DNA of 64,000 bases from NCBI RefSeq assembly GCF_000384415.1, contig NZ_ARVU01000001.1, forward strand, positions 186,001 to 250,000, in the 5' to 3' direction. Of the stretch, positions 1-64,000 are shown in pieces. The notes under the pieces were generated by a model that saw only the letters and a list, made by a program, of their open reading frames with translations, was not told the DNA's origin and made no database searches. Position numbers and translations under genes: made by a program. Origin of the DNA: Cycloclasticus pugetii PS-1. Its GTDB lineage: Bacteria > Pseudomonadota > Gammaproteobacteria > Methylococcales > Cycloclasticaceae. Every line of letters begins with the position of its first letter. The stretch's first letter is position 1.

Positions 1-327
1 ACGGAATAAACCCGCTGCCATCATTACGTTAAAGCCAGACCATAAGGCGGATGCGCCCACTTCGGCAGCCATGGCTTGAATAATATCATTCGTTTTGCTT
101 TCTAGGATGTCGGCTGCTTTGAGTAATAAAGCGCGACGCTCGGTTGGGCCAGTTTCTGACCAAGTTTTAAAAGCAATAGCAGCGGTTTCAGCTGCTTTGT
201 TTGCATCGTCAATGGTTGCAGCAGCACCTTGAGAAACAACGTTGCCAGTGAGTGAATTTAGGCGTTCAAATGTTGCGCCATTTGAGGCGTCTACGGCCTC
301 ATTATTGATGATAAGTTGGGTTTTCAT
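1..327 (-). CDS. NAD(P)-dependent aldehyde dehydrogenase, N-terminal part (salicylaldehyde/vanillin dehydrogenase-like)
   Basis: This is the first 109 codons of a gene that runs off the left edge, starting at the ATG at 325-327. It would oxidise an aldehyde to the carboxylic acid with NAD(P)+. The translation begins MKTQLIINNEAVDA and contains TWSETGPTERRALLLKAAD and EVGASALWSGFNVMMAAG. This layout matches the N-terminal cofactor-domain start of the ALDH superfamily and resembles salicylaldehyde (NahF-type) and vanillin dehydrogenases. The catalytic Cys and Glu lie outside the window, so the substrate is inferred from resemblance only. The 382-bp gap behind it probably holds its promoter. Confidence 0.8.
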   Translation of the reverse strand, partial: MKTQLIINNEAVDASNGATFERLNSLTGNVVSQGAAATIDDANKAAETAAIAFKTWSETGPTERRALLLKAADILESKTNDIIQAMAAEVGASALWSGFNVMMAAGLFR

Positions 328-709
328 AGTGTTCCGTTGTTATTATATAAGCATTTAATTATGAATGTTTTTTTCAATGACTACAAATGAATTTCGAGAA
401 AAAGATAATTAATCGATATTCATGTGGTTGTATGCTCGCAAAGGCATAGTGCTTATGCAAGAGCAATCTTAAGATTACGCTGACGAATACATGACATAAC
501 TAGGGTTTGCCCGTAAACCTAGAGCTAGACCGTTATTTTTGTGTGTTGAACGACGCGCCCAATGCTCAATAGATGGGATTTATGTGGAATATATGATTGA
601 GATCAAGAAATACATGATTGTTAGCACTTTAAGGGTGTTTTTATTGAGAGAAAATTAGAGTTATTTGTCTACATTAGTGGGTATGGAATGAATATAGAAA
701 AAGGAGTTA
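328..709. other. Intergenic region between divergent genes
   Basis: This 382-bp AT-rich stretch separates the leftward aldehyde dehydrogenase from the rightward small gene at 710, so promoters for both should lie here. I see an imperfect dyad at 500-522 (listed separately). I found no convincing -35/-10 pair, sigma-54 site, tRNA or further ORF. Confidence 0.5.
500..522. repeat. Imperfect inverted repeat, possible operator
   Basis: The arms CTAGG(G)TTT and AAACCTAG pair over 8 bp with one bulged G, around the centre GCCCGT. It sits about 175 bp upstream of the aldehyde dehydrogenase start and about 190 bp upstream of the small gene at 710. No T-run follows it, so a protein-binding site is more likely than a terminator. 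The function is unknown. Confidence 0.3.
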
Positions 710-985
710 ATGATGCTTACATATGAAGATTGTGTCGAATTGAGTGGTCTCACCAACGAAGAAATAGAGGCTATCGCAGAGCATGAACATGTGCCAAACA
801 TTGTAGCGTTAGAGCTAGGGCATTACTTGCTTGAAACTGAAGCTGGCGTTCCAGCAATTAAAGAGATTATCTTAGACGATATCCATGAGGCAGAAGCGTG
901 CGGTAACCTTGTGCAAAGTGCTAAGCTCAAGTTAGTGCTTCAACACTTTGTTAGCCAGCACCCTTATCATGAAGTTGGGCAATAA
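710..985 (+). CDS. Conserved small acidic protein of unknown function (91 aa)
   Basis: I do not recognise a named family. The product is 91 aa, acidic and apparently helical, with no signal peptide or membrane segment (MMLTYEDCVELSGLTNEEIE and so on). A strong Shine-Dalgarno site AAGGAG at 701-706 precedes two adjacent ATGs (710 and 713). The second has the more usual spacing, so the protein may lack the first Met. It is a single gene between divergent and convergent neighbours. The good ribosome site and uniform codon use make it a likely real gene. The phrase LTNEEIEAIAEHEH suggests a small helical regulatory or stress protein, but no role can be claimed. Confidence 0.7.
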   Translation: MMLTYEDCVELSGLTNEEIEAIAEHEHVPNIVALELGHYLLETEAGVPAIKEIILDDIHEAEACGNLVQSAKLKLVLQHFVSQHPYHEVGQ

Positions 986-1037
986 CCCGTTGGTTGGGCA
1001 CTGGCATAAAAGGTCGTTTTGATACGTCAGATATGGC

Positions 1038-2078
1038 CTAAAAAGGCATAGGGTATTGTCTTCTAATGGTTTTAATTCCCTCGTTAACTTCATCAGATAG
1101 CGTTAGGTCAATAGACGCAATATTGCTTTTTAATTGCTGCATACTGGTAGCGCCAATTAAATTAGAGCTAACAAAAGGTTGCTGATTAACAAAGGCTAAC
1201 GCCATTTGGCAAACATCAAGCTGATGTTTTTTAGCTAGCGCGATATAGGCTTCAATGGTGGCATCAGTTTGTGCGTTAGCACGATGTTCAACACGCGAAT
1301 CAATAGCCAAACGGGTGCCTTCAGGCATAGCGCCGTTAAGGTATTTCCCGCTGATTAAACCACGAGTTAAAGGCGACCAAGCGAGTAAGCTGCAATCTTC
1401 ATGTAGACTAATTTCACTAAGGTCTGGCTCAAAGTGCCTAGCCATTAATGAGTATTCATTTTGAATCGATACCATACGTGGCAACTGATGTTTTTCAGAC
1501 AACTCTAGCCATTTAGAGGTGCCCCAAGCAGTTTCATTTGATAGACCCACATGGCGAATTTTGCCTGCCTTAATAAGCTCATCCATGGTTTCAAGAACTT
1601 CAATGAAGTTGTCTTCAACCGCTTGTTTGTCAAAGTTAGGAGCGTAGTCCCAAATTTGACCAAAGTGGTAAGAACCGCGGTTTGGCCAATGCAGTTGATA
1701 AAGGTCGATGTAGTCGGTTTGTAAACGTTTTAAACTGTCTTCAACGGCTAATAGAATATTTTTACGGTCAATAAAGTTGTTGCCCTCACGTACCCACTCC
1801 ATACCGGGCCCGGCAATTTTTGACGCAAGGATCACCTTGTCGCGATTTTTACGTGAGGCAAACCAGTTACCAATAATAGTTTCAGTTTTGCCGTAGGTGT
1901 CAGGTGTTGGTGGAACAGCATACATTTCAGCGGTATCAAAAAAATTGATGCCCTGAGTGAGAGCATAATCCATTTGCTCAAACCCTTCTTCTTGCGTGTT
2001 TTGACGGCCCCACGTCATGGTGCCAAGGCCAATTAAACTAACGTTAAGATCGGTTCTACCCAGTTGTCTGTATTGCAT
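1038..2078 (-). CDS. tas: Aldo/keto reductase, Tas family
   Basis: This is a 346-aa NADP(H)-dependent oxidoreductase of the aldo/keto reductase (TIM-barrel) superfamily. It is closest in feel to E. coli Tas: MQYRQLGRTDLNVSLIGLGT start, DTAEMYAVPPTPDTYGKTE, SLKRLQTDYIDLYQLHWPNR and the C-terminal LIGATSMQQLKSNI. The catalytic tetrad appears intact, with Asp in FFDTAEMY, Tyr four residues on, Lys in ILASK and His in YQLHWP. Length is typical. It is probably soluble and cytoplasmic with an unknown carbonyl substrate. E. coli Tas was found as a suppressor of tyrosine auxotrophy. The gene is followed leftward by a 52-bp gap to the convergent small gene. Confidence 0.9.
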   Translation of the reverse strand: MQYRQLGRTDLNVSLIGLGTMTWGRQNTQEEGFEQMDYALTQGINFFDTAEMYAVPPTPDTYGKTETIIGNWFASRKNRDKVILASKIAGPGMEWVREGNNFIDRKNILLAVEDSLKRLQTDYIDLYQLHWPNRGSYHFGQIWDYAPNFDKQAVEDNFIEVLETMDELIKAGKIRHVGLSNETAWGTSKWLELSEKHQLPRMVSIQNEYSLMARHFEPDLSEISLHEDCSLLAWSPLTRGLISGKYLNGAMPEGTRLAIDSRVEHRANAQTDATIEAYIALAKKHQLDVCQMALAFVNQQPFVSSNLIGATSMQQLKSNIASIDLTLSDEVNEGIKTIRRQYPMPF

Positions 2079-2095
2079 AGTGAGGTCCTGTTTTT

Positions 2096-2593
2096 TTAAT
2101 GTCTATTCATCTTATCGACCCAAGCCATGCCAATGGCTGATAGGACGAAAGTAATATGCAGAATAACGTACCACATCAGTTTATCGTTGGCGATATGCTC
2201 GGCATTCATAAACTTTTGAAGTAAATGGATTGAAGAAATTGCGACGATTGAGGCGGCTACCTTTTGTTTCAACGAGCCAGAATCTAATTTGCCAAGCCAA
2301 GACAGCTTTTCGGCACCTTCTTCAATATCAATTCGCGAAACAAAGTTTTCGTAACCACTGAGCATCACCATAATAATTAGCCCACCCACCAAAGACATAT
2401 CAACTAGCGAAAGAATCACCAGCACCATGTCCGATTCTGTAGTGGATAAAATAATGGGGAAAAAGTGAAAAGCTTCTTGAAAAAATTTGATAGATAATAA
2501 AATCAGAGCAAGGCTTAAACCAAGGTAGATAGGGGCGAGTAGCCACCTTGAGGCATAAAGTATTTTTTCTAGGCGTTGTTCAATACGCTGCAT
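2096..2593 (-). CDS. yqhA: UPF0114 family inner-membrane protein YqhA
   Basis: This 165-aa integral membrane protein belongs to UPF0114 (TIGR00645, YqhA). Three to four hydrophobic helices are visible: about residues 14-36, 54-80, 106-125 and 138-157. The family-like [15 protein letters not shown] and [27 protein letters not shown] stretches are present. The family's function is not established. It is encoded 17 bp upstream of tas on the same strand, so the two may be co-transcribed. Confidence 0.88.
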
Positions 2594-2932
2594 AAGATTG
2601 AATTGGGATCAGTGATAAAAAAGTTAGTATACATGGATTAAGTCTAGTTTTTAACACTTCTCTCTATGGTGTATTGTCGGTAATATAGATAGCTAGTGGG
2701 TTCAATTTTAGGGGGTTAAAAGCGCCATTATTTTGTGTGTTTTTTAGCGAGCAAGGCCTCATTACACTAAAATATCGTACACTGGGCAGATTTGGTGTTT
2801 ATATTCAAGAAAACGCTTGTTAAATGATAGATGGCAAAACAGGGTGCTATTGTTATTAAGATGAATATCTTGGCAGTTAATCAATAAAAAGCAGTCGCAA
2901 GCTGCATTAAAGAGTCAATGGAGAACATATAA
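2594..2932. other. Intergenic region between divergent yqhA and dctP
   Basis: This 339-bp AT-rich gap must hold the promoters of yqhA (leftward) and the TRAP binding-protein gene (rightward). A GGAG at about 2920-2923 is the likely ribosome site for dctP. I could not single out a convincing promoter pair, sigma-54 site, RNA gene or extra ORF. Confidence 0.4.
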
Positions 2933-4021
2933 ATGAAACGTCGTGATGTACTGAAATCATTTGGCAGCGGTATGGTTGCAGCCACGTCACTCGCTGTGGG
3001 TGGAAAGGCCTTAGCTGCCAAGCCAGAATTTAAATGGAAAATGGTAACAACATGGCCCAAAAACTTTCCCGTATTAGGCACAAATGCTAATTATTTAGCA
3101 AAAACCATAGAGGAAATGTCTGGGGGGCGTATTCGTATCAAAGTATATGGTGCCAACGAACTGGTCCCTGCTTTTGAAGCCTTTGACGCAGTGTCTCGTG
3201 GCACTGTAGAAATGGGTCACGGTGCGCCGTATTATTGGAAAGGCAAGAGTGAAACGGCGCAATTCTTTTCCGCCATCCCTTTTGGAATGACAGCACAGGA
3301 AGTTAACGGTTGGTTGTATTACGGTGGCGGCCTTGCGTTATGGGAGGAACTGTACGACCGATTTAACCTAGTGCCTATGGCAACGGGTAATACAGGTGTT
3401 CAAATGGCCGGCTGGTTTCGTAAAGATATTAACTCTGTGGATGACTTGCAAGGTTTAAAAATGCGTATTCCTGGTCTAGGTGGCGAAGTGTTAAGCCGTG
3501 CAGGTGGAACGCCCGTCAGTATGCCAGGCGGTGAAATCTTTACCTCACTGCAATCAGGTGCTATTGATGCAACCGAATGGATTGGGCCTTATAACGACTT
3601 GGCCTTTGGTTTGTATAAAGCAGCAAAAAACTATTATTACCCTGGTTGGCATGAGCCTGGCTCAACGCTAGAAACATTTGTTAATAAACAGACCTTTGAG
3701 TCGTTACCGAAAGATTTGCAAGCCATTGTAAAACACGCATGTAAAGACGCTAGTATGGACATGATTTCAGAATTTAGCGCAAAAAATAATGCAGCATTAG
3801 ACACCTTAGTAAATAAGCATCAAGTCAGTGTTAAAGCCCTACCGGATGATGTGCTGAAAAAACTTCACTGGCTATCCAATGAAGTGGTACAGGACATTGT
3901 AGATAGAGATGCGTTCTCACAAAAAGTTTATGCCTCGTATAGTAGCTTTCAGCAGCAAGCGATTAAATGGTCGGATGTGTCAGAGTATGCATACATGCGG
4001 GCTAGGGGGTTAGGAGCTTAA
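2933..4021 (+). CDS. dctP: TRAP transporter solute-binding protein (DctP family), Tat-exported
   Basis: This is the 362-aa periplasmic binding subunit of a tripartite ATP-independent transporter. It opens with a twin-arginine type leader (MKRRDVLKSFGSGMVAATSL, cleavage near ALAAKP, residue 29). Then come the family blocks TTWPKNFPVLG, GHGAPYYWKGK, NTGVQMAGWFRK, LKMRIPGLGGEVL and SGAIDATEWIGPYNDLAFG. These features resemble the TakP-like group that binds 2-oxo acids. The actual ligand is inferred. Its membrane partners are not adjacent: dctM and dctQ lie 3.4 kb away on the other strand, past a globin gene and ovoA. The split layout still suggests one transporter, because no other dctP or dctQM genes are visible. 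Confidence 0.92.
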   Translation: MKRRDVLKSFGSGMVAATSLAVGGKALAAKPEFKWKMVTTWPKNFPVLGTNANYLAKTIEEMSGGRIRIKVYGANELVPAFEAFDAVSRGTVEMGHGAPYYWKGKSETAQFFSAIPFGMTAQEVNGWLYYGGGLALWEELYDRFNLVPMATGNTGVQMAGWFRKDINSVDDLQGLKMRIPGLGGEVLSRAGGTPVSMPGGEIFTSLQSGAIDATEWIGPYNDLAFGLYKAAKNYYYPGWHEPGSTLETFVNKQTFESLPKDLQAIVKHACKDASMDMISEFSAKNNAALDTLVNKHQVSVKALPDDVLKKLHWLSNEVVQDIVDRDAFSQKVYASYSSFQQQAIKWSDVSEYAYMRARGLGA

Positions 4022-4123
4022 CGTTTCATACATCAACTGAGCTGAAAGAATGAAACTAATTTTAAAAACTTGCGCCGCATTTTTTAATGCACTGTTTGAG
4101 TAATGTTTTAACGAAAAAGGCTA

Positions 4124-4573
4124 ATGATTATGAATGATTCGTCTGAAAATAAAGAGTCTGATAAACGAGCAGGGGAGATAAATGCTGATAGGGCTTATCG
4201 AGAGTTGCATTTGACGCTTGGTAAAGAAACCATTCAGCAGGTGGTTAGCAGTTTTTATGACCTTATCAAAGTGCATCCAACGCTTGGTGGTTACTTTTCT
4301 GAGGTGAAAGATTGGGACGAGCTTAAACAACGAATAGGTCATTTTTGGTGGATTGATTTAGGCGGTAAGCGTTATCGTGAAGATATTTATAACCCCCATG
4401 CCGTACACCGCTATTTAAAAATTCCACCAAGCCTGGTTGATGATTGGGTGGCGTTATTCTCGCGTAATTTATATGAGCACTTGCCAAAGAAGTACGCAGA
4501 CATTTGGCTTGTCCGTGCTACTAAAATGGCAGAGTGGATTCGTACTGATTTGCAGCAACATCAAGAGTCTTAG
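4124..4573 (+). CDS. Group 3 truncated haemoglobin-like protein
   Basis: This 149-aa protein looks like a 2-over-2 (truncated) globin of group 3. It has a helical VVSSFYDLIKVHPTLGGYFSEV opening. WDELKQRIGHFWWIDLGGKRY corresponds to the E helix region. YNPHAVHRYLKI carries the candidate proximal His, and DDWVALFSRNLYEHLP is the G helix. The family binds haem and O2 or NO in the cytoplasm, and its exact role varies. ATG codons occur at 4124 and 4130; the AAAAAGG site at 4114-4120 fits the second slightly better. It is encoded about 100 bp behind dctP on the same strand. The hydrophilic first 20 residues are unusual for the family. Confidence 0.75.
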   Translation: MIMNDSSENKESDKRAGEINADRAYRELHLTLGKETIQQVVSSFYDLIKVHPTLGGYFSEVKDWDELKQRIGHFWWIDLGGKRYREDIYNPHAVHRYLKIPPSLVDDWVALFSRNLYEHLPKKYADIWLVRATKMAEWIRTDLQQHQES

Positions 4574-4597
4574 TGCTCGTTTAGGGCGTTAACCTCC

Positions 4598-5155
4598 TTA
4601 GCGATATAACCAGTTTTTAAGCAAGCGTGTGACTGCTGGCATAACAAGGTAAGTCATCAGTAAGACTTGTCCCACCACCATAATGGCAAGTTTTAGTATA
4701 GGCGTTAAGGTTGACAACCAAGGCGCAAATACTTGGTTAATGGTTACTAATAAAGAAAATACCACGACCATTAGCACTAGGGCCATTTTGTGCCGGTTAG
4801 GTGCGGCGCTACTGGGCACTTCTGGCAAGGTAAACCAAAATTCTAACCCAGAAACTTTCTTTATTTTTGTACTGCCTTCAATAAGCCCTTTTTCATCAAG
4901 TTCATCTAAAAAGCGCTGCCTTTGTTCAGACTCTTCCCATTTTTTTTGGTGTGCATAGGAATTAAAACCAACAATAAGCACATAATCACCGCCTGTTTGT
5001 GCAGATGGCTTTAGGATGTGCACACCTTGGTGCCCGGGAAATTTAGTGGCCACCTCAGAAAGCCGGTGTAGCCAGTCTTCATACTGTTGTTCTGCGCCTT
5101 TTTTTACCTTGCGTGCAATTGAAACGGTAACGGCGGTATTGTCTGTGTCAGCCAT
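4598..5155 (-). CDS. ABM-domain protein with C-terminal membrane anchor
   Basis: This 185-aa protein has an antibiotic-biosynthesis-monooxygenase (ABM, dimeric alpha/beta barrel) domain over about residues 7-100. It includes VSIARKVKKGAEQQYEDWLH, PGHQGVHILKP and YVLIVGFNSYAHQKKWEES. Two hydrophobic helices follow, at about 122-142 and 152-175. Many membrane-anchored ABM proteins have this two-part layout. No reaction can be assigned. The ATG at 5153-5155 lies 2 bp after the ovoA stop codon, so the two genes are very likely one transcript. A role linked to thiol or redox chemistry is possible but only inferred. Confidence 0.8.
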   Translation of the reverse strand: MADTDNTAVTVSIARKVKKGAEQQYEDWLHRLSEVATKFPGHQGVHILKPSAQTGGDYVLIVGFNSYAHQKKWEESEQRQRFLDELDEKGLIEGSTKIKKVSGLEFWFTLPEVPSSAAPNRHKMALVLMVVVFSLLVTINQVFAPWLSTLTPILKLAIMVVGQVLLMTYLVMPAVTRLLKNWLYR

Positions 5156-5157
5156 TA

Positions 5158-7293
5158 TTAACTAGTACGTTGCCAAATACTCAGCTGACTAAAGCTGTGC
5201 TGAAATTTTCGACTGGTATCGCGAATAACAAAGGGCACATCGGTGGGGTCGTTAACTAATTTAAAATGCTCACCTAAGTGATCTTTTAAGCCTTCTAAGG
5301 TGGAATATGGCTCGCCATCCTTACGAATGCCGCCTAACCAGTTTTCTTTAGGCGTGAACTCTTCCAGCCATGTGTATGGTGAAGCAATGGCCAATAGGCC
5401 GCCGACGTTAATTCTGTGGCGAATATCATTTAGGAAAACGGCGGGTGTGCGTAAACGGTCAATAAGGTTAATGGCCAGTACTAAGTCATAATTGGTAAAT
5501 TGTGGTTTTAGGTTGGTAGCATCACCTTGAAAAAACTCAATATTGTCGCGATTGTTGCTAAGGCCAATGTGCTCTAAAGTTTGTTCATGATAGGAGACTA
5601 TTTCACCTTCTTCGATTAGCTCATAATGAATTTTGCCTTTTTGCTGCATTTGATGAGCAATGCGGATAAAGCGCGCAGAAAAGTCGATGCCAGTGACCGC
5701 ATCAAAATGTTGTGCCAGTTCAAAAGAAGCCCTGCCAACGGCGCAACCTAAATCAAGTGCGCGAGTGGTGGGTTTATCTTGCAGTTGTTCCAAACATAAT
5801 TGAACACAATGAGCAGAAAGGTCTTTTACATCAAAGTAAGTCGGGCCGTAATGAAAGTGGCAATACTGAGAGACAGCGGTATCGGTTTCGTACATAGCAG
5901 ATGGTTTTTCCATAGGTTGTGTTGATTCTACATAGCGGAATCCCGCATGTTGATAAAAGTGGCGCCTAAAGGCATAGCGTGCGTGTTTGGTGGCCTCGTT
6001 GCCGGTTGAAATCCAACAGCCGCCTTTAATTAAATTATGTTGTGTGTCAAAGGTGGGGGTGGAAAAATCGTCATATAACGGGTGAACTTCAAAGCCATCA
6101 AAGCCACTGATGGGTGTTTCTGTCCATTGCCATGCGTTGCCGATTAAGTCGTGAAATTCGCCAAAGGCAAAGTGATCAACTGGGCAGGCAGATGCCCAAT
6201 GTTCCAGATTAATGTTGCCGGGTGCTTGTTCCCACTCTGGTTGGTCAGGAATATTGTGAAGCTGGTGTAAGTGTTGCCATTGCTCCTCGGTGGGTAGGCG
6301 AATAGGTTTTCCTTTCTTTTCGCTAAGCCAGTTACAAAACGCTTTTGCTTCTAAGTAATTGACCTCTGCTGGCCAGTTCCAAGGCATTTCTTGCTCTTCT
6401 AATAAGGTGCGAAGAAGGTAGCGATCATCTTTTTGTATCCAAAAAAGCGGGTGTTCGGGTTTTTTATATTGCACCCAGTTCCAGCCTTCTTCGGTCCAAA
6501 ATCTTTTTTGGTGATAGCCGTTGTCTTTTATGAAGCTGAGAAACTCAGCATTAGAAACAAGGTACTTACTGGCGGAAAACTCCTCAATATCGACAACTTT
6601 TTCACCGTATTCGTTATCCCAGCCATAGGTTTTGTGGTTTTTATCTTTACCAAGTTTAATGCGCCCACTTTCAACATTAAGCAGTTCATTACTAGGGGCT
6701 TCTCCTACATGAGGGCAAACATTCCAAGTGCTATGTTGCTGCAAATGTTCAAGCGGCATTTGGCGAATAATAGCGGAAGAGGTTTCAATATGGATACGTT
6801 GGTGCTCAATGCCCATAAGAATAGGCCAAAACGGGCTTTCCCAAGTAATCGGAAGCTCGAGCGGTAGGGTGCTTATAAGTGAATCAATCAGTGTTAAGAC
6901 GGTTTGTCGGTACGTCTGTACCTCGCTAATGATAGGCCAATCGTAATTGGCCTCATTCAAGTCATCCCACGACATTTCATCCACACCGACGGCGAAGATT
7001 GATTCAAAGCGCGGGTTAACACGCCGTTGGATCAGCGAGGCAAGGCTGAGTTTATTGATGAAAAAAGTAGCAGTATGGCCGTAATAAAAAACAAGGGGGT
7101 GACGGAGAGATTCAGGCCTTAAATAAAAAGCCTCATCATGTTTTAGTGTGCTGTATAACTGTTCTTCTAGCTGAAATGTTTTGTGTAGGTAGTCGCGAAT
7201 TTCTTCTCTTTTTTGTTCAACGGACCCTGTGTTCAGCAAAACTGTTTTAGTTATTTTTACGTCATGATTAATTTCTTCTGCTACGGATGACAT
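5158..7293 (-). CDS. ovoA: 5-histidylcysteine sulfoxide synthase / 4-mercaptohistidine N1-methyltransferase (OvoA)
   Basis: OvoA joins cysteine to the histidine ring with O2 using non-haem iron. Its methyltransferase end can add the N-methyl group of ovothiol. Three parts are visible in 711 aa. A DinB-like helical domain (about 35-185) holds the putative iron histidines H73, H164 and H168 (motif HQRIHIE). A formylglycine-generating-enzyme-like domain (about 205-455) includes GNAWQWTETP. A SAM-dependent methyltransferase (about 480-711) has the ALDLGCAVGRAS motif. This length and order are typical of OvoA, whereas EgtB lacks the fused C-terminal methyltransferase. The ATG at 7291-7293 has a GAGGGG ribosome site. 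The PLP lyase OvoB that should complete the pathway is not in this window. Confidence 0.93.
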   Translation of the reverse strand: MSSVAEEINHDVKITKTVLLNTGSVEQKREEIRDYLHKTFQLEEQLYSTLKHDEAFYLRPESLRHPLVFYYGHTATFFINKLSLASLIQRRVNPRFESIFAVGVDEMSWDDLNEANYDWPIISEVQTYRQTVLTLIDSLISTLPLELPITWESPFWPILMGIEHQRIHIETSSAIIRQMPLEHLQQHSTWNVCPHVGEAPSNELLNVESGRIKLGKDKNHKTYGWDNEYGEKVVDIEEFSASKYLVSNAEFLSFIKDNGYHQKRFWTEEGWNWVQYKKPEHPLFWIQKDDRYLLRTLLEEQEMPWNWPAEVNYLEAKAFCNWLSEKKGKPIRLPTEEQWQHLHQLHNIPDQPEWEQAPGNINLEHWASACPVDHFAFGEFHDLIGNAWQWTETPISGFDGFEVHPLYDDFSTPTFDTQHNLIKGGCWISTGNEATKHARYAFRRHFYQHAGFRYVESTQPMEKPSAMYETDTAVSQYCHFHYGPTYFDVKDLSAHCVQLCLEQLQDKPTTRALDLGCAVGRASFELAQHFDAVTGIDFSARFIRIAHQMQQKGKIHYELIEEGEIVSYHEQTLEHIGLSNNRDNIEFFQGDATNLKPQFTNYDLVLAINLIDRLRTPAVFLNDIRHRINVGGLLAIASPYTWLEEFTPKENWLGGIRKDGEPYSTLEGLKDHLGEHFKLVNDPTDVPFVIRDTSRKFQHSFSQLSIWQRTS

Positions 7294-7387
7294 GTTTCCC
7301 CTCGTTGGTTACATTCCTTTTAGTCTATTACTGGCTTTGAAAAAAGCAAAGGTATTACACATAAGATTTGTTAATAGGTGATTAAAG

Positions 7388-8764
7388 TCAATTATTGTAA
7401 ATGATGCTGGGGAGCCAGGTCGTTAGCGCTGGCCAAACAGCCAATAAGGCTAATAGGACTAGTTGTATTAATATAAATGGTAGAACGCCTCGGTATATTT
7501 GACTGGTTTTAATAGCCGCCGGTGCAACACCGCGTAAGTAAAATAATGCAAATCCAAAAGGTGGTGTAAGGAACGAAGTTTGTAGGTTTAACGCAATCAT
7601 AATGCCCAGCCAAACTGGGTTGATATCCATTGCTAATAAAATAGGCGCAACAATGGGTACGACAACAAAGGTTATTTCAATAAAATCTAACACGAAGCCT
7701 AAAAAAAACATAACCAGCATGACCACCAGCATAGCGCCGAATACCCCACCTGGTAAGTCAGACAGTAATTCTTCTATCAGTTCATCTCCGCCAAAACCTC
7801 TAAAAACTAACGAAAATAGCGAAGCGCCAATCAATATAAAAAACACCATACTGGTAACCTGAGTGGTGTCCTGTGTTACAGCTTTTAATTGGGCAAGGCT
7901 AAGTTGTTTTTTTAAATAAGCGAGAAAAGTTGCGCCTACCGCGCCAACAGAAGCGGCCTCGGTTGGTGTTGCGATGCCGGCAATAATAGAACCCAAGACG
8001 GCGATAATTAAAACCAAGGGCGGCATTAGGCCGGTTATTAAGCCTAAATAAAGTGATTTATCGACCTGTTGGCGGGGTAAAGCCGGGCAGCTGGATGGTT
8101 TAAAAAAAGCCAGGCCAGCTAAGTATATTAAATACAAAGCCACTAATAAAATACCTGGAATTAGGGCGCCAGCAAACAGGTCACCAACGGAAACAGTGTC
8201 TGGCGAAAAAATGCCCATATCGAGTTGAGCTTGCTGATAGGCAGATGAAATAACATCGCCAAGTAGCACTAATACAATGGAAGGGGGGATAATTTGACCC
8301 AGTGTGCCAGAGGCACAAATGGTGCCGCAAGCCAGCGCCGGGTCATATTGACGTTTTAGCATGGTCGGTAAAGACAATAACCCCATGGTTACAACGGTGG
8401 CCCCGACAATACCGGTGCTTGCAGCCATTAACATACCAACTAATACAACCGAGAAACCTAAACCGCCCGGTAGGGTGCCAAATAGCTTAGACATGTTTTC
8501 AAGCAGGCTTTCGGCAATTTTAGCCTTTTCTAGCATCACGCCCATAAATACAAATAAGGGAACGGCAATTAATGTGTCGTTTTCTATAATGCCAAATAAT
8601 CGATTCGGTAAGGCGGCTAAAAAAGCAGTGTCAAAGGTGCCAAAGTAATCACCGGCAAAGGCAAAAATTAAAGCGGTTCCTGCCAAACTAATGGCAACGG
8701 GGTAGCCCATTAGTAAAACAAGAAAGACAACGGCAAACATCCATAAGGCAATACTACCGTCCAT
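7388..8764 (-). CDS. dctM: TRAP transporter large permease subunit (DctM)
   Basis: This 458-aa polytopic membrane protein (about 12-13 hydrophobic helices) has the DctM blocks PLFVFMGVMLEKAKIAESLL, LGQIIPPSIVLVLLGDV and GIATPTEAASVGAVGA. The C-terminal LQTSFLTPPFGFALFYLRG is also typical. It is the sodium- or proton-driven carrier that accepts substrate from the DctP binding protein. Its first 11 bp overlap the end of dctQ, showing one operon. ovoA starts 95 bp downstream on the same strand. The TPPFGFALFYLRG signature and the TakP-like DctP together suggest an organic (2-oxo) acid substrate. Confidence 0.95.
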   Translation of the reverse strand: MDGSIALWMFAVVFLVLLMGYPVAISLAGTALIFAFAGDYFGTFDTAFLAALPNRLFGIIENDTLIAVPLFVFMGVMLEKAKIAESLLENMSKLFGTLPGGLGFSVVLVGMLMAASTGIVGATVVTMGLLSLPTMLKRQYDPALACGTICASGTLGQIIPPSIVLVLLGDVISSAYQQAQLDMGIFSPDTVSVGDLFAGALIPGILLVALYLIYLAGLAFFKPSSCPALPRQQVDKSLYLGLITGLMPPLVLIIAVLGSIIAGIATPTEAASVGAVGATFLAYLKKQLSLAQLKAVTQDTTQVTSMVFFILIGASLFSLVFRGFGGDELIEELLSDLPGGVFGAMLVVMLVMFFLGFVLDFIEITFVVVPIVAPILLAMDINPVWLGIMIALNLQTSFLTPPFGFALFYLRGVAPAAIKTSQIYRGVLPFILIQLVLLALLAVWPALTTWLPSIIYNN

Positions 8765-9266
8765 GATTAGCCTCGCGTAAGGTGCAAATTGATTTCATGA
8801 TTTCCGATAAGCCTTGCAAGAACAATAAAAAAGCCATCAGTGGAATTAACGATTTAAGTAAGAAGACACCGTCTAGTCCACCTGCTTCTCTAGAGCCTTC
8901 AAAGTAAGCCCACGAAGTAGATACGTAGTCCCAGCTGGCATGTGCGATAAAGATACTTACGGGGAGCAATAAAAACACTGAGCCTAGCAAATTGACGATA
9001 GCGCGACCTTTCGGCCCTAGGCGTTGATAGAAAATATCTACACGTACATGACCATTTATTTTAAGTGTATGTGCAATGGCCAACATAAATACTAAGCCAT
9101 GTAGGTAGGTTATGGACTCTTGTGCGGCGATCGAGCCGATGTTGAAGCCGTAACGTAAGGTTACAATGCCAAACATAACGACAACCATCAAAGCAACGAA
9201 CCAAGAAACGGTATTAAAAATAACCCTGTTAATAGAGTCTATAAGACAGATCAGCGTATTGAACAT
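8754..9266 (-). CDS. dctQ: TRAP transporter small permease subunit (DctQ)
   Basis: This 170-aa membrane protein has four predicted helices (about 17-38, 50-70, 92-112 and 132-155), as usual for DctQ. The family pattern is GHVRVDIFYQRLGPKGRAIVNL. It scaffolds the DctM carrier in the inner membrane. The gene overlaps dctM by 11 bp. It starts at the ATG at 9264-9266, and nothing further upstream on this strand belongs to the cluster. Confidence 0.9.
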   Translation of the reverse strand: MFNTLICLIDSINRVIFNTVSWFVALMVVVMFGIVTLRYGFNIGSIAAQESITYLHGLVFMLAIAHTLKINGHVRVDIFYQRLGPKGRAIVNLLGSVFLLLPVSIFIAHASWDYVSTSWAYFEGSREAGGLDGVFLLKSLIPLMAFLLFLQGLSEIMKSICTLREANHGR

Positions 9267-9302
9267 GTGGTTTGAGTTTCATAACGAAGAGGCTATATTA
9301 CA

Positions 9303-9527
9303 ATGTGTTGTCAACTGAATACAGGCTTATGCGTTAAATTAGGTTGGACAATAAAGGATGAGGGTTTAGCGAGGCTTTTGCAGAAGACGGCCAAGCTGGA
9401 TAAGTTTCTAGCGGGCTTAAAAAAGAAAAAATATGGTCATGTAGAGTTTGCAAAGAAACAAATGAGGGGTGTTAGGCCTTGTTCAAAAAATAAGGCTGCT
9501 TGTTTACTTAGCGCAAGGTCGGATTAA
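9303..9527 (+). CDS. Possible small Cys/Lys-rich protein (74 aa), doubtful
   Basis: This open frame fills the gap between dctQ and thrB. The product would be basic with five cysteines (MCCQLNTGLCVKLGW... RPCSKNK...) and no family I recognise. GAAGAGG lies about 12 bp before the ATG, which is rather far. It could be a real small gene or a chance ORF. A repetitive LKKKKYGHVEFAKK stretch argues weakly for coding. It has no operon partners on this strand. Confidence 0.25.
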   Translation: MCCQLNTGLCVKLGWTIKDEGLARLLQKTAKLDKFLAGLKKKKYGHVEFAKKQMRGVRPCSKNKAACLLSARSD

Positions 9528-9530
9528 TAA

Positions 9531-10475
9531 TTATTCTAAACAGTAGTTGTTAGGAAGCTCCCGGCGGGCTAATAAAATTTGTTTCATGGCATCAGGGTCC
9601 TTTAGGTGAGTCATTTCGCCTTCTTTTGGAAAGTGCACGTCTCTTAAGCGCGATAACCAAAATCTAAAAGCAGCTGCACGTATTACAATAGGCCAGTGTC
9701 TAACTTCGTCTTCTGTCAGCGGTCTAATAGCTTGGTAAGCAGACATAAAGGCTTTAAAGCGAGTGTTGTCTAAGGAGCCATTAGTGTTGATGCACCAGTC
9801 ATTTACAGCAACGGCTATATCGTAAGTAAAATAGTCATTACAGGCATAATAAAAGTCAATAATGCCGGATAGCTGGTCGCCAGAAAATAAGGCGTTGTCT
9901 CTAAACAAATCGGCATGGATAACGCTTTTAGGTAGACCTAATGTGTCATAGGGGGCCTGAAAAGCCAATTCGCTGTTGATAAGTTCAGCGGAATCTTGGT
10001 CAACTAATGGTAACAGTAATTCTGCCGCTTGTTGTCGCCAGTGAGCGCCTCGACTATTGTCGCGATAAATGTCTAGTTCTAAGCTGGCTAAGTGTAAATT
10101 TGCCATTGCCTGACCAATAACGGCGCATTGGGTCGAATTGGGGCTGTCAACATCAGTGCCGGCTAACTTTTCTACCATGGCTGCCGGTTTACCATTTAAG
10201 GTAGATAGGTAATTGCCTGCTTTATTGAGGATCGGTTGTGCACTAGGGACATCCTTGGCTGAGACAAAAGCCATGATCGTTAAAAAGTAGGGTAACTCTT
10301 CTGCTTTTAATTCCTCAAACAGCGTTAATACATATTGGCCGCGGGTGGTTGTTACAAAATAGTTGGTGTTTTCAATACCGGAACTAATACCTTGAAAGCT
10401 AACAAGGTGGCCCAAATCGTAATGCGTTAAATGAGCGACCAGCTGGGCGCGCTCAACGACCGTATAGACAGACAT
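9531..10475 (-). CDS. thrB: Homoserine kinase, type II (ThrB)
   Basis: This 314-aa protein of the aminoglycoside-phosphotransferase fold phosphorylates homoserine on the way to threonine. Visible are the N-terminal FQGISSGIENTNYFVTT, the catalytic loop VIHADLFRDNALF and the metal-binding GIIDFYYACNDYFTYDIA. They match the ThrB type used by Pseudomonas, not the GHMP-type ThrB of E. coli. Length is normal. It is 22 bp downstream of the DUF2782 gene and probably co-transcribed with it. The thrB-DUF2782-polA arrangement is a known gammaproteobacterial gene order. Confidence 0.93.
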   Translation of the reverse strand: MSVYTVVERAQLVAHLTHYDLGHLVSFQGISSGIENTNYFVTTTRGQYVLTLFEELKAEELPYFLTIMAFVSAKDVPSAQPILNKAGNYLSTLNGKPAAMVEKLAGTDVDSPNSTQCAVIGQAMANLHLASLELDIYRDNSRGAHWRQQAAELLLPLVDQDSAELINSELAFQAPYDTLGLPKSVIHADLFRDNALFSGDQLSGIIDFYYACNDYFTYDIAVAVNDWCINTNGSLDNTRFKAFMSAYQAIRPLTEDEVRHWPIVIRAAAFRFWLSRLRDVHFPKEGEMTHLKDPDAMKQILLARRELPNNYCLE

Positions 10476-10497
10476 AACTTAGAAAACCGCTTTGGAA

Positions 10498-10839
10498 CTA
10501 CCAGCTAAACAGTAACCATTGGGGAATGTTCATGCCTTTTTCTAAGTCTGAACGGCGCGTTTCCAAATTGCCATCACCGTCGGTATCCACCATATAATAA
10601 GCCGGTGCGTTTTTAGGTGAAATTTTCACCATGTAAACATTGCCGTTAACACTGTACTCAGTAATCGTTTCTTTCTCTTTACGGGTGATTGTAATGTCAG
10701 GTGACATATTCTCACCGCTGACAATTTGTGAAGGCAGTTCGGGCGGCTCAGGGACAACAGTCGGTCTTGCATCTTCTGCCGTAGCGTTTGATAAATACAT
10801 CAGTAGTAGGGCTAGAATAATGGGTAAGCAGCGGCGCAT
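10498..10839 (-). CDS. DUF2782 family exported protein
   Basis: This 113-aa protein has a signal peptide (MRRCLPIILALLLMYLSNATA, cleavage near residue 22). A short beta-rich domain follows, ending VKISPKNAPAYYMVDTDGDG and NIPQWLLFSW. This agrees with DUF2782, a periplasmic or inner-membrane family usually encoded beside thrB and polA. The function is unknown. The DTDGDGN stretch resembles a calcium-binding loop and is common in the family. The gene reads into thrB after 22 bp. Confidence 0.85.
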   Translation of the reverse strand: MRRCLPIILALLLMYLSNATAEDARPTVVPEPPELPSQIVSGENMSPDITITRKEKETITEYSVNGNVYMVKISPKNAPAYYMVDTDGDGNLETRRSDLEKGMNIPQWLLFSW

Positions 10840-10920
10840 GATTTTCCTTTGGAATAAAGTGTTTCTCCAATTATGACACTAACTGGTGAGTTTTTACAAT
10901 TTGGCTTTGTTTTAGCGGTT

Positions 10921-11598
10921 TTAAAGCTCTAGCAGTATTTCTTCTTCTTCGGCAGAAGGCGCAAATCCACGCTGCTCGTAGAAGTCAAAAATAGCTGTTA
11001 GCACCTCATCGGGTGTTTCACAAAGCTGAAATAGATCGAGGTCTTCTTTTTTAAGGGTTCCTGTTGCCACTAAGGTGTTTGAAAACCAATCAATTAGGCC
11101 GTTCCAGAATTCTTTATTAACGAGAATAATGGGTATCTTTCGAGTCTTGCCTGTTTGAACCAAGGTTAAAATTTCAGCCAGTTCGTCTAAGGTGCCGTAG
11201 CCACCCGGTAAGACAACGTAAGCGGTGGCGTATTTGACAAACATGACTTTACGGGCAAAAAAATGTCTGAAATTTAAGCTGACGTCTTGGTAAGGGTTGG
11301 ACTGTTGTTCATGTGGTAACAGAATATTAAGCCCTATGCTTGAAGACGGCCCTTTAAAGGCGCCTTTATTGGCAGCTTCCATAATGCCAGGGCCGCCACC
11401 GCTAATAACAGAAAAGCCGGCGTTGGATAAGGCAAGGGAAATGGCTTCGGCGCGTTGGTAATCAGGGTGATCTTCATTGAGCCGTGCAGAACCGTAGACA
11501 CTGACGGCAGGCTTAATGTGTGAGAGCTGTTCAAAACCATCGACGAATTCGGCAATAATTTGAAAAATTTTCCATGCTTCGCGTTTTTGATCGCTCAT
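10921..11598 (-). CDS. LOG-family protein (TIGR00730 Rossmann fold)
   Basis: This 225-aa protein has the hallmark GGGPGIMEAANKGA (about 67-80) and PGGYGTLDELAEILT (about 126-140). These motifs form the nucleotide-binding and catalytic site of LOG/YgdH-type nucleoside 5'-monophosphate phosphoribohydrolases. Members split purine or cytokinin nucleotides into base and ribose 5-phosphate; the natural substrate here is unknown. It is not a lysine decarboxylase despite old annotations. It is divergent from polA across about 145 bp and separated from DUF2782 by 81 bp. Confidence 0.9.
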   Translation of the reverse strand: MSDQKREAWKIFQIIAEFVDGFEQLSHIKPAVSVYGSARLNEDHPDYQRAEAISLALSNAGFSVISGGGPGIMEAANKGAFKGPSSSIGLNILLPHEQQSNPYQDVSLNFRHFFARKVMFVKYATAYVVLPGGYGTLDELAEILTLVQTGKTRKIPIILVNKEFWNGLIDWFSNTLVATGTLKKEDLDLFQLCETPDEVLTAIFDFYEQRGFAPSAEEEEILLEL

Positions 11599-11698
11599 CT
11601 GCTGCTCCTGTTTTTTATAACATGGTAATCGGTTTGCGCAGTATAAGGCTAAATTAAAGGATCGATGTTGCTTGAGTGAAACTTATGTTCTTTGCTTG

Positions 11699-11715
11699 AT
11701 ACCCTTGGGTATAAT
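11699..11715 (+). promoter_or_regulatory. Likely polA promoter with a palindrome over the -10
   Basis: A perfect TATAAT (11710-11715) lies 28 bp upstream of the polA ATG. It overlaps the dyad ATACCC-TT-GGGTAT (11699-11712). No good -35 hexamer at standard spacing is visible (best match TTCTTT at 11688-11693), so the -10 box is the main evidence. The dyad could be an operator, but this is inference. Confidence 0.4.
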
Positions 11716-11743
11716 CTTGCGTATATAAATATTGGATAGGTTC

Positions 11744-14461
11744 ATGGCTGAAAAAACATTGGTATTGGTAGATGGCTCTTCTTACTTATTTCGTGCCTAT
11801 CATGCACTGCCATTATTAACAAACTCAAAAGGTGAATACACCAACGCCATTTTAGGCGTAACAAACATGCTTAAAAAACTGGTTGAGACGTACCCAGAGG
11901 CATATTTTGGAGTCATATTTGATGCCCCAGGAAAAACGTTTCGTAATGATATGTATCCTGAGTATAAAGCCAACAGGGCGTCAATGCCTGACGAGTTGCG
12001 AGAGCAAATTAAGCCATTACATCAGTTAATAAAAGCAATGGGGCTACCTTTAGTTATGGAGCCAGGTGTTGAGGCGGATGATGTGATCGGTACATTGGCT
12101 AAGCAGGCCGAAGAGGAAGATCTTAATGTTGTTATTTCAACAGGCGATAAAGACATTGCGCAGCTGGTCACCAATAAAACGTCATTAATTAACACAATGA
12201 ATAACCAATGGCTGGACGAAGAAGGCGTGAAGGAAAAGTTTGGTGTGCCGCCTGACATGATTATTGATTATTTAGCCTTGATGGGCGATACCTCCGACAA
12301 TATTCCGGGTGTGCCTAAAGTGGGACCAAAAACGGCTACAAAGTGGCTCAATGCATACGGTTCACTGGATGAAATTATCGCAAGGGCTGATGAAGTAAAA
12401 GGCAAAGTAGGTGAGAGTTTGCGTGATCACCTTGATGCGATTCCGTTATCAAAAGAGCTCGTAACGATTAAATGTGATGTACCGTTAGATAAGGCTCCGG
12501 CGGATTTAATAAGAACGCAGCCGGATACAGAAACCTTAAAGGAGATGGTAAGCCATTATGAGTTTAATTCATGGTTAAAACAGTTGGGTGGAACAAAGGC
12601 GTCGACGGTTGCCAGCGAACAGGTGGATGAGAAACCGTTACCGGCAAAAACTGAATTAACCGTAGAAACGATTCTAGATGAAGCAACATTTAACCAATGG
12701 TTGGCAAAGCTGACAGAGGCAGAGTTGTTTGCCTTTGATACCGAAACAACACATTTAGACTATACGAAAGCGTTGGTCGTGGGTGTTTCATTTGCTATTG
12801 AAGCAGGTCATGCGGCCTATGTTCCGTTGGCTCATAGCTATCCCGGTGCGCCACAACAACTATCTAGGCAATGGGTGCTGGATCAATTAAAACCCTTGTT
12901 GGAGTCAGAAAGTGCTCGTAAGGTCGGTCAAAATCTTAAATATGATGCGAACGTGCTTGCTAATCACGGTATTAGCTTGGCGGGAATTTGTCACGATACT
13001 ATGCTTCAGTCTTACGTTTTAAATAGCACTGCGTCGCGGCACAATATGGATGCCTTGGCTGAAAAATACTTGGGGCAAGAAACTATTCATTACGAAGATG
13101 TGGCGGGTAAAGGCGCAAAACAAATATGTTTTGATCAAGTGTCTATTGAGCTGGCAGCACCTTACGCAGCGGAAGATGCTGATATTACGTTACGTTTGCA
13201 TCAGCATATTTTTCCTCAGTTAAAGCAAATAGACAGTTTGGCAACGGTCTATGAAACGATAGAAATGCCACTGGTGCCTGTGTTAGCCAGAATGGAGCAA
13301 ACAGGGGTGTTGGTTGATGAGCAAATGTTAAGCCAGCAAAGTGGCGAATTAACAGCCAGCATTAAAGCCTTGGAAACGCAGGCCCATGAGGCTGCGGGCC
13401 AACCATTTAATCTGGGGTCGCCAAAGCAAATTCAAGAGATTCTGTACGATAAATTAGGCTTGCCAGTCTTAAAGAAAACACCCAAGGGTCAACCTTCGAC
13501 GGCGGAGAGCGTTTTGCAAGATTTAGCCGTTGACTTTCCCTTGCCGCGCTTGATTCTTGAGCACCGTAGTTTGAGTAAGTTACGCTCAACCTATACCGAT
13601 AAATTACCAAAACAAATTAACCCAGTAACTGGGCGTGTGCATACTTCCTATCACCAAGCGGTTGCGGCAACGGGACGATTATCTTCATCTGATCCGAATT
13701 TACAGAATATTCCGGTACGCAGTGAAGAAGGTCGAAGGATTCGCCAAGCATTTATTGCAGAGGAAGGCTTTACTGTCATGGCAGCTGATTATTCACAAAT
13801 TGAGTTGCGGATTATGGCGCATTTATCGCAAGACACGGGGCTTTTGCAAGCCTTTAAAGAGGGTTTAGATGTGCATAAGGCAACAGCAGCAGAAGTGTTT
13901 GGTGTGCCCGTTGATCAAGTTGAGACTCATCAGCGCCGTTCGGCTAAGGCGATTAATTTCGGCTTAATTTATGGCATGTCTGCGTTTGGTTTAGCGAAAC
14001 AGTTAGATATTGATCGCGGCGCTGCTCAAGGCTATATCAATTTGTATTTTGAAAGGTATCCAGGCGTAAAACAATATATGGACGAAACACGTGAGCTGGC
14101 GCGTGAGCAAGGGTATATTGAAACGTTATTCGGTCGACGTTTATACCTGCCTGATATTCTGGCTAAGAATGGACAACGTAGGCAGTATGCTGAAAGAACA
14201 GCTATTAATGCGCCCATGCAAGGAACAGCGGCAGATATTATTAAGTTAGCCATGTTATCGGTGGATAATTGGTTGCAAGTTGATAAACCTGCTGTGCGAA
14301 TGGTGATGCAGGTGCATGATGAATTAGTGTTTGAAGTCGAAAACAGTTATTTAGATCAGGCCGCGAGCATTATTCAACAAAAAATGAGTGGGGCAGCATC
14401 TTTGGATGTGCCATTAGTCGTGGATGTTGGTATGGGTAAGAACTGGGATGAAGCGCATTGA
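11744..14461 (+). CDS. polA: DNA polymerase I
   Basis: PolA fills gaps and removes RNA primers. The 905-aa product has all three parts. The 5'-nuclease covers about 1-290 (LVDGSSYLFRAYHALP, GDTSDNIPGVPKVGPKTA). The 3'-5' exonuclease covers about 305-500 and is apparently active, with FAFDTETT and YAAEDADITLRL keeping acidic residues. The polymerase covers about 510-905 (DYSQIELRIMAHLS, RRSAKAINFGLIYGMSAFGL, MQVHDELVFEV). A TTG 12 bp upstream keeps the frame open, but the ATG at 11744 follows GGATAGG at good spacing and gives the family's MAEKTL-like start. It is followed by a probable small RNA and convergent engB. Confidence 0.97.
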   Translation: MAEKTLVLVDGSSYLFRAYHALPLLTNSKGEYTNAILGVTNMLKKLVETYPEAYFGVIFDAPGKTFRNDMYPEYKANRASMPDELREQIKPLHQLIKAMGLPLVMEPGVEADDVIGTLAKQAEEEDLNVVISTGDKDIAQLVTNKTSLINTMNNQWLDEEGVKEKFGVPPDMIIDYLALMGDTSDNIPGVPKVGPKTATKWLNAYGSLDEIIARADEVKGKVGESLRDHLDAIPLSKELVTIKCDVPLDKAPADLIRTQPDTETLKEMVSHYEFNSWLKQLGGTKASTVASEQVDEKPLPAKTELTVETILDEATFNQWLAKLTEAELFAFDTETTHLDYTKALVVGVSFAIEAGHAAYVPLAHSYPGAPQQLSRQWVLDQLKPLLESESARKVGQNLKYDANVLANHGISLAGICHDTMLQSYVLNSTASRHNMDALAEKYLGQETIHYEDVAGKGAKQICFDQVSIELAAPYAAEDADITLRLHQHIFPQLKQIDSLATVYETIEMPLVPVLARMEQTGVLVDEQMLSQQSGELTASIKALETQAHEAAGQPFNLGSPKQIQEILYDKLGLPVLKKTPKGQPSTAESVLQDLAVDFPLPRLILEHRSLSKLRSTYTDKLPKQINPVTGRVHTSYHQAVAATGRLSSSDPNLQNIPVRSEEGRRIRQAFIAEEGFTVMAADYSQIELRIMAHLSQDTGLLQAFKEGLDVHKATAAEVFGVPVDQVETHQRRSAKAINFGLIYGMSAFGLAKQLDIDRGAAQGYINLYFERYPGVKQYMDETRELAREQGYIETLFGRRLYLPDILAKNGQRRQYAERTAINAPMQGTAADIIKLAMLSVDNWLQVDKPAVRMVMQVHDELVFEVENSYLDQAASIIQQKMSGAASLDVPLVVDVGMGKNWDEAH

Positions 14462-14530
14462 TCGGTGATATGTTTGCTGTAACTGAACAGAGCTTTGAAG
14501 GATAGGCGCGTGTTGAAAAAATACTTAATG

Positions 14531-14560
14531 TTGAACTTTTTTTAAAACGCGCAGTCTATT
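14531..14560 (+). promoter_or_regulatory. Possible promoter of the polA-engB intergenic small RNA
   Basis: TTGAAC (14531-14536) and TCTATT (14555-14560) are spaced by 18 bp, with four of six matches in the -10. Transcription would start near 14567, just at or inside the first hairpin of the proposed RNA. The match is moderate. The placement fits the RNA structure. Confidence 0.4.
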
Positions 14561-14643
14561 CAGTTGTATCTGTAAAGATATACTTGCTCATAAACTTCCC
14601 CTCCCCTTGAGCAAGTTTCCGGTTAGCAATAACCGGGTTTTTA
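14561..14643 (+). ncRNA. Candidate trans-acting small RNA (Spot 42/ErsA locus)
   Basis: In the polA-engB gap, three hairpins follow each other. The first has the stem TGTATCT/AGATATA (14565-14571 with 14576-14582). The second has the perfect 9-bp stem ACTTGCTCA/TGAGCAAGT (14582-14590 with 14608-14616). Its 17-nt loop reads TAAACTTCCCCTCCCCT. The third is a terminator stem CCGGTTA/TAACCGG followed by GTTTTT. The loop is complementary to Shine-Dalgarno sequences (GGGGAGG). Enterobacteria encode Spot 42 and pseudomonads ErsA at this same location, so a regulatory RNA is likely. No ORF of note is present. RNA identity is inferred from position and structure. Confidence 0.65.
14619..14642 (+). terminator. 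Intrinsic terminator of the candidate small RNA
   Basis: The 7-bp stem CCGGTTA/TAACCGG (14619-14625 with 14630-14636) has a GCAA tetraloop and is followed by GTTTTT. It could end the proposed small RNA or polA transcripts. Confidence 0.75.
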
Positions 14644-14647
14644 TAAG

Positions 14648-14684
14648 GCTCTAGGCTATTTGTATGGTTCTAGAGCTTTTTTTT
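14648..14684 (+). terminator. Second intrinsic terminator before convergent engB
   Basis: The 7-bp stem GCTCTAG/CTAGAGC (14648-14654 with 14670-14676) is followed by eight T residues (14677-14684), just before the engB stop codon. It would catch readthrough from polA or the small RNA on the + strand. Confidence 0.75.
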
Positions 14685-14689
14685 GCCTG

Positions 14690-15292
14690 TTATTTTTGTA
14701 CATTAAGGTGTTCATCCAACCAGTTATGTAGTTGTTCGATGCCTTCTTTTTTTAGCGAAGAAAATAGCTCAACTTGTACATTTCCAGGTGAATCTTTAAG
14801 TTGTTTTTGAACGGCAAACAAAGTGTTTTTAGCGTTATTTCGATTAAGTTTGTCGGCCTTGGTTAGGGCTACAAATACGTCCAAATTTAGATGAGTAGCA
14901 TAGTCAATCATTTGCCTATCGTACTCACCTAAAGAGCGTCGGATATCGACGAGTAAAACCAGACCGTGCAGTGCCTGCCTTTTTTCTAGGTAGCGCTCAA
15001 GCTCAGTTTGCCACTGTTGCTGAATTTTAGGCGGGACTTTAGCGAAGCCATAGCCGGGTAAATCAACAAGACAGCGCTGATCATCAAGCTTAAAATAGAC
15101 AAGTTGTTGAGTTCTGCCGGGCGTTTTGCTGGTTCTGGCGAGGCTTTTTTGGTTGGTCAATGTGTTGATGGCGCTGGATTTTCCAGCATTAGATCTACCA
15201 GCAAAGGCCACCTCATATTCAACCCCTTTAGGAGTTGTTTTGAGGTTGGGAGCGTTTAGTAAGTATTCTGCGCGGTGATAAAGAGGGTTCAT
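14690..15292 (-). CDS. engB: Ribosome-biogenesis GTPase EngB (YihA/YsxC)
   Basis: This essential GTPase of the TrmE-Era-EngA-YihA group helps assemble the 50S subunit. The 200-aa product shows G1 GRSNAGKSS, the G2 region TSKTPGRTQ, G3 DLPGYGFAKV, G4 TKADK and G5 FSSLKKEG. The frame stays open to a TTG at 15334, but the ATG at 15290-15292 gives MNPLYHRAEYLLNAPNLK. That start aligns with known EngB N-termini and is preferred. It is convergent with polA, as in many gammaproteobacteria. Confidence 0.95.
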   Translation of the reverse strand: MNPLYHRAEYLLNAPNLKTTPKGVEYEVAFAGRSNAGKSSAINTLTNQKSLARTSKTPGRTQQLVYFKLDDQRCLVDLPGYGFAKVPPKIQQQWQTELERYLEKRQALHGLVLLVDIRRSLGEYDRQMIDYATHLNLDVFVALTKADKLNRNNAKNTLFAVQKQLKDSPGNVQVELFSSLKKEGIEQLHNWLDEHLNVQK

Positions 15293-15408
15293 GTTACAAG
15301 CCAAGCGATAAATTTGTTTATTGTACCGGAGCAAGCAATTTGCAGTGGGGATAACAACAAATCACTTAGAAAAATACTAAATTCAATTAAATTTATTGTA
15401 AAATTACG

Positions 15409-15421
15409 CGCTAGTCTAGCG
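15409..15421. repeat. Perfect palindrome before the cytochrome c gene
   Basis: CGCTAG-T-CTAGCG is a 13-bp perfect dyad ending 28 bp before the cytochrome start codon. It lies just downstream of a -10-like TAAAAT (15399-15404), so it would sit at or near the transcription start. It may be an operator or a very short 5' hairpin. Confidence 0.3.
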
Positions 15422-15449
15422 TTAAGCTAAATATATTGGAGAAATAAAG

Positions 15450-15752
15450 ATGAATAAGGTGTTACTGGCGATAGCCGTTTTACTGCTATCAATTACTGGT
15501 CAATCATGGGCGGGTGATGCGGCAGCAGGTAAAGCAAAATCAGCGCAATGTGCGGCTTGCCATGGTGTGGCTGGCATTAGTCCTATGGGTATTTACCCTA
15601 ATTTAGCGGGTCAAAAAGAACAGTACTTGGTAAAGCAAATAAACAACTTTCGTTCAGGTGTGCGCAAAGACCCTTCAATGCAGGCGATGGTTAGCGCTTT
15701 AACTGACGATGACGTGGCGAATCTTGCGGCATATTATGCTGGAATTAAATAA
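15450..15752 (+). CDS. Small monohaem cytochrome c
   Basis: This 100-aa protein has a signal peptide (cleavage near SWAGDA, residue 21) and one haem site CAACHG (about 35-39). A C-terminal Met in [10 protein letters not shown] is a likely sixth ligand. It resembles one half of cytochrome c4 and probably carries electrons in the periplasm. The next gene, 15 bp downstream, encodes a two-haem c4. The pair is followed by the ResB/CcsB haem-ligation genes, a sensible functional group. Confidence 0.9.
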
Positions 15753-15767
15753 ATAAGTAGGCTTGGA

Positions 15768-16379
15768 ATGATGATGAAATTGAACATATTATTGGTTTGT
15801 TTTTTTACTGCCTTAGTATCAACGAATGCTTTTGCCGTTGGTGATATTGAAGCCGGCAAGGCGAGTGCGGCAGTTTGCGCGGCTTGCCACGGTCAAAATG
15901 GCATCAGCTCCAATCCGATGTGGCCAAAGTTAGCGGGGCAGCATGCTTATTATATTGAAAAAGAACTGCACGACTTTCGAAGTAAAAAACGAAATGACCC
16001 AACAATGGCGCCAATGGTTGCCGGTTTGACAGATGTTGATATTGAAAATTTAGCGGCTTACTTTGCCAGCGTGCCGTCAACGGTTGAGGCGGCTAGCGCA
16101 GATAAAATTAAGCTGGGCGAAAAGATATACCGTGCTGGAAAGGTTGATAATGGTTTACCGGCTTGTATTGCATGTCATGGCCCTAATGGGGCAGGTAGTG
16201 CGCCAGCGCGTTTCCCACGTATTGGCGGTCAGCACGCAGCTTATTTATCTAAAGCGCTGAAGGATTTCAAAGCAGAAACACGAAATAACGATCATCAAGC
16301 AATGATGCGTGACATTGCTGGTCGGATGAACAATAAAGAAATTGAAGCAGTTTCATCATATATTTCTGGTTTGCACTAA
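15768..16379 (+). CDS. Dihaem cytochrome c4
   Basis: This 203-aa periplasmic electron carrier has a signal peptide (cleavage near AFAVGD, residue 24) and two class I cytochrome c halves. Their haem motifs are CAACHG and CIACHG, and each half has a candidate Met ligand (PTMAPMVAGL and HQAMMRDIAG). Such proteins feed terminal oxidases. Length is typical for c4. Synteny with polA-engB on one side and dsbA on the other matches Pseudomonas. An intrinsic terminator follows at 16397. Confidence 0.93.
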   Translation: MMMKLNILLVCFFTALVSTNAFAVGDIEAGKASAAVCAACHGQNGISSNPMWPKLAGQHAYYIEKELHDFRSKKRNDPTMAPMVAGLTDVDIENLAAYFASVPSTVEAASADKIKLGEKIYRAGKVDNGLPACIACHGPNGAGSAPARFPRIGGQHAAYLSKALKDFKAETRNNDHQAMMRDIAGRMNNKEIEAVSSYISGLH

Positions 16380-16396
16380 ACGAACGTTTTTTCTGC

Positions 16397-16424
16397 AAAA
16401 AGGGGCAGTTTGCTGCCCCTTTTT
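16397..16424 (+). terminator. Intrinsic terminator after cytochrome c4
   Basis: A perfect 12-bp stem AAAAAGGGGCAG/CTGCCCCTTTTT with a four-base loop ends in a T-run. It separates the cytochrome genes from resB. Confidence 0.9.
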
Positions 16425-16438
16425 GCTATTAGCTTAGT

Positions 16439-16450
16439 GCTTGCGCAAGC
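16439..16450. repeat. Perfect palindrome upstream of resB
   Basis: GCTTGCGCAAGC is a 12-bp perfect palindrome. It lies 17 bp upstream of the chosen resB start and covers the alternative TTG start. It may be a binding site. Confidence 0.25.
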
Positions 16451-16467
16451 GCGACCTAAAATTTCTT

Positions 16468-18456
16468 ATGAAAAATCCACAACCAGCGACAAGTACTTCG
16501 TCAGTTAGAACCTCAGCCTTGTTGTTGAAGTTTATGGGGTCGATGAACTTGGCGATAACCCTTTTAGTGGCGCTATCTATAGCGGCCATTATTGGGACGG
16601 TTTTACAGCAAAACCAGTCATACACAGACTATATAATAAAATTTGGACCCTTTTGGTTTGATGTGTTTAATCAACTTGGGCTCTATGATGTTTATTCGTC
16701 CAGTTGGTTTTTATTTATTTTGCTTTTTCTGGTGCTCTCTACCAGTACTTGTATTTATAAAAACGCGCCAAATATGTTGCGCGAAATGCGTGAATATAGG
16801 CAAAATGTCCAACTTAAAACCTTGGAGAATTATTCAAACACCTATAGTTGGACGTTACCTCAACCGATGGCTGATGTGCAGCATGTTACGCAAAAGATAT
16901 TCTCACATAATGGCTATAGTGCTCGGCTGAAAGAGGGTGAGTCTTATACCTTGATTGCTGGTATGAAAGGAGGGGCTAGCAGACTGGGCTATATTTTAAC
17001 GCACGTAGCTATTGTGCTTATCTGTATTGGTGGCTTGATAGATGGTAATGCAGTCTTGAAAGCACGAGAAATGTTGGGTCAAATCATACCTGAAACTCAA
17101 AACATTGTAGCCAATGAGGTGCCTGAGGTCAGTCGCTTAGGTATTAATAATCAGTCTTTTAGAGGCAGTGTTTCGATACCAGAAGGTCGTCAAACAGATG
17201 TCTTGTTTCTTAACTATAAAGACGGTTACTTGGTGCAAGAGCTGCCTTTCACGGTGGAAGTTAAAGATTTTAGAATAGAGCATTATGAAAGCGGTCAGCC
17301 GAAATCATTTGAAAGTGATTTGGTGATTTATGACGAGCGCTTGGATCAACCCTTAGAGCAAACTATTTCCGTTAATCATCCGTTAATCTACGATGGGTAT
17401 TCTATTTATCAGGCCAGTTTTTCTGATGGTGGCTCTAAACTAGAAATGCTTGCTTGGCCACTAAACGGCGAAAGTAATGTAGGTAAAAAGGTGGACACTA
17501 AGGTTGGTGCGGAAGTACCAATAAATTTATCTGGTGAGAGGTGGATTCTAGAACCATCTGATTTTCGATTATTTAATATCAATCCATCGGCAGAGGCGGA
17601 TAAAAAGTTTGAAAATGCAGGCCCTAGCGTACAGTTTAAAATGCGTGACAAAACGGGCGAAGCGAAAGAGTATTTAAACTATATGGTGCCAGTAGAAAAA
17701 GAAGGTGCATATTATTATTTAAGTGGGGTGCGTAGTTCACCGGCTGAGGAGTTTAGGTATTTGTATATTCCCGCAGACGATAAAGGCAGTATAAAACGGT
17801 TTATGAATTATCTGCATGCGCTTGGTAATGAAGAGTTGTTGCGTAGAATAGTAACAGAGCAAAATTTTGCCGGTTCGACCTTACCGTCTACTGATGCTGC
17901 GCAATTAAACGAAGCGATGATTAAATTGGTAGGGCTATTTATTGAAAATGGAATGGATGGCGTGATCGATAATGTTGAGAAAAATGTACCAGCTGATAAA
18001 CGTGAAGAAGTCACCAAACTTTACGTTAGGGTGCTTCAACAAATGTTGGGCGCAGTATATGTTGATGTATTGTTGAATGAAGGCGTAGATGTCAGCTTAG
18101 GTATAGATGAAAAAAAGGCTGAGTTTTTTGATGCTGCCTCGGCTGCAATGAGTGCAATTGGCCGTTATGGCTCACCAGTCTATTTTCAACTTGCTAGCTT
18201 TGTCCATTTGCAAGCGAGTGGCTTGCAAATTGCGAAGGCACCAGGGAAGAACTTAGTTTACCCGGGCTGTGCGATGCTGATATTAGGGGTGTTCTTAATG
18301 TTTTATGCCCCTCAGCAGCGGTTATGGGCACGACTGGAAGAAAAAGATGGCGGGCTAAGGTTTGTTTTGGCCGGTCATGCGATTAGAAATAAATTAGACT
18401 TTTCGAAACAATATAAACAGATCCAAGCACAGTTTGATCGTGTTTTAACAGGTTAA
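16468..18456 (+). CDS. resB: Cytochrome c biogenesis protein ResB (system II)
   Basis: ResB (Ccs1) works with CcsA/CcsB to move haem across the membrane and attach it to apocytochromes c. The product is about 662 aa. Membrane helices lie near the N-terminus (FMGSMNLAITLLVALSIAAI and WFLFILLFLVLSTSTCIY) and around residue 175 (ILTHVAIVLICIGGLIDG). A large periplasmic domain follows, with a last helix near 600 (NLVYPGCAMLILGVFLMFYA). The frame opens at a TTG (16441) inside a palindrome. The ATG at 16468 is chosen, although its ribosome site is weak. ccsB follows after 9 bp. Confidence 0.92.
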   Translation: MKNPQPATSTSSVRTSALLLKFMGSMNLAITLLVALSIAAIIGTVLQQNQSYTDYIIKFGPFWFDVFNQLGLYDVYSSSWFLFILLFLVLSTSTCIYKNAPNMLREMREYRQNVQLKTLENYSNTYSWTLPQPMADVQHVTQKIFSHNGYSARLKEGESYTLIAGMKGGASRLGYILTHVAIVLICIGGLIDGNAVLKAREMLGQIIPETQNIVANEVPEVSRLGINNQSFRGSVSIPEGRQTDVLFLNYKDGYLVQELPFTVEVKDFRIEHYESGQPKSFESDLVIYDERLDQPLEQTISVNHPLIYDGYSIYQASFSDGGSKLEMLAWPLNGESNVGKKVDTKVGAEVPINLSGERWILEPSDFRLFNINPSAEADKKFENAGPSVQFKMRDKTGEAKEYLNYMVPVEKEGAYYYLSGVRSSPAEEFRYLYIPADDKGSIKRFMNYLHALGNEELLRRIVTEQNFAGSTLPSTDAAQLNEAMIKLVGLFIENGMDGVIDNVEKNVPADKREEVTKLYVRVLQQMLGAVYVDVLLNEGVDVSLGIDEKKAEFFDAASAAMSAIGRYGSPVYFQLASFVHLQASGLQIAKAPGKNLVYPGCAMLILGVFLMFYAPQQRLWARLEEKDGGLRFVLAGHAIRNKLDFSKQYKQIQAQFDRVLTG

Positions 18457-18465
18457 GGTAACGAT

Positions 18466-19641
18466 ATGAACAGTACACATGCAGCGTTGCAACAAGAATT
18501 AGATCAGCAATCTTTTTGGAAAGGGCTCGGTATAGTTGATTGGGTGTGGGCGATTATGGTGTTGCTTGGCAGCGGATATGCCTATGCGAGCTATGCCTCG
18601 TTAATGGATGTATATGAGCAGGTTATTTTATTTTCAACCGGTATCAGTTTAGTTGCCTTAGGTTGGCATTGGAAAGAAATTAGGGGGCTGTCACTGGCAG
18701 TTTTTTTACTCAGTATTTTTGGCATTAGTCGCTACACAAACGGGCTGACTGATGTGGAGACGGATTTCTTTTTGCGGTTTTTGGTATCAAGTCAATCAGC
18801 TATTATGTGGATGAGCGCACTGTATGTGCTTGCAACGGTTACTTACTTTATTGCGTTTTTTGCACGTTCAGACTTTATAGGGAAAGTTGCCAGCGCGATG
18901 ACCTGGTCGGCAACAACAATGGGTTTGGTTGGGTTAATGGTTCGTTGGAGAGAGTCATACCTTATCGGCTTAGATGTTGGGCATATCCCAGTGAGCAATT
19001 TGTATGAAGTGTTTATTTTATTTTCAATTATTACGGCCTTGTTGTATTTGTTTTACGAGCGTCGTTATCAGACACGCATGTTAGGCGGGTTTGTACTGCT
19101 AATTATTAGTGCAGCGGTTGCCTTTTTGCTTTGGTATGCGTTTGATAGAGATGCCGCCGATATTCAACCATTAGTGCCGGCCTTACAGAGCTATTGGATG
19201 AAAATTCATGTGCCAGCCAACTTCGTTGGTTACGGTGCGTTTGCCTTAGCTGCTATGGTAGCAACTGCCTATTTAATTCGTGTCAGAGCGGAACGACTTA
19301 ACTCGAATAGTATTGCAATGGCCTTGCCTGCGTTAGATATTCTTGATGACCTTATGTATAAATCCATCGCTCTAGGGTTTGCATTTTTTACCTTGGCGAC
19401 CATTTTAGGCGCGTTATGGGCGGCTGAAGCATGGGGTGGTTATTGGTCTTGGGACCCTAAAGAAACTTGGGCCTTAATTGTTTGGTTGAATTATGCAGCT
19501 TGGTTACATATGAGGTTAACAAAAGGTTGGCGTGGAAAACCGATGGCTGCATGGGCCATTGTTGGTTTGTTTGTTACCTTGTTTGCCTTTTTGGGTGTCA
19601 ATATGTTCTTGTCTGGTTTGCATTCATACGGCGAACTTTAG
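18466..19641 (+). CDS. ccsB: Cytochrome c biogenesis protein CcsB/CcsA (haem handling)
   Basis: This 391-aa polytopic membrane protein of the haem-handling family has the tryptophan-rich motif WGGYWSWDPKETWALIVWL near residue 325. Conserved His residues lie on neighbouring loops (YWMKIHVPANFVGYG, YAAWLHMRL, GLHSYGEL). With ResB it forms the system II synthetase that ligates haem to CXXCH. The two cytochromes c just upstream are obvious clients. Spacing to resB is 9 bp. Confidence 0.95.
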   Translation: MNSTHAALQQELDQQSFWKGLGIVDWVWAIMVLLGSGYAYASYASLMDVYEQVILFSTGISLVALGWHWKEIRGLSLAVFLLSIFGISRYTNGLTDVETDFFLRFLVSSQSAIMWMSALYVLATVTYFIAFFARSDFIGKVASAMTWSATTMGLVGLMVRWRESYLIGLDVGHIPVSNLYEVFILFSIITALLYLFYERRYQTRMLGGFVLLIISAAVAFLLWYAFDRDAADIQPLVPALQSYWMKIHVPANFVGYGAFALAAMVATAYLIRVRAERLNSNSIAMALPALDILDDLMYKSIALGFAFFTLATILGALWAAEAWGGYWSWDPKETWALIVWLNYAAWLHMRLTKGWRGKPMAAWAIVGLFVTLFAFLGVNMFLSGLHSYGEL

Positions 19642-19665
19642 CGTTATCAATTTTAGGAGAGAATA

Positions 19666-20295
19666 ATGAATAAACTATTGGTCTTATTGAGTATTTTTTT
19701 TATATCAGCAGGTTCTTCTTTTGCCGCAGACGTTGAGTTTAAAGAAGGTGTTGATTATCAGCTGATTAAACCTGCTCAACCCACAGATGATTCAAGCCGC
19801 CTCGAAGTATTGGAAATCTTTTGGTATGGCTGTCCGCATTGTTACCACTTTGAGCCTACATTAGATCCTTGGGTAGCAAGCCTTCCTGCCGACGTAAATT
19901 TTGCTCGCTTGCCTGCGGTTTTCAATGAACAGTGGGAGCGACATGCACGAGCCTACTTCGCAGCCGATATCTTAGGCGTATTAGATGAGTCACATGGTGC
20001 GTTATTTCATGCTATGCATGCAGAAAAGGCAGTCATTAATACAGTCAATCAACTGGCTAACTTTTATACGAAGTATGGAATAGATGAGGCGTTATTTAAA
20101 AAGACCTACCATTCCTTTATTGTAAATACAAAAGTAGCAAGAGCGAAGGATATGGTTGACCGTTATGGCGTAACAGGCGTACCGGCTATAGTGGTTGAAG
20201 GTAAATACCTTATCACAGGGTCAATGGCGAAGAGTTACCAGAACATGTTGAAGATTATGGATTACCTGTTGGCTAAGGAAAGAAAAACAAAATAA
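19666..20295 (+). CDS. dsbA: Periplasmic thiol:disulfide oxidoreductase DsbA
   Basis: DsbA introduces disulfide bonds into exported proteins. The 209-aa product has a signal peptide (cleavage after SSFA, residue 20) and a thioredoxin fold with active site CPHC at 56-59 in FWYGCPHCYHFEP. The cis-proline motif VTGVPAIVV is near 173. Ribosome site AGGAGAG precedes the ATG. It sits 24 bp behind ccsB. Oxidised cysteines must be handled before haem attachment, so the neighbourhood makes sense. Confidence 0.95.
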   Translation: MNKLLVLLSIFFISAGSSFAADVEFKEGVDYQLIKPAQPTDDSSRLEVLEIFWYGCPHCYHFEPTLDPWVASLPADVNFARLPAVFNEQWERHARAYFAADILGVLDESHGALFHAMHAEKAVINTVNQLANFYTKYGIDEALFKKTYHSFIVNTKVARAKDMVDRYGVTGVPAIVVEGKYLITGSMAKSYQNMLKIMDYLLAKERKTK

Positions 20296-20312
20296 ATTCA
20301 CAGTGCGGTGAT

Positions 20313-20762
20313 TTAGCGACAGTTCTTGTTGATAAAGTCGTTAAGTTGTTCGCGCTGTTTGTTTTTATCTTCGTCAGTGAAGCGAGAATAGTTCCCTTCA
20401 GTGTCTTTGTACAAACGGTTACCGCCGTAATCTAATTCAATAAGGCTCTTTTTGCTGGCCTCGCAGCTTTCCTGGAGGCGCTTGTTTTCCTCAGCCTGTT
20501 GTTGCAGTTTGTCACGAGCAGCTTGACGTTCAGCATTAGATTTGGCTATTTCATTGGCACTATCTTGAATTGATTGTTGGTTTTTTTTAGCATCGGCGAC
20601 AGGTTTTTTCGTGACAGTAATGTTTTGAGTCGAAATGGATTTGTCAGCTGGCGGATGCTGGCTATAGTGAGTGTTACCTTGGTGGTCAACCCACTGGTAA
20701 ATGGCCGAATAAGCAAATTGAGCAAAAAGTAAGCAAGAACAAAACATCAAAGCGCGATACAT
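20313..20762 (-). CDS. DUF4124 domain exported protein
   Basis: This 149-aa protein has a signal peptide (cleavage near YSAIYQ, residue 20). The N-terminal DUF4124 motif IYQWVDHQGNTHYSQHPP is followed by a charged coiled-coil-like middle (about 60-110). A C-terminal part has two cysteines (SCEASKKS, NKNCR), perhaps forming a disulfide. The function is unknown. It is convergent with dsbA, with only 17 bp between the stop codons. Confidence 0.85.
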   Translation of the reverse strand: MYRALMFCSCLLFAQFAYSAIYQWVDHQGNTHYSQHPPADKSISTQNITVTKKPVADAKKNQQSIQDSANEIAKSNAERQAARDKLQQQAEENKRLQESCEASKKSLIELDYGGNRLYKDTEGNYSRFTDEDKNKQREQLNDFINKNCR

Positions 20763-20837
20763 AGGGAAGTCCTTATGATTATGTAGGATTAGTGTCTTTT
20801 GGTTAAGTATATAGCACTGTGTGACTAATGAAAGAGC

Positions 20838-20866
20838 TTGACCAAATGCACAAAAGTTAGTATTTT
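20838..20866 (+). promoter_or_regulatory. ilvIHC promoter
   Basis: TTGACC (20838-20843) and TATTTT (20861-20866) are spaced by 17 bp, a good sigma-70 arrangement. The start would be near 20873, leaving a leader of about 68 nt that begins with a hairpin. Confidence 0.6.
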
Positions 20867-20872
20867 GTCCAG

Positions 20873-20911
20873 TTCGATTTCATGTTGTAATCGAATTTAT
20901 TTTAGATCGAA
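20873..20911 (+). promoter_or_regulatory. Inverted and repeated ATCGAA elements in the ilv leader
   Basis: TTCGATT (20873-20879) and AATCGAA (20889-20895) form a perfect 7-bp dyad around 9 bp. A further ATCGAA copy lies at 20906-20911, 16 bp from the previous one. At the predicted 5' end of the mRNA this can fold as a hairpin. As DNA it could be a regulator site. No leader peptide rich in Ile, Leu or Val and no terminator is visible, so classical attenuation is not supported. Confidence 0.4.
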
Positions 20912-20940
20912 TCAAATCAGTTGAATTTTGGAGAATCATT

Positions 20941-22671
20941 GTGGAGCTAAGTGGCGGTGAAATCGTCATCCAATCCTTAAAAGATGAGGGTGTGGAATAC
21001 GTGTTTGGGTACCCTGGTGGGTGCGTATTACATATATATGATGCTATTTTTAAGCAAGAAGATGTGAAACACGTGTTGGTCCGCCATGAGCAAGGTGCTA
21101 CTCATGCGGCCGATGGTTATGCGCGCTCGTCAGGTAAGCCTGGTGTGGTACTTGTAACCTCTGGCCCCGGTGCAACAAATGCAGTAACCGGCATTGCTAC
21201 AGCCTATATGGACTCAATTCCTCTGGTGGTGATCACTGGGCAAGTGCCTCGAGCAGTTATTGGTACCGATGCTTTTCAAGAAGTTGATACGGTCGGTATT
21301 ACTCGCCCGTGTGTAAAACATAATTTCTTGGTAAAGGATGTTGCCGATATTGCTGAAACGATGAAAAAGGCGTTTTATTTAGCTATGTCAGGTCGCCCAG
21401 GCCCTGTTGTGGTTGATATCCCTAAAGATATAACAGACCCTGATATTAAGGTGCCTTACCAGTATCCTGAAGAAGTAGTCATGCGTTCTTATAAACCAAT
21501 AATTAGTGGCAATATTGGTCAAACAAGAAAAGCAATTGAACTGATTAAAGCAGCTAAACGCCCTGTAATATACAGTGGTGGTGGCGTTATTTTAGGTGAA
21601 GCTAGCGAAGAATTTAGACGGCTTTGTAAAACGTTGAATTTCCCTGTTACTCAGACCTTAATGGGCTTAGGGGCTTTTCCAGGCACAGACCCGCAGTCTA
21701 TAGGAATGCTGGGTATGCATGGTACTTACGAAGCGAATATGGCAATGCATGATAGTGATTTAATTATTGCTATCGGCGCTCGGTTTGACGATCGGGTAAC
21801 AGGTAAAATTGCCGAGTTTTGCCCAAATGCCAAAATTATTCATATTGATGTGGATCCGGCCTCTATTTCTAAAACCATTACGGTTGATGTGCCTATTGTT
21901 GGACAGGTAAAACCTGTTGTATTAGACATGCTTGCACAAATAGAGAGTTTAGGTGAAACCTTTGATCGTGAGCGTATTGCTGATTGGTGGCGACAAATAG
22001 ACGAATGGCGTGCAGTAGATTGCATGGCATACGATAAGAACAGCGGCACTATCAAACCACAATATGTTATCGAGCAACTGTATAAGGTAACGAACGGTGA
22101 AGCCTTTGTAACATCGGACGTGGGCCAGCACCAAATGTTTGCCGCACAATTTTACCCGTTTGATAAACCTCGTCGTTGGATCAATTCTGGTGGCTTAGGA
22201 ACAATGGGTTTTGGTTTGCCGGCGGCGATGGGTGTAAAGTTTGCTAACCCAGAGGCTGATGTTGCTTGTGTAACCGGCGAAGGAAGCATACAAATGTGCC
22301 TGCAAGAGTTATCGACCATGTTGCAATACGATACTCCCGTGAAAGTGATTAACTTAAACAATGGTTATCTAGGCATGGTGCGTCAGTGGCAAGAGTTCAC
22401 TTATAAAAGTCGTTATTCACATTCTTACCTTGAAGCATTACCAGACTTTAAAAAGTTAGCAGAAGCGTATGGTCATGTGGGTATTCAAGTGACTAAAAAA
22501 GAAGATGTAGAGCCGGCGCTAAGGGAAGCCTTTGCGATGAAAGATCGTACGGTTTTTCTAGACTTTTTAACAGATACAGAAGAAAACGTATATCCAATGA
22601 TTGAGGCAGGTAAAGCTCATAACGATATGGTAATGGCGCCAAACTCAAAGTATAAAAGGATATTGGCATGA
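20941..22671 (+). CDS. ilvI: Acetolactate synthase, large (catalytic) subunit
   Basis: This enzyme makes 2-acetolactate or 2-aceto-2-hydroxybutyrate from pyruvate for branched-chain amino acids, using thiamine diphosphate and FAD. The 576-aa product has the glutamate region VRHEQGATHAADGYARSSG (about 46-64) and the FAD-domain stretch MLGMHGTYEANMAM. The ThDP-binding GEGSIQMCLQELSTMLQYDTPVKVINLNN carries the GDG-like to N motif, with E in place of D. The start is GTG at 20941 with TTTTGGAG upstream. Its ATGA overlap with ilvH shows translational coupling. Confidence 0.96.
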   Translation: MELSGGEIVIQSLKDEGVEYVFGYPGGCVLHIYDAIFKQEDVKHVLVRHEQGATHAADGYARSSGKPGVVLVTSGPGATNAVTGIATAYMDSIPLVVITGQVPRAVIGTDAFQEVDTVGITRPCVKHNFLVKDVADIAETMKKAFYLAMSGRPGPVVVDIPKDITDPDIKVPYQYPEEVVMRSYKPIISGNIGQTRKAIELIKAAKRPVIYSGGGVILGEASEEFRRLCKTLNFPVTQTLMGLGAFPGTDPQSIGMLGMHGTYEANMAMHDSDLIIAIGARFDDRVTGKIAEFCPNAKIIHIDVDPASISKTITVDVPIVGQVKPVVLDMLAQIESLGETFDRERIADWWRQIDEWRAVDCMAYDKNSGTIKPQYVIEQLYKVTNGEAFVTSDVGQHQMFAAQFYPFDKPRRWINSGGLGTMGFGLPAAMGVKFANPEADVACVTGEGSIQMCLQELSTMLQYDTPVKVINLNNGYLGMVRQWQEFTYKSRYSHSYLEALPDFKKLAEAYGHVGIQVTKKEDVEPALREAFAMKDRTVFLDFLTDTEENVYPMIEAGKAHNDMVMAPNSKYKRILA

Positions 22672-23162
22672 GTCGTCAGCATATTATTTCAGTCTTATTG
22701 GAAAATGAAGCCGGTGCTTTGTCGCGTGTTTCAGGCTTGTTTTCTGCTAGAGCTTACAACATTGAGTCCTTAACGGTTGCACCGACTCAAGACCCTACCT
22801 TGTCTCGACTAACATTGGTAACCGTTGGCAATGATGAGACAATTGAGCAAATTAAAAAGCAACTGAATAAATTAATTGATGTGGTGAAGTTAATTGATTT
22901 ATCAGAGTCCTTTTCATTAGAACGCGAGCTAGTTTTGCTGAAGGTGAAAAAGAATGATGCCATGTTGCAAAAAATTGACAGTTTAGGCGCCGATTCATCA
23001 GCCCGTATTACCGATGAAACGGATGGCTATTTGATTGTTGAATTATCAGGCGAAAAAGCTTGGTTGGATGATTTCTTGTCTTCATTGGAAAATGAAGTTA
23101 TTGATGTTGTTCGGACCGGTGTCATCGGTTTGTCTCGTGGTGAGAGATCGTTAACGCTGTAA
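22668..23162 (+). CDS. ilvH: Acetolactate synthase, small (regulatory) subunit
   Basis: This 164-aa regulatory subunit confers valine feedback on IlvI. The N-terminal ACT domain (HIISVLLENEAGALSRVSGLFSARAYNIESL) and the C-terminal ACT-like half (about 80-164) are both present, at typical length. It starts by a four-base overlap with ilvI and is followed by ilvC after 63 bp. Confidence 0.96.
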   Translation: MSRQHIISVLLENEAGALSRVSGLFSARAYNIESLTVAPTQDPTLSRLTLVTVGNDETIEQIKKQLNKLIDVVKLIDLSESFSLERELVLLKVKKNDAMLQKIDSLGADSSARITDETDGYLIVELSGEKAWLDDFLSSLENEVIDVVRTGVIGLSRGERSLTL

Positions 23163-23201
23163 CAAGTTAAGTGCGGCGTCTTGCGCAGGCAGGACGGTTA
23201 A

Positions 23202-24242
<1,041 letters not shown>

Positions 24243-24261
24243 GTCGTTTTTTAAAGACTAC

Positions 24262-24293
24262 AAAAGCGGCCGTTTTAACGGCCGCTTTTTTTT
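24262..24293 (+). terminator. Intrinsic terminator after ilvC
   Basis: A GC-rich dyad, AAAAGCGGCCGTT with AACGGCCGCTTTT, is followed by more T residues (run 24286-24293). It is a strong rho-independent terminator. Confidence 0.92.
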
Positions 24294-24352
24294 GTCATCA
24301 TATAGATGATGCTAGGCTATACTAAAAATACAACCAACGGAGTTAGTACTTG

Positions 24353-25087
24353 ATGAAACAAACACCCCCTCCATCCAAAGGGCTGTATTTACTGCCAAAC
24401 TTATTTACAACCAGCGCCTTGTTTGCTGGCTTTTATGCGATTACAGGCGCAGTTAATGGCCATTTTGAAATAGCTGTTATTGCTATTTTTATTGCCATGG
24501 TGCTGGATGGCCTTGATGGCCGTGTTGCACGCATGACCAATACTCAAAGCGAGTTTGGTGCACAATACGATAGCTTGGCTGACTTGGTTTCATTTGGTGT
24601 GGCACCTGCAGCAGTTGCTTATTCGTGGGGGCTGTCGTCCTTAGGCAAGTTTGGTTGGATGGTAGCCTTTGTATATGCAACGTGTGGTGCATTACGTTTA
24701 GCACGCTTTAATGTTCAGCATAACATTGCTGATAAACGCTACTTTCAAGGGTTAGCCAGCCCAGCTGCCGCTGCCCTAGTGGCCGGCTATGTGTGGTTAA
24801 TGGAAGACTACCAATTAACAGGCACCGCGGCGACGGCAGGCTTACTAACAGTCACCTTATGTGCGGGTTTATTAATGGTTAGTAACATTCGTTACCATAG
24901 TTTCAAAGAGCTTAATTTTACGGGCAAGGTGCCTTTTGTCGTTGCCGTGATTGTTATGCTGGTTTTAGCCTTAATCTATGCTGCGCCTCCGTTAATATTA
25001 TTTATTATGTGTTTAGTGTATGCCTTATCTGGACTAGTACTAACGATGCGCTTATTGCGCCGAACACAACGCGATAAAACTGAATGA
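24353..25087 (+). CDS. pssA: CDP-diacylglycerol-serine O-phosphatidyltransferase
   Basis: This 244-aa membrane enzyme makes phosphatidylserine, the precursor of phosphatidylethanolamine. The CDP-alcohol phosphotransferase signature is visible as DGLDGRVARMTNTQSEFGAQYDSLADLVSFG. About seven hydrophobic helices follow and surround it. It is the membrane (type II) PssA, unlike E. coli PssA. The frame opens at TTG 24350, but the ATG at 24353 with CGGAG at 24338-24342 is preferred. It overlaps the next gene by four bases. Confidence 0.93.
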   Translation: MKQTPPPSKGLYLLPNLFTTSALFAGFYAITGAVNGHFEIAVIAIFIAMVLDGLDGRVARMTNTQSEFGAQYDSLADLVSFGVAPAAVAYSWGLSSLGKFGWMVAFVYATCGALRLARFNVQHNIADKRYFQGLASPAAAALVAGYVWLMEDYQLTGTAATAGLLTVTLCAGLLMVSNIRYHSFKELNFTGKVPFVVAVIVMLVLALIYAAPPLILFIMCLVYALSGLVLTMRLLRRTQRDKTE

Positions 25088-25752
25088 CAACATCCAATAG
25101 GCAGCTAGCCTACTTGGATCTGATGGGCGTTCAAGTTTGGCAAGAGAGGAGCAGGCAAGAACAGGTAATCGCCGAAGAAGTCAGTGACGACGTTACAGCA
25201 AACACCCTTCAAGAGCTTTACGAAATAGCGTCAAACTGCCAACGTTGTGAGGCTTCAGCTGTTAGGAACCAGCTAGTGTTTAGCGATGGCCCAATGCACG
25301 CCGACTGGCTCATCGTTGGTGACTTTCCAACACAACAAGATGATAGAGAAGGGCGGCCATTAACTGGTGACGTGGCTCACTTATTATCAGAAATGTTATT
25401 GGCGGTCGGGGTTAAAAAATCGACAGTTCATTTAACAAACAGTGTTAAGTGTCGTTCAGCTAATGTTGAAGCGGAAAAGGTCGAGTTATTATCGTGCCGA
25501 GCTTACTTGATTCGTCAAATAGAATTGGTAAAACCACAGCTTGTCTTTGTATTGGGTGAAAAGGCAGCACAAAGCTTACTAAAATCAAACGAATCGTTAA
25601 GCCACCTAACAGGAACAGTGCATAAGGTTGATGATGTGCCCACACCAATAGTGGTCAGTTGTCACCCACGCGATTTATTAAAAACACCTTCAGCCAAAAG
25701 GCAAGCTTGGGACGATATACAACTGGCAAGAACGCTGGTTAGCAAGGCTTGA
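25084..25752 (+). CDS. Family 4-type uracil-DNA glycosylase-like protein
   Basis: This 222-aa protein has the UDG family 4 layout with four cysteines suited to a 4Fe-4S cluster (CQRC, VKCR, SCRAY). It keeps the GRPLTGDVAHLLSEML stretch and the C-terminal HPRDLLKTPSAKRQAW, like the usual HPS-x-LL motif. The first motif reads VGDFPTQQDD where active enzymes have GE(A/G)PG, so the catalytic Glu is Asp and the glycines differ. Activity on uracil is therefore uncertain. It overlaps pssA (ATGA) and rimI, so the three are coupled. Confidence 0.8.
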   Translation: MTTSNRQLAYLDLMGVQVWQERSRQEQVIAEEVSDDVTANTLQELYEIASNCQRCEASAVRNQLVFSDGPMHADWLIVGDFPTQQDDREGRPLTGDVAHLLSEMLLAVGVKKSTVHLTNSVKCRSANVEAEKVELLSCRAYLIRQIELVKPQLVFVLGEKAAQSLLKSNESLSHLTGTVHKVDDVPTPIVVSCHPRDLLKTPSAKRQAWDDIQLARTLVSKA

Positions 25753-26252
25753 TGTTAACTAAATTAAAATCGTTGCTGAGTTTAACTGGCCCTCAAGTGG
25801 ATTATTTACGCCCATTAAAAACAAACGATATTCCCAAAGTTCTGACAATTGAGCGGCAAATGTATAGCTACCCTTGGAGTGAAGGTATCTTCAAAGACTG
25901 TTTAAAAATTGGCTATTCAAATTGGGCCTTTATTAAAGACGGTCAGTTCGTAGGCTATGTTATTTTATCAGTCGCAGTTGGCGAAGCGCATATCTTAAAT
26001 ATATGCTTGGACCCTGCCTACCAAGGCAAAGGATTAGGTCGACAATTTCTAAAAGAAGTGCTGATTATCGCGAAGAAAAAAAATGCAAACAGTGTTTTCT
26101 TGGAAGTAAGACCCTCCAATACAGCAGCCGTTCAACTCTATAAAACCGCCGGTTTTAAAAAAATTGGCAAACGTAAAAATTATTACCCAGCAGCCGATGG
26201 TAAAGAAGATGCTTTGGTCTTATCGTTGGATTTAACATCAGATTCTGCGTAA
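25752..26252 (+). CDS. rimI: Ribosomal protein bS18-alanine N-acetyltransferase
   Basis: RimI acetylates the N-terminus of ribosomal protein S18. The 166-aa GNAT protein has the acetyl-CoA loop ICLDPAYQGKGLGRQFL (R/Q-x-x-G-x-G type) and the RimI-like VFLEVRPSNTAAVQLYKTAGFKKIGKRKNYY. The ATG at 25752 overlaps the preceding stop (TGATG); an in-frame TTG three bases earlier is less likely. An N-terminal extension of about 15 residues precedes the GNAT core. Confidence 0.93.
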   Translation: MLTKLKSLLSLTGPQVDYLRPLKTNDIPKVLTIERQMYSYPWSEGIFKDCLKIGYSNWAFIKDGQFVGYVILSVAVGEAHILNICLDPAYQGKGLGRQFLKEVLIIAKKKNANSVFLEVRPSNTAAVQLYKTAGFKKIGKRKNYYPAADGKEDALVLSLDLTSDSA

Positions 26253-26260
26253 AAAGCTCC

Positions 26261-26303
26261 TTTGGCATTATTAGCTAACAATCGCTTGCCGTATAATGCC
26301 AAA
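26261..26303. repeat. Perfect 11-bp inverted repeat in the rimI-prfC gap
   Basis: TTTGGCATTAT (26261-26271) and ATAATGCCAAA (26293-26303) are perfect complements separated by 21 bp. The right arm overlaps a TATAAT (26292-26297) that is the best -10 candidate for prfC. There is no T-run, so an operator or mRNA hairpin is more likely than a terminator. Confidence 0.5.
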
Positions 26304-26328
26304 TCATTATTTTAAGTAGTTAATCAGC

Positions 26329-27900
26329 ATGTCTAGCGAATTTAAAAAACGGCGAACGTTTGCCATTATCTCCCACCCCGATGCGGGTAAAACAACGCTG
26401 ACCGAAAAACTGTTGTTGTTCGGGGGCGCGATTCAGGTTGCGGGGTCAGTTAAAGGGCGAAAAGCTTCACGACACGCAACATCTGACTGGATGGAAATGG
26501 AGCAAGAGCGGGGTATTTCGATTACTACCTCGGTGATGCAATTCGAACATAATGAAAAATTATTGAACCTGCTCGATACCCCTGGGCATGAGGATTTTTC
26601 TGAAGATACCTATCGAACATTAACAGCGGTTGATTCTGCGTTGATGGTCATCGATTGTGCGAAAGGGGTGGAAGCCAGAACCATTAAATTAATGGAAGTG
26701 TGTCGTTTGCGTGATACGCCGATTATTAGTTTTATTAATAAGTTGGACAGGGAAGGCAGGGATCCTTTAGAGCTTATTGATGAAGTTGAGTCGGTGTTGA
26801 AAATTCAATGTGCGCCAATGACATGGCCAATAGGCATGGGTAAGCGCTTTAAAGGCGTTTACCATATCTATAAGGATGAGGTACATGTGTTTAGCCCAAC
26901 GCATGGCGGTAAAATTGCCACTGGCGAAATATTTAAAGGGCTAGATAATCCTGGGCTCAAGGAGTTGATGGGCCATGAGTTTGAAGATTTTTTTGAGGAG
27001 TTAGAGCTTGTTCGAGAAGCCAGTACGCCTTTCGATATAGACGCTTATTTAGCGGGTAAACAAACACCGGTGTTTTTTGGCTCGGCGGTGAATAATTTTG
27101 GTGTGGGTGAATTGCTTGACGCGTTTGCAGAATATGCGCCAGCTCCTCAACCACGACAAGCCGTTGAACGTGAAGTGCTGCCAGAAGAAGATAAGTTTTC
27201 GGGTTTTGTATTTAAGGTTCAAGCCAATATGGATCCAGCGCATCGTGATCGAATAGCCTTTATGCGTATTTGTTCCGGTGAGTATTCACAGGGTATGAAA
27301 ATAAACCATGTGCGTATTAAGAAGAATATTCAGGTTGGTAATGCCATTACGTTTCAGGCGGATAGCCGGAAAAACGTAGAACAGGCTTTTGCAGGTGACA
27401 TCATTGGGCTGCATAATCATGGCACCATTCAAGTGGGTGATACGTTTACACAAGGTGAGGCTTTAAAATTTGGTGGTATTCCTTATTTTGCCCCAGAGCT
27501 TTTTCGTAAAGCTGTCTTAAAAGACCCGCTACGTATGAAGGCTTTACAAAAAGGCCTGACGCAATTAACCGAAGAAGGTGCGACGCAGTTATTTAAACCG
27601 CTACGGAATAATGACTTAATTTTAGGTGCAGTGGGTGTGCTTCAGTTTGAAGTAACGGCGCAACGGCTTAAAAGTGAGTATAACGTAGAGTGTGTGTATG
27701 ATAATGCACCTATTACAACGGCTCGTTGGGTGAGCTGTGATGACCCGAAAAAATTTGAAGAGTTTAAGAAGAAAGCGCACGATAGTTTGGCAGAAGATGG
27801 CGGTGGCTATTTGGTATATTTAGCGAAAAGCCGAGTTAACCTATCGTTAACACAAGAGCGCTGGCCAGAGATAACCTTTAGTGCGACACGCGAGCTGTAA
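26329..27900 (+). CDS. prfC: Peptide chain release factor 3
   Basis: RF3 is the GTPase that recycles RF1/RF2 after translation termination. The 523-aa product has G1 [15 protein letters not shown], the switch region [11 protein letters not shown]3 [11 protein letters not shown] and G4 [10 protein letters not shown]. The RF3-specific C-terminal domains ([15 protein letters not shown] and so on) follow. Length is standard. It has its own gap with an inverted repeat and a TATAAT, so it is probably transcribed separately from pssA-UDG-rimI. Confidence 0.96.
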
Positions 27901-27923
27901 AACATAAATGATAGGAGTGAGTG

Positions 27924-28628
27924 ATGACTGAAAAAAACTATTCAATAGAAGCATTAGAACTAGGCCCTGCAGAAAACTTTATTTATCTGATTCACGATCA
28001 CAAAACTAACCGAGCAGCGGTGGTAGATCCTGCTTGGGATGTGCCTAAGGTAATAGAGTTGGCTAAGCAAAAAGGAGTCGAGATTACCGATATCCTGCTA
28101 ACGCATAGTCACCATGACCATATTAACGGTATTGGTGATGTGCTGGATAAGTACGATGCACAGGTACATTTGTTAAAGCAAGAAGCTGACTTTTGGGGTG
28201 ATCACCCAGCCTCGCCAAGCATTCATTATGGTGGTGATGAAATTATGTTGGGTGATAGTAGTATTAAAGTGTTGCATACGCCGGGGCATACGCCCGGTTC
28301 AGCGTGTTATCAAATAGGCGATGATTTGTTAACGGGCGATACGATGTTTGTTTTTGGTTGTGGACGGTGTGATTTCACAGGCGGCGACCCAGAAGTAATG
28401 TATAAAACCTTGAATAAAATTCGTACGGAATTACCAAGTTCTACGACGATTCTGCCGGGGCACAATTATGCGGTTAAAAAGACATCAACCATCGCAGAGC
28501 AAATAAAAGGTAACCCGTTTTTGCATCAGCATAGCCTGCAAGATTTTGTGCAATACCGAATGAATACGCCAAAACGCAAGAGCCCTTATGAGGCAGAGCC
28601 AGAATCGGGCTGTGGGCACGATCACTAA
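27924..28628 (+). CDS. Metallo-beta-lactamase-fold hydrolase (glyoxalase II-like)
   Basis: This 234-aa MBL-fold protein has THSHHDH at about 57-63, the later metal ligands in HTPGHTPGSAC and LTGDTMFVFGCGRCDFTGG, and PGHNYA. It resembles hydroxyacylglutathione hydrolase and persulfide-dioxygenase-like enzymes. The C-terminus ends ESGCGHDH, a Cys/His tail that may bind metal. GTG at 27921 and ATG at 27924 both fit; AGGAG at 27913-27917 favours the ATG. A BFD-like miniferredoxin gene starts directly after its stop codon, so a redox or sulfur-linked role is possible. Confidence 0.85.
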   Translation: MTEKNYSIEALELGPAENFIYLIHDHKTNRAAVVDPAWDVPKVIELAKQKGVEITDILLTHSHHDHINGIGDVLDKYDAQVHLLKQEADFWGDHPASPSIHYGGDEIMLGDSSIKVLHTPGHTPGSACYQIGDDLLTGDTMFVFGCGRCDFTGGDPEVMYKTLNKIRTELPSSTTILPGHNYAVKKTSTIAEQIKGNPFLHQHSLQDFVQYRMNTPKRKSPYEAEPESGCGHDH

Positions 28629-28814
28629 GTGGCGTATGAATTTAAAGATGATGATGTGATTTGCAGTTGCACGGGCGTCACCAAAAAGCACTTTTTAACA
28701 AGGATAAAGGCCGACAATATCGAGACACTTGAGCAGGCAAGGGAAAAAACACACGTTAATGTTGCCTGCGGCATGTGTGTTTATATTGTGGAAAAACTGC
28801 TCGATGTAGACTAA
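28629..28814 (+). CDS. Bacterioferritin-associated ferredoxin-like [2Fe-2S] protein
   Basis: This 61-aa protein has a BFD-like [2Fe-2S] fold: CSCTGVTKKHF near the start and CGMCVYIVEKLL near the end give the C-x-C and C-x2-C ligands. It starts at GTG 28629, immediately after the upstream TAA, so translation is coupled to the MBL-fold gene. True Bfd reduces bacterioferritin iron. No bacterioferritin gene is here, so the partner may be the adjacent hydrolase or an unseen reductase. Confidence 0.8.
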   Translation: MAYEFKDDDVICSCTGVTKKHFLTRIKADNIETLEQAREKTHVNVACGMCVYIVEKLLDVD

Positions 28815-28818
28815 AAGG

Positions 28819-29475
28819 TTATTTTTCTGTGAGCAAAAAAACGTGTTCAAGCATGCGCGATACGCCTTTGGCCTTGAAGCGTTTTGATTGCTCTAAAATA
28901 TCCTCAGACACTAAGCACTGAATCTCATAACGCGCAGAGAAATGTTGCTGTACTTCGTCAGGTGTTACCGAAAAGGGAGGGCCGCTCATTTCATGTTGGG
29001 GGTAGTCAACAGTAACGAGTAGGCGCTGCGTTTTATTAGGTAAAAGTTCATTTAGTTTTTCGACATAGCGGGCGCGCATATCCGCTGGAAAAGCAATCAA
29101 GGACGCACGATCGTAAACAAGCTGGTAAGCAGCTACGTCGTCGGCTGTTAGTTCGAATAAATCGCCGCAAATAATGGTGAGATTTTCATAACGATACGTT
29201 AAAAAGCGATCACCCTGGGTAATACTAGGCGTGAGATTGTTTTCCTTGAAAAAGTCCTCCACGGCTTTTTTGCTTAACTCAATGCCCAATACTTTTTCGG
29301 CGTGTTCTGCTAACCAGATAAGGTCTTTGCTTTTGCCGCACAAAGGCACAAAAACAGCGGCGTTTGCTTTTGGTTTGAGTGCAGCAAAGTGCTCGATAAG
29401 ATACGGGTTAACGTCATTTAAGTGAAAACCAATTTCACTTTTTGCCCAACGTTCATGCCAAAAGTTAGTGTCCAT
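28819..29475 (-). CDS. tpm: Thiopurine S-methyltransferase
   Basis: This 218-aa SAM-dependent methyltransferase of the TPMT family has the clear pattern MDTNFWHERWAKSEIGFHL, VFVPLCGKSKDLIWLAEH, GIELSKKAVEDFF and DRASLIAFPADMRARYVE. Bacterial members methylate thiopurines and can detoxify selenite or tellurite. The gene is 11 bp behind proS on the same strand and probably shares its transcript. It is convergent with the BFD-like gene, with a 4-bp gap. Confidence 0.93.
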   Translation of the reverse strand: MDTNFWHERWAKSEIGFHLNDVNPYLIEHFAALKPKANAAVFVPLCGKSKDLIWLAEHAEKVLGIELSKKAVEDFFKENNLTPSITQGDRFLTYRYENLTIICGDLFELTADDVAAYQLVYDRASLIAFPADMRARYVEKLNELLPNKTQRLLVTVDYPQHEMSGPPFSVTPDEVQQHFSARYEIQCLVSEDILEQSKRFKAKGVSRMLEHVFLLTEK

Positions 29476-29486
29476 AATGTTTAAGT

Positions 29487-31199
29487 TTATTGTTTTGTGA
29501 CTGTTTTTAGGTGCGCGATTATTTGATCTAAGGGTATATCTTGGTTGTCGCTGTCTGTTCTAGCACGATATTCAACCATGCCATTGTCTAAGCCTTTATC
29601 GCCCAGCACGATGCGATGAGGAATGCCAATAAGCTCCATATCTGAGAACATAAAGCCGGGGCGTACTTTTCTATCATCAAATAAAACATCAAAACCGGCT
29701 TCTTTTAGCTCTAGGTATAGTTTTTCAGTCGCTGCTTTTAAGCGTTCAGACTTATGCATATTCATCGGTAATAAAGCGACTTGAAAAGGGGCTAATGCAG
29801 CGGGCCAAATAATACCTTTATCATCATGATTTTGTTCAATAGCGGCAGCAATGACGCGGGTAATGCCAATACCATAACAACCCATGGTCATCACTTGGTT
29901 TTTGCCGTTTTCGTTTAGCACAGAAGCATTCATCGCTTCGCTGTATTTAGTGCCTAATTGAAAAATATGGCCAACCTCAATGCCGCGAGCAATAGTCAGG
30001 GTGCCTTGTCCATCAGGGCTAGCATCCCCTTCCACGACTTGACGAATATCTTCAATACGAGCGGGTTCTGCTAAATCGCGGCCCCAGTTTACCCCTGTGT
30101 AGTGCATGTCATTTTCGTTAGCGCCACAAATGAAATTTGCCATAGTCGCTGCGCTACGATCAACAATCATAGGGACGTCTAAATCAATGGGGCCGATATA
30201 GCCTGCATCACAGCCAGCAGCTTGTAAAATCTCAGCATCGCTAGCCATCGTTAGGGGTGATGCTACGCCGTCTAACTTTTCGGCTTTAATATCGTTCAGT
30301 GAGTGGTGGCCGCATAATAAAAGCGCCACTACAGTATCGTCATCTCCTTTTACCAGTAAGGTTTTTAAGCACTGCGCGCTGCTCACGTTTAAGAAGCTGC
30401 TGATTTCTTCAATGCTGCGTTGGCCTGGGGTAGGTACTTTTTCTAACTGTTCAGTGGCCTCGGCGCGCGGCTCTGTGGGTGCTAATGCCTCGGCTTTTTC
30501 TACATTAGCGGCGTATTGGCTTTCAGTAGAAAAGGCAATCGCGTCTTCACCAGAATCAGCCAGTACATGAAACTCATGCGAGGCGTTGCCACCAATAGAG
30601 CCGGTGTCTGCCAATACAGGGCGGAAATTTAGGCCAAGGCGTGTAAAAATATTATGGTAGGCCTGAAACATGCGGTCATAGGTTTCTTGCAAAGACTCGT
30701 CATCCATATGAAACGAATAGGCATCTTTCATAATAAATTCGCGTGAACGCATAATGCCAAAACGAGGCCGAATCTCATCACGAAATTTAGTTTGTATTTG
30801 GTAGTAATTAATCGGTAATTGCTTGTAACTCTTTATTTCGTTACGGGCCAGTTCGGTAATAATTTCTTCATGTGTTGGGCCTAAGCAAAACTCACGGCCA
30901 TGTCGGTCATTTAAGCGAGCTAGTTCAGGGCCGTATTGTTCCCAACGCCCCGATTCTTGCCACAGTTCAGATGGCTGTACAACTGGCATTAAGACTTCTA
31001 ACGCACCAGCATTGTTCATTTCTTCGCGAACAATATGCTGTGCTTTTTGCAGAATGCGAACACCAAGGGGGAGCCAATTGTATAAACCAGCTGCTAGCTT
31101 GCGAACAAGCCCCGCGCGAATCATTAATTGATGACTGACGATTTCGGCATCTGAAGGGGTTTCTTTAACGGTATTGAGTGGGAATTGGCTAGTACGCAT
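29487..31199 (-). CDS. proS: Prolyl-tRNA synthetase (bacterial type with editing domain)
   Basis: This 570-aa class II synthetase shows motif 2 [27 protein letters not shown] (about 137-163) and motif 3 [17 protein letters not shown]. Between them (about 220-390) lies the insertion domain (INS), which edits mischarged Ala-tRNA(Pro). The anticodon-binding domain is C-terminal. This is the prokaryote-type layout. tpm follows closely downstream. Confidence 0.97.
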
Positions 31200-31290
31200 A
31201 GTTATTTTCTTCGGTTAATGAGGTTCACATGAAGCGAGACATTTTACGCTGAAAAAGGACCACTACCTAGTGGCGATAGAAAAGATATTG

Positions 31291-32241
31291 TTAGGCAGCT
31301 TTTTGATCCCAGCGTTTAAGTTTTCTATCAAGCGTGCGGCGAGAGATGCCCAGGCTTTTTGCGGCTTGAGATTTGTTGCCTTTACTCTCATTAATGACTT
31401 TAAGAATATGCTCTTTTTCAAGTGATTTTAAGCAGTACTTGTTTGTAGTCGCTGAGTCAGTGTCAGCCACCGGTAATGTTTCATGTAATGGGATGCTTAG
31501 CAGTAACGAGCGTTCAATATGGTTGCGTAGTTCACGAATATTACCGGGCCAGTCATAAGCTTGTAAGGCATTGATTGACTCAGTTGAAATGTGAGGGCTG
31601 GTTAATTCGTGTTCCTCACACAATTGGCAAACAAAGGTGCTAGTGAGCGCTTCAATATCATCTGGGCGGTCACGCAGTGGCGGTGCAGTAAAAGGAACGA
31701 CACTTAAACGGTAATATAAGTCAGCCCTAAATAAGCCTTGCTTAACCAGGTCTTTAAGGCGTTTATTTGTGGCGGCAACGATACGGACAGAGGTGTCATA
31801 TTCTTTGTCGGAGCCAACGGGGCGAATGGTTTTTTCTTCTAAAAGGTGTAAAAGCTTGGGTTGCGAATCTAGCGGCAGCTCGCCAATTTCATCTAAAAAT
31901 AATGTGCCATTTTGTGCAGTGGCGACTAGCCCTTTTCGTGCGTCTTTGGCACCTGTAAAGGCGCCTTTTGCGTGACCAAATAGTTCGGTTTCTAATAAGT
32001 GTTGACTAAAGGTTGCGCAGTTAATAGATACAAAGGGACCTTTGCGTTGGCTAAGGTCATGAATTTTTCTAGCTAATAGGCTTTTACCAGTACCCGTTTC
32101 GCCGTCCAATAAAATAGGTGTGTTTTTAGTGGCGACACGATCAATGTCGTCCAACAGTTTAACGACAAGTGGGTTATTACCAAAAAATGAGTGGCGGTCA
32201 CGAATGGCTTTACGAAGTGCCGATGATTTGTGGGTAGTCAT
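31291..32241 (-). CDS. Sigma-54-dependent transcriptional activator without a sensor domain
   Basis: This 316-aa bacterial enhancer-binding protein is built almost only of an AAA+ domain and a Fis-type HTH, like PspF. Walker A is GETGTGKS (47-54), the sigma-54 loop is GAFTGA (93-98) and Walker B is GTLFLDE (112-118). The HTH is KSQAAKSLGISRRTLDRKL near the C-terminus. Only about 20 residues precede the AAA+ core, so there is no receiver, PAS or GAF domain. The frame opens at TTG 32271, but the ATG at 32239-32241 is preferred. It is divergent from a porin gene with a sigma-54 promoter. Confidence 0.93.
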   Translation of the reverse strand: MTTHKSSALRKAIRDRHSFFGNNPLVVKLLDDIDRVATKNTPILLDGETGTGKSLLARKIHDLSQRKGPFVSINCATFSQHLLETELFGHAKGAFTGAKDARKGLVATAQNGTLFLDEIGELPLDSQPKLLHLLEEKTIRPVGSDKEYDTSVRIVAATNKRLKDLVKQGLFRADLYYRLSVVPFTAPPLRDRPDDIEALTSTFVCQLCEEHELTSPHISTESINALQAYDWPGNIRELRNHIERSLLLSIPLHETLPVADTDSATTNKYCLKSLEKEHILKVINESKGNKSQAAKSLGISRRTLDRKLKRWDQKAA

Positions 32242-32255
32242 AGAAAATAGCGTCG

Positions 32256-32269
32256 TGAGACATTCTGTC
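32256..32269. promoter_or_regulatory. Enhancer-type dyad, copy 1
   Basis: TGAGACATTCTGTC contains the dyad GACA-N3-TGTC. It lies just upstream of the activator ATG and about 150 bp before the expected porin start. It is paired with an equivalent copy 30 bp away. Confidence 0.6.
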
Positions 32270-32285
32270 AAAAGTCTCTTTATAT

Positions 32286-32299
32286 TGAGACAAAGTGTC
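32286..32299. promoter_or_regulatory. Enhancer-type dyad, copy 2
   Basis: TGAGACAAAGTGTC repeats the dyad GACA-N3-TGTC exactly 30 bp (about three helical turns) from copy 1. It is about 120 bp before the expected porin transcription start. This is the usual geometry for sigma-54 activator sites and would also allow autoregulation. Confidence 0.6.
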
Positions 32300-32383
32300 G
32301 CATAAGTCTAGTGCGTTGTTATGCTTGTTTCAGTGATAATTTTTAAAGTTAGTTATTAATCAATGAGTTGATGGTATGCCAAA

Positions 32384-32417
32384 CCCGCTGGCATTAGTTT
32401 TGCTGTATGCCAGCGGG
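32384..32417. repeat. Perfect 11-bp inverted repeat enclosing the sigma-54 promoter
   Basis: CCCGCTGGCAT (32384-32394) and ATGCCAGCGGG (32407-32417) are perfect complements with a 12-bp spacer. A third half-site, ATGCCA, lies at 32376-32381. The left arm contains the -24 GG and the spacer holds the -12 GC. It could be a repressor site or the relic of a terminator hairpin (a weak TATTTT follows). Confidence 0.7.
32388..32404 (+). promoter_or_regulatory. Sigma-54 (-24/-12) promoter of the porin gene
   Basis: CTGGCATTAGTTTTGCT matches the sigma-54 consensus TGGCACG-N4-TTGCW, with the invariant GG and GC separated by exactly 10 bp. Transcription should start near 32415, about 35 bp before the porin ATG. 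A sigma-54 activator is encoded divergently next to it. Confidence 0.8.
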
Positions 32418-32448
32418 TATTTTGATAATCAATAATAAGGAAAAATCA

Positions 32449-33807
32449 ATGAAAATAAATAAATTAGCGTTAGCTGCCGCTGTTTTTATGGGGGGCTCGG
32501 TATCGGCTCATGCAGGCTCTGAACTGACAACGCTACTTATGTTGCTGCATGAAAATGGCACGATATCAGATGCGCAATACCAACGCGTATTAGCTGAGGC
32601 AAAAGCAACAGAGCAAAAAACGATCGCGCAAACTGAAGACATTCAAGAAAGGCTCGATAAGGCAACCAATGTTGAAGTAAATGTTAATAAAGGTGGCTTG
32701 GCTGTTAAATCTCGTGATGGTAACTTCACCACGCAAATTGGTGGCCGCATGCAGTTAGATTCTGCCTGGTATGGAGAAGATGATTCGGCAGCGGGTAGCA
32801 CGCTGGGCGATGGTACAAAAGTACGTCGAGCAAGGTTATATATTAAAGGCACGGTAAATAAAGATTGGTTCTATAAGTTTGAGTATGACTTTGCGGGTAC
32901 AGGTGATACACGAAAAGGGATTACGGATATTTGGGTTGGTTACAATGGGTTTGACTTTGAAGGGCTAAGCGTTAAGGCCGGCCATTTTAGAGACCCATTT
33001 ATGTTGCAAGATCAAATCAGCGACAATAATACGCAGTTTACCGAAAGAGCTTCAATTGATGCCTTTACGGCGAGTAGACATATTGGCGTTATGGGTAGCA
33101 TTGATCGTAAACATTGGACAACAGCGCTCGGTGTGTTTGGTGATAAAGCCAATACAAATGGTGGCTCAGACGATGAGGGATGGGGGTTAGGCGGGCGCTC
33201 TACGTGGATGCCAGTTAATGAAAAAGGCTCGTTGGTTCATTTAGGTTTGGCCGCAAATTACCGCAGCACACGAGGAGGCGAGGTTCAGTTCAAACAACAG
33301 CCTGAAACTAACATCTCAGGAGTGGACTTTGTGGATACAGGTAAGTTGCTAGATGTAGATAGCTATCTAACATTAGGTGCCGAAGTAGCTCTTGTTAAAA
33401 ATAGGTTTTCTGGCCAAGCCGAATATATTCGTACTCAGCTTGAACGCGATACAACTAGTGACCTAACATTTGATGGCTGGTATGCACAAACAGGCTGGTT
33501 CCTTACACAAGATACACGCCCATATACGCATAAAGGTGCAAAATTCAAAGCAGTTAAGCCTAATAGCCCGTTTGGTAATGGTGGTATAGGTGCATGGGAG
33601 TTAGCGTTACGATATAGCACCATTGATTTAATGGATGGCGCTATAAACGGTGGTGAAATGGACAACGTGACTTTGGGCCTTAATTGGTTCCCAGTAGCGG
33701 GCTTACGTTTTTCTGCTAACTATATTAAAGTGCTAGAGGTAGAAGGTGGGGCGCACGATAATGAAGAAGCAGATATTATGCAGCTTCGTGGCCAATGGGC
33801 GTTTTAA
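32449..33807 (+). CDS. OprO/OprP-type (phosphate-selective) porin
   Basis: This 452-aa outer-membrane protein has a signal peptide (cleavage near AHAGSE, residue 22) and a short coiled-coil region (about 25-60). A 16-strand-type beta-barrel follows, with typical VRRARLYIKGTVNKDWFYKFEYDF and KAGHFRDPFMLQDQISDN. It ends in a C-terminal phenylalanine. The family passes anions such as phosphate and other oxyanions. The frame opens at 32407, but the ATG at 32449 with AAGGA (32437-32441) gives the proper signal peptide. A leaky-looking terminator separates it from tupA. Confidence 0.9.
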   Translation: MKINKLALAAAVFMGGSVSAHAGSELTTLLMLLHENGTISDAQYQRVLAEAKATEQKTIAQTEDIQERLDKATNVEVNVNKGGLAVKSRDGNFTTQIGGRMQLDSAWYGEDDSAAGSTLGDGTKVRRARLYIKGTVNKDWFYKFEYDFAGTGDTRKGITDIWVGYNGFDFEGLSVKAGHFRDPFMLQDQISDNNTQFTERASIDAFTASRHIGVMGSIDRKHWTTALGVFGDKANTNGGSDDEGWGLGGRSTWMPVNEKGSLVHLGLAANYRSTRGGEVQFKQQPETNISGVDFVDTGKLLDVDSYLTLGAEVALVKNRFSGQAEYIRTQLERDTTSDLTFDGWYAQTGWFLTQDTRPYTHKGAKFKAVKPNSPFGNGGIGAWELALRYSTIDLMDGAINGGEMDNVTLGLNWFPVAGLRFSANYIKVLEVEGGAHDNEEADIMQLRGQWAF

Positions 33808-33822
33808 CGCGGTAGGCCATCA

Positions 33823-33852
33823 AAGGGGCGCATTTGTCGCCCCTTGTTTTTT
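33823..33852 (+). terminator. Hairpin terminator between porin and tupA
   Basis: The stem AAGGGGCG/CGCCCCTT (33823-33830 with 33838-33845) is followed by GTTTTTT. Because tupA starts 27 bp later without an obvious promoter, it may be a partial terminator that sets porin above tupA expression. Confidence 0.75.
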
Positions 33853-33878
33853 ATAACGGGATAAGTAACGGGTAAATA

Positions 33879-34691
33879 ATGAAAAAAATTGTAAAAATAC
33901 TTTGGCTGATGGGTGTTGGCGCGCTGATGATGTTTGCGTCAAACAGTTCGGCATTGGATGTTCTTAGAATGTCGACCACAACCAGCACAGAAAACTCGGG
34001 GCTTTTAGCGGTGCTAAACCCTGTCTTTGAAACCCAGCACAATGTTAAGCTTGAAGTGATTGCTGTAGGCACTGGTAAAGCATTGGCAATGGGGGCGCAA
34101 GGTGATGTTGATGTTGTGTTTGCTCATGCACCAGCGGCAGAATTGAACTACGTCAAGTCGGGTGATTTCATTGATCGCTCGGCGGTCATGCATAATGACT
34201 TTGTTATAGTAGGCCCGACCAGTGACCCTGCAAATATAGCAGCCTCTAAAACAATTGAAGAGGCCTTGCGTAGTATTGCTGAAATAGAAGCTAGCTTTAT
34301 TTCCAGAGGTGATGACTCGGGCACACATAAGAAAGAAAAACTGTTGTGGAAGAAAGCCGGTGTTGCGCCCAGTGGGGACTGGTATGTCGATGTCGGCCAA
34401 GGCATGGGCGCGGTGCTTAATATAGCGAATGAAAAACTAGCTTACGCTTTAACAGACCGGGGTACGCAAATTGCTTTTGCCGATAAGATCTCCCTCAAGG
34501 TGTTGTTTGAAGGTGATGTTAATTTATTCAACCCATACCATGTGATGGCGGTTAATCCAAAAAAACACCCGGGCTCAAGGTATGACTTAGCGATTAAATA
34601 TATTCAGTTTGTTACGAGTAAAAGAGGCCAAGAGATTATTGCAGATTTTCGTAAAGGTGGGCAGCAGCTATTTTATCCAGATGCTGAGTAA
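33879..34691 (+). CDS. tupA: TupA-like tungstate/oxyanion ABC-transporter binding protein
   Basis: This 270-aa periplasmic protein has a signal peptide (cleavage near SSALDV, residue 26) and the TupA ligand motif STTTSTENSGLL (about 32-43). VGTGKALAMGAQGDVDVVFAHAP and FISRGDDSGTHKKEKLLWKKAG are equally typical. TupA binds tungstate, sometimes molybdate. The permease and ATPase (tupB, tupC) are not adjacent, since the next gene is on the other strand. It lies 71 bp behind an anion-type porin, which suggests a joint uptake route for an oxyanion. Confidence 0.88.
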   Translation: MKKIVKILWLMGVGALMMFASNSSALDVLRMSTTTSTENSGLLAVLNPVFETQHNVKLEVIAVGTGKALAMGAQGDVDVVFAHAPAAELNYVKSGDFIDRSAVMHNDFVIVGPTSDPANIAASKTIEEALRSIAEIEASFISRGDDSGTHKKEKLLWKKAGVAPSGDWYVDVGQGMGAVLNIANEKLAYALTDRGTQIAFADKISLKVLFEGDVNLFNPYHVMAVNPKKHPGSRYDLAIKYIQFVTSKRGQEIIADFRKGGQQLFYPDAE

Positions 34692-34717
34692 GTAACGACG
34701 ACCATTAAAATCTCGAT

Positions 34718-34750
34718 AAACGCCCTTTATAAAAATAGAGGGCGTTTTTT
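34718..34750 (+). terminator. Intrinsic terminator after tupA
   Basis: The stem AAACGCCCT/AGGGCGTTT with a 12-base loop is followed by T residues (about 34745-34751). It ends the porin-tupA unit in front of the convergent transporter gene. Confidence 0.88.
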
Positions 34751-34759
34751 TATGCCTGA

Positions 34760-35665
34760 TTACTTAGCGCGAGACCAATAAGAGGCAAGTAGGGATCCAG
34801 TTAAATTATGCCATAAGGAAAACAGCGCGCCGGGCAGTGCCGCAAGCGGAGCAAAGTATTTAACTGCCAGCGCCGCTGCAAGACCGGAGTTTTGCATACC
34901 AACTTCAATGGCTAGGGTTTTGCAGGTTTGTCGATCCATACCAAGTGCTCGGGGTAGCCAGTAGCCGGTGAAGAGGCCCAGTACGTTATGCAGAGCAACA
35001 GCGCCCACTAATAACAGCCCAATAGAGCCTAAACGAGGTTGGTTGAGTGCAACGATAATGGCGATAATAAGCACGATAGCAAAAACAGATATCAATGGGA
35101 AAACCTGCTTGGTTGAGCTTAAAAAACGACCAAAAAGTTGGTTGACTATGATGCCAGCTGTGACCGGTAAAATAATAATCTTTACAATATCCATAAGCAT
35201 TTTCATGGCCGGTACATCAACCTGTTTACCAAGGTAGAGCAGGCTTAAGGCAGGCATTGCAATCACCGCCAGTAGGGTTGAAAAAGTGGTGATCGTGATC
35301 GATAGGGCAACATTTCCTTTTGCTAAGTAACAAATAACATTGGAGGCGGTGCCGCCTGGGCTTGCGCCGACCAGTATCATGCCGCTGGCAAGCGCTAAGG
35401 GTAATTGCAACCAAGTGGATATACCCCAAGCAAAAAAAGGCATGCAGAGAAACTGCAATAATAAGCCGAAGATAATAGGCTTAGGCGATTTAAGAATACG
35501 TAAAAAATCATGTGCTCTTAAGCTAATACCCATGCCAAACATTACCAAACCTAATAAGAAAAAGAGACTAGGTTTAAGGGGTATAAATAAGCTAGGGATT
35601 GCGTAGGCGACAATTGATAAAAGTATTGCCCAAACGGGGAAAAGCTTAGTGGCTTTGTTAATCAA
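34760..35665 (-). CDS. Bile acid:sodium symporter (BASS) family transporter
   Basis: This 301-aa membrane protein has about ten helices and the BASS signatures GASPGGTASNVICYLAKGNVALS and EVGMQNSGLAAALAVKYF. Bacterial members take up organic acids such as pantoate with sodium. The substrate here is unknown. The start is TTG at 35663-35665, supported by AAGGA about 8 bp upstream and by the lack of any later Met in a suitable place. It is 11 bp downstream of uvrA on the same strand, an odd operon partner. Confidence 0.88.
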   Translation of the reverse strand: MINKATKLFPVWAILLSIVAYAIPSLFIPLKPSLFFLLGLVMFGMGISLRAHDFLRILKSPKPIIFGLLLQFLCMPFFAWGISTWLQLPLALASGMILVGASPGGTASNVICYLAKGNVALSITITTFSTLLAVIAMPALSLLYLGKQVDVPAMKMLMDIVKIIILPVTAGIIVNQLFGRFLSSTKQVFPLISVFAIVLIIAIIVALNQPRLGSIGLLLVGAVALHNVLGLFTGYWLPRALGMDRQTCKTLAIEVGMQNSGLAAALAVKYFAPLAALPGALFSLWHNLTGSLLASYWSRAK

Positions 35666-35676
35666 GGTAATTCCTT

Positions 35677-38517
35677 CTAAGCCGATAGGCTATCGTTAGT
35701 CTTGTTTAGGAAATCTTTTAGGTAGTACCCTGTATGAGACTCATTACATTGAGTGACCGCTTCAGGTGTGCCTTGTGCAATCACTTGTCCGCCACCATCT
35801 CCCCCTTCAGGGCCGATATCAATGATCCAATCGGCTGTTTTTATAACATCTAGATTGTGTTCGATAACCACAAGGGTATTGCCGTGATCACGAAGCGTAT
35901 GCAAAACGCTAAGTAACTGCTGTATATCAGCAAAGTGCAAACCGGTAGTCGGTTCGTCAAGAATGTAGAGAGTTTTTCCGGTATCACGTTTTGATAGTTC
36001 ACGTGATAGTTTGACGCGTTGAGCCTCACCACCCGATAAAGTGACAGCGTTTTGCCCCAAGGTAATATAGCCAAGCCCGACATCCATCAACGTGCGGAGT
36101 TTTTTTGATACAACTGGAATCGCATCAAAAAAGCCACAAGCATCTTCAACTGTCATTGAGAGCACTTCGTGGATTGTTTTACCTTTGTAGCGAATTTCCA
36201 AGGTTTCTCGACCGTATCGCTGGCCTTTACAGCTCTCGCAATTGACGTAAACATCCGCAAGAAAGTGCATTTCTACTTTAATAACGCCATCGCCTTTGCA
36301 GGTCTCGCAGCGCCCACCTTTTACGTTAAAGCTAAATCGTCCAGGCGTATAGCCGCGTGACCGCGCCTCTGGGGTTGCTGCAAACAGTTCACGAATGGGG
36401 GTGAAGAGCCCAGTGTAGGTAGCCGGGTTTGAACGTGGTGTTCGCCCTATAGGGCTTTGATCGATATCAACGACCTTATCAATATGTTCTAGGCCATCAA
36501 CACCGTCATTAGCGGCGATAGGTAAGGATGATTTATTCAGTACTTTTGCAACCGTTGGGTACAAGGTTTCGTTAATAAGCGTTGACTTACCCGAACCAGA
36601 TACGCCAGTAACACAGGTAAATAAACCGATGGGAATATCAACACTGATGTTTTTTAGGTTATTAGCGCGTGCATTATTAATGCGCAGTGTTTTACTGGCA
36701 TCCACGGGGTGACGTTGTTGGGGCACAGCGATATATTGCGCGCCTGATAAATATTGCCCGGTGATGGAAAGAGGGTCGTTGATGATTTCCTCAGGCGTGC
36801 CTTGAGCGATAACGTTACCACCATGAATACCTGCTTTAGGACCAATATCAACCACATGATCAGCTGCCAAAACGGCGTCTTCATCATGTTCAACTACAAT
36901 CACGGTATTGCCTATATCACGCAAGTGAAATAGGGTGTTAATGAGACGTTGATTATCACGCTGGTGCAAACCAATGGATGGTTCGTCTAATACATACATA
37001 ACGCCAACAAGCCCAGCACCAATTTGACTGGCTAGGCGTATTCGTTGGGCTTCACCACCCGATAAGGTGTCTGCGCTTCGGTCTAATGATAAGTAATCTA
37101 AACCGACATTAATTAAGAAATCGAGACGCGCCTTAATTTCTTTGACGATTTTTTTAGCAATTTCGCCACGGTGTCCAGCCAATTCTAAAGAGGAAAATAA
37201 GGCGCTAGATTGGCGAATAGACAGGTTTGTGATTGAAGGTAAAGTGTGGGTGTCTACAAAAACATGGCGAGCGGCTTTATTTAAACGTTGGCCTTGGCAG
37301 TCTGGGCAAGCCTTGCTTGATAAGTATTTGGCCAGTTCATCGCGTACGGTGTTTGAATCGGTTTCACGATAGCGTCGCTCCATACTATGAATGACCCCTT
37401 CGAAAGGGTGTGTGCGTTTAATGGATTCGCCTCGGCTGTTCAACGTTGTAAAGTTGATAGGCTCATCGCCACTGCCAAATAAAATGGCATGTTGGGTTTC
37501 TTCTGGGTATGAATTAAAGGGCTCTTCTGGATCAAATTGGTAATGCTTGGCTAGCGACATAACCATTTGATAGTAATACATATTGCGCTTGTCCCAGCCA
37601 CGGATGGCGCCACCGGCAAGGCTAATATCAGGGCTATGTAACACTTGTTGAGCATCAATATATTGCGTAATACCTAAACCATCACAGCTTGAACAAGCCC
37701 CCTTTGGACTGTTAAAGGAAAAAGAGCGAGGCTCTAATTCACTAATGCTGTAGCCACAAGTTGGGCAGGCAAAACGCGATGAAAATAAAATTTCTTCATC
37801 GTCATCCATGCTGCTGATGACGGCGATACCTTCGGTGAGCTTTAACGCCGTTTCAAAAGACTCTGCCAATCTAACGGACAAATCATCGCGAATTTTAAAG
37901 CGGTCAATGATGACCTCAATGGTGTGCTTTTTCTTAAGCTCTAAAGGTGGGGCATCGTCTAATTCAACAATTTCACCATCAATTCTTGCGCGAATAAAAC
38001 CTTGGTTACGTAGATCATTTAAGGTATTAAAGTGCTCACCCTTACGTTCCTGTACCACCGGTGCTAGTAGCATCCAGCGCTTTTCTGGGTCTAAGGCGAG
38101 TACAGCATCGACCATTTGCGTGGTGGTTTGCGCTTCTAGTGATGTACCGTGATCGGGACATTGTGGAATACCTGTTCTAGCGAACAATAAGCGCAGGTAA
38201 TCGTAAATTTCTGTAATGGTGCCGACTGTTGAACGTGGGTTGTGGGAGGTAGATTTTTGTTCAATAGAAATAGCTGGCGATAAGCCTTCAATATGGTCGA
38301 CATCAGGTTTTTCCATTACCGATAAAAATTGTCGAGCATAAGCGGATAGCGATTCGACGTAACGACGCTGTCCCTCTGCATAAATCGTGTCAAAGGCTAA
38401 AGAAGACTTGCCAGAACCAGATAAACCTGTGATAACAATCAGCTTGTCTCGGGGCAGGTCGAGATCAATATCTTTTAAGTTGTGGGTTCTTGCGCCACGA
38501 ATTTGAATGGTGTCCAT
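35677..38517 (-). CDS. uvrA: Excinuclease ABC subunit A
   Basis: UvrA finds damaged DNA in nucleotide excision repair. The 946-aa product has two ABC modules: Walker [13 protein letters not shown] (about 32-43) and [11 protein letters not shown] (about 640-650). It also has two LSGGEAQR signatures and zinc-binding cysteine pairs ([19 protein letters not shown] and [11 protein letters not shown]...[10 protein letters not shown]). Length is standard. A LexA box in the short gap to yajR is not convincing. Divergence from an MFS gene and ssb is a known gammaproteobacterial order. Confidence 0.97.
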
Positions 38518-38585
38518 TTACGTATCTAATTAAATTACCAAACCTGTTAATATACCCGTCTTTTTAAAGGCTAGGCAAAGTAATT

Positions 38586-39983
38586 ATGGCTGATTCTTCA
38601 AGCCAACCATCAGTAATGAGTGAACAAGAGAAAAGAGCAAGCTTAGGATTGGCGGGCATTTTTTCAATGCGCATGCTCGGCTTGTTTATGATTTTACCTG
38701 TAATGTCCTTGTATACCGAGCACCTTAATGGAATAACACCGGTGCTACTGGGCTTGTCGATTAGTATTTATGGTTTAACGCAGGCGTTATTGCAAATTCC
38801 TTTTGGCTTGATGTCTGACCGCTTTGGGCGTAAAAAAATTATTACGATTGGCTTATTATTGTTTGTAGCTGGTAGCGTTGTCGCTGCCTTATCAACAACG
38901 ATATACGGCATTATTCTTGGCCGGGCTTTGCAGGGGAGTGGCGCTGTTGCTGCGGCAATTATGGCGTTGGCGGCCGATTTAACGTTGGAGCAAAATCGGA
39001 CAAAAATAATGGCAACGATAGGCATCAGCATTGGTATCTCATTTGGTATTGCGATGGTACTGGGTCCATTGTTAGCATCGGTTGTTGGCTTGCAGGGTAT
39101 TTTCTGGTTTACAGCGATTTTGGCCACGGTGGGTATATTTATCCTGCATAACGTTGTGCCAGACGCGAAAAAATTATCGGTGCATAAAGATGCAGAGCCT
39201 ATTCCTGCTTTGATGGGTAAGGTGTTAAAAGATACGCAGCTATTACGTCTTGATTTTGGTATTTTTTGCTTACATTTAGTGATGACCGCTATGTTTGTTG
39301 TGCTTCCACTGGTTTTACGAGGGAAGCTGGGCATCGCTGCGGATCACCACTGGATGGTTTACTTGCCTGTGTTGGGGTTATCGGTAGTGGCAATGCTACC
39401 CTTTATTATCCTCGCAGAAAAAAAGCGTAAGATGAAAGTCGTTTTCGTTAGCGCTGTAGCGGCCTTGTCATTGGCTAGCCTCGGGTTGTATTTGTTCAGT
39501 GGTCATCTTTGGGGCATGCTGGGTTCTTTATTTGTATTTTTCACAGCATTTAATTTGTTAGAGGCGAGTTTGCCGTCATTGATTTCTAAAATAGCGTTTG
39601 CTGGCGGAAAAGGAACCGCGATGGGCGTTTATTCCAGCTCGCAATTTTTTGGCGCTTTTTGTGGTGGTTTAATGGGCGGGCTAGTCTGGAATAATTATGG
39701 TTTAGCCTCCGTGTTTTTAGCCTGTGGCGGTATTTTATTTATTTGGTTTATAGTGGCGCTAAGCATGAAGGCCCCACGTCATATGAGTAGTTTGTTGAAA
39801 CATGTGGAGATCGAAACGAGCGAGCAGGCACGGCAAATAACTGATAAGCTATTAGCGGTAAAAGGGGTGCTAGATGTTGGTATTTCAGTTGATGATTCAA
39901 CGGCTTATTTAAAGGTCGATAATGAATTATTAGATGAGCTGGCACTAGAAGCAATCATCCCAACTAATCAAGCAACAGGCTGA
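38586..39983 (+). CDS. yajR: MFS transporter of the YajR type with C-terminal YAM-like domain
   Basis: This 465-aa protein has twelve hydrophobic helices (about 22-395) and the MFS motif [20 protein letters not shown] soluble tail of about 65 residues (about 400-465, [39 protein letters not shown]) resembles the ferredoxin-like YAM domain of E. coli YajR. It is a proton-coupled exporter type with unknown substrate. It is divergent from uvrA and 50 bp before ssb. Confidence 0.88.
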
Positions 39984-40033
39984 GATTAAACTTTAAACCC
40001 GCCCCATTGAGGGCAAGAATAACGGAGCACAAC

Positions 40034-40498
40034 ATGGCAAGCAGAGGCGTAAATAAAGTAATTTTGGTGGGTAACTTGGGTAAAGACCCTGAGATTCGTT
40101 ATATGCCGAGTGGTGGTGCGGTAGCCAATGTTACCGTGGCAACATCAGAATCATGGAAAGATAAAAATACAGGTGAACAAAAAGAACAAACAGAGTGGCA
40201 TAGAGTAGTGTTTTTTAATCGTTTAGCTGAGGTGGTTGGTGAGTACCTTAAGAAGGGCTCAAAAATTTATGTAGAAGGTGCTTTGCAAACACGTAAATGG
40301 CAAGATCAAAGCGGACAAGACCGTTACACTACAGAAATTAAAGCCAGCACAATGCAAATGTTGGACAGCCGAGGCGGTGGTTCGGCTGAATTTTCGCCAG
40401 CAGGTTCAGCGCCGGCCTCGAAACCGAGTAATTTTGCATCAGCACCGGCACAACCTACAGCACCGATGGATGATTTTGATGATGACATTCCATTTTAG
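40034..40498 (+). CDS. ssb: Single-stranded DNA-binding protein
   Basis: This 154-aa protein has an OB-fold domain ([20 protein letters not shown]... about 1-110) and a flexible Gly/Pro/Ser-rich linker. The acidic tip DDFDDDIPF binds partner enzymes. The open frame extends to a TTG at 40007, but the ATG at 40034 with ACGGAG (40023-40028) gives the universal start. SSB protects DNA in replication and repair. A strong terminator follows. Confidence 0.97.
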
Positions 40499-40531
40499 AG
40501 ACCATCGAAGACTGCTTTGTACATAATAAAT

Positions 40532-40560
40532 AAAAAAGCCCATAGTTAATGGGCTTTTTT
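40532..40560 (+). terminator. Intrinsic terminator after ssb
   Basis: The perfect 12-bp stem AAAAAAGCCCAT/ATGGGCTTTTTT has a five-base loop and a T-run. Confidence 0.93.
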
Positions 40561-40589
40561 ATTGGCTGTTGTAAACAGCGGATTCGTTA

Positions 40590-40671
40590 CTACAACATAT
40601 ACAATGGTTTTATGTTGTAGGTTTAAGGCTTATCTGTTGTTACCGTGCTTTAGGTGAAAAATACCTAAAGC
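40590..40671. repeat. Two perfect hairpins in the ssb-SDR gap
   Basis: The first dyad is CTACAACATA/TATGTTGTAG (40590-40599 with 40611-40620). The second is GCTTTAGGT/ACCTAAAGC (40647-40655 with 40663-40671). Neither has a proper T-run on either strand. They lie downstream of the leftward SDR gene and may stabilise or process its mRNA. Confidence 0.45.
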
Positions 40672-40689
40672 TAAGGGGAGCTGGAAAAC

Positions 40690-41493
40690 TTAGCCTTTGT
40701 CTTTATCCGCTTGGGGTAAACAATCCATAATGGCTTGATGTTGCCCAGCAAGTGCCTTATCAATTAATCCAGGGAATAACCCATTCAAGCGGCCAAATAA
40801 GCGTTCTTGCCAACCCACAAAATGCCTAGCCTTACTGCTTTGTAGAAAGTCGGCAAACTCTGTTGCTACTTTTTCAGGTGTATCTATATTTGCCTTGATA
40901 GCCACATTAAGCGCTTGGGTGTTCTCGTCGTTGAACGGTGTATCAGTTCCGCGTGGTGCGAAATAGCGCACATCAACCGTGCCACCGTGAAGTTCTCGTC
41001 GGAGGGCTTCGGTAAAACCTTTTAGGCCGTATTTGCTGGCGCTGTATACAGTAAAGCCTGCAAAGGCCAAACTAGCAAAAGCAGAGCCGATATTAACAAT
41101 TTGCGCAGACGGTTTAGCTTTTAATAACGGCAATAGCTGCTGTGTTAATAAAATAGTGCTGGTTAAGTTAATATGAATAACAGAAGAAATTTTTTCTTCG
41201 CTCATGGTTTCAAAGCCTGTAAATGCACTGATACCAGCATTATTAATCAGTATGTCAATACCACCTGCTCGTTGCTCACAATGTTCTTTAATGACCTGCC
41301 GGCCTTCAGAAGATGAAATATCAGCCGCCAAGACATCGTGTTGGCCTGATAGATTTTGTTTGACGGTTTCAAGCTTATCTTGATTTCGGCCTACTAAAAT
41401 AAGTTGTGCGCCTAATTCTGATAATTCTTTGGCGACTGCTGCACCAATACCACTGCCAGCACCGGTTAATAAAATGACTTTATTGTTGTACAC
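40690..41493 (-). CDS. Short-chain dehydrogenase/reductase
   Basis: This 267-aa classical SDR has the cofactor motif TGAGSGIG (about 10-17), the structural NNAG (about 87-90), catalytic Ser in NIGSAFAS and catalytic YSASK (about 151-155). VGRN after the second strand suggests NADP(H) preference. The substrate cannot be read from the sequence. The C-terminal extension (about 215-267) is longer than in many SDRs. It is a single gene without same-strand partners nearby. Confidence 0.9.
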   Translation of the reverse strand: MYNNKVILLTGAGSGIGAAVAKELSELGAQLILVGRNQDKLETVKQNLSGQHDVLAADISSSEGRQVIKEHCEQRAGGIDILINNAGISAFTGFETMSEEKISSVIHINLTSTILLTQQLLPLLKAKPSAQIVNIGSAFASLAFAGFTVYSASKYGLKGFTEALRRELHGGTVDVRYFAPRGTDTPFNDENTQALNVAIKANIDTPEKVATEFADFLQSSKARHFVGWQERLFGRLNGLFPGLIDKALAGQHQAIMDCLPQADKDKG

Positions 41494-41787
41494 TTAGTTC
41501 TCCTTTTGTTCGGTTTTTAACGCAACGAAAAGATAATAAAAATTATTACGCCGTGAATAAGTATACCTTGATTTTTAAGGTGTGGTTGAACTGAGCAAGT
41601 CAAAATAGATAGACTTTGGAAGTAAGATGTTTGAGTGTTTTAAGTTGCTTTGTGCTATTTCGGAAATTAGCAATTATCGTGTGATAGAGGTTTGCCGCTG
41701 ATGCCAAAAACTCAGTAAGCGTAGACAGGGGGAAGTGTTAATTAAAAAGTGGAGTATTTGCTTGTTGTCTTTTATTTTCATAACAAT
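41494..41787. other. Intergenic region without visible genes
   Basis: This stretch lies between the SDR start (41493) and the terminator at 41788. It is AT-rich and presumably contains the SDR promoter. I see no ORF, RNA gene or strong repeat in it. Confidence 0.4.
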
Positions 41788-41815
41788 AAAAAAGCCCCTA
41801 TTAAGGGGCTTTTTT
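41788..41815. terminator. Bidirectional-looking intrinsic terminator
   Basis: The perfect 12-bp stem AAAAAAGCCCCT/AGGGGCTTTTTT with loop ATTA has A/T tracts on both sides. It most likely ends the leftward LEA-like lipoprotein gene. Confidence 0.88.
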
Positions 41816-41869
41816 AATTAGCTAGGCCGATATTAAGCCAGCTAATTTAGCTTTTCCAAGAAGGTTTGC

Positions 41870-42286
41870 TTATTCTTCAGCTGCGGCATCCGTCTTAGTT
41901 GCTTCATTTGCTTGAGACATTGCATCATTTGCCATTTCTTTAGCAGCGTCTACAGCATCAGTTGTTGTTTCTTTAACAGCATCAAGCATATCAGCGCCTG
42001 CTTCTTTCGTTGCATCCATTGCGTTTTCGGCGCCTTCAGTTACATCAGTAGCTACTTCTTTTGCACTTTCCATTGCGCTAGATGTGGTCTCTTTAGTTGC
42101 ATCAATGGCTGAGTCAGCGGCCTCTGATGTAGCATCTGCCGCATCTTTTGCCATATCACCTGCAGACTCAACGGCACTACTAGCGGCATCTTTTGCGCTG
42201 GAGGCGGCTTTTTCGGCTTCTTCACAACCGGTTAAGAATAAAAGGCTTGAAATCAGTGCGGCGATCAGTAAAGTTGAGTGTTTCAT
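41870..42286 (-). CDS. LEA-like low-complexity lipoprotein
   Basis: This 138-aa protein has a lipoprotein signal (MKHSTLLIAALISSLLFLTGC, lipid Cys 21). The rest is almost only Ala, Asp, Glu, Lys, Ser, Thr and Met in loose 11-residue helical repeats (AKDAA, SAMESAKEVATD, DATKEAGADMLDAVKETT). This composition resembles group 3 LEA proteins that protect against drying or cold. The cell-surface or periplasmic location is inferred from the lipobox. No catalytic residues exist. A protective or envelope-spacer role is a guess. A terminator follows at 41788-41815. Confidence 0.8.
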   Translation of the reverse strand: MKHSTLLIAALISSLLFLTGCEEAEKAASSAKDAASSAVESAGDMAKDAADATSEAADSAIDATKETTSSAMESAKEVATDVTEGAENAMDATKEAGADMLDAVKETTTDAVDAAKEMANDAMSQANEATKTDAAAEE

Positions 42287-42437
42287 TGTTGTTCCTTCAG
42301 TTTGTTGAGGTAGTTAATGTCGTTCGACTAGATTATATAGTAACCAGTCAGTCATAATAAAGCTAGCAAGTGAGACAAACAGAGCGAAAAGCTTGTGTTT
42401 AAGAGCAGCAATAATTTAAAGGCGTTGAGTAAAGTAT

Positions 42438-42926
42438 ATGAATAAGAAACAGCCAGAGTGGCTAAGTCCAGAAGAGTATCAAATGATTGTCGGCCCCTCA
42501 TTGAAGGTGGCGGCAGAGTTGGCAGCTAGTAGAGGAGATCCAACGCTTTTTAAAGACTTACCTTGTATGCTGGGTTTAATGCATTTGGTCAACCAGTTAA
42601 AAAATTACTATATAGATGAATGGGCTGTGTTGAGCGGGGTGTCGAGTGAAACGTCCTTGCAAAAGGCCCCAGAAGCTGCTTGTATGATGGTGTTAACAGA
42701 AGGCAATGTTGCAAAGGCTGAATTGAATATGATGATCAGCTCGCTTAATAGGGCGTACCAACAAGTGCTAGATGCGCAAATAATGGAGCAGGCAGATATG
42801 GATATAAAGCGGGCTTGGGAAGCGATAAAAACCAGTCAGCATGAGCAGTTTTTGGCCTTATTGGAACAAGCAGCAAAGAAATTTGTTATCGCACTAGATA
42901 GCTGGGAAAAAGTGAGGCGTGGTTAA
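42438..42926 (+). CDS. Unknown helical protein (162 aa) upstream of lytic enzymes
   Basis: I do not recognise this family. The 162-aa product appears all-helical and soluble, without signal peptide. Segments include PEWLSPEEYQMIVGPSLKVAAELAASRG, LGLMHLVNQLKNYYIDEWAVLSG and a charged C-terminal helix. The gene overlaps the next lipoprotein gene by 8 bp, so it is coupled to a predicted peptidoglycan-acting lipoprotein and an MltD-like enzyme. That hints at an envelope-related job, not shown by sequence. Confidence 0.7.
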   Translation: MNKKQPEWLSPEEYQMIVGPSLKVAAELAASRGDPTLFKDLPCMLGLMHLVNQLKNYYIDEWAVLSGVSSETSLQKAPEAACMMVLTEGNVAKAELNMMISSLNRAYQQVLDAQIMEQADMDIKRAWEAIKTSQHEQFLALLEQAAKKFVIALDSWEKVRRG

Positions 42927-43524
42927 ACCGTTCCTAATGCTACTGCTGCCACTGGTACTGTTTGGTTGTGCCTCTACACCACCTAAGAACCAAGCAAACC
43001 TGTGTGCTATTTTCTATGAAAAAGATGATTGGTACCCGGCAACCTTAGCGGCACAAAAAAAATGGGGCACACCAATAGCTGTGCAAATGGCGATTATTCA
43101 TCAAGAGTCTCGCTTTCAATCGAATGTTAAGCCTCCAAGAGATTGGTTTTTGGGTGTTGTTCCTTTACCTCGTTCATCCAGTGCGTATGGTTATGGTCAG
43201 GCGCAGGATTCAACTTGGGAGTGGTATATGAAGTCGACAGATAGTTACGGTGCAGACCGTGACGACTTTGCCGATGTCGCCGATTTTATTGGCTGGTACA
43301 CCAATGTGTCGCAACGAAAGTTGGGGATATCAAAATGGGATGCCGAAAAACAATACCTTGCTTACCATGAAGGTCACGGCGGATACAGTCGTGGCACATA
43401 TTTAGCAAAGGGGTGGTTGCGACGTGTTGCGAAAAAAGTGGGTGCTCAGGCGAAACGTTATTCAGCACAGTTAAAAGGCTGTGAGTCGACATTAGATTCT
43501 GGTTGGTCAATATGGCCGTTTTAA
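42919..43524 (+). CDS. Lipoprotein with lysozyme/transglycosylase-like (SLT) domain
   Basis: This 201-aa lipoprotein has lipid Cys 17 in LFGCAS. The SLT-like fold has the candidate catalytic Glu 63 in AIIHQESRFQS, followed by SAYGYGQAQDSTWEWY and a later YLAYHEGHGGYSRG. It probably cleaves or binds peptidoglycan strands at the inner face of the outer membrane. GTG at 42919 is chosen over the ATG at 42937 because only the longer form gives a positive charge before the lipobox. It overlaps the MltD-like gene downstream. Confidence 0.82.
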   Translation: MVKPFLMLLLPLVLFGCASTPPKNQANLCAIFYEKDDWYPATLAAQKKWGTPIAVQMAIIHQESRFQSNVKPPRDWFLGVVPLPRSSSAYGYGQAQDSTWEWYMKSTDSYGADRDDFADVADFIGWYTNVSQRKLGISKWDAEKQYLAYHEGHGGYSRGTYLAKGWLRRVAKKVGAQAKRYSAQLKGCESTLDSGWSIWPF

Positions 43525-45554
43525 ACATATCGAAAAGCCAAAGGGTGCGTCGCCTACTCATAGTCGTATGTCTTATGGCGGCGATACTATCTAATACATC
43601 ATTGGCAAGAGACCAAGAGGCATTTCCATTGCCGCATGTGCTAAAGCCAGATGTTAATTTTTGGTTAAAAGTTTACACAGAAGTGACGACTGATGAAGGC
43701 TTTATACATGATAATCAGCGGTTGAATATCATTTATGAACGCTTATCTTTTACACCGGGCACAAGCTATAAAGAACGTCAACAATCCATTAAACAAAAGA
43801 AAAAGTACTACCAAGACATTTTACTCTACCTTGCGGCTAACCCAAGTAAACGACTAGATCAGGCGCGATATAGGCATATTAAAGCCTTGTGGCCAACAGG
43901 TACTACCGGCGAAGAGTTTAAAGAAGCGGCAAACCGGTTACGCTTTCAACTCGGGCAAGCAGATCGGTTTAAGCAGGGGTTGGTGAGGGCAGGGCGTTGG
44001 CAGCCGTATATTAAGGAAGAATTTCAAAAGCTTGATTTGCCGGATGAGTTGGCCGCTTTGCCGCATGTTGAGTCATCATTTCGTTCTGATGCTAGATCGC
44101 ATGCTGGAGCTGCTGGTTTGTGGCAATTTACGCGTTCGACGGGGCGTCGGTTTATGCGTATTGATCACGTCGTTGATGAACGATTAGACCCCTTTCTGGC
44201 AACAAGGGCAGCGGGCTTGTTGTTAAAAGATAACCATAAAATTACGGGAACCTGGCCGCTAGCATTAACCGCTTATAACCACGGCGCTGCGGGTATGAGG
44301 CGCGCAGTGTCAGCGACGGGGGGAACTGATATTGCCAAAATAGTGCGTGAATATAAGGGCCGTACGTTTGGGTTTGCCTCACGAAATTTTTATAATGCGT
44401 TTGTCGCTGCACACGATATTGACCAGCAACCGTCAAAATATTTTGGGCAAGTGCAACGAGACCCCCCGATGGTGATTCAAGAGGTTAAGTTGCCATCCTA
44501 TTACTCGGCGCAAGGCTTAATGACGGCATTTGGGATTAACAATAATATTTTTAAATCGTTGAACCCAGCGTTACAACCGACCGTTTGGTCAAACAATAAA
44601 TATATTCCAAAGGGCTACAAGCTTCGGGTGCCGGTAGAGACGGGTGCTGCGTCGATTAAAGGGTTAATGGCCAGAATTCCTCCTGACGAGCAATCAATGA
44701 AACAAAAACCTGATGTTTCATATCGGGTGAAACGAGGTGATTCGCTCTCTAAAATTGCTGAACGCTTTAAGGTAAAAACCAGTCAGTTAGTGGCGATAAA
44801 TGGGCTAAAGAGTCAACATAAGATTCGTGTTGGTCAGCTACTAAAGTTACCTAATATAGCGAAAAACCAATTAAAGGGCGCACACCCAGTAGCGCAGGAT
44901 GCTATTTTTTATACCGTCAGAAAGGGTGATCGTTTATCAGCTATTGCAAGTAGGGTAGGCGTGTCTGAGGCGAATATTGTGTCTTTAAATAAATTAAAAA
45001 ATAAGCATTATTTATATGTAGGACAAAAACTGCGGATACGAGCAAACCCAGATGTATTGTCAGTCGCTGCGAGTGCAAAGGCCCTTAACCCTAAAAACCA
45101 TGTAGAAGAAAACAGTTTAAAAGCGGACCCGAGTAATTATCGAGTGGCCGATGATGGGTCTGTCGAAGTTCAAAGTAATGAGACGCTTGGGCATTTTTCC
45201 GAATGGTTGTCGTTAAAAACGACGGTCTTGAGAAAGCTTAATAAGATGAGTGCTCAATCTCGGCTAAGGATGGGCGATCGACTTAAGCTTGATTTCTCGC
45301 ATGTAGACAGGCGTCAATTAGAAAGCAAGCGCTTGGCTTTTCATAAAAAAATACAGGATGACTTTTTTAAGCGGTTTAGCGTTGTTGAAACAGAAACATT
45401 ACGGCTCAAAAACGGCAGTTCTGTTTGGTTATTAGCGCAACAACAAAATGTGCCGTTATGGTTGTTAAGGCAATACAATACGAAAGTCGACCTTAATCGT
45501 GTTAGTACTGGGACACGGTTAACCATTCCTAAGGTTAAGAAAAAGCCAAAATAG
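43512..45554 (+). CDS. mltD: Membrane-bound lytic murein transglycosylase D-like protein with LysM repeats
   Basis: This 680-aa enzyme has an N-terminal hydrophobic segment (LLIVVCLMAAILSNTSLA). The SLT domain is LPHVESSFRSDARSHAGAAGLWQF, with catalytic Glu near residue 187. Two clear LysM modules follow, YRVKRGDSLSKIAERFKVKT and YTVRKGDRLSAIASRVGVSE. Two weaker LysM-like units follow, ending VSTGTRLTIPKVKKK. E. coli MltD has fewer residues, so the C-terminal units are an extension. The signal lacks a lipobox Cys at the expected place. An in-frame TTG at 43503 is less likely than ATG 43512. Confidence 0.9.
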   Translation: MAVLNISKSQRVRRLLIVVCLMAAILSNTSLARDQEAFPLPHVLKPDVNFWLKVYTEVTTDEGFIHDNQRLNIIYERLSFTPGTSYKERQQSIKQKKKYYQDILLYLAANPSKRLDQARYRHIKALWPTGTTGEEFKEAANRLRFQLGQADRFKQGLVRAGRWQPYIKEEFQKLDLPDELAALPHVESSFRSDARSHAGAAGLWQFTRSTGRRFMRIDHVVDERLDPFLATRAAGLLLKDNHKITGTWPLALTAYNHGAAGMRRAVSATGGTDIAKIVREYKGRTFGFASRNFYNAFVAAHDIDQQPSKYFGQVQRDPPMVIQEVKLPSYYSAQGLMTAFGINNNIFKSLNPALQPTVWSNNKYIPKGYKLRVPVETGAASIKGLMARIPPDEQSMKQKPDVSYRVKRGDSLSKIAERFKVKTSQLVAINGLKSQHKIRVGQLLKLPNIAKNQLKGAHPVAQDAIFYTVRKGDRLSAIASRVGVSEANIVSLNKLKNKHYLYVGQKLRIRANPDVLSVAASAKALNPKNHVEENSLKADPSNYRVADDGSVEVQSNETLGHFSEWLSLKTTVLRKLNKMSAQSRLRMGDRLKLDFSHVDRRQLESKRLAFHKKIQDDFFKRFSVVETETLRLKNGSSVWLLAQQQNVPLWLLRQYNTKVDLNRVSTGTRLTIPKVKKKPK

Positions 45555-45560
45555 TAGACC

Positions 45561-46712
45561 TTATGTTGAAGGTGAAATAACGAGTTCACCTGAAGTGACA
45601 CTAAAGTTGTTATCGCCTTCCAGCGTAGCAAGGAGATCTTGGCCAACCATCTCATTGCGCCAATCACTCAATAACTCAAGATCGCGTTGACCATGGATCA
45701 ACTGTAATAATTCTTTACGATTGGTGAGAGACGTGGCGTTGACGTTCGCGGCGGCGGCTTTCAATCTTACTTGAGCCATTAATAGATCGGCTAAGGCTTC
45801 TTGTTTTTCAGTGACTTTCTTAGGTTTTTGTTGAGCCGCAGTAGAGGCTGGTTTTTTGTCAATGGCATTGGCAATAATGTCGATAATTGCGCGCCCAAAT
45901 TTATCGGTGAATTTGTCTGAAATGCCGCGAATAGACGATAGAGTGTGGAGATTGGTTGGCTTGAGTTTGGCCACCTCTATTAAAATATCATCTTTAATTA
46001 TCCAGCCACGAGGGATGTCTTTTTGTTGTGCAAGGTCTTCACGCCATTCGGCTAATTTTTGTAACGCAGATAAGGCGCCACCTTTTAAACGTTTGGCTGC
46101 TCGGATCCTTTTCCATGCAAGTTCTGGTGGGTTGGAATACAGTGAAGGTTTGCATAAATCGGCAAAGGCTGGCGCCAACCAATTAAGTCGGTCTTTTTCC
46201 TTTAGTTGGTTTTCTAATAATGGGTAAAGCTTGGCTAGATAAATCACATCGTCAGCTGCATAGGTGATTTGTTCTTCGCTTAACGGTCTACGTAGCCAGT
46301 CTGTACGTGAATGAGCTTTGCTTAATTGCACACCCAAAATATCATCCACTAATCGTGCATAGCCGGCTTGTTCTGGGTGGCCTAAAATGGGCGCGGCAAT
46401 TTGAGTATCAAAAACAGGCGCTAATGGCTTGCCGCGTAAATCGTAGAAAATTTCTTGATCTTGACGTGCGGCATGGAAGACTTTGAGTATATTTTGGCTG
46501 TATAAAATATCCAATAAGGGCTTGATGTCACAGGCTATTGGGTCGATGATAGCGACTATATCGGCAGTGGCAATTTGAATTAACGCCAGTATTGAACGGT
46601 AGGTTTTTTCCCGTTGAAACTCAGTATCTATCGCCAACCAAGGTTCGTTTTTTATCGTGTTACAAAACTCAGAAAGCTGTTCATTGGTGTCGATATAGTG
46701 AGGTTTCGTCAT
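45561..46712 (-). CDS. rnd: Ribonuclease D
   Basis: RNase D trims the 3' ends of tRNA precursors. The 383-aa product has the DEDD exonuclease motifs (AIDTEFQREKTYRSILALIQIA, VFHAARQDQEIFYDL, YAADDVIYLAKLYPLL). The HRDC domains that hold the substrate follow, as in SALQKLAEWREDLAQQKDIPRGWI. Length fits. It is convergent with the MltD-like gene (6 bp between stops) and divergent from the DUF2007 gene. Confidence 0.95.
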   Translation of the reverse strand: MTKPHYIDTNEQLSEFCNTIKNEPWLAIDTEFQREKTYRSILALIQIATADIVAIIDPIACDIKPLLDILYSQNILKVFHAARQDQEIFYDLRGKPLAPVFDTQIAAPILGHPEQAGYARLVDDILGVQLSKAHSRTDWLRRPLSEEQITYAADDVIYLAKLYPLLENQLKEKDRLNWLAPAFADLCKPSLYSNPPELAWKRIRAAKRLKGGALSALQKLAEWREDLAQQKDIPRGWIIKDDILIEVAKLKPTNLHTLSSIRGISDKFTDKFGRAIIDIIANAIDKKPASTAAQQKPKKVTEKQEALADLLMAQVRLKAAAANVNATSLTNRKELLQLIHGQRDLELLSDWRNEMVGQDLLATLEGDNNFSVTSGELVISPST

Positions 46713-46750
46713 AACAGTAAAGCGTGTAAAAAGAAGAGGCAGTGTAAACG

Positions 46751-47071
46751 ATGATTAAAGTTTTTACAGCGCAAAATTTTATCGAGGTTGCTTTTTGGAG
46801 AAACTACCTCGAACAACACGGGATTGCCTGCCAAATCAAAAATGAGTTTTTAGGGGCCGCTGCCGGAGAGTTACCACCGACAGAGTGTTGGCCAGAGCTT
46901 TGGATAAATGATGAACGTGACGAACAATTAGCGCAAAAGTATTTGGCCAGTGATCCACTGGGTGAGCAAGATTTACCTGCATGGAGATGTTCGTTTTGTG
47001 GAGAAGAAAGTGACGGACAGTTTTCACATTGTTGGAATTGTGAGAAAGAAAAACCTATCGAGACAAATTAA
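46751..47071 (+). CDS. DUF2007 (putative signal-transducing) protein with zinc ribbon
   Basis: This 106-aa protein starts with a DUF2007 domain (MIKVFTAQNFIEVAFWRNYLEQHGIACQIKNEFLG; about 1-68). It ends with a zinc-ribbon-like CSFCGEESDGQFSHCWNCEKE (two CxxC pairs). DUF2007 has a PII-like fold of unknown function. It lies 12 bp before a small membrane protein gene, probably in one operon. Confidence 0.82.
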   Translation: MIKVFTAQNFIEVAFWRNYLEQHGIACQIKNEFLGAAAGELPPTECWPELWINDERDEQLAQKYLASDPLGEQDLPAWRCSFCGEESDGQFSHCWNCEKEKPIETN

Positions 47072-47083
47072 GGCGGTTAAAAG

Positions 47084-47269
47084 ATGAATATGGCATTGTG
47101 GGAGCAATTAGCGTTGGGCGCGGTAGCGTTATTGGTTATTTTTTGGTTTAGACCGGGTATTAAAGCGGCGCTTAAACAAAGTGAAGAGGCGGAAAAGGAC
47201 TGGGCTGGTATTTTGTTACCCATAGCGGCTGTTATTTTATTTGTTATTTTTTTAGTGCTGACCAGCTAA
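47084..47269 (+). CDS. Small two-helix membrane protein
   Basis: This 61-aa protein has two hydrophobic segments (about 5-22, LALGAVALLVIFWFRPG, and 42-60, GILLPIAAVILFVIFLVLTS) joined by a charged loop KQSEEAEKDW. It is conserved-looking but unnamed. It follows the DUF2007 gene by 12 bp, with AAGGCGG upstream of the ATG as ribosome site. Confidence 0.7.
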   Translation: MNMALWEQLALGAVALLVIFWFRPGIKAALKQSEEAEKDWAGILLPIAAVILFVIFLVLTS

Positions 47270-47352
47270 GGGTGAAAATGTTCGATGTTTGATCGAGTAG
47301 TTAGCCGTTATTAGGTCTGTTAAGGGACATGCAGATGGCTTTGTATATAACA

Positions 47353-47440
47353 AGGCATAAGTAGATGCCTCAAATAAGAATAGGTTTTTATGCTTGGCTT
47401 GAACACAATAAAACCGAGTGTATTAAACCAATACACGGTT
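47353..47440. repeat. Two inverted repeats before darP
   Basis: AGGCAT-N6-ATGCCT (47353-47370) is a perfect dyad. AACCG-AG-TGTATT with AATACACGGTT (47412-47440) forms an 11-bp stem with a two-base bulge. They sit in the 215-bp gap before darP. Their role is not evident. Confidence 0.35.
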
Positions 47441-47484
47441 AATTTGTTAGCATGTCGTTATTATTAGATCAGGTTATATAGTTA

Positions 47485-47991
47485 ATGAATCAAGAAGAAG
47501 CAAGAGCAGCAGAACTCATCAGTAAAACTCAAATTAAACGAGAAGCGGATGATTTGGTGGCGCTAGGGAAAAGGATTGCGGATTTGTCGCAAGATCAATT
47601 CGATGGCATGCCATTAACGGATGACTTAAGACAAGCCATTGTTGTGGCCAGAAAATTATCTAAAGGCGGGGCGATAAAACGGCAATTTAAGTATATTGGA
47701 AAATTGTTACGCAGTACCGATGTTGAAGGGATTAACCAAGCCATTGAACGACAGCTCGATAAAGACAGAGCGGCGACAGCTCGCTTACATATGATGGAGC
47801 AATGGCGAGATAAGTTAGTCGAGCAAGGAGATGCAGCGTTGAGCGAATTCTTAGTGAATTACCCACAGGCGGATCGCCAACACATTAGGCAGCTTCAACG
47901 AAAAGCGAATCAAGAATTGGAAAAACAAAAGCCGCCAGCTGCTGCACGGAAAATATTTCAGTATATAAAGGAACTGTCGGTTAATGATTAA
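47485..47991 (+). CDS. darP: Ribosome biogenesis factor DarP (YjgA, DUF615)
   Basis: This 168-aa all-helical protein has the YjgA pattern SKTQIKREADDLVALGKRIADLS, DLRQAIVVARKLSKGGAIKRQFKYIGKLLR and DRQHIRQLQRKANQE. DarP binds the late 50S precursor and aids its maturation. Length is as in E. coli. It stands alone between two gaps. Confidence 0.93.
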   Translation: MNQEEARAAELISKTQIKREADDLVALGKRIADLSQDQFDGMPLTDDLRQAIVVARKLSKGGAIKRQFKYIGKLLRSTDVEGINQAIERQLDKDRAATARLHMMEQWRDKLVEQGDAALSEFLVNYPQADRQHIRQLQRKANQELEKQKPPAAARKIFQYIKELSVND

Positions 47992-48050
47992 GAAGCTGTT
48001 CAGTTAAGTTCGCTTATAGTGTCCAGATGTTTATAAATAAGGAGAGGGTT

Positions 48051-48647
48051 ATGTTAACTAAAAGATCAACAATGGGTGTTTTGGTGTTGCTTTTTTTATT
48101 CTCGATTACAGCCGTGCATGCGGCTAAACCAGAGGGCGAGTTTGTAGGCAAGGCCGAACACAGTGAATCCTTTTGGGAGCGCTGGTTTGGTCGCTCTGAG
48201 AAGCTGGATAAAAAGGAGCTCGACGACACGCTAGGCAGTAAAAAAGAAAAACAGAAGCAAAATAAAGATAAAGAAAAAACGAAACATTATTTTACTGAGT
48301 CAGAACGTTCTTATATAAAAGATTATTATCGCCGTGATGGTGATGATAAAGCCGATAAAAAGTATAAAAAAAATAAGGACAAACAGGTACCTTATGGTTT
48401 GCAAAAGAAATTAGATCGTGGTGGTCAGTTGCCTCCAGGTTGGGAGGCAAAAGTAGCCCGCGGAGAAGTGTTGGATAGCGATATTTTACGATACTCAGAA
48501 CGTATCCCGCATGAGTTGGCCAGACGACTGCCTACGATACGTGATGGTGAAGAAGTCCGTCGAGTAGGTAATAAAGTGGTACGGGTTTTAGAAGGAAACG
48601 GTACAGTTATTGACGTGATTGATCTAGCAGACGTTCTGCTTCGTTAA
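48051..48647 (+). CDS. CigR-like exported protein
   Basis: This 198-aa protein has a signal peptide (MLTKRSTMGVLVLLFLFSITAVHAAKP) and a very Lys/Glu/Asp-rich middle (about 55-105). The C-terminal block QVPYGLQKKLDRGGQLPPGW...RGEVLD and GNKVVRVLEGNGTVIDVIDL resembles the CigR (RcnB-like) family. Salmonella CigR is described as an anti-virulence regulator; the general role is unclear. An earlier in-frame ATG at 48027 exists, but GGAGAGG at 48041-48047 supports the ATG at 48051. Confidence 0.75.
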   Translation: MLTKRSTMGVLVLLFLFSITAVHAAKPEGEFVGKAEHSESFWERWFGRSEKLDKKELDDTLGSKKEKQKQNKDKEKTKHYFTESERSYIKDYYRRDGDDKADKKYKKNKDKQVPYGLQKKLDRGGQLPPGWEAKVARGEVLDSDILRYSERIPHELARRLPTIRDGEEVRRVGNKVVRVLEGNGTVIDVIDLADVLLR

Positions 48648-48661
48648 TAAATATTTCTAGT

Positions 48662-48688
48662 GTCTGGTCGTTATTACAACGGCCAGAC
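48662..48688. repeat. Hairpin between convergent genes
   Basis: GTCTGGTCGTT and AACGGCCAGAC form an 11-bp stem with one G-T wobble and loop ATTAC, overlapping the stop codon of the SLC13 gene. T-runs are poor on both strands, so termination is possible but weak. Confidence 0.4.
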
Positions 48689-50452
48689 GATTAGAATAAG
48701 GGGGACAGAGATCAGCGTGATAATAATTTCCAAGGGTAGTCCCATTCGCCAATAATCCCCAAATTGATAACCGCCGGGCCCCATTACAAGTGTATTGGAT
48801 TGATGCCCAATAGGTGTTAAAAAAGCGCAAGAGGCACCAATGGCAACGGCCATTAGAAAGGGGTCTATATTCACGCCAAGTTGATTTGCAATGCCAACAG
48901 AAATAGGGGCCATTACTAGCGCAGTGGCAGCATTGTTGATAATATCGGATAAAAACATTGTGGTTACTAGAATCAGCGTTAAAACCATGTAGATGGGTAA
49001 CCCTTCAGTGATACTAACGATGCTACTGGCAACCAGCTCGGTAGCGCCTGTGCTTTCTAAGGCGCGACCAACCGGAATCATGCCACCAAGTAAAATAATA
49101 ATTGGCCAATCGACATCGCGATAAACGTCTTTGCCAGGCAAAAACCCCATGATGGAATATACAAGAATGGCTAAGATAAAGGCTCCTGCCATTGGCAAAA
49201 TATTGATTGCACCGAGAATAATCGCGCCAATAAAAATTGCCAAAGCTATCAAAACCCGGCGGTGTTGCCCAATTTGAATGCCACGTTCGGCGAGCGGTAA
49301 TAGATTGAGCCCTGTGAGCATGTCGTTAATTAAACCTTTTTGGTATTGTAGCAATAGGACGTCACCGGCCTGAAAGGTATTGTTGCGTAGGCGTTTGCGA
49401 ACCACAGATCCTTCTTGAGCAAGGCCGATAACAGCAACTGAATTAGCGGTTCGGCGACGTAAATAAGAAACATCTCGGCCAACCAGCGGAGAAGTGGCGG
49501 TAATAACACACTCGGTTAATGCGAGGTCGCCCTCGGTTAAATTATTAAATGTTTTTCCAGTGGCTGTTTGAAATTCTAAGTGTGAATCAGCAAATTTGCT
49601 CTGCAAGGTTAACGGGTCGCCTCGAAGGATTAAGATATCGTTTTCTTTAAGCTTATAATTTGGGTTTGTATTAAGTGCAAAATAGTGACCACGAGCAACG
49701 CCAACAATGCCAATATCGTTAATTTGAAGGTCTTCAACTTCATTAACAGCAAGGCCAATTAAGGGGCTTTCTGGCATCACCTTCGCTTCGGTTAAGTAAC
49801 TACTGACTTCAAATAGCTTTTCGGGCTGATTTTCTTCAAATCGTTTTTTTGGTATTAACCGCCAGCCAATTAAGGTAATAAAGGTGACGCCAATGACAGC
49901 GATAACGGAGCCAATCGGTGAGAAGTCAAACATACTAAAAGCGGTTCCAGTAATGTCAGCACGATAATTTGCAATGATAATATTGGGTGGCGTACCAATC
50001 ATCGTGCTCATGCCGCCTAAAATACTACCAAACGCCAAGGGCATTAAAACCATCGCGGGTGATCGGCCGTGCTCTTTAGCGGTGGCAATGGCAACTGGTA
50101 GTAATAAAGCAAGCGCGCCAACATTATTCATAAAGGCAGAAAAAAAGGTGACAAGAGCCGTTAATAAGGCAATATGAATGATGGCGTTACCAGTGTGGGG
50201 TAATAAGTAGGAGGCCACAACATCAACAACGCCGGCATTCTTGAGTGCTTGGCTGATAATCAACACAGCGGCAACGGTAATAACAGCTGTGTGCCCAAAG
50301 CCTGCAAACGCCTCATTAGGGGTAACAAGGCCAAATAATAGAACAGCAGTCATGGCTGTTAACGCAACAATGTCATATCGCCATCGTCCCCAAGCGAATA
50401 AAGCAAGGGTTACCGTTAAGATGGCGAATATTATGCTTTGATCATGGTTCAT
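48674..50452 (-). CDS. SLC13 (DASS) family permease with two TrkA-C domains
   Basis: This 592-aa membrane protein has two transporter halves. Motifs include LLPVAIATAKEHGRSPAMVLMPLAFGSILGGMSTMIGTPPNII and ASCAFLTPIGHQSNTLVMGPGGYQFGDYWRMG. Two regulatory RCK-C/TrkA-C domains lie between them (about 215-295 and 305-390). Such proteins carry dicarboxylates or sulfate with sodium; the substrate is unknown. Its first 11 bp overlap the end of a membrane J-protein gene, so the two are co-transcribed. Confidence 0.9.
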   Translation of the reverse strand: MNHDQSIIFAILTVTLALFAWGRWRYDIVALTAMTAVLLFGLVTPNEAFAGFGHTAVITVAAVLIISQALKNAGVVDVVASYLLPHTGNAIIHIALLTALVTFFSAFMNNVGALALLLPVAIATAKEHGRSPAMVLMPLAFGSILGGMSTMIGTPPNIIIANYRADITGTAFSMFDFSPIGSVIAVIGVTFITLIGWRLIPKKRFEENQPEKLFEVSSYLTEAKVMPESPLIGLAVNEVEDLQINDIGIVGVARGHYFALNTNPNYKLKENDILILRGDPLTLQSKFADSHLEFQTATGKTFNNLTEGDLALTECVITATSPLVGRDVSYLRRRTANSVAVIGLAQEGSVVRKRLRNNTFQAGDVLLLQYQKGLINDMLTGLNLLPLAERGIQIGQHRRVLIALAIFIGAIILGAINILPMAGAFILAILVYSIMGFLPGKDVYRDVDWPIIILLGGMIPVGRALESTGATELVASSIVSITEGLPIYMVLTLILVTTMFLSDIINNAATALVMAPISVGIANQLGVNIDPFLMAVAIGASCAFLTPIGHQSNTLVMGPGGYQFGDYWRMGLPLEIIITLISVPLILIVWPL

Positions 50453-50930
50453 ATTCTTTTAAAAGTAAGTTTTTGGCTTGGTTGATTTGACTCGCTAAGG
50501 TTTCGGAACCGCCTTTGTCGGGGTGTACTTTCTGCATGAGTCGTTTATGTGCTGCAATAATGTCTTTTCTTGAAGCGCCGGGCTTTAAGCCCAGCATAGT
50601 GAGGGCTTGTTGTTGATTCATTGCTTGCGCTGAAGGCGGTGGGGTGTTGCCCTGAGCTTTGCTTTTGGTGGATTTTATTATTTTAGCCATACCAAGCAGG
50701 CGTAAAATATTGGGCAGCTGCTTTGCAATAAGTGGAATGGCGGAGCCAATAAAGGCAAAGATAATATTTAGTTTGCCGGTGACAGCAAGAAAGATAAGCC
50801 CGAGACCTAACAACAACCAAAGTGATTTTCGAATAGTGGCAGCAACGGTTTCAGCGGGGGTGTTGAGGAACCATCGGACGAGATAGATGGCACCTAAAGC
50901 AACGGCAATAACTAAGAGCAGGCGAATCAT
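50442..50930 (-). CDS. Membrane-anchored DnaJ-domain protein
   Basis: This 162-aa protein has N-terminal hydrophobic helices (about 3-20, 36-52, 55-75). A C-terminal J-domain (about 105-162) has the HPDKGG motif at about 140, like mitochondrial TIM14/Pam18. It should stimulate an Hsp70 at the inner membrane. Its stop overlaps the start of the SLC13 permease gene by 11 bp. A role in permease quality control is an attractive but unproven idea. Confidence 0.87.
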   Translation of the reverse strand: MIRLLLVIAVALGAIYLVRWFLNTPAETVAATIRKSLWLLLGLGLIFLAVTGKLNIIFAFIGSAIPLIAKQLPNILRLLGMAKIIKSTKSKAQGNTPPPSAQAMNQQQALTMLGLKPGASRKDIIAAHKRLMQKVHPDKGGSETLASQINQAKNLLLKEYEP

Positions 50931-51005
50931 ACGAGCGGTAAATTTATTTGTAGCATTATTTTATTAATTCACGGTATTTCTTCTAATTTTGTCTAAGCTT
51001 ACTGT

Positions 51006-51509
51006 GTGCGAAACGAAAATAGAAATAAAATCTCAAAACAAATCCAAGAACTGCCGGAGGATGCAAGACGGTTTTGTTTTCTAATTGAAAATATAGATGA
51101 GTTTGAGGCGCAAAACTGGCTGACTCAAATTAGTTTGGTTTTGCCAAGAATTCACGCCGTTATGGAAGTAATCGATCATGCAAATAATAGGGCGGAATGC
51201 TTTTTTGCATTATCTGATATTGATGAGCGCTTCGAGCTTTTCTGCCACCTTAAAAAATCATTAGGCGAGAAAGACGGTTATGAAGTAGGTGAGGAGTTAA
51301 TCCATAACGAACTGTATGGAAGCCTGTCTGAAGACTTGGCCGACCTTTACTTCGAAATTAAACGGGGCTTAGATATTATTAATTGCGGCCAAGAGAACTT
51401 ATCTGTTGCTTTGAACCTATGGCGTGATGGGTTCTTTCTTCATTGGGGGCAGCATTTGATCGATGCTGAGCGACATTTGTATCATTTACGCGTCCACCAT
51501 CAAATATAA
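51006..51509 (+). CDS. DUF5063-like protein
   Basis: This 167-aa soluble, largely helical, acidic protein agrees with DUF5063 in feel: ARRFCFLIENIDEFEAQNWLTQISLVLPRIHAVM, LFCHLKKSLGEKDGYEV and DLADLYFEIKRGLDIINCG...LWRDGFFLHWGQHLIDAERHLY. The family's function is unknown. The start appears to be GTG at 51006 with no strong ribosome site, so the N-terminus is uncertain. It is divergent from the J-protein gene. Confidence 0.72.
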   Translation: MRNENRNKISKQIQELPEDARRFCFLIENIDEFEAQNWLTQISLVLPRIHAVMEVIDHANNRAECFFALSDIDERFELFCHLKKSLGEKDGYEVGEELIHNELYGSLSEDLADLYFEIKRGLDIINCGQENLSVALNLWRDGFFLHWGQHLIDAERHLYHLRVHHQI

Positions 51510-51550
51510 AGCTGTTGGATGGGTTAGTTGTAGTAAGTGCTTGCTTACTT

Positions 51551-52318
51551 TTAGTCACGTTGGCGGTGTTTTAGAGATTGTCGTATCCAAATAATAACCC
51601 CGGTAAAAGCTAAAAATATAAGAATAACTGCGATTAAATCAAACAATAAAACCCCGTAGGCTCCAAAAAAACGGCCACTATGTATGTCTAGCATAAAGGT
51701 TTCCAGTGAAATAATGTTTGATTTATAGCGTTGGTTGATGGCCTTAAGTGCAGTCTTTGATAAAGGTTCTTGGCTGGCCCAGTGTAGCTGTTCGTCAACG
51801 GTAGTTTTTTGAAAACTCAATGCCTCAGTGAGTCGATAAATTTGATCGTTTGCAAGCAAGTGTATTTGCTGATCACTAGTAGACCCTATGCGATTAATAT
51901 TAGCGGGGACTCCGTTGAGAGTGCCCAATGTTTCAACGAGCTGGTTGTCTGCGTCAATCAGCAGTACCGTATTGGTTAATGCAATAAGTAAAAAATCATT
52001 AAATTCAATGGCACCAGCTAACATGCTGTCTATTGCCATAGCCTCATTCGAATTGATGAATAATAAATCATCGGCCTGTGTGACGGTATATTGCTTTGTT
52101 TTGAATTGTCGGGTCCAAGTAGGCGCTTGGATGTTGTAATTGTCTAATAGAAAATTAGAGCTAAGGTGTTTTTTTTTTAGCGCCAAATCATCGGTGTGGT
52201 TTAACGCAATACCGCTGAGGCTAATAAAGATGACAAACACAGCAGCTAAGAGCCCCGTGTAGCGATGCCAAAGGTATAAGGAACTAAATTTTTTTCGGCG
52301 ATACCTTTTGTTGCCCAT
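51551..52318 (-). CDS. PepSY-associated membrane protein
   Basis: This 255-aa protein has an N-terminal helix (LLAAVFVIFISLSGIALNHTDD) and a C-terminal helix (GVLLFDLIAVILIFLAFTGVIIWI) around a periplasmic part of about 175 residues. This is the PepSY-associated TM helix layout. SLYLWHRYTGLLAA and MLDIHSGRFFG carry His residues that may bind haem, as in ferric-reductase-like PepSY proteins. It ends the porin-FMN-PepSY operon, 3 bp behind the FMN-binding gene. Iron-linked redox work is inferred from the operon and the Fur site. Confidence 0.82.
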   Translation of the reverse strand: MGNKRYRRKKFSSLYLWHRYTGLLAAVFVIFISLSGIALNHTDDLALKKKHLSSNFLLDNYNIQAPTWTRQFKTKQYTVTQADDLLFINSNEAMAIDSMLAGAIEFNDFLLIALTNTVLLIDADNQLVETLGTLNGVPANINRIGSTSDQQIHLLANDQIYRLTEALSFQKTTVDEQLHWASQEPLSKTALKAINQRYKSNIISLETFMLDIHSGRFFGAYGVLLFDLIAVILIFLAFTGVIIWIRQSLKHRQRD

Positions 52319-52321
52319 GAT

Positions 52322-52825
52322 TTAAAGTTGTTGTTCGAGGTAAAGGGCTATTCTAGCGACTTTTTTTAGGGCTCGTACGGATAAAGTGGCACCAGAGATG
52401 CCATCGATATGTTTATCAAGTTGTTGATCTTGGTTGATGCCAACATTATCGAATTGGCGAGTAAAGAACGTGTGTTTAACTTCCCAGCCTCGTGATTCTC
52501 TAAAGGTTAATACTTTGAGTTGTTGTATTTTTCCACTCTCAATGACGACGCCGATAGTAATGGGTTTTTCTTTGCCAACTTCGTCAAGTATCCACGCTGT
52601 TTTTTCGCCATCTTGCCAATATTTTACGCGGATAAACGAAGGCTTATGTTGCAAAAACTGAGTGATGACTTCTTTCTTATCTTTCGTTAGCCAAACCGAT
52701 GATAAAGGGGGGGTGTTGCCTTCAAACACTTGATTGAGGAAAGCCTCAGGGGTCTGATAGACCCCTTTGGCGATGGCTGCTTGAAAGAAAAAAGCAGCGG
52801 CAAATAATAAGGCAATCCTTTTCAT
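52322..52825 (-). CDS. Exported FMN-binding domain protein
   Basis: This 167-aa protein has a signal peptide (cleavage near AIAKGV, residue 19) and an FMN-binding domain of the RnfG/NqrC type. The flavin attachment motif is DGISGATLS (about 140-148), where the Thr would carry covalent FMN. It probably passes electrons in the periplasm, likely from the PepSY membrane protein encoded next to it. Spacing to the upstream porin gene is 19 bp. Confidence 0.87.
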   Translation of the reverse strand: MKRIALLFAAAFFFQAAIAKGVYQTPEAFLNQVFEGNTPPLSSVWLTKDKKEVITQFLQHKPSFIRVKYWQDGEKTAWILDEVGKEKPITIGVVIESGKIQQLKVLTFRESRGWEVKHTFFTRQFDNVGINQDQQLDKHIDGISGATLSVRALKKVARIALYLEQQL

Positions 52826-52844
52826 GGGTTTTTAAGTAGACCGA

Positions 52845-54089
52845 TTAAAACTGATAGCCGATGCCGAGGTTAAGTCCATTTTGCTCTTTACCATCATCAT
52901 TATTTTGGTATTGATAGTCGGCTTTAATGACAACATCTTCATGTGGCCAGTAGTTTATACCAACGTCCCATTGTTCCTTTTCAGTATCTTTAGCGGTGCC
53001 AGAGTTGCTACCTGCATAATTATCCCATTGGTTGAATCGAGCAAATATACCAAATTTTTCAGATAAACGGAGAGATGGCTCAACGTAGAAACCTTCTTGT
53101 TTGTCAGCGCCGACTGCTTCAACAGCGTAACCATCAATATCCCAAGCAGCATATAGAGCCTTGACAGTGAAGGGGCCAGTAGACCAAATAGCATGGGTTT
53201 CAATTAAGTTACCGCTTTCTAGGCCTGCTACTAAGCCTTGACCCATGTTTTGTTGGTGTTGAGCTGATACTGCAAGTTCAAGACCTGGGATGCCAGTGTA
53301 CTTAATACGTGCGGTAGCAGCCGGATCATTCGCTTTTGCTTTGCTAACTTTTTGACGACCGCTGCGGATACTGAAACCATTATCAACATTAAGGCCAGAA
53401 TGGATATAAGCGTCATAGCTAAAGCCTGCGCCTAGTTCACCATGAGCACCTGCACCTGCTGCCCACCAAGTTGCTGGGATAATGTTTTTTTCGATGGGGT
53501 TACGTTCTGTGCCGTAAAAAGTAGGTGGCTCATGAGTTTCGTTGATAATACCGACAGGTAGTAAAAATAAACCGGCACGTGCGGTGTGGTTATCATTGAG
53601 GTCGAAGTCTATATACGCTTGTTCTAGTTCAACTTCACCGTCTTTGCCGTCTCCTGAAAGGCTATGTTCAAGCTCTAATTCTGAGAAAAAACGAATATCA
53701 TCGGTAAACTCATGGCCAAAAAATAGAACAAAACGGTGGAAGTCAATTTCATCTTTATCACTAGCACCACCTTTGCCTGAAAGGTTGTTGTAATGTAATT
53801 CACCATAACCGCCAATGCTGGTTTTGTCTGCCCAATCAGCTAGTTTTTGGATACCACTGGCACTGTCAGCAATAGATTCTGTCGCGATAACAGCAGCTTC
53901 TACCTTGTCGTTGGTTGTGGCAACAGCATCTCGCAATTGGGAGTTTTCTTGTTCTAATTGTTTATTTTTTGCTTCCAGTGCATCGAGCCTCTTAGCAAGG
54001 TCTTCAAGCGTTAATGCCGATGCCTGTGGGGCAGCAAGAACCCCCAACAAAAGCGCTAAGCTACCTGACTTTTTAATACTGTTTTTCAT
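52845..54089 (-). CDS. Porin with N-terminal coiled coil, iron-regulated candidate
   Basis: This 414-aa outer-membrane protein has a signal peptide (cleavage near ASALTL, residue 25) and a coiled coil (about 28-60, LAKRLDALEAKNKQLEQENS). A beta-barrel follows, with IGGYGELHYNN, RFVLFFGHEFTDDIRFFSELELEH, RAGLFLLPVGIINETHEPPTFYG and a terminal GIGYQF. It heads an operon with FMN-binding and PepSY proteins. A Fur-like box lies about 52-70 bp upstream. The transported solute is unknown. Confidence 0.88.
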   Translation of the reverse strand: MKNSIKKSGSLALLLGVLAAPQASALTLEDLAKRLDALEAKNKQLEQENSQLRDAVATTNDKVEAAVIATESIADSASGIQKLADWADKTSIGGYGELHYNNLSGKGGASDKDEIDFHRFVLFFGHEFTDDIRFFSELELEHSLSGDGKDGEVELEQAYIDFDLNDNHTARAGLFLLPVGIINETHEPPTFYGTERNPIEKNIIPATWWAAGAGAHGELGAGFSYDAYIHSGLNVDNGFSIRSGRQKVSKAKANDPAATARIKYTGIPGLELAVSAQHQQNMGQGLVAGLESGNLIETHAIWSTGPFTVKALYAAWDIDGYAVEAVGADKQEGFYVEPSLRLSEKFGIFARFNQWDNYAGSNSGTAKDTEKEQWDVGINYWPHEDVVIKADYQYQNNDDGKEQNGLNLGIGYQF

Positions 54090-54140
54090 GATAATCTTTT
54101 CTCTTAGAAAGTTAAAAATTAGGGTGAGAGGGAATCTTAA

Positions 54141-54159
54141 TACGAATCATTCTCATTAG
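54141..54159. promoter_or_regulatory. Fur-box-like site between porin operon and A-type Fe-S gene
   Basis: Read leftward, CTAATGAGAATGATTCGTA agrees with the Fur core TGATAAT-N-ATTATCA at about 10 of 14 informative positions. It lies 52 bp before the porin start and 96 bp before the IscA-like start, so iron may control either or both. Confidence 0.65.
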
Positions 54160-54254
54160 CAACCAAATAATTGTCTGCTTTAATAATTAACAGGCGGTTT
54201 GATGTCATTTCTCGTATAATGATGGGGTATAAATATATTTATAAGGAGTTAACG

Positions 54255-54644
54255 ATGGGTGCAGCAGGTTCATTTAATTCAGTTTTATCGGCAGCGGATA
54301 TCAATATTAGCGAGGCAGCTGGTGAAAAGCTTTCCGAGTTATTCGCAGAGGTGGGTGATGAAATGGATGCCATTCGTATTTTCGTATCAGGTGGTGGTTG
54401 TAGTGGCATGTCATATGGCATGACATTTTCTGATGAAAAAACACCTTATGATAGCGTATTAGATTCGGGTGATTATAAGGTGTATGTGGATTCAGTGGCC
54501 TTGAATTATATGCGTGGCGTTGAGATTGATTTTATTGATAAAGGCATGGGCGAAGCGAGTTTTGTTTTCAACAATGTGTTTGCGGCAACAGGCGGTTCAG
54601 GCGGCTGTGGTTCATGCGGCTCTTCTAGTGGCGGTTGCAGCTAA
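54255..54644 (+). CDS. A-type (IscA/HesB family) Fe-S carrier with unusual C-terminus
   Basis: This 129-aa protein has the HesB fold: ISEAAGEKLSELFAE, VSGGGCSGMSYGMTF (Cys 49) and a C-terminal GGCGSCGSSSGGCS. Normal A-type carriers end with CGCG, a C-x-C pair. Here Cys 118 and 121 are C-x2-C, with an extra Cys 128 and many Gly and Ser. It may bind Fe-S clusters or iron in a different way. The open frame extends to 54171, but AAGGAG (54242-54247) supports ATG 54255. No other isc or suf gene is adjacent. Confidence 0.85.
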   Translation: MGAAGSFNSVLSAADINISEAAGEKLSELFAEVGDEMDAIRIFVSGGGCSGMSYGMTFSDEKTPYDSVLDSGDYKVYVDSVALNYMRGVEIDFIDKGMGEASFVFNNVFAATGGSGGCGSCGSSSGGCS

Positions 54645-54732
54645 AAAACAGTCGGTCGTTTAAAGCTTAGAGGTGCCGCTTAGTTTTTAACGTTGTATCT
54701 GTTTTTTTATAAAGCGGCGCTGATTCTTAATT

Positions 54733-54764
54733 AAAAAACCTAAAGCTAGGCTTTAGGTTTTTTT
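54733..54764 (+). terminator. Intrinsic terminator after the IscA-like gene
   Basis: AAAAAACCTAAAG and CTTTAGGTTTTTT form a perfect 13-bp stem with a CTAGG loop (one further C-G pair possible) and a long T-run. Confidence 0.9.
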
Positions 54765-54918
54765 TTATGTTGGCTTCGAACTCGCTGCAACTTGTACGTT
54801 GGGCGGCTGGTTTTTACTGAGGGGTATCAAGGCTATAGGTTGTTTAATGCAGCCTATAGAAAGTTAGATAACGATTTAAAAAATAGCCATTTCTCAGTCT
54901 CGGGGTTAAGAGTGAATC

Positions 54919-55212
54919 TTATGAGTTTTTAGGCGGTGTCGTAGCCTCATGAAAACCAGCTGGAACATGCCCCATTTCACCTTCATTGAAGAAAAAGCCT
55001 TTCATGTGTTTCTCAATCACTTGAATGCTTTCCACATCCGCGGTACTTAAACCATTTTCATTGATAATCATTGATAAGCGCTCGAGCCATAATGCCCAGC
55101 CTTCTTTGGATACGTTTGCCAGAATGCGTTCACCTAGCTCACCTGGATGGGGAGCACTGTCTAAGGCTTCGGATTCGGTTTTAAGGACGACACATTGAAC
55201 GGTGTTAGTCAT
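54919..55212 (-). CDS. yggX: Fe(2+)-trafficking/oxidative-damage protection protein YggX
   Basis: This 97-aa protein has the YggX pattern VQCVVLKTESEAL, PHPGELGERILANVSKEGWALWLERLSMIINENGL and a C-terminal GEMGHVPAGF. YggX protects labile Fe-S enzymes and is linked to iron handling in the cytoplasm. Length is close to the E. coli protein (91 aa). It lies 60 bp behind hemJ on the same strand and near the Fur-linked region. Confidence 0.93.
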   Translation of the reverse strand: MTNTVQCVVLKTESEALDSAPHPGELGERILANVSKEGWALWLERLSMIINENGLSTADVESIQVIEKHMKGFFFNEGEMGHVPAGFHEATTPPKNS

Positions 55213-55272
55213 AAATAGGCTCTGGAGTTAATTTGAAAAAGATTATACAAGGCTTAATACGGAAGTGCAGGT

Positions 55273-55695
55273 CTAAAAAGGTTTAACTGTCGCCAAAATT
55301 ACAATGCCAACCAAAAATAACACGGGTAATTCATTCATCCAACGAAAGTACACGTGGCCATGTTTATTACGATCGTGCTTAAAATCAAGTAGCCACTTGC
55401 CACAATAAACATGGTAAATACACAGTAATGCAATTAATGTTAATTTTACATGCAGCCAACCTGATTGGCCAAACGCAGCCCAGGCATAGTCTGTCAGCAT
55501 TAAGATGCCAAAAAGCAGGGTAAGGACCAGCCCCGGTGTCATGATGCCAAAGTATAATTTTCGTTCCATCAGTTTGAAACGCTTGTTGCTGGTCTCATCA
55601 TCGCTCATGGCGTGATAGACAAATAAGCGAGGCAGGTAGAATAGGCCAGCAAACCAGGTGACCATGAATATCATATGTAGCGCTTTGTACCACAT
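55273..55695 (-). CDS. hemJ: Protoporphyrinogen oxidase HemJ (CopD-like family)
   Basis: This 140-aa membrane protein has four helices. MWYKALHMIFMVTWFAGLFYLPRLFVYHA carries the conserved His and RLFVYH features of HemJ. HVKLTLIALLCIYHVYCGKWL and RWMNELPVLFLVGIVILAT follow. It oxidises protoporphyrinogen IX in haem synthesis. Its start overlaps the stop of the TlpA-like gene (TAATG), so translation is coupled. Haem supply fits the many cytochrome genes of this chromosome. Confidence 0.92.
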   Translation of the reverse strand: MWYKALHMIFMVTWFAGLFYLPRLFVYHAMSDDETSNKRFKLMERKLYFGIMTPGLVLTLLFGILMLTDYAWAAFGQSGWLHVKLTLIALLCIYHVYCGKWLLDFKHDRNKHGHVYFRWMNELPVLFLVGIVILATVKPF

Positions 55696-56213
55696 TAGCT
55701 TTTAGCCAATAATTTATCGAGCTGTTTTCGCATCTTTTCCTCATCGAACAGCCCAAGCTTGTGTAAGGCGATAGTTGAATCGGGTGCGACTAAAAAGGTA
55801 GTCGGTGTTAAACGAACATTACCAAAAGCTTTCGCGACATCGCCTTTCGGGTCTAAAGCAATAGTGTATGGAAGAGACTTCGCCTGTGTCATCGCGATAA
55901 CATGCTCTGGGCGATCATGCTTCATAGCAATAGCGATAATAGACACACCTTTATCAGCATAATCTGCATGGATCGCTTTTAAATGAGGTATTTCTTTAAT
56001 ACAGCTAGGGCAATCGGTGGCCCAAAACGTGATTAAAGCAGGTTTGCCATTGAGTGAGGTGGTGGCAATTTCTTCTCCGTTTATGGTGCTTATTGAAATG
56101 TCAGGAACCTGATTGATGGCGCCGCTATTGAAATACACCAAACCGGCAAAACCAATCAGTAAGATGGCTAATATAAATTGGAAGGATTTATTTTTGTTCA
56201 TTGGGTTTTGCAC
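55695..56213 (-). CDS. TlpA/ResA-like membrane-anchored thioredoxin
   Basis: This 172-aa protein has an N-terminal anchor (FQFILAILLIGFAGLVYFN) and a periplasmic thioredoxin domain. The active site is FWATDCPSCIKEIPHL (CPSC), and the cis-Pro region is VRLTPTTFLVAPDS. It probably reduces disulfides in the periplasm, perhaps of apocytochromes, or supports copper centre assembly. It overlaps the ClC gene upstream by 26 bp and hemJ downstream. Confidence 0.9.
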   Translation of the reverse strand: MQNPMNKNKSFQFILAILLIGFAGLVYFNSGAINQVPDISISTINGEEIATTSLNGKPALITFWATDCPSCIKEIPHLKAIHADYADKGVSIIAIAMKHDRPEHVIAMTQAKSLPYTIALDPKGDVAKAFGNVRLTPTTFLVAPDSTIALHKLGLFDEEKMRKQLDKLLAKS

Positions 56214-57480
56214 TAAGGTAGTTTTGAGTTAACCCTTGATATAAAGCTATAGGGCAAATTAGTTTAGATGTTCCGTTGGCAATAAAGGCTGTAGCCATCA
56301 TTGGCAATAATAAATCATGTGAGTTAGTCATCTCCATAATAATGACAAAGGATGTTAACGGTGCTTGTAACATGCCTGAAAAATAACCTGTCATGCCTAA
56401 AAGAATGACAACTGAGACAGGGGCAATTGGCAGCCACTCAGCTAGGTTGGCTCCAATGCCTGCGCCAACCGAAAGGGATGGTACAAAAATACCAGCAGGA
56501 ATGCCAATAAAAAAGGTGGCTATACTGGCGAGCATTCGCATCAAAGGGTATTCAGATGACATGCTTTGAGCATTGAATAGATAGTTTTTAGTTTCTTGGT
56601 AGCCCGTCCCTGCAGTTGCACCCTCAGACAGGTAGTTAAGAATAGAAATAATGATGCCGCAAATAAAGGCAATTTTAAGGGGTGATAAGTAGTTTATAGA
56701 TTTTAAAAAAGGCCCGCCTTTAAGAAGGATTAAACTAAAAAGGCCGCCCATAAACCCAGTAGCAATACCGCAGACAGGAATGATGAGCCAAGCTTTTCCC
56801 CAAGGAAAGGATGTTGGATAGTTGTCCAAAAACACATATTGCCCATGGAGAATTAAGGCCGTAGCACCGGCAAAAATAACGGCAGTGATAATGAGCCCAC
56901 TGGTTTTCTCCTCAAGTGAGCGCCCCATTTCTTCGATGGCAAATACAATGCCAGCCAATGGGACACTAAAAAGTGCTGCAAAACCGGCGGAGCTGCCAGC
57001 TAAAATGAGTCCGCGTTCTAAATAATGAGGTCCAAAGTTAGCAAACCGCCCAAAGTAAGTCATCAAGGCGGCGCCAATGTGTATAGCTGGCCCACCTAAA
57101 CCAACAGAAGCGCCGGCAAAAATACCGCCAATACTAAGGAATAGTTTACCAACAAGGATTCGAAAGCTAAGTAGTGGTTTGTTAAGGCCGGCTTCTGAAG
57201 GTTCAAGCGCTGCTTTAACTTGCGGGACACCGCTACGTTCTGAGCCAGGAAAAAAAGTAAAGGTGACCCAAGCAAGAAAAGTAAGGAGGATAGGTGTAAA
57301 TAAAAAGCTGTAGATCAAGTATTTTTGATGCAGCTCTCTAAATAATGTGCTGACCAATTCACTTCCGAAAGTTAAAGCGACCGATGACAAGCCTACAAAA
57401 ATAGCGCCTAACCAGAAAACAAGGTGAGTTTTCCAAGCAGAGAAAAGCGTAAAAATTTGCTGAACGTTGGGGTTTGCCAT
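56188..57480 (-). CDS. ClC-family chloride channel/transporter lacking the gating glutamate
   Basis: This 430-aa membrane protein has the ClC anion-site segments RSGVPQVKAAL (SGVP at 83-86), GASVGLGGPAIHIGA and GIPAGIFVPSLSVGAG. EEM (183-185) corresponds to the internal proton glutamate region, and a late ALYQGL carries the Tyr. The normal G-(R/K)-E-G-P reads G-L-G-G-P. So residue 129 (codon 57094-57096, GGT) is Gly where the gating Glu should be. A passive or uncoupled anion pathway is therefore likely. It overlaps the TlpA-like gene by 26 bp. Confidence 0.9.
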   Translation of the reverse strand: MANPNVQQIFTLFSAWKTHLVFWLGAIFVGLSSVALTFGSELVSTLFRELHQKYLIYSFLFTPILLTFLAWVTFTFFPGSERSGVPQVKAALEPSEAGLNKPLLSFRILVGKLFLSIGGIFAGASVGLGGPAIHIGAALMTYFGRFANFGPHYLERGLILAGSSAGFAALFSVPLAGIVFAIEEMGRSLEEKTSGLIITAVIFAGATALILHGQYVFLDNYPTSFPWGKAWLIIPVCGIATGFMGGLFSLILLKGGPFLKSINYLSPLKIAFICGIIISILNYLSEGATAGTGYQETKNYLFNAQSMSSEYPLMRMLASIATFFIGIPAGIFVPSLSVGAGIGANLAEWLPIAPVSVVILLGMTGYFSGMLQAPLTSFVIIMEMTNSHDLLLPMMATAFIANGTSKLICPIALYQGLTQNYLSAKPNEQK

Positions 57481-57552
57481 TCGACTAAGTATATCAGACG
57501 ATGCTAGTGTAAAATGTGCTGATAATAAGGATTAATATAAAGAGGCAGAAGT

Positions 57553-58584
57553 GTGATAAAAGCAGGTATTGTAGGTGGAACGGGTTATACCGGTGTGGAG
57601 TTGCTCCGGTTGCTAGCGATACATCCACAGGTGGATGTTCAGGTAGTAACATCGCGGGCCGAAAAGGGTTTGCGTGTTGATGCTGTGTACCCAAATTTAC
57701 GCGGGTTTAATGATTTATGCTTTGTTGCCCCGGTTGTTGAAAATTTAACAGCATGCGATGTTGTGTTTTTTGCAACACCTAATGCGACAGCTATGACGAT
57801 GGCGAAAGAGTTATTGGCTGCTGATGTCAAACTAATAGATTTATCAGCTGATTTTAGGTTGAAAGATGTTGCGGTTTGGGAAAAGTGGTATGGCGCTAAA
57901 CATGCTTGCCCAAAACTACTTGAGCAGGCAGTGTATGGCTTGCCTGAAACAAATCGAGAGTTGATTAAACGTGCAGATTTGGTAGCTAACCCTGGCTGCT
58001 ATCCAACGGCTACGCAGTTAGGTTTTTTACCGCTTCTTAAGGCAAATGTTATTGAAAGCTCAATGTTGATTGCCGATGCGAAATCAGGCGTGAGTGGAGC
58101 TGGTCGTTCTGCCAGTGTTGTCGGTTTAATGAGTGAAAGTGGTGAAAGTTTTAAAGCATACGGTGTTCCGGGGCACCGACATTTACCTGAAATTTCTCAA
58201 GAATTGAGTCATCTGTCTGCATCACCGGTTTCGCTAACATTTACACCTCATTTAGTGCCAATGATTCGAGGGATACATGCCACGTTGTATGCGCCGCTAA
58301 AAGAAACGGGGATTAACTTGCAAGATTTGTTTGAGACGTTTTATGCTGATGAGCCCTTTGTCGATGTATTACCTAGTGGTGCGCATCCGGATACAGGTGA
58401 TGTCCGTGGCACAAACCGTTGTCAAATCGCTGTACATCAGCCTCAAGGTGGGCAGGTTGTTACCGTATTGTCGGTGATTGATAATTTAGTGAAAGGGGCT
58501 TCAGGGCAAGCTGTTCATAATATGAACATTATGTTTGGCTTGGATGAAAAAACGGGCCTAGATCAAGTAGGTTTATACCCCTAA
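57553..58584 (+). CDS. argC: N-acetyl-gamma-glutamyl-phosphate reductase
   Basis: ArgC reduces N-acetylglutamyl phosphate in arginine synthesis with NADPH. The 343-aa product has the NADP motif [14 protein letters not shown] (about 8-21) and the active-site Cys in [13 protein letters not shown] (near 153). [12 protein letters not shown] carries the catalytic His. Length is typical of the longer ArgC form. The start is GTG at 57553 with AGAGG (57541-57545). argC-DUF6776-bactofilin-erpA order follows that of Pseudomonas. Confidence 0.96.
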
Positions 58585-58602
58585 ATAGTATAGGTGCTTT
58601 TA

Positions 58603-59322
58603 ATGGTTCGTCACCAATGTCCACACCCTTATCATCAAACGCAGCGCAGGCGGTTAATCGAAAAAACGGCGTTGTTTATTGTTATTGTGCTGCTGGCATT
58701 GTTTTTTGTTTTAGGGCGACTATCGGTTAAAGATGTTAAACAATATCAAGCCGATAATGCTCGATTAAAAGAATCTGTTGTTAAGTTAACGAAGGCAAAC
58801 AAAGCTCTTGTGAAACGGCTCGACTTTATTGAAAGCTCGAAGGTAATCGATGCGCAGTCTCAAAAAGATGCAAGAAAATCATTGGTTAAGCTGCACGAAG
58901 AATTAAGCGATACAAAGGAGCAGTTGGCTTTTTATCAGCGGGTTGTGGCACCAGAAACGTTAATTAAGGGGCTATATATTGATAGTTTTGATATCAGGCC
59001 GCTCGATGAAAAAGGTGGTTATGACTATGAACTAGTGTTGGCCCAAGGCACGAGCCAGAAACAAGTGATTAAAGGCCAATATACGTTTTCAATAGTAGGT
59101 GACTGGCAGGGGGAAGAAAAGGAGTTCCTGCTAGAGGATTTGTCTATAGAAGGATTGAAGTCTGGTAATTTTTCTTTTAGGTATTATGAGTTGCTAACAG
59201 GTGAAATTAAGTTACCGATTGGATTTATACCTAAGACAGTAAGCATGATTATTAACCGCTCGAAAAAAGGCTCCAAGCCAATGCAAGAGCAGTGGCTTTG
59301 GCAAGAGGTCGTTAGTGGCTAA
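58603..59322 (+). CDS. DUF6776-type membrane protein with coiled coil
   Basis: This 239-aa protein has one membrane helix (about 25-45, ALFIVIVLLALFFVLGRLSV). A coiled coil (about 50-110) and a beta-rich C-terminal domain follow (KGLYIDSFDIRPLDEKGGYDYELVLAQG...). This matches the unnamed protein encoded between argC and bactofilin in pseudomonads (DUF6776). An in-frame GTG at 58594 exists; ATG 58603 has AGG upstream and is preferred. It lies 18 bp after argC. A link to bactofilin or cell-wall work is inferred only from neighbours. Confidence 0.78.
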   Translation: MVRHQCPHPYHQTQRRRLIEKTALFIVIVLLALFFVLGRLSVKDVKQYQADNARLKESVVKLTKANKALVKRLDFIESSKVIDAQSQKDARKSLVKLHEELSDTKEQLAFYQRVVAPETLIKGLYIDSFDIRPLDEKGGYDYELVLAQGTSQKQVIKGQYTFSIVGDWQGEEKEFLLEDLSIEGLKSGNFSFRYYELLTGEIKLPIGFIPKTVSMIINRSKKGSKPMQEQWLWQEVVSG

Positions 59323-59402
59323 AGGTTGAGAATTAGGAGCTAACGCCTATCTGGGATAGACTAGTATGCTAAATTAAAGAAATAAAGTTAGAGGTTGAAA
59401 GA

Positions 59403-59837
59403 ATGTTTTCTTCAAATACAAAAAAATTGAAAGAGATTAATACCACTAATGTATCCACTATTATTGGGGAGGGTACGGTTGTTCAAGGAGATATTGTTTA
59501 CACTGGTGGGCTGCATATTGATGGTCGCGTTGTCGGAAATGTATCGGCGGAAAACGGTTCAACTGCAACGCTTACGTTGAGTAAGCTGGGTGCTATACAT
59601 GGGAATGTTAATGTTCCTATAGTCGTTCTTGATGGAGAGGTTCAAGGTGATGTGATAGCGTCCGAAAGGGTGCAAATGATTGCTAATTCTCGAGTGACAG
59701 GCAATGTTCAATATAACTTAATTGAAATGGAAGTAGGGGCAGAGGTGAATGGTCAACTCGTGCGCCAGCAAGATGCGGCTTCCAATATAACAGCTATCGG
59801 TTTGCAAGAAGAACCTGTGCAAGACGAACTTTCTTAA
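59403..59837 (+). CDS. Bactofilin
   Basis: This 144-aa protein polymerises into cytoskeletal filaments at the membrane. The beta-helical core shows the usual hydrophobic-Gly periodicity: TIIGEGTVVQGDIVYTGGLHIDGRVVGNVSA, LSKLGAIHGNVNVPIVVLDGEVQGDVIASERVQM, SRVTGNVQYNLIEMEVGAEVNGQLV. Bactofilins often guide cell shape by placing M23 peptidases. A MepM-type peptidase is encoded 1.5 kb further on, which supports that idea. Confidence 0.93.
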   Translation: MFSSNTKKLKEINTTNVSTIIGEGTVVQGDIVYTGGLHIDGRVVGNVSAENGSTATLTLSKLGAIHGNVNVPIVVLDGEVQGDVIASERVQMIANSRVTGNVQYNLIEMEVGAEVNGQLVRQQDAASNITAIGLQEEPVQDELS

Positions 59838-59891
59838 TTGAAAGTGTACTAACCGTATAGTGAATAAATTTTAAATAAAGAGGCTCTAAAT

Positions 59892-60239
59892 ATGACAACA
59901 TTTGTTGCAGAAGCGGATATTAATTTCACAGACAGTGCGGCACAAAAAGTGGCTGAGCTGATTAAAGAAGAAGGTAACCCCGAGTTGAAACTTCGGGTAT
60001 ATATTTCTGGTGGTGGTTGCTCGGGTTTTCAATACGGTTTCACCTTTGATGAAACCATGGCTGAAGATGACTTTGGCATAGAAAAAGATGGTGTCGTTGT
60101 AGTGATAGACCCAATGAGTTACCAGTACCTTGAAAAAGCAGAAGTTGATTATAAAGAAGACCTACAAGGTTCGCAGTTTGTTATTCGTAACCCAAATGCA
60201 ACAACAACTTGTGGTTGTGGCTCATCATTTGCAGCATAG
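59892..60239 (+). CDS. erpA: Iron-sulfur cluster insertion protein ErpA
   Basis: This 115-aa A-type carrier has the three ligand cysteines: Cys 43 in [14 protein letters not shown], and Cys 107 and 109 in TTCGCGSS. It delivers [4Fe-4S] or [2Fe-2S] clusters to apoproteins, including those of isoprenoid synthesis and respiration. Its standard C-x-C ending contrasts with the C-x2-C ending of the second A-type protein at 54255. It is 54 bp behind the bactofilin gene. Confidence 0.96.
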
Positions 60240-60275
60240 AAACCTGTTGCTTTATTAGTTACTAAGTTATTCAGT

Positions 60276-61376
60276 TTAAGCGGGGTAAATAGAGCCCAAA
60301 ATAACGGCTTTATCGGCCCCGGTAACCGATGGCAGGTTACCAGTTTTTCCCTCAAGCGCCCGTTTAGCAAGCCATGCAAAGGCACTGGCCTCTACCCAAT
60401 CAGGGTGAAGGCCGTGAGCCTCCGTTGAATCAATAGGTAGCTCAATTAAATGGCGAAGCCTTGTCATTAAATAGTCATTATGTACGCCGCCGCCGCAAAC
60501 TAAGACGTTATCAACGCCTGGGAGTTGCGTTAGGCTTTTTGCAATGCACTGGGCCGTTAATTCGCATAAGGACGTCAGCGTGTCGATCGTACTGCCGGGG
60601 TGTCGCTCTAAGTGTGAAGCCAGCCAGTTAAGGTTGAAATATTCAGGCCCTGTGCTTTTAGGGTAAGGTCTTGCGAAGTATGGGTCGTCCATCATGCTGT
60701 TGAGGAGGGGGGTATTAATACGTCCAGCTTTGGATAACTGTCCGCAATGGTCATAGGGTCTTTCAAAGTGCTGCTGACACCATTGGTTCATTAGTGTGTT
60801 TCCAGGGCCGCAATCAAATCCAATAATAATGTTAGTTTGGTCTTTATTAAGATAGCTGACGTTCGAAATACCACCAATATTGATAATCGCTTGATTATCG
60901 TGCGCTGATTGAAAAATAGCTTGGTGAAAAGTAGGCACTAACGGAGCGCCCTGACCACCTGCTGCAATATCGCGTCGTCTAAAGTCTGCCACAACAGTAA
61001 TTCCAGTTTCTTCAGCAATACGGTTGGCATCACCAATTTGCAGAGTAAAAGGCGGGGTGCTATTAGGGCTATGGTGTATCGTCTGCCCGTGTGAGCCAAT
61101 AGCAACGATGTCGTGAGGGCTTAGGCTTGTATTGTGTAGCGTGTCTTGCACGCATTGAGCGTAGAATTTGCCAAGCTGGGCATCTAATGTCCCGAGTGCC
61201 TCATAAGAGATGTGAGTTTGCCCGCAGGCGGCTGTTATATCGGCTAATAATACAGCTGGGTATGGCTTATAGTAACTTGAGAAAAGACTTGGCTTGTCAT
61301 TGCTAAAATCAACAATAGCAATGTCGACACCATCTAAACTGGTGCCTGACATGATGCCGATATACAGTTGTTTCAC
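60276..61376 (-). CDS. anmK: Anhydro-N-acetylmuramic acid kinase
   Basis: AnmK recycles cell-wall sugar by phosphorylating and opening 1,6-anhydro-MurNAc. The 366-aa product has the ASKHA ATPase motifs MSGTSLDGVDIAIVDF, VADFRRRDIAAGGQGAPLVP, IINIGGISNVSYL and CGGGVHNDYLM. It lies 6 bp behind the mepM-like gene on the same strand. A peptidoglycan hydrolase and a recycling kinase in one operon make functional sense. Confidence 0.95.
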   Translation of the reverse strand: MKQLYIGIMSGTSLDGVDIAIVDFSNDKPSLFSSYYKPYPAVLLADITAACGQTHISYEALGTLDAQLGKFYAQCVQDTLHNTSLSPHDIVAIGSHGQTIHHSPNSTPPFTLQIGDANRIAEETGITVVADFRRRDIAAGGQGAPLVPTFHQAIFQSAHDNQAIINIGGISNVSYLNKDQTNIIIGFDCGPGNTLMNQWCQQHFERPYDHCGQLSKAGRINTPLLNSMMDDPYFARPYPKSTGPEYFNLNWLASHLERHPGSTIDTLTSLCELTAQCIAKSLTQLPGVDNVLVCGGGVHNDYLMTRLRHLIELPIDSTEAHGLHPDWVEASAFAWLAKRALEGKTGNLPSVTGADKAVILGSIYPA

Positions 61377-61382
61377 GCTGTT

Positions 61383-62801
61383 TTATTTAAGTGCTAACTG
61401 AGTCTTTTTTGCGAGCGCTAATTGCGCTAAAAGAGGAGATGTCTGATTTTTGAATTCAGCCAGCAAGTTTTTATTGATTGGTTCAGCCGCGGGGAATTTA
61501 GTAGTTAAAGGATTCCGGTGAACGCCATTAACTCTAAGCTCATAATGCAGGTGTGGTCCGGTTACTAACCCTGACATTCCAACATAACCGACGATTTGCC
61601 CTTGTTTGATGTGTGAGCCTTTTTTGTAACGACCATATTTAGACATATGTGCATAAAGTGAGCTGTATTTTTGTCCATGTTGAACGATTACGACGCGGCC
61701 ATAACCGCCCTTTATACCACGGAAGATGATTTTGCCGTCCCCAGTAGAACGGATAGGTGTGCCTGTGGAGGCCGCGTAGTCAACACCCTTATGTGCGCGA
61801 ATCCTATTTAAAACGGGGTGTTTTCTACGCAAATTGAAATGTGAGCTAACTCTTGCAAAATCGATAGGGTTGCGCAAAAAGGTTTTACGCATGCTCTTTC
61901 CGTCAGGAGAAAAATATTCAGTATTGCCGTCTTTATCAGTAAAGCGAACAGCTTGATATTTGTTACCGCGGTTTATAAATTCAGCAGCTAAGATAGGGCC
62001 ATTCTCAATACGCTTCCCATTGATGGATTTGGATTCATATAGCAGGCTGAATGAATCTCCTTGTCTTAAGCCTTGAGTGAAATCAATGTCCCAGCCGAAA
62101 ATATTAGCAAGCTCCATGATTGTTTTATCAGACACCCCAACTTGTTTGGCATCATAAAAAAGTGAGTTATTGATATCTGCGGATGCTACAGCGTGAGAAA
62201 CTTCCACTGGTTTTTCAATAACCGTTGCAGCAAAGTCATTATCAATGGTTTCAATGCGAAGGGTTTTTATTTGGTCGAGGTCGTATTCCAAAGAAACGCA
62301 CTCGCCATCTGCATTTTGTGCGAAACGTAGTGTTTGCCCCGGTCGAATCTTTTTTAAAGCCTGTGTTTGTTCGCCAAGCTGAATAATATTATGTAGCGTG
62401 GTGGCTGAGTAATTCAGGTGGTTAAATATTTTAGCCAAACTGTCGCCGGGCTTAATGGTGTACTCTTTCCATGAGATTTTTTCTGAAGAGCCTGTAATTT
62501 TGGCAGTGTTTGTTGGAGCAGTTAACGGCGCGGTTTTATGCTTAACAATTGATAAAGTAGGCGCAGAAAAATCGTCTGATGATCTCTCTGGTAAATCAAT
62601 AGAGACTACATGTTGATTGTTAGTTGGCTTGGTAGATAAGCTGGCCTGATTGGAATCAGTAGCATTTTTGAAATAAAGCGCAATGCCCAGCATAACTATT
62701 GTAGTCAGCAGCATGGTGATAAGACGTGCTTTTTTGCTGTTATAGCGACGAGGGCTTATCGGTGTTTTAAAATCACGATTTATTAAGCTAGATTTCATCA
62801 T
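61383..62801 (-). CDS. mepM: M23 murein DD-endopeptidase (MepM-like)
   Basis: This 472-aa protein cuts peptidoglycan cross-links. It has a membrane anchor (about 30-47), a LysM/OapA-like domain (YTIKPGDSLAKIFNHLNYS) and a C-terminal M23 domain with zinc ligands in HKGVDYAASTGTP and HLHYELRVNG. The frame is open to an ATG at 62867, but that adds a second hydrophobic stretch with no ribosome site. I chose the ATG at 62799-62801, which also lacks a good site, so the start is uncertain. It is divergent from tyrS. Confidence 0.9.
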   Translation of the reverse strand: MMKSSLINRDFKTPISPRRYNSKKARLITMLLTTIVMLGIALYFKNATDSNQASLSTKPTNNQHVVSIDLPERSSDDFSAPTLSIVKHKTAPLTAPTNTAKITGSSEKISWKEYTIKPGDSLAKIFNHLNYSATTLHNIIQLGEQTQALKKIRPGQTLRFAQNADGECVSLEYDLDQIKTLRIETIDNDFAATVIEKPVEVSHAVASADINNSLFYDAKQVGVSDKTIMELANIFGWDIDFTQGLRQGDSFSLLYESKSINGKRIENGPILAAEFINRGNKYQAVRFTDKDGNTEYFSPDGKSMRKTFLRNPIDFARVSSHFNLRRKHPVLNRIRAHKGVDYAASTGTPIRSTGDGKIIFRGIKGGYGRVVIVQHGQKYSSLYAHMSKYGRYKKGSHIKQGQIVGYVGMSGLVTGPHLHYELRVNGVHRNPLTTKFPAAEPINKNLLAEFKNQTSPLLAQLALAKKTQLALK

Positions 62802-62900
62802 AAAAAGGTTAGTGTTAAGGGTTATGTAAAAACAAAAAAAAGCTATAAAAAGCGTAAGCTTAGACATTGTATAGCAAGTAAAGTGAAAAGTATAAAGCCC

Positions 62901-62947
62901 AATTGTGACACGAGTAACCCTTTCATTGAAAGTAATGAAATTGTGAC
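62901..62947. repeat. Repeats in the mepM-tyrS divergent gap
   Basis: AATTGTGAC occurs twice (62901-62909 and 62939-62947), flanking the dyad TTTCATT-N6-AATGAAA (62921-62940). They may be operator elements for one or both divergent genes. Confidence 0.3.
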
Positions 62948-63047
62948 CGGAAAGAACGTCCTACAGAGTCAGTCTGGGTGAGAAAAAGTTGATTTATATT
63001 TGATATGCAGTATCTTGCGCCTTTTATACTATATATAGGGAAGATGT

Positions 63048-64000
63048 GTGAGTGAAGCTATAAAATTGCAATTAGCGCAGCTAAAGCGCGGATCTGATGA
63101 AATATTGGTAGAGTCAGATTTTGATAAAAAAGTAGCCTCGGGCAAAAAGTTAAGAATAAAAGCTGGTTTTGACCCTACGGCCCCAGACCTGCATTTGGGC
63201 CACACGGTACTTATTAATAAGCTAAAACAGTTTCAAGATGCTGGGCATCATATATTGTTTCTTATTGGCGATTTTACTGGCATGATTGGCGACCCAACGG
63301 GGAAGTCAGCAACGCGGCCGCCGTTGACCAAAGAAGAAGTCATACAAAATGCGGCTTCCTATACCGAGCAAGTTTTCAAGATTCTAGATCCTGACAAAAC
63401 CGAGGTAGTGTTTAACTCAACATGGATGTCAGAATTTAATGCAGTAGATTTAATTCAATTAGCAGCCAAGCATACTGTCGCGAGAATGCTAGAGCGAGAT
63501 GATTTTAATAAACGCTATACCGGTGGTAAGCCTATTGCTATACACGAATTTATATACCCATTAATACAAGGGTATGACTCAGTAGCATTAAAATCGGATG
63601 TTGAACTCGGTGGAACAGACCAAAAATTTAACTTATTAGTGGGTCGCCAGCTGCAAGAAACATATGGTCAATCGCCACAAGTGGTGATGACAATGCCAAT
63701 CTTAGAAGGATTGGACGGCGTACAAAAGATGTCAAAATCACTGGGTAACTATATAGGCATCAATGAGGCGCCGAACGATATGTTCGGCAAGATCATGTCC
63801 ATTTCTGACAGTTTGATGTGGCGTTATTTCGAATTGCTTAGTTTTAGGGAGATGGATGAAATTAATGAATGGAAAGCCCAGTGCGAAGCGGGTAAAGAAA
63901 ATCCAAAAAACATAAAAGTTAAATTGGCGTTAGAAATAGTTGAGCGTTTTAACGATGAATCATTAGCAAAAAGCGCACAACAAGAGTTTGAATCTCGATT
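63048..64000 (+). CDS. tyrS: Tyrosyl-tRNA synthetase (TyrZ-type), N-terminal part
   Basis: This gene runs off the right edge; 317 codons are visible. The GTG at 63048 is the likely start, giving [20 protein letters not shown]; nearby ATG and GTG codons in other frames meet stops at once. The class I signatures are HLGH (49-52) and KMSKS (227-231), with tyrosine-pocket residues in [13 protein letters not shown]. The sequence resembles the TyrZ-type enzyme rather than E. coli TyrS. A possible promoter is TTGATA (63000) with TATACT (63025), spacing 19 bp. Confidence 0.93.

Follow-up and report, generated by a model that had tools for sequence, protein, structure and literature searches.

The gap between polA and engB of Cycloclasticus holds a real, conserved small RNA (sRNA) that is probably driven by sigma E. 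From our structural and comparative genomic analyses, we conclude that this RNA joins the polA-linked C-rich sRNAs as a new member, lying by cut-off outside every single Rfam family. We consider it likely that the gap encodes a trans-acting sRNA of about 120 nt that is transcribed by sigma E, acts through a C-rich loop and forms the Cycloclasticus branch of a gammaproteobacterial family linked to polA-engB. Conservation, structure, promoter motif, terminator and family relationship, as well as the existence of genes for RpoE, RseA and Hfq, were established computationally. An unannotated gap is thus turned into a testable candidate for an envelope-stress RNA in an oil-degrading, symbiotic genus.

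Description of the locus

The window, by which we mean the whole stretch of 64,000 nucleotides analysed, comes from a Cycloclasticus with a complete genome of 2.38 Mb. A -35 element, 14 nt, a -10 element, hairpins 1, 2 and 3 and a terminator hairpin follow one another between polA and a convergent gene which, from its family and position, we take to be engB.

11732-14461, + strand: polA (DNA polymerase I), upstream neighbour; 909-aa ORF, Pfam DNA_pol_A 548.8 bits
14532-14539, + strand: -35 element TGAACTTT of a sigma-E-type promoter; identical in 14 carrier Cycloclasticus genomes, GAACTT class-wide
14554-14559, + strand: -10 element GTCTAT, 15 nt after GAACTT; GTC stands out at equal distance class-wide
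14564-14684, + strand: proposed small RNA, about 120 nt; match to covariance model R1 at 14561-14684, 103.7 bits
14565-14582, + strand: hairpin 1, 7 pairs; conserved in the genus with covariation
14582-14616, + strand: hairpin 2, 9-bp stem (14582-14590 with 14608-14616); from fold and genus consensus
14591-14607, + strand: C-rich loop UAAACUUCCCCUCCCCU of hairpin 2, 17 nt; putative target-pairing site
14618-14637, + strand: hairpin 3; from scan, fold and genus consensus
14645-14684, + strand: hairpin 4, intrinsic terminator; hairpin 14645-14679 and T tract (eight T) to 14684, kept in 14 genomes
14690-15295, - strand: engB (yihA-like GTPase), downstream neighbour, convergent; ORF, Pfam MMR_HSR1

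The 5' end at 14564 is an estimate from the promoter position. Model R1 was built from 14 Cycloclasticus RNAs, the window RNA being one of these training rows, and scored 103.7 bits at the gap RNA versus 16.2 bits for the next best match in the window. Both 14550-14643 (z -4.93) and 14560-14686 (z -5.29) fold more strongly than dinucleotide shuffles, with 0 of 200 shuffles as low in either case. The first-pass annotation had placed three successive hairpins, a possible promoter and a terminator at 14531-14684, a span that matches the extent from promoter to terminator almost exactly. Its middle hairpin is present as described, with a 9-bp stem and the 17-nt loop, and the last hairpin with its T tract forms the terminator. 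The three hairpins stand, but there are four in all, because the small 5' hairpin at 14565-14582 is also conserved.

Two candidate features inside the RNA were rejected. The consensus terminator scan reported the hairpin at 14618-14637 as its sole terminator-like site; hairpin 3 was discarded as the terminator of the family, since most relatives have no long T tract there, as read from the genus alignment. A small ORF was discarded because the window has ATA where many relatives have an ATG at hairpins 1/2, and because loop lengths vary out of frame among relatives, as judged by eye.

Occurrence in the genus Cycloclasticus

The engB gene was detected in 15 of 18 Cycloclasticus genomes (E <= 6e-90), and 14 of these 15 carry the RNA; the three genomes lacking engB, with a completeness of 73-83%, likewise gave no R1 match. 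Absence of the RNA from genome G003 counts against our main explanation. In the polA-engB gap of that genome (L045), RNA and promoter are both missing and a different short hairpin is present.

Among the 14 carriers the -35 element is invariant; one row selection used TGAACTTT as a filter, the gaps having been inspected earlier without it. The genus consensus structure, derived from the same rows as the underlying plain MAFFT alignment (A2), comprises 31 pairs, of which 14 have changed on both sides, with at least one such pair in each of the four helices. The loop of hairpin 2 varies in sequence and length, its C-richness being constant. Aligning the gap in relatives had been suggested as a check at first pass, and this alignment finds stem pairing and the C-rich loop conserved in Cycloclasticus. 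Conservation and covariation across the genus support the reading as a structured small RNA equipped with a promoter and terminator of its own.

Promoter and sigma factor

What had been noted as a possible promoter proved to be a sigma-E-type match, the sole one in the window, with the architecture TGAACTTT-N14-GTCTAT. It fits the sigma-E consensus GGAACTT-N15/16-GTCTAA. The pattern TGAACTTT-N14/15-GTCTA has one exact match in the window and a mean of 0.00 over 100 shuffles, and a scan found no sigma-70-type promoter. Variants of the -10 element among the carriers are TAGTCAAA in G008 and ATTGACGAA in G016. The genome encodes RpoE (299.7 bits, cut-off 236.15), whose gene adjoins that of an RseA_N protein, and it also has an Hfq gene. 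Upstream of rpoE lies TGAACTC-N15-GTCTTT, as would be expected under RpoE autoregulation. Promoter motif and rpoE/rseA genes together suggest that the Cycloclasticus RNA is probably under sigma-E control.

Distribution in Gammaproteobacteria

We searched 301 genomes from the order and 369 from the class with R1. The order search gave 59 genomes outside the genus with a match at E <= 0.01, and the best match outside the genus of each search adjoins polA or engB. Among the matches listed, polA or engB adjoined 4 of 16 loci outside the genus in the order search and 7 of 21 in the class search; most of the weak matches lack this linkage, with neither gene at 12 of those 16 and 14 of those 21 listed loci. 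A model made from Cycloclasticus alone thus detects polA/engB-linked relatives in other families. A second weak R1 match in the window's own genome (1663493-1663619, 26.4 bits) was rejected as the end of a reading frame, presumably purA-like, with its terminator.

A wider covariance model from 29 sequences (R2), which contains no position information, matched 147 of 369 gammaproteobacterial genomes, in 114 of 271 genera and under 86 family labels. With one locus per genome and 18 of the 147 genomes left out, polA and/or engB lay within the flank of 107 of 129 loci, and of 98 of 118 when 11 training genomes were dropped; flanks were 1.5 kb for search loci and 2.5 kb for fetched loci, shorter at contig ends. 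Neither neighbour was present at 18 of 111 and 4 of 19 loci in two sets, which we count against our main explanation.

The promoter, never part of models R1 to R3, recurs with these matches. Exact GAACTT occurs within 70 nt upstream of 69 of 111 R2 matches, versus 0/111, 1/110 and 5/109 in the three next 70-nt control stretches; with at most one mismatch it precedes 100 of 111, and with one mismatch the control stretches gave 20, 24 and 36. When the loci are aligned on the -35 element, GTC is conspicuous at the expected -10 distance.

C-rich loops are widespread as well. The motif C[C/U]CC is found in the loops of hairpins 2, 3 and 4 in 107, 75 and 87, respectively, of the 112 class-wide rows of alignment A4. 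Three such C-rich loops are present in 54 of these rows and two in 49. In Cycloclasticus the C tract of hairpin 2 has been retained and has become longer. Pairing holds in 90.7% of cells versus 66.4% in shuffles, for an alignment fitted to structure, and covariation in alignments A3 and A4 is favoured because they were fitted in this way. The window RNA shares with the wider family four ordered hairpins, a C-rich hairpin 2 loop, a terminator, a sigma-E-type promoter and a polA/engB neighbour; for this membership it should be borne in mind that the window is a training row of R1, R2 and R3.

Relation to described small RNA families

An Rfam scan of the window gave no match at gathering thresholds, and the best sub-threshold match of the gap was anti-hemB (21.9 bits). 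At Rfam thresholds, the remark in the first-pass annotation that the RNA is not obviously either Spot 42 or ErsA stands, and in the covariance search that it proposed neither of these two models matched the gap at E <= 10; the RNA nevertheless shows a relationship to anti-hemB and sX13, and a weaker one to ErsA. Simple identity with Spot 42, ErsA, sX13 or anti-hemB was rejected, all four being below their Rfam cut-offs; that the window RNA passes no Rfam cut-off also counts against our main explanation.

Anti-hemB (RF02837), known as ncS04 in Burkholderia cenocepacia and described in PMC5688073 as a transcribed 105-nt RNA, shares the succession of a C-rich hairpin, a middle hairpin and a terminator, and the R1/R2 relatives L112, L113 and L145 exceed its cut-off at the same place. 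The window RNA, in contrast, scores 21.9 bits against that cut-off of 49.5 bits, G000 has no match at E <= 1e-4, and the best Cycloclasticus relative scanned (L044) reaches 34.6 bits.

The sX13 RNA of Xanthomonadaceae (RF02232) likewise lies downstream of polA and consists of three stems with C-rich loops, according to PMC3771888; it is reported to be constitutive and Hfq-independent. In the window RNA, however, only the hairpin 2 loop is C-rich; the cut-off of 50 bits is not reached, and the sX13 model matched neither the gap at E <= 10 nor G000 at E <= 0.001. A clear sigma-E promoter is missing from the two true sX13 loci; this, like the reported constitutive expression of sX13, counts against our main explanation.

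ErsA of Pseudomonas (Pseudomon-1, RF01719) occupies the polA-engB intergenic region with a sigma-E-type promoter, as does the window RNA; GAACTT-N16-GTCATA lies upstream of the reference locus L153, and ErsA is reported in PMC7565897 to be strictly sigma-22-dependent. It differs in that the hairpin 2 stretch of L153 is U-rich and its C-rich tract is in the terminator loop, and again the cut-off (50 bits) is not reached, without a match in the gap at E <= 10 or in G000 at E <= 0.001. Spot 42 of E. coli sits in the polA-yihA gap, and the top R1, R2 and R3 matches in that region fall on spf, but with only 11.6, 19.3 and 16.5 bits; the Rfam Spot 42 model has no match at gathering in the window, nor in the gap up to E = 10.

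Relaxed-E Rfam scans covered 36 loci, namely 33 of the family, two of Cycloclasticus and L153. Anti-hemB was over its cut-off at L112, L113 and L145 and under it at many more; at the positions of our model matches, sX13 reached up to 38.9 bits and, besides L153, ErsA up to 35 bits. In 229 genomes of the class, anti-hemB matched 92 at E <= 1e-4 (11 over cut-off), and at E <= 1e-3 sX13 matched 10 (2 over cut-off) and ErsA 9 (1 over cut-off). Matches of these Rfam models overlapped the 150 listed R2 matches in 70 of 104 cases for anti-hemB, 4 of 9 for ErsA and 2 of 10 for sX13. PolA and/or engB adjoin 8 of 9 ErsA-model, 6 of 10 sX13-model and 16 of 20 fetched anti-hemB loci.

That these polA-linked C-rich sRNAs (the Cycloclasticus RNA, anti-hemB, sX13 and ErsA) arose repeatedly and merely look alike seems to us unlikely, although it is the likeliest of the alternatives. 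C-rich loops and G+C-rich terminators inflate scores unaided, and among 14 named controls the sX13 model responds below cut-off in Thermus composti and the anti-hemB model in Caulobacter vibrioides. Applied directly to true ErsA, sX13 and Spot 42, R1 gives only 7-12 bits, within a window background of up to 16.2, which we also count against our main explanation; the link to the named RNAs therefore runs through intermediates. Such intermediates argue against convergence: L096 scores 50.4 bits with R1 and 38.9 with Rfam sX13, and L113 scores 38 with R1 and 57.9 with anti-hemB. A third model (R3, 112 rows), from which the three true, over-cut-off sX13 and ErsA loci were excluded, separates them from background, with 34.8 and 33.3 bits for true sX13 and 24.8 bits for true ErsA; in the same 37 kb the best off-candidate match was 11.5 bits (opposite strand of one) or 10.5 bits (elsewhere), and in the window background rose to 12.8. 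The rows of R3 do include sub-cut-off sX13-like loci, such as the G470 array, and none of the 147 R2 genomes has the family labels (f20, f167) of the over-cut-off sX13/ErsA loci. Position and hairpin order are common to all these RNAs, and so is promoter type, except in sX13.

One family behind anti-hemB and sX13 is well supported. The inclusion of ErsA has fair support, and ErsA is probably a member alongside anti-hemB, sX13 and the Cycloclasticus RNA; the Spot 42 scores are suggestive of homology, not convincing. We lean somewhat towards the view that the ancestor of the Gammaproteobacteria (as delimited in GTDB) had a single sigma-E-controlled, C-rich-loop sRNA next to polA, from which anti-hemB, sX13, ErsA, the Cycloclasticus RNA and perhaps Spot 42 diverged. 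Separate literatures would then describe one envelope-stress regulator. Our results suggest that three separately studied Rfam families may be one family with an ancestral RpoE-type promoter, in which case findings on ErsA and sX13 could be transferable to many genera where the RNA goes unrecognised. They also bear on the question, posed in PMC3771888, whether the polA locus of other bacteria likewise encodes such sRNAs. In the open-access literature searched, polA is mentioned both in the sX13 paper and in one paper on ErsA; we found no paper with both ErsA and sX13, and none uniting anti-hemB, sX13 and ErsA.

Proposed function

The gap RNA is most likely an envelope-stress sRNA acting through its C-rich loop. 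We infer transcription, sigma-E dependence, pairing and targets of the Cycloclasticus RNA, and with them every step that follows the promoter motif in the following proposal. Envelope stress would release RpoE from RseA, and RNA polymerase bearing RpoE would transcribe the RNA until its own intrinsic terminator ends the transcript. The C-rich loop, displayed on a strong stem, would then base-pair with G-rich segments close to the start of selected mRNAs, reducing their translation, perhaps with Hfq.

The loop might instead titrate a protein or another RNA without acting on mRNAs, and its variation in length and sequence within the genus while staying C-rich, as well as tandem copies at several loci, would suit such a sponge. 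We regard this as improbable: sX13 is reported to act by pairing, repressing its targets via C-rich loops and G-rich mRNA motifs that occur at non-conserved positions (PMC3771888).

A general anti-Shine-Dalgarno RNA, in which the C-rich loop imitates the 16S tail and so occludes many ribosome-binding sites at once, appears slightly less probable again. CCUCC is the anti-Shine-Dalgarno core. The loop contains it, and its mean pairing with 50 gene starts of the window (-2.88 kcal/mol) about equals that of the 16S tail (-2.84). Shuffled loops, however, pair as well (mean -3.21 kcal/mol; 96 of 100 as low), in a weak test, since it relied on first-ATG starts and even the 16S tail scored only -2.84. 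A second weak test found 17 sites of the form GGGGRGG-N2-11-ATG in the genome, one being the RNA's own antisense, whereas the reversed pattern used as control gave 11; of the other 16 sites, 3 open a frame of at least 100 aa. The earlier interpretation accordingly survives as a structured sRNA, whereas its "ideal anti-Shine-Dalgarno surface" found no support in gene-start pairing or genome site count.

Target prediction with the loop, also proposed at first pass, yielded one strong candidate, a 711-aa gene at 5158-7293 with FGE-sulfatase and methyltransferase domains, which we presume to be ovoA-like. Its start region GAGGGGAA pairs with the loop at -15.2 kcal/mol. The gene is present in 6 of 13 fetched relative stretches, where the relatives' own loops gave -9.1 (two), -8.7 (one) and -3.9 to -4.9 kcal/mol (three); this pairing is not conserved, and the candidate was rejected. 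Genome site search, window gene-start pairing and candidate comparison across relatives found no conserved target, which counts against our main explanation.

That there is no separate RNA, the hairpins being merely the 3' ends or terminators of the polA and engB transcripts, is very unlikely: the gene pair is convergent, the scan gave no other terminator between polA and the promoter and the models are partly composed of terminator-like hairpins, but a promoter is conserved between polA and the hairpins genus- and class-wide, hairpins 1 and 2 covary, and the related RNAs ErsA, sX13 and anti-hemB are each transcribed as an sRNA in the species that carry them, according to the papers cited above.

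Additional observations

Several R2 loci without polA or engB, among them L118, L120, L166 and L173, are good members located elsewhere or on contigs too short to reveal their neighbours. L118 and L120 have GAACTT-type promoters, and the RNA gene may therefore have moved.

At least two tandem copies are present at L224 (G470), L228 (G577), L121, L140, L141, L151, L184, L190 and L250, with four or more each in G470 and G577. The RNA gene thus seems to duplicate in place.

The alphaproteobacterial ar14 model gave sub-threshold matches at the same hairpins in L119 (1520-1631, 32.1 bits) and L147 (1516-1623, 38.6 bits), which possibly reflect a link to, or convergence with, the C-rich sRNAs of Alphaproteobacteria.
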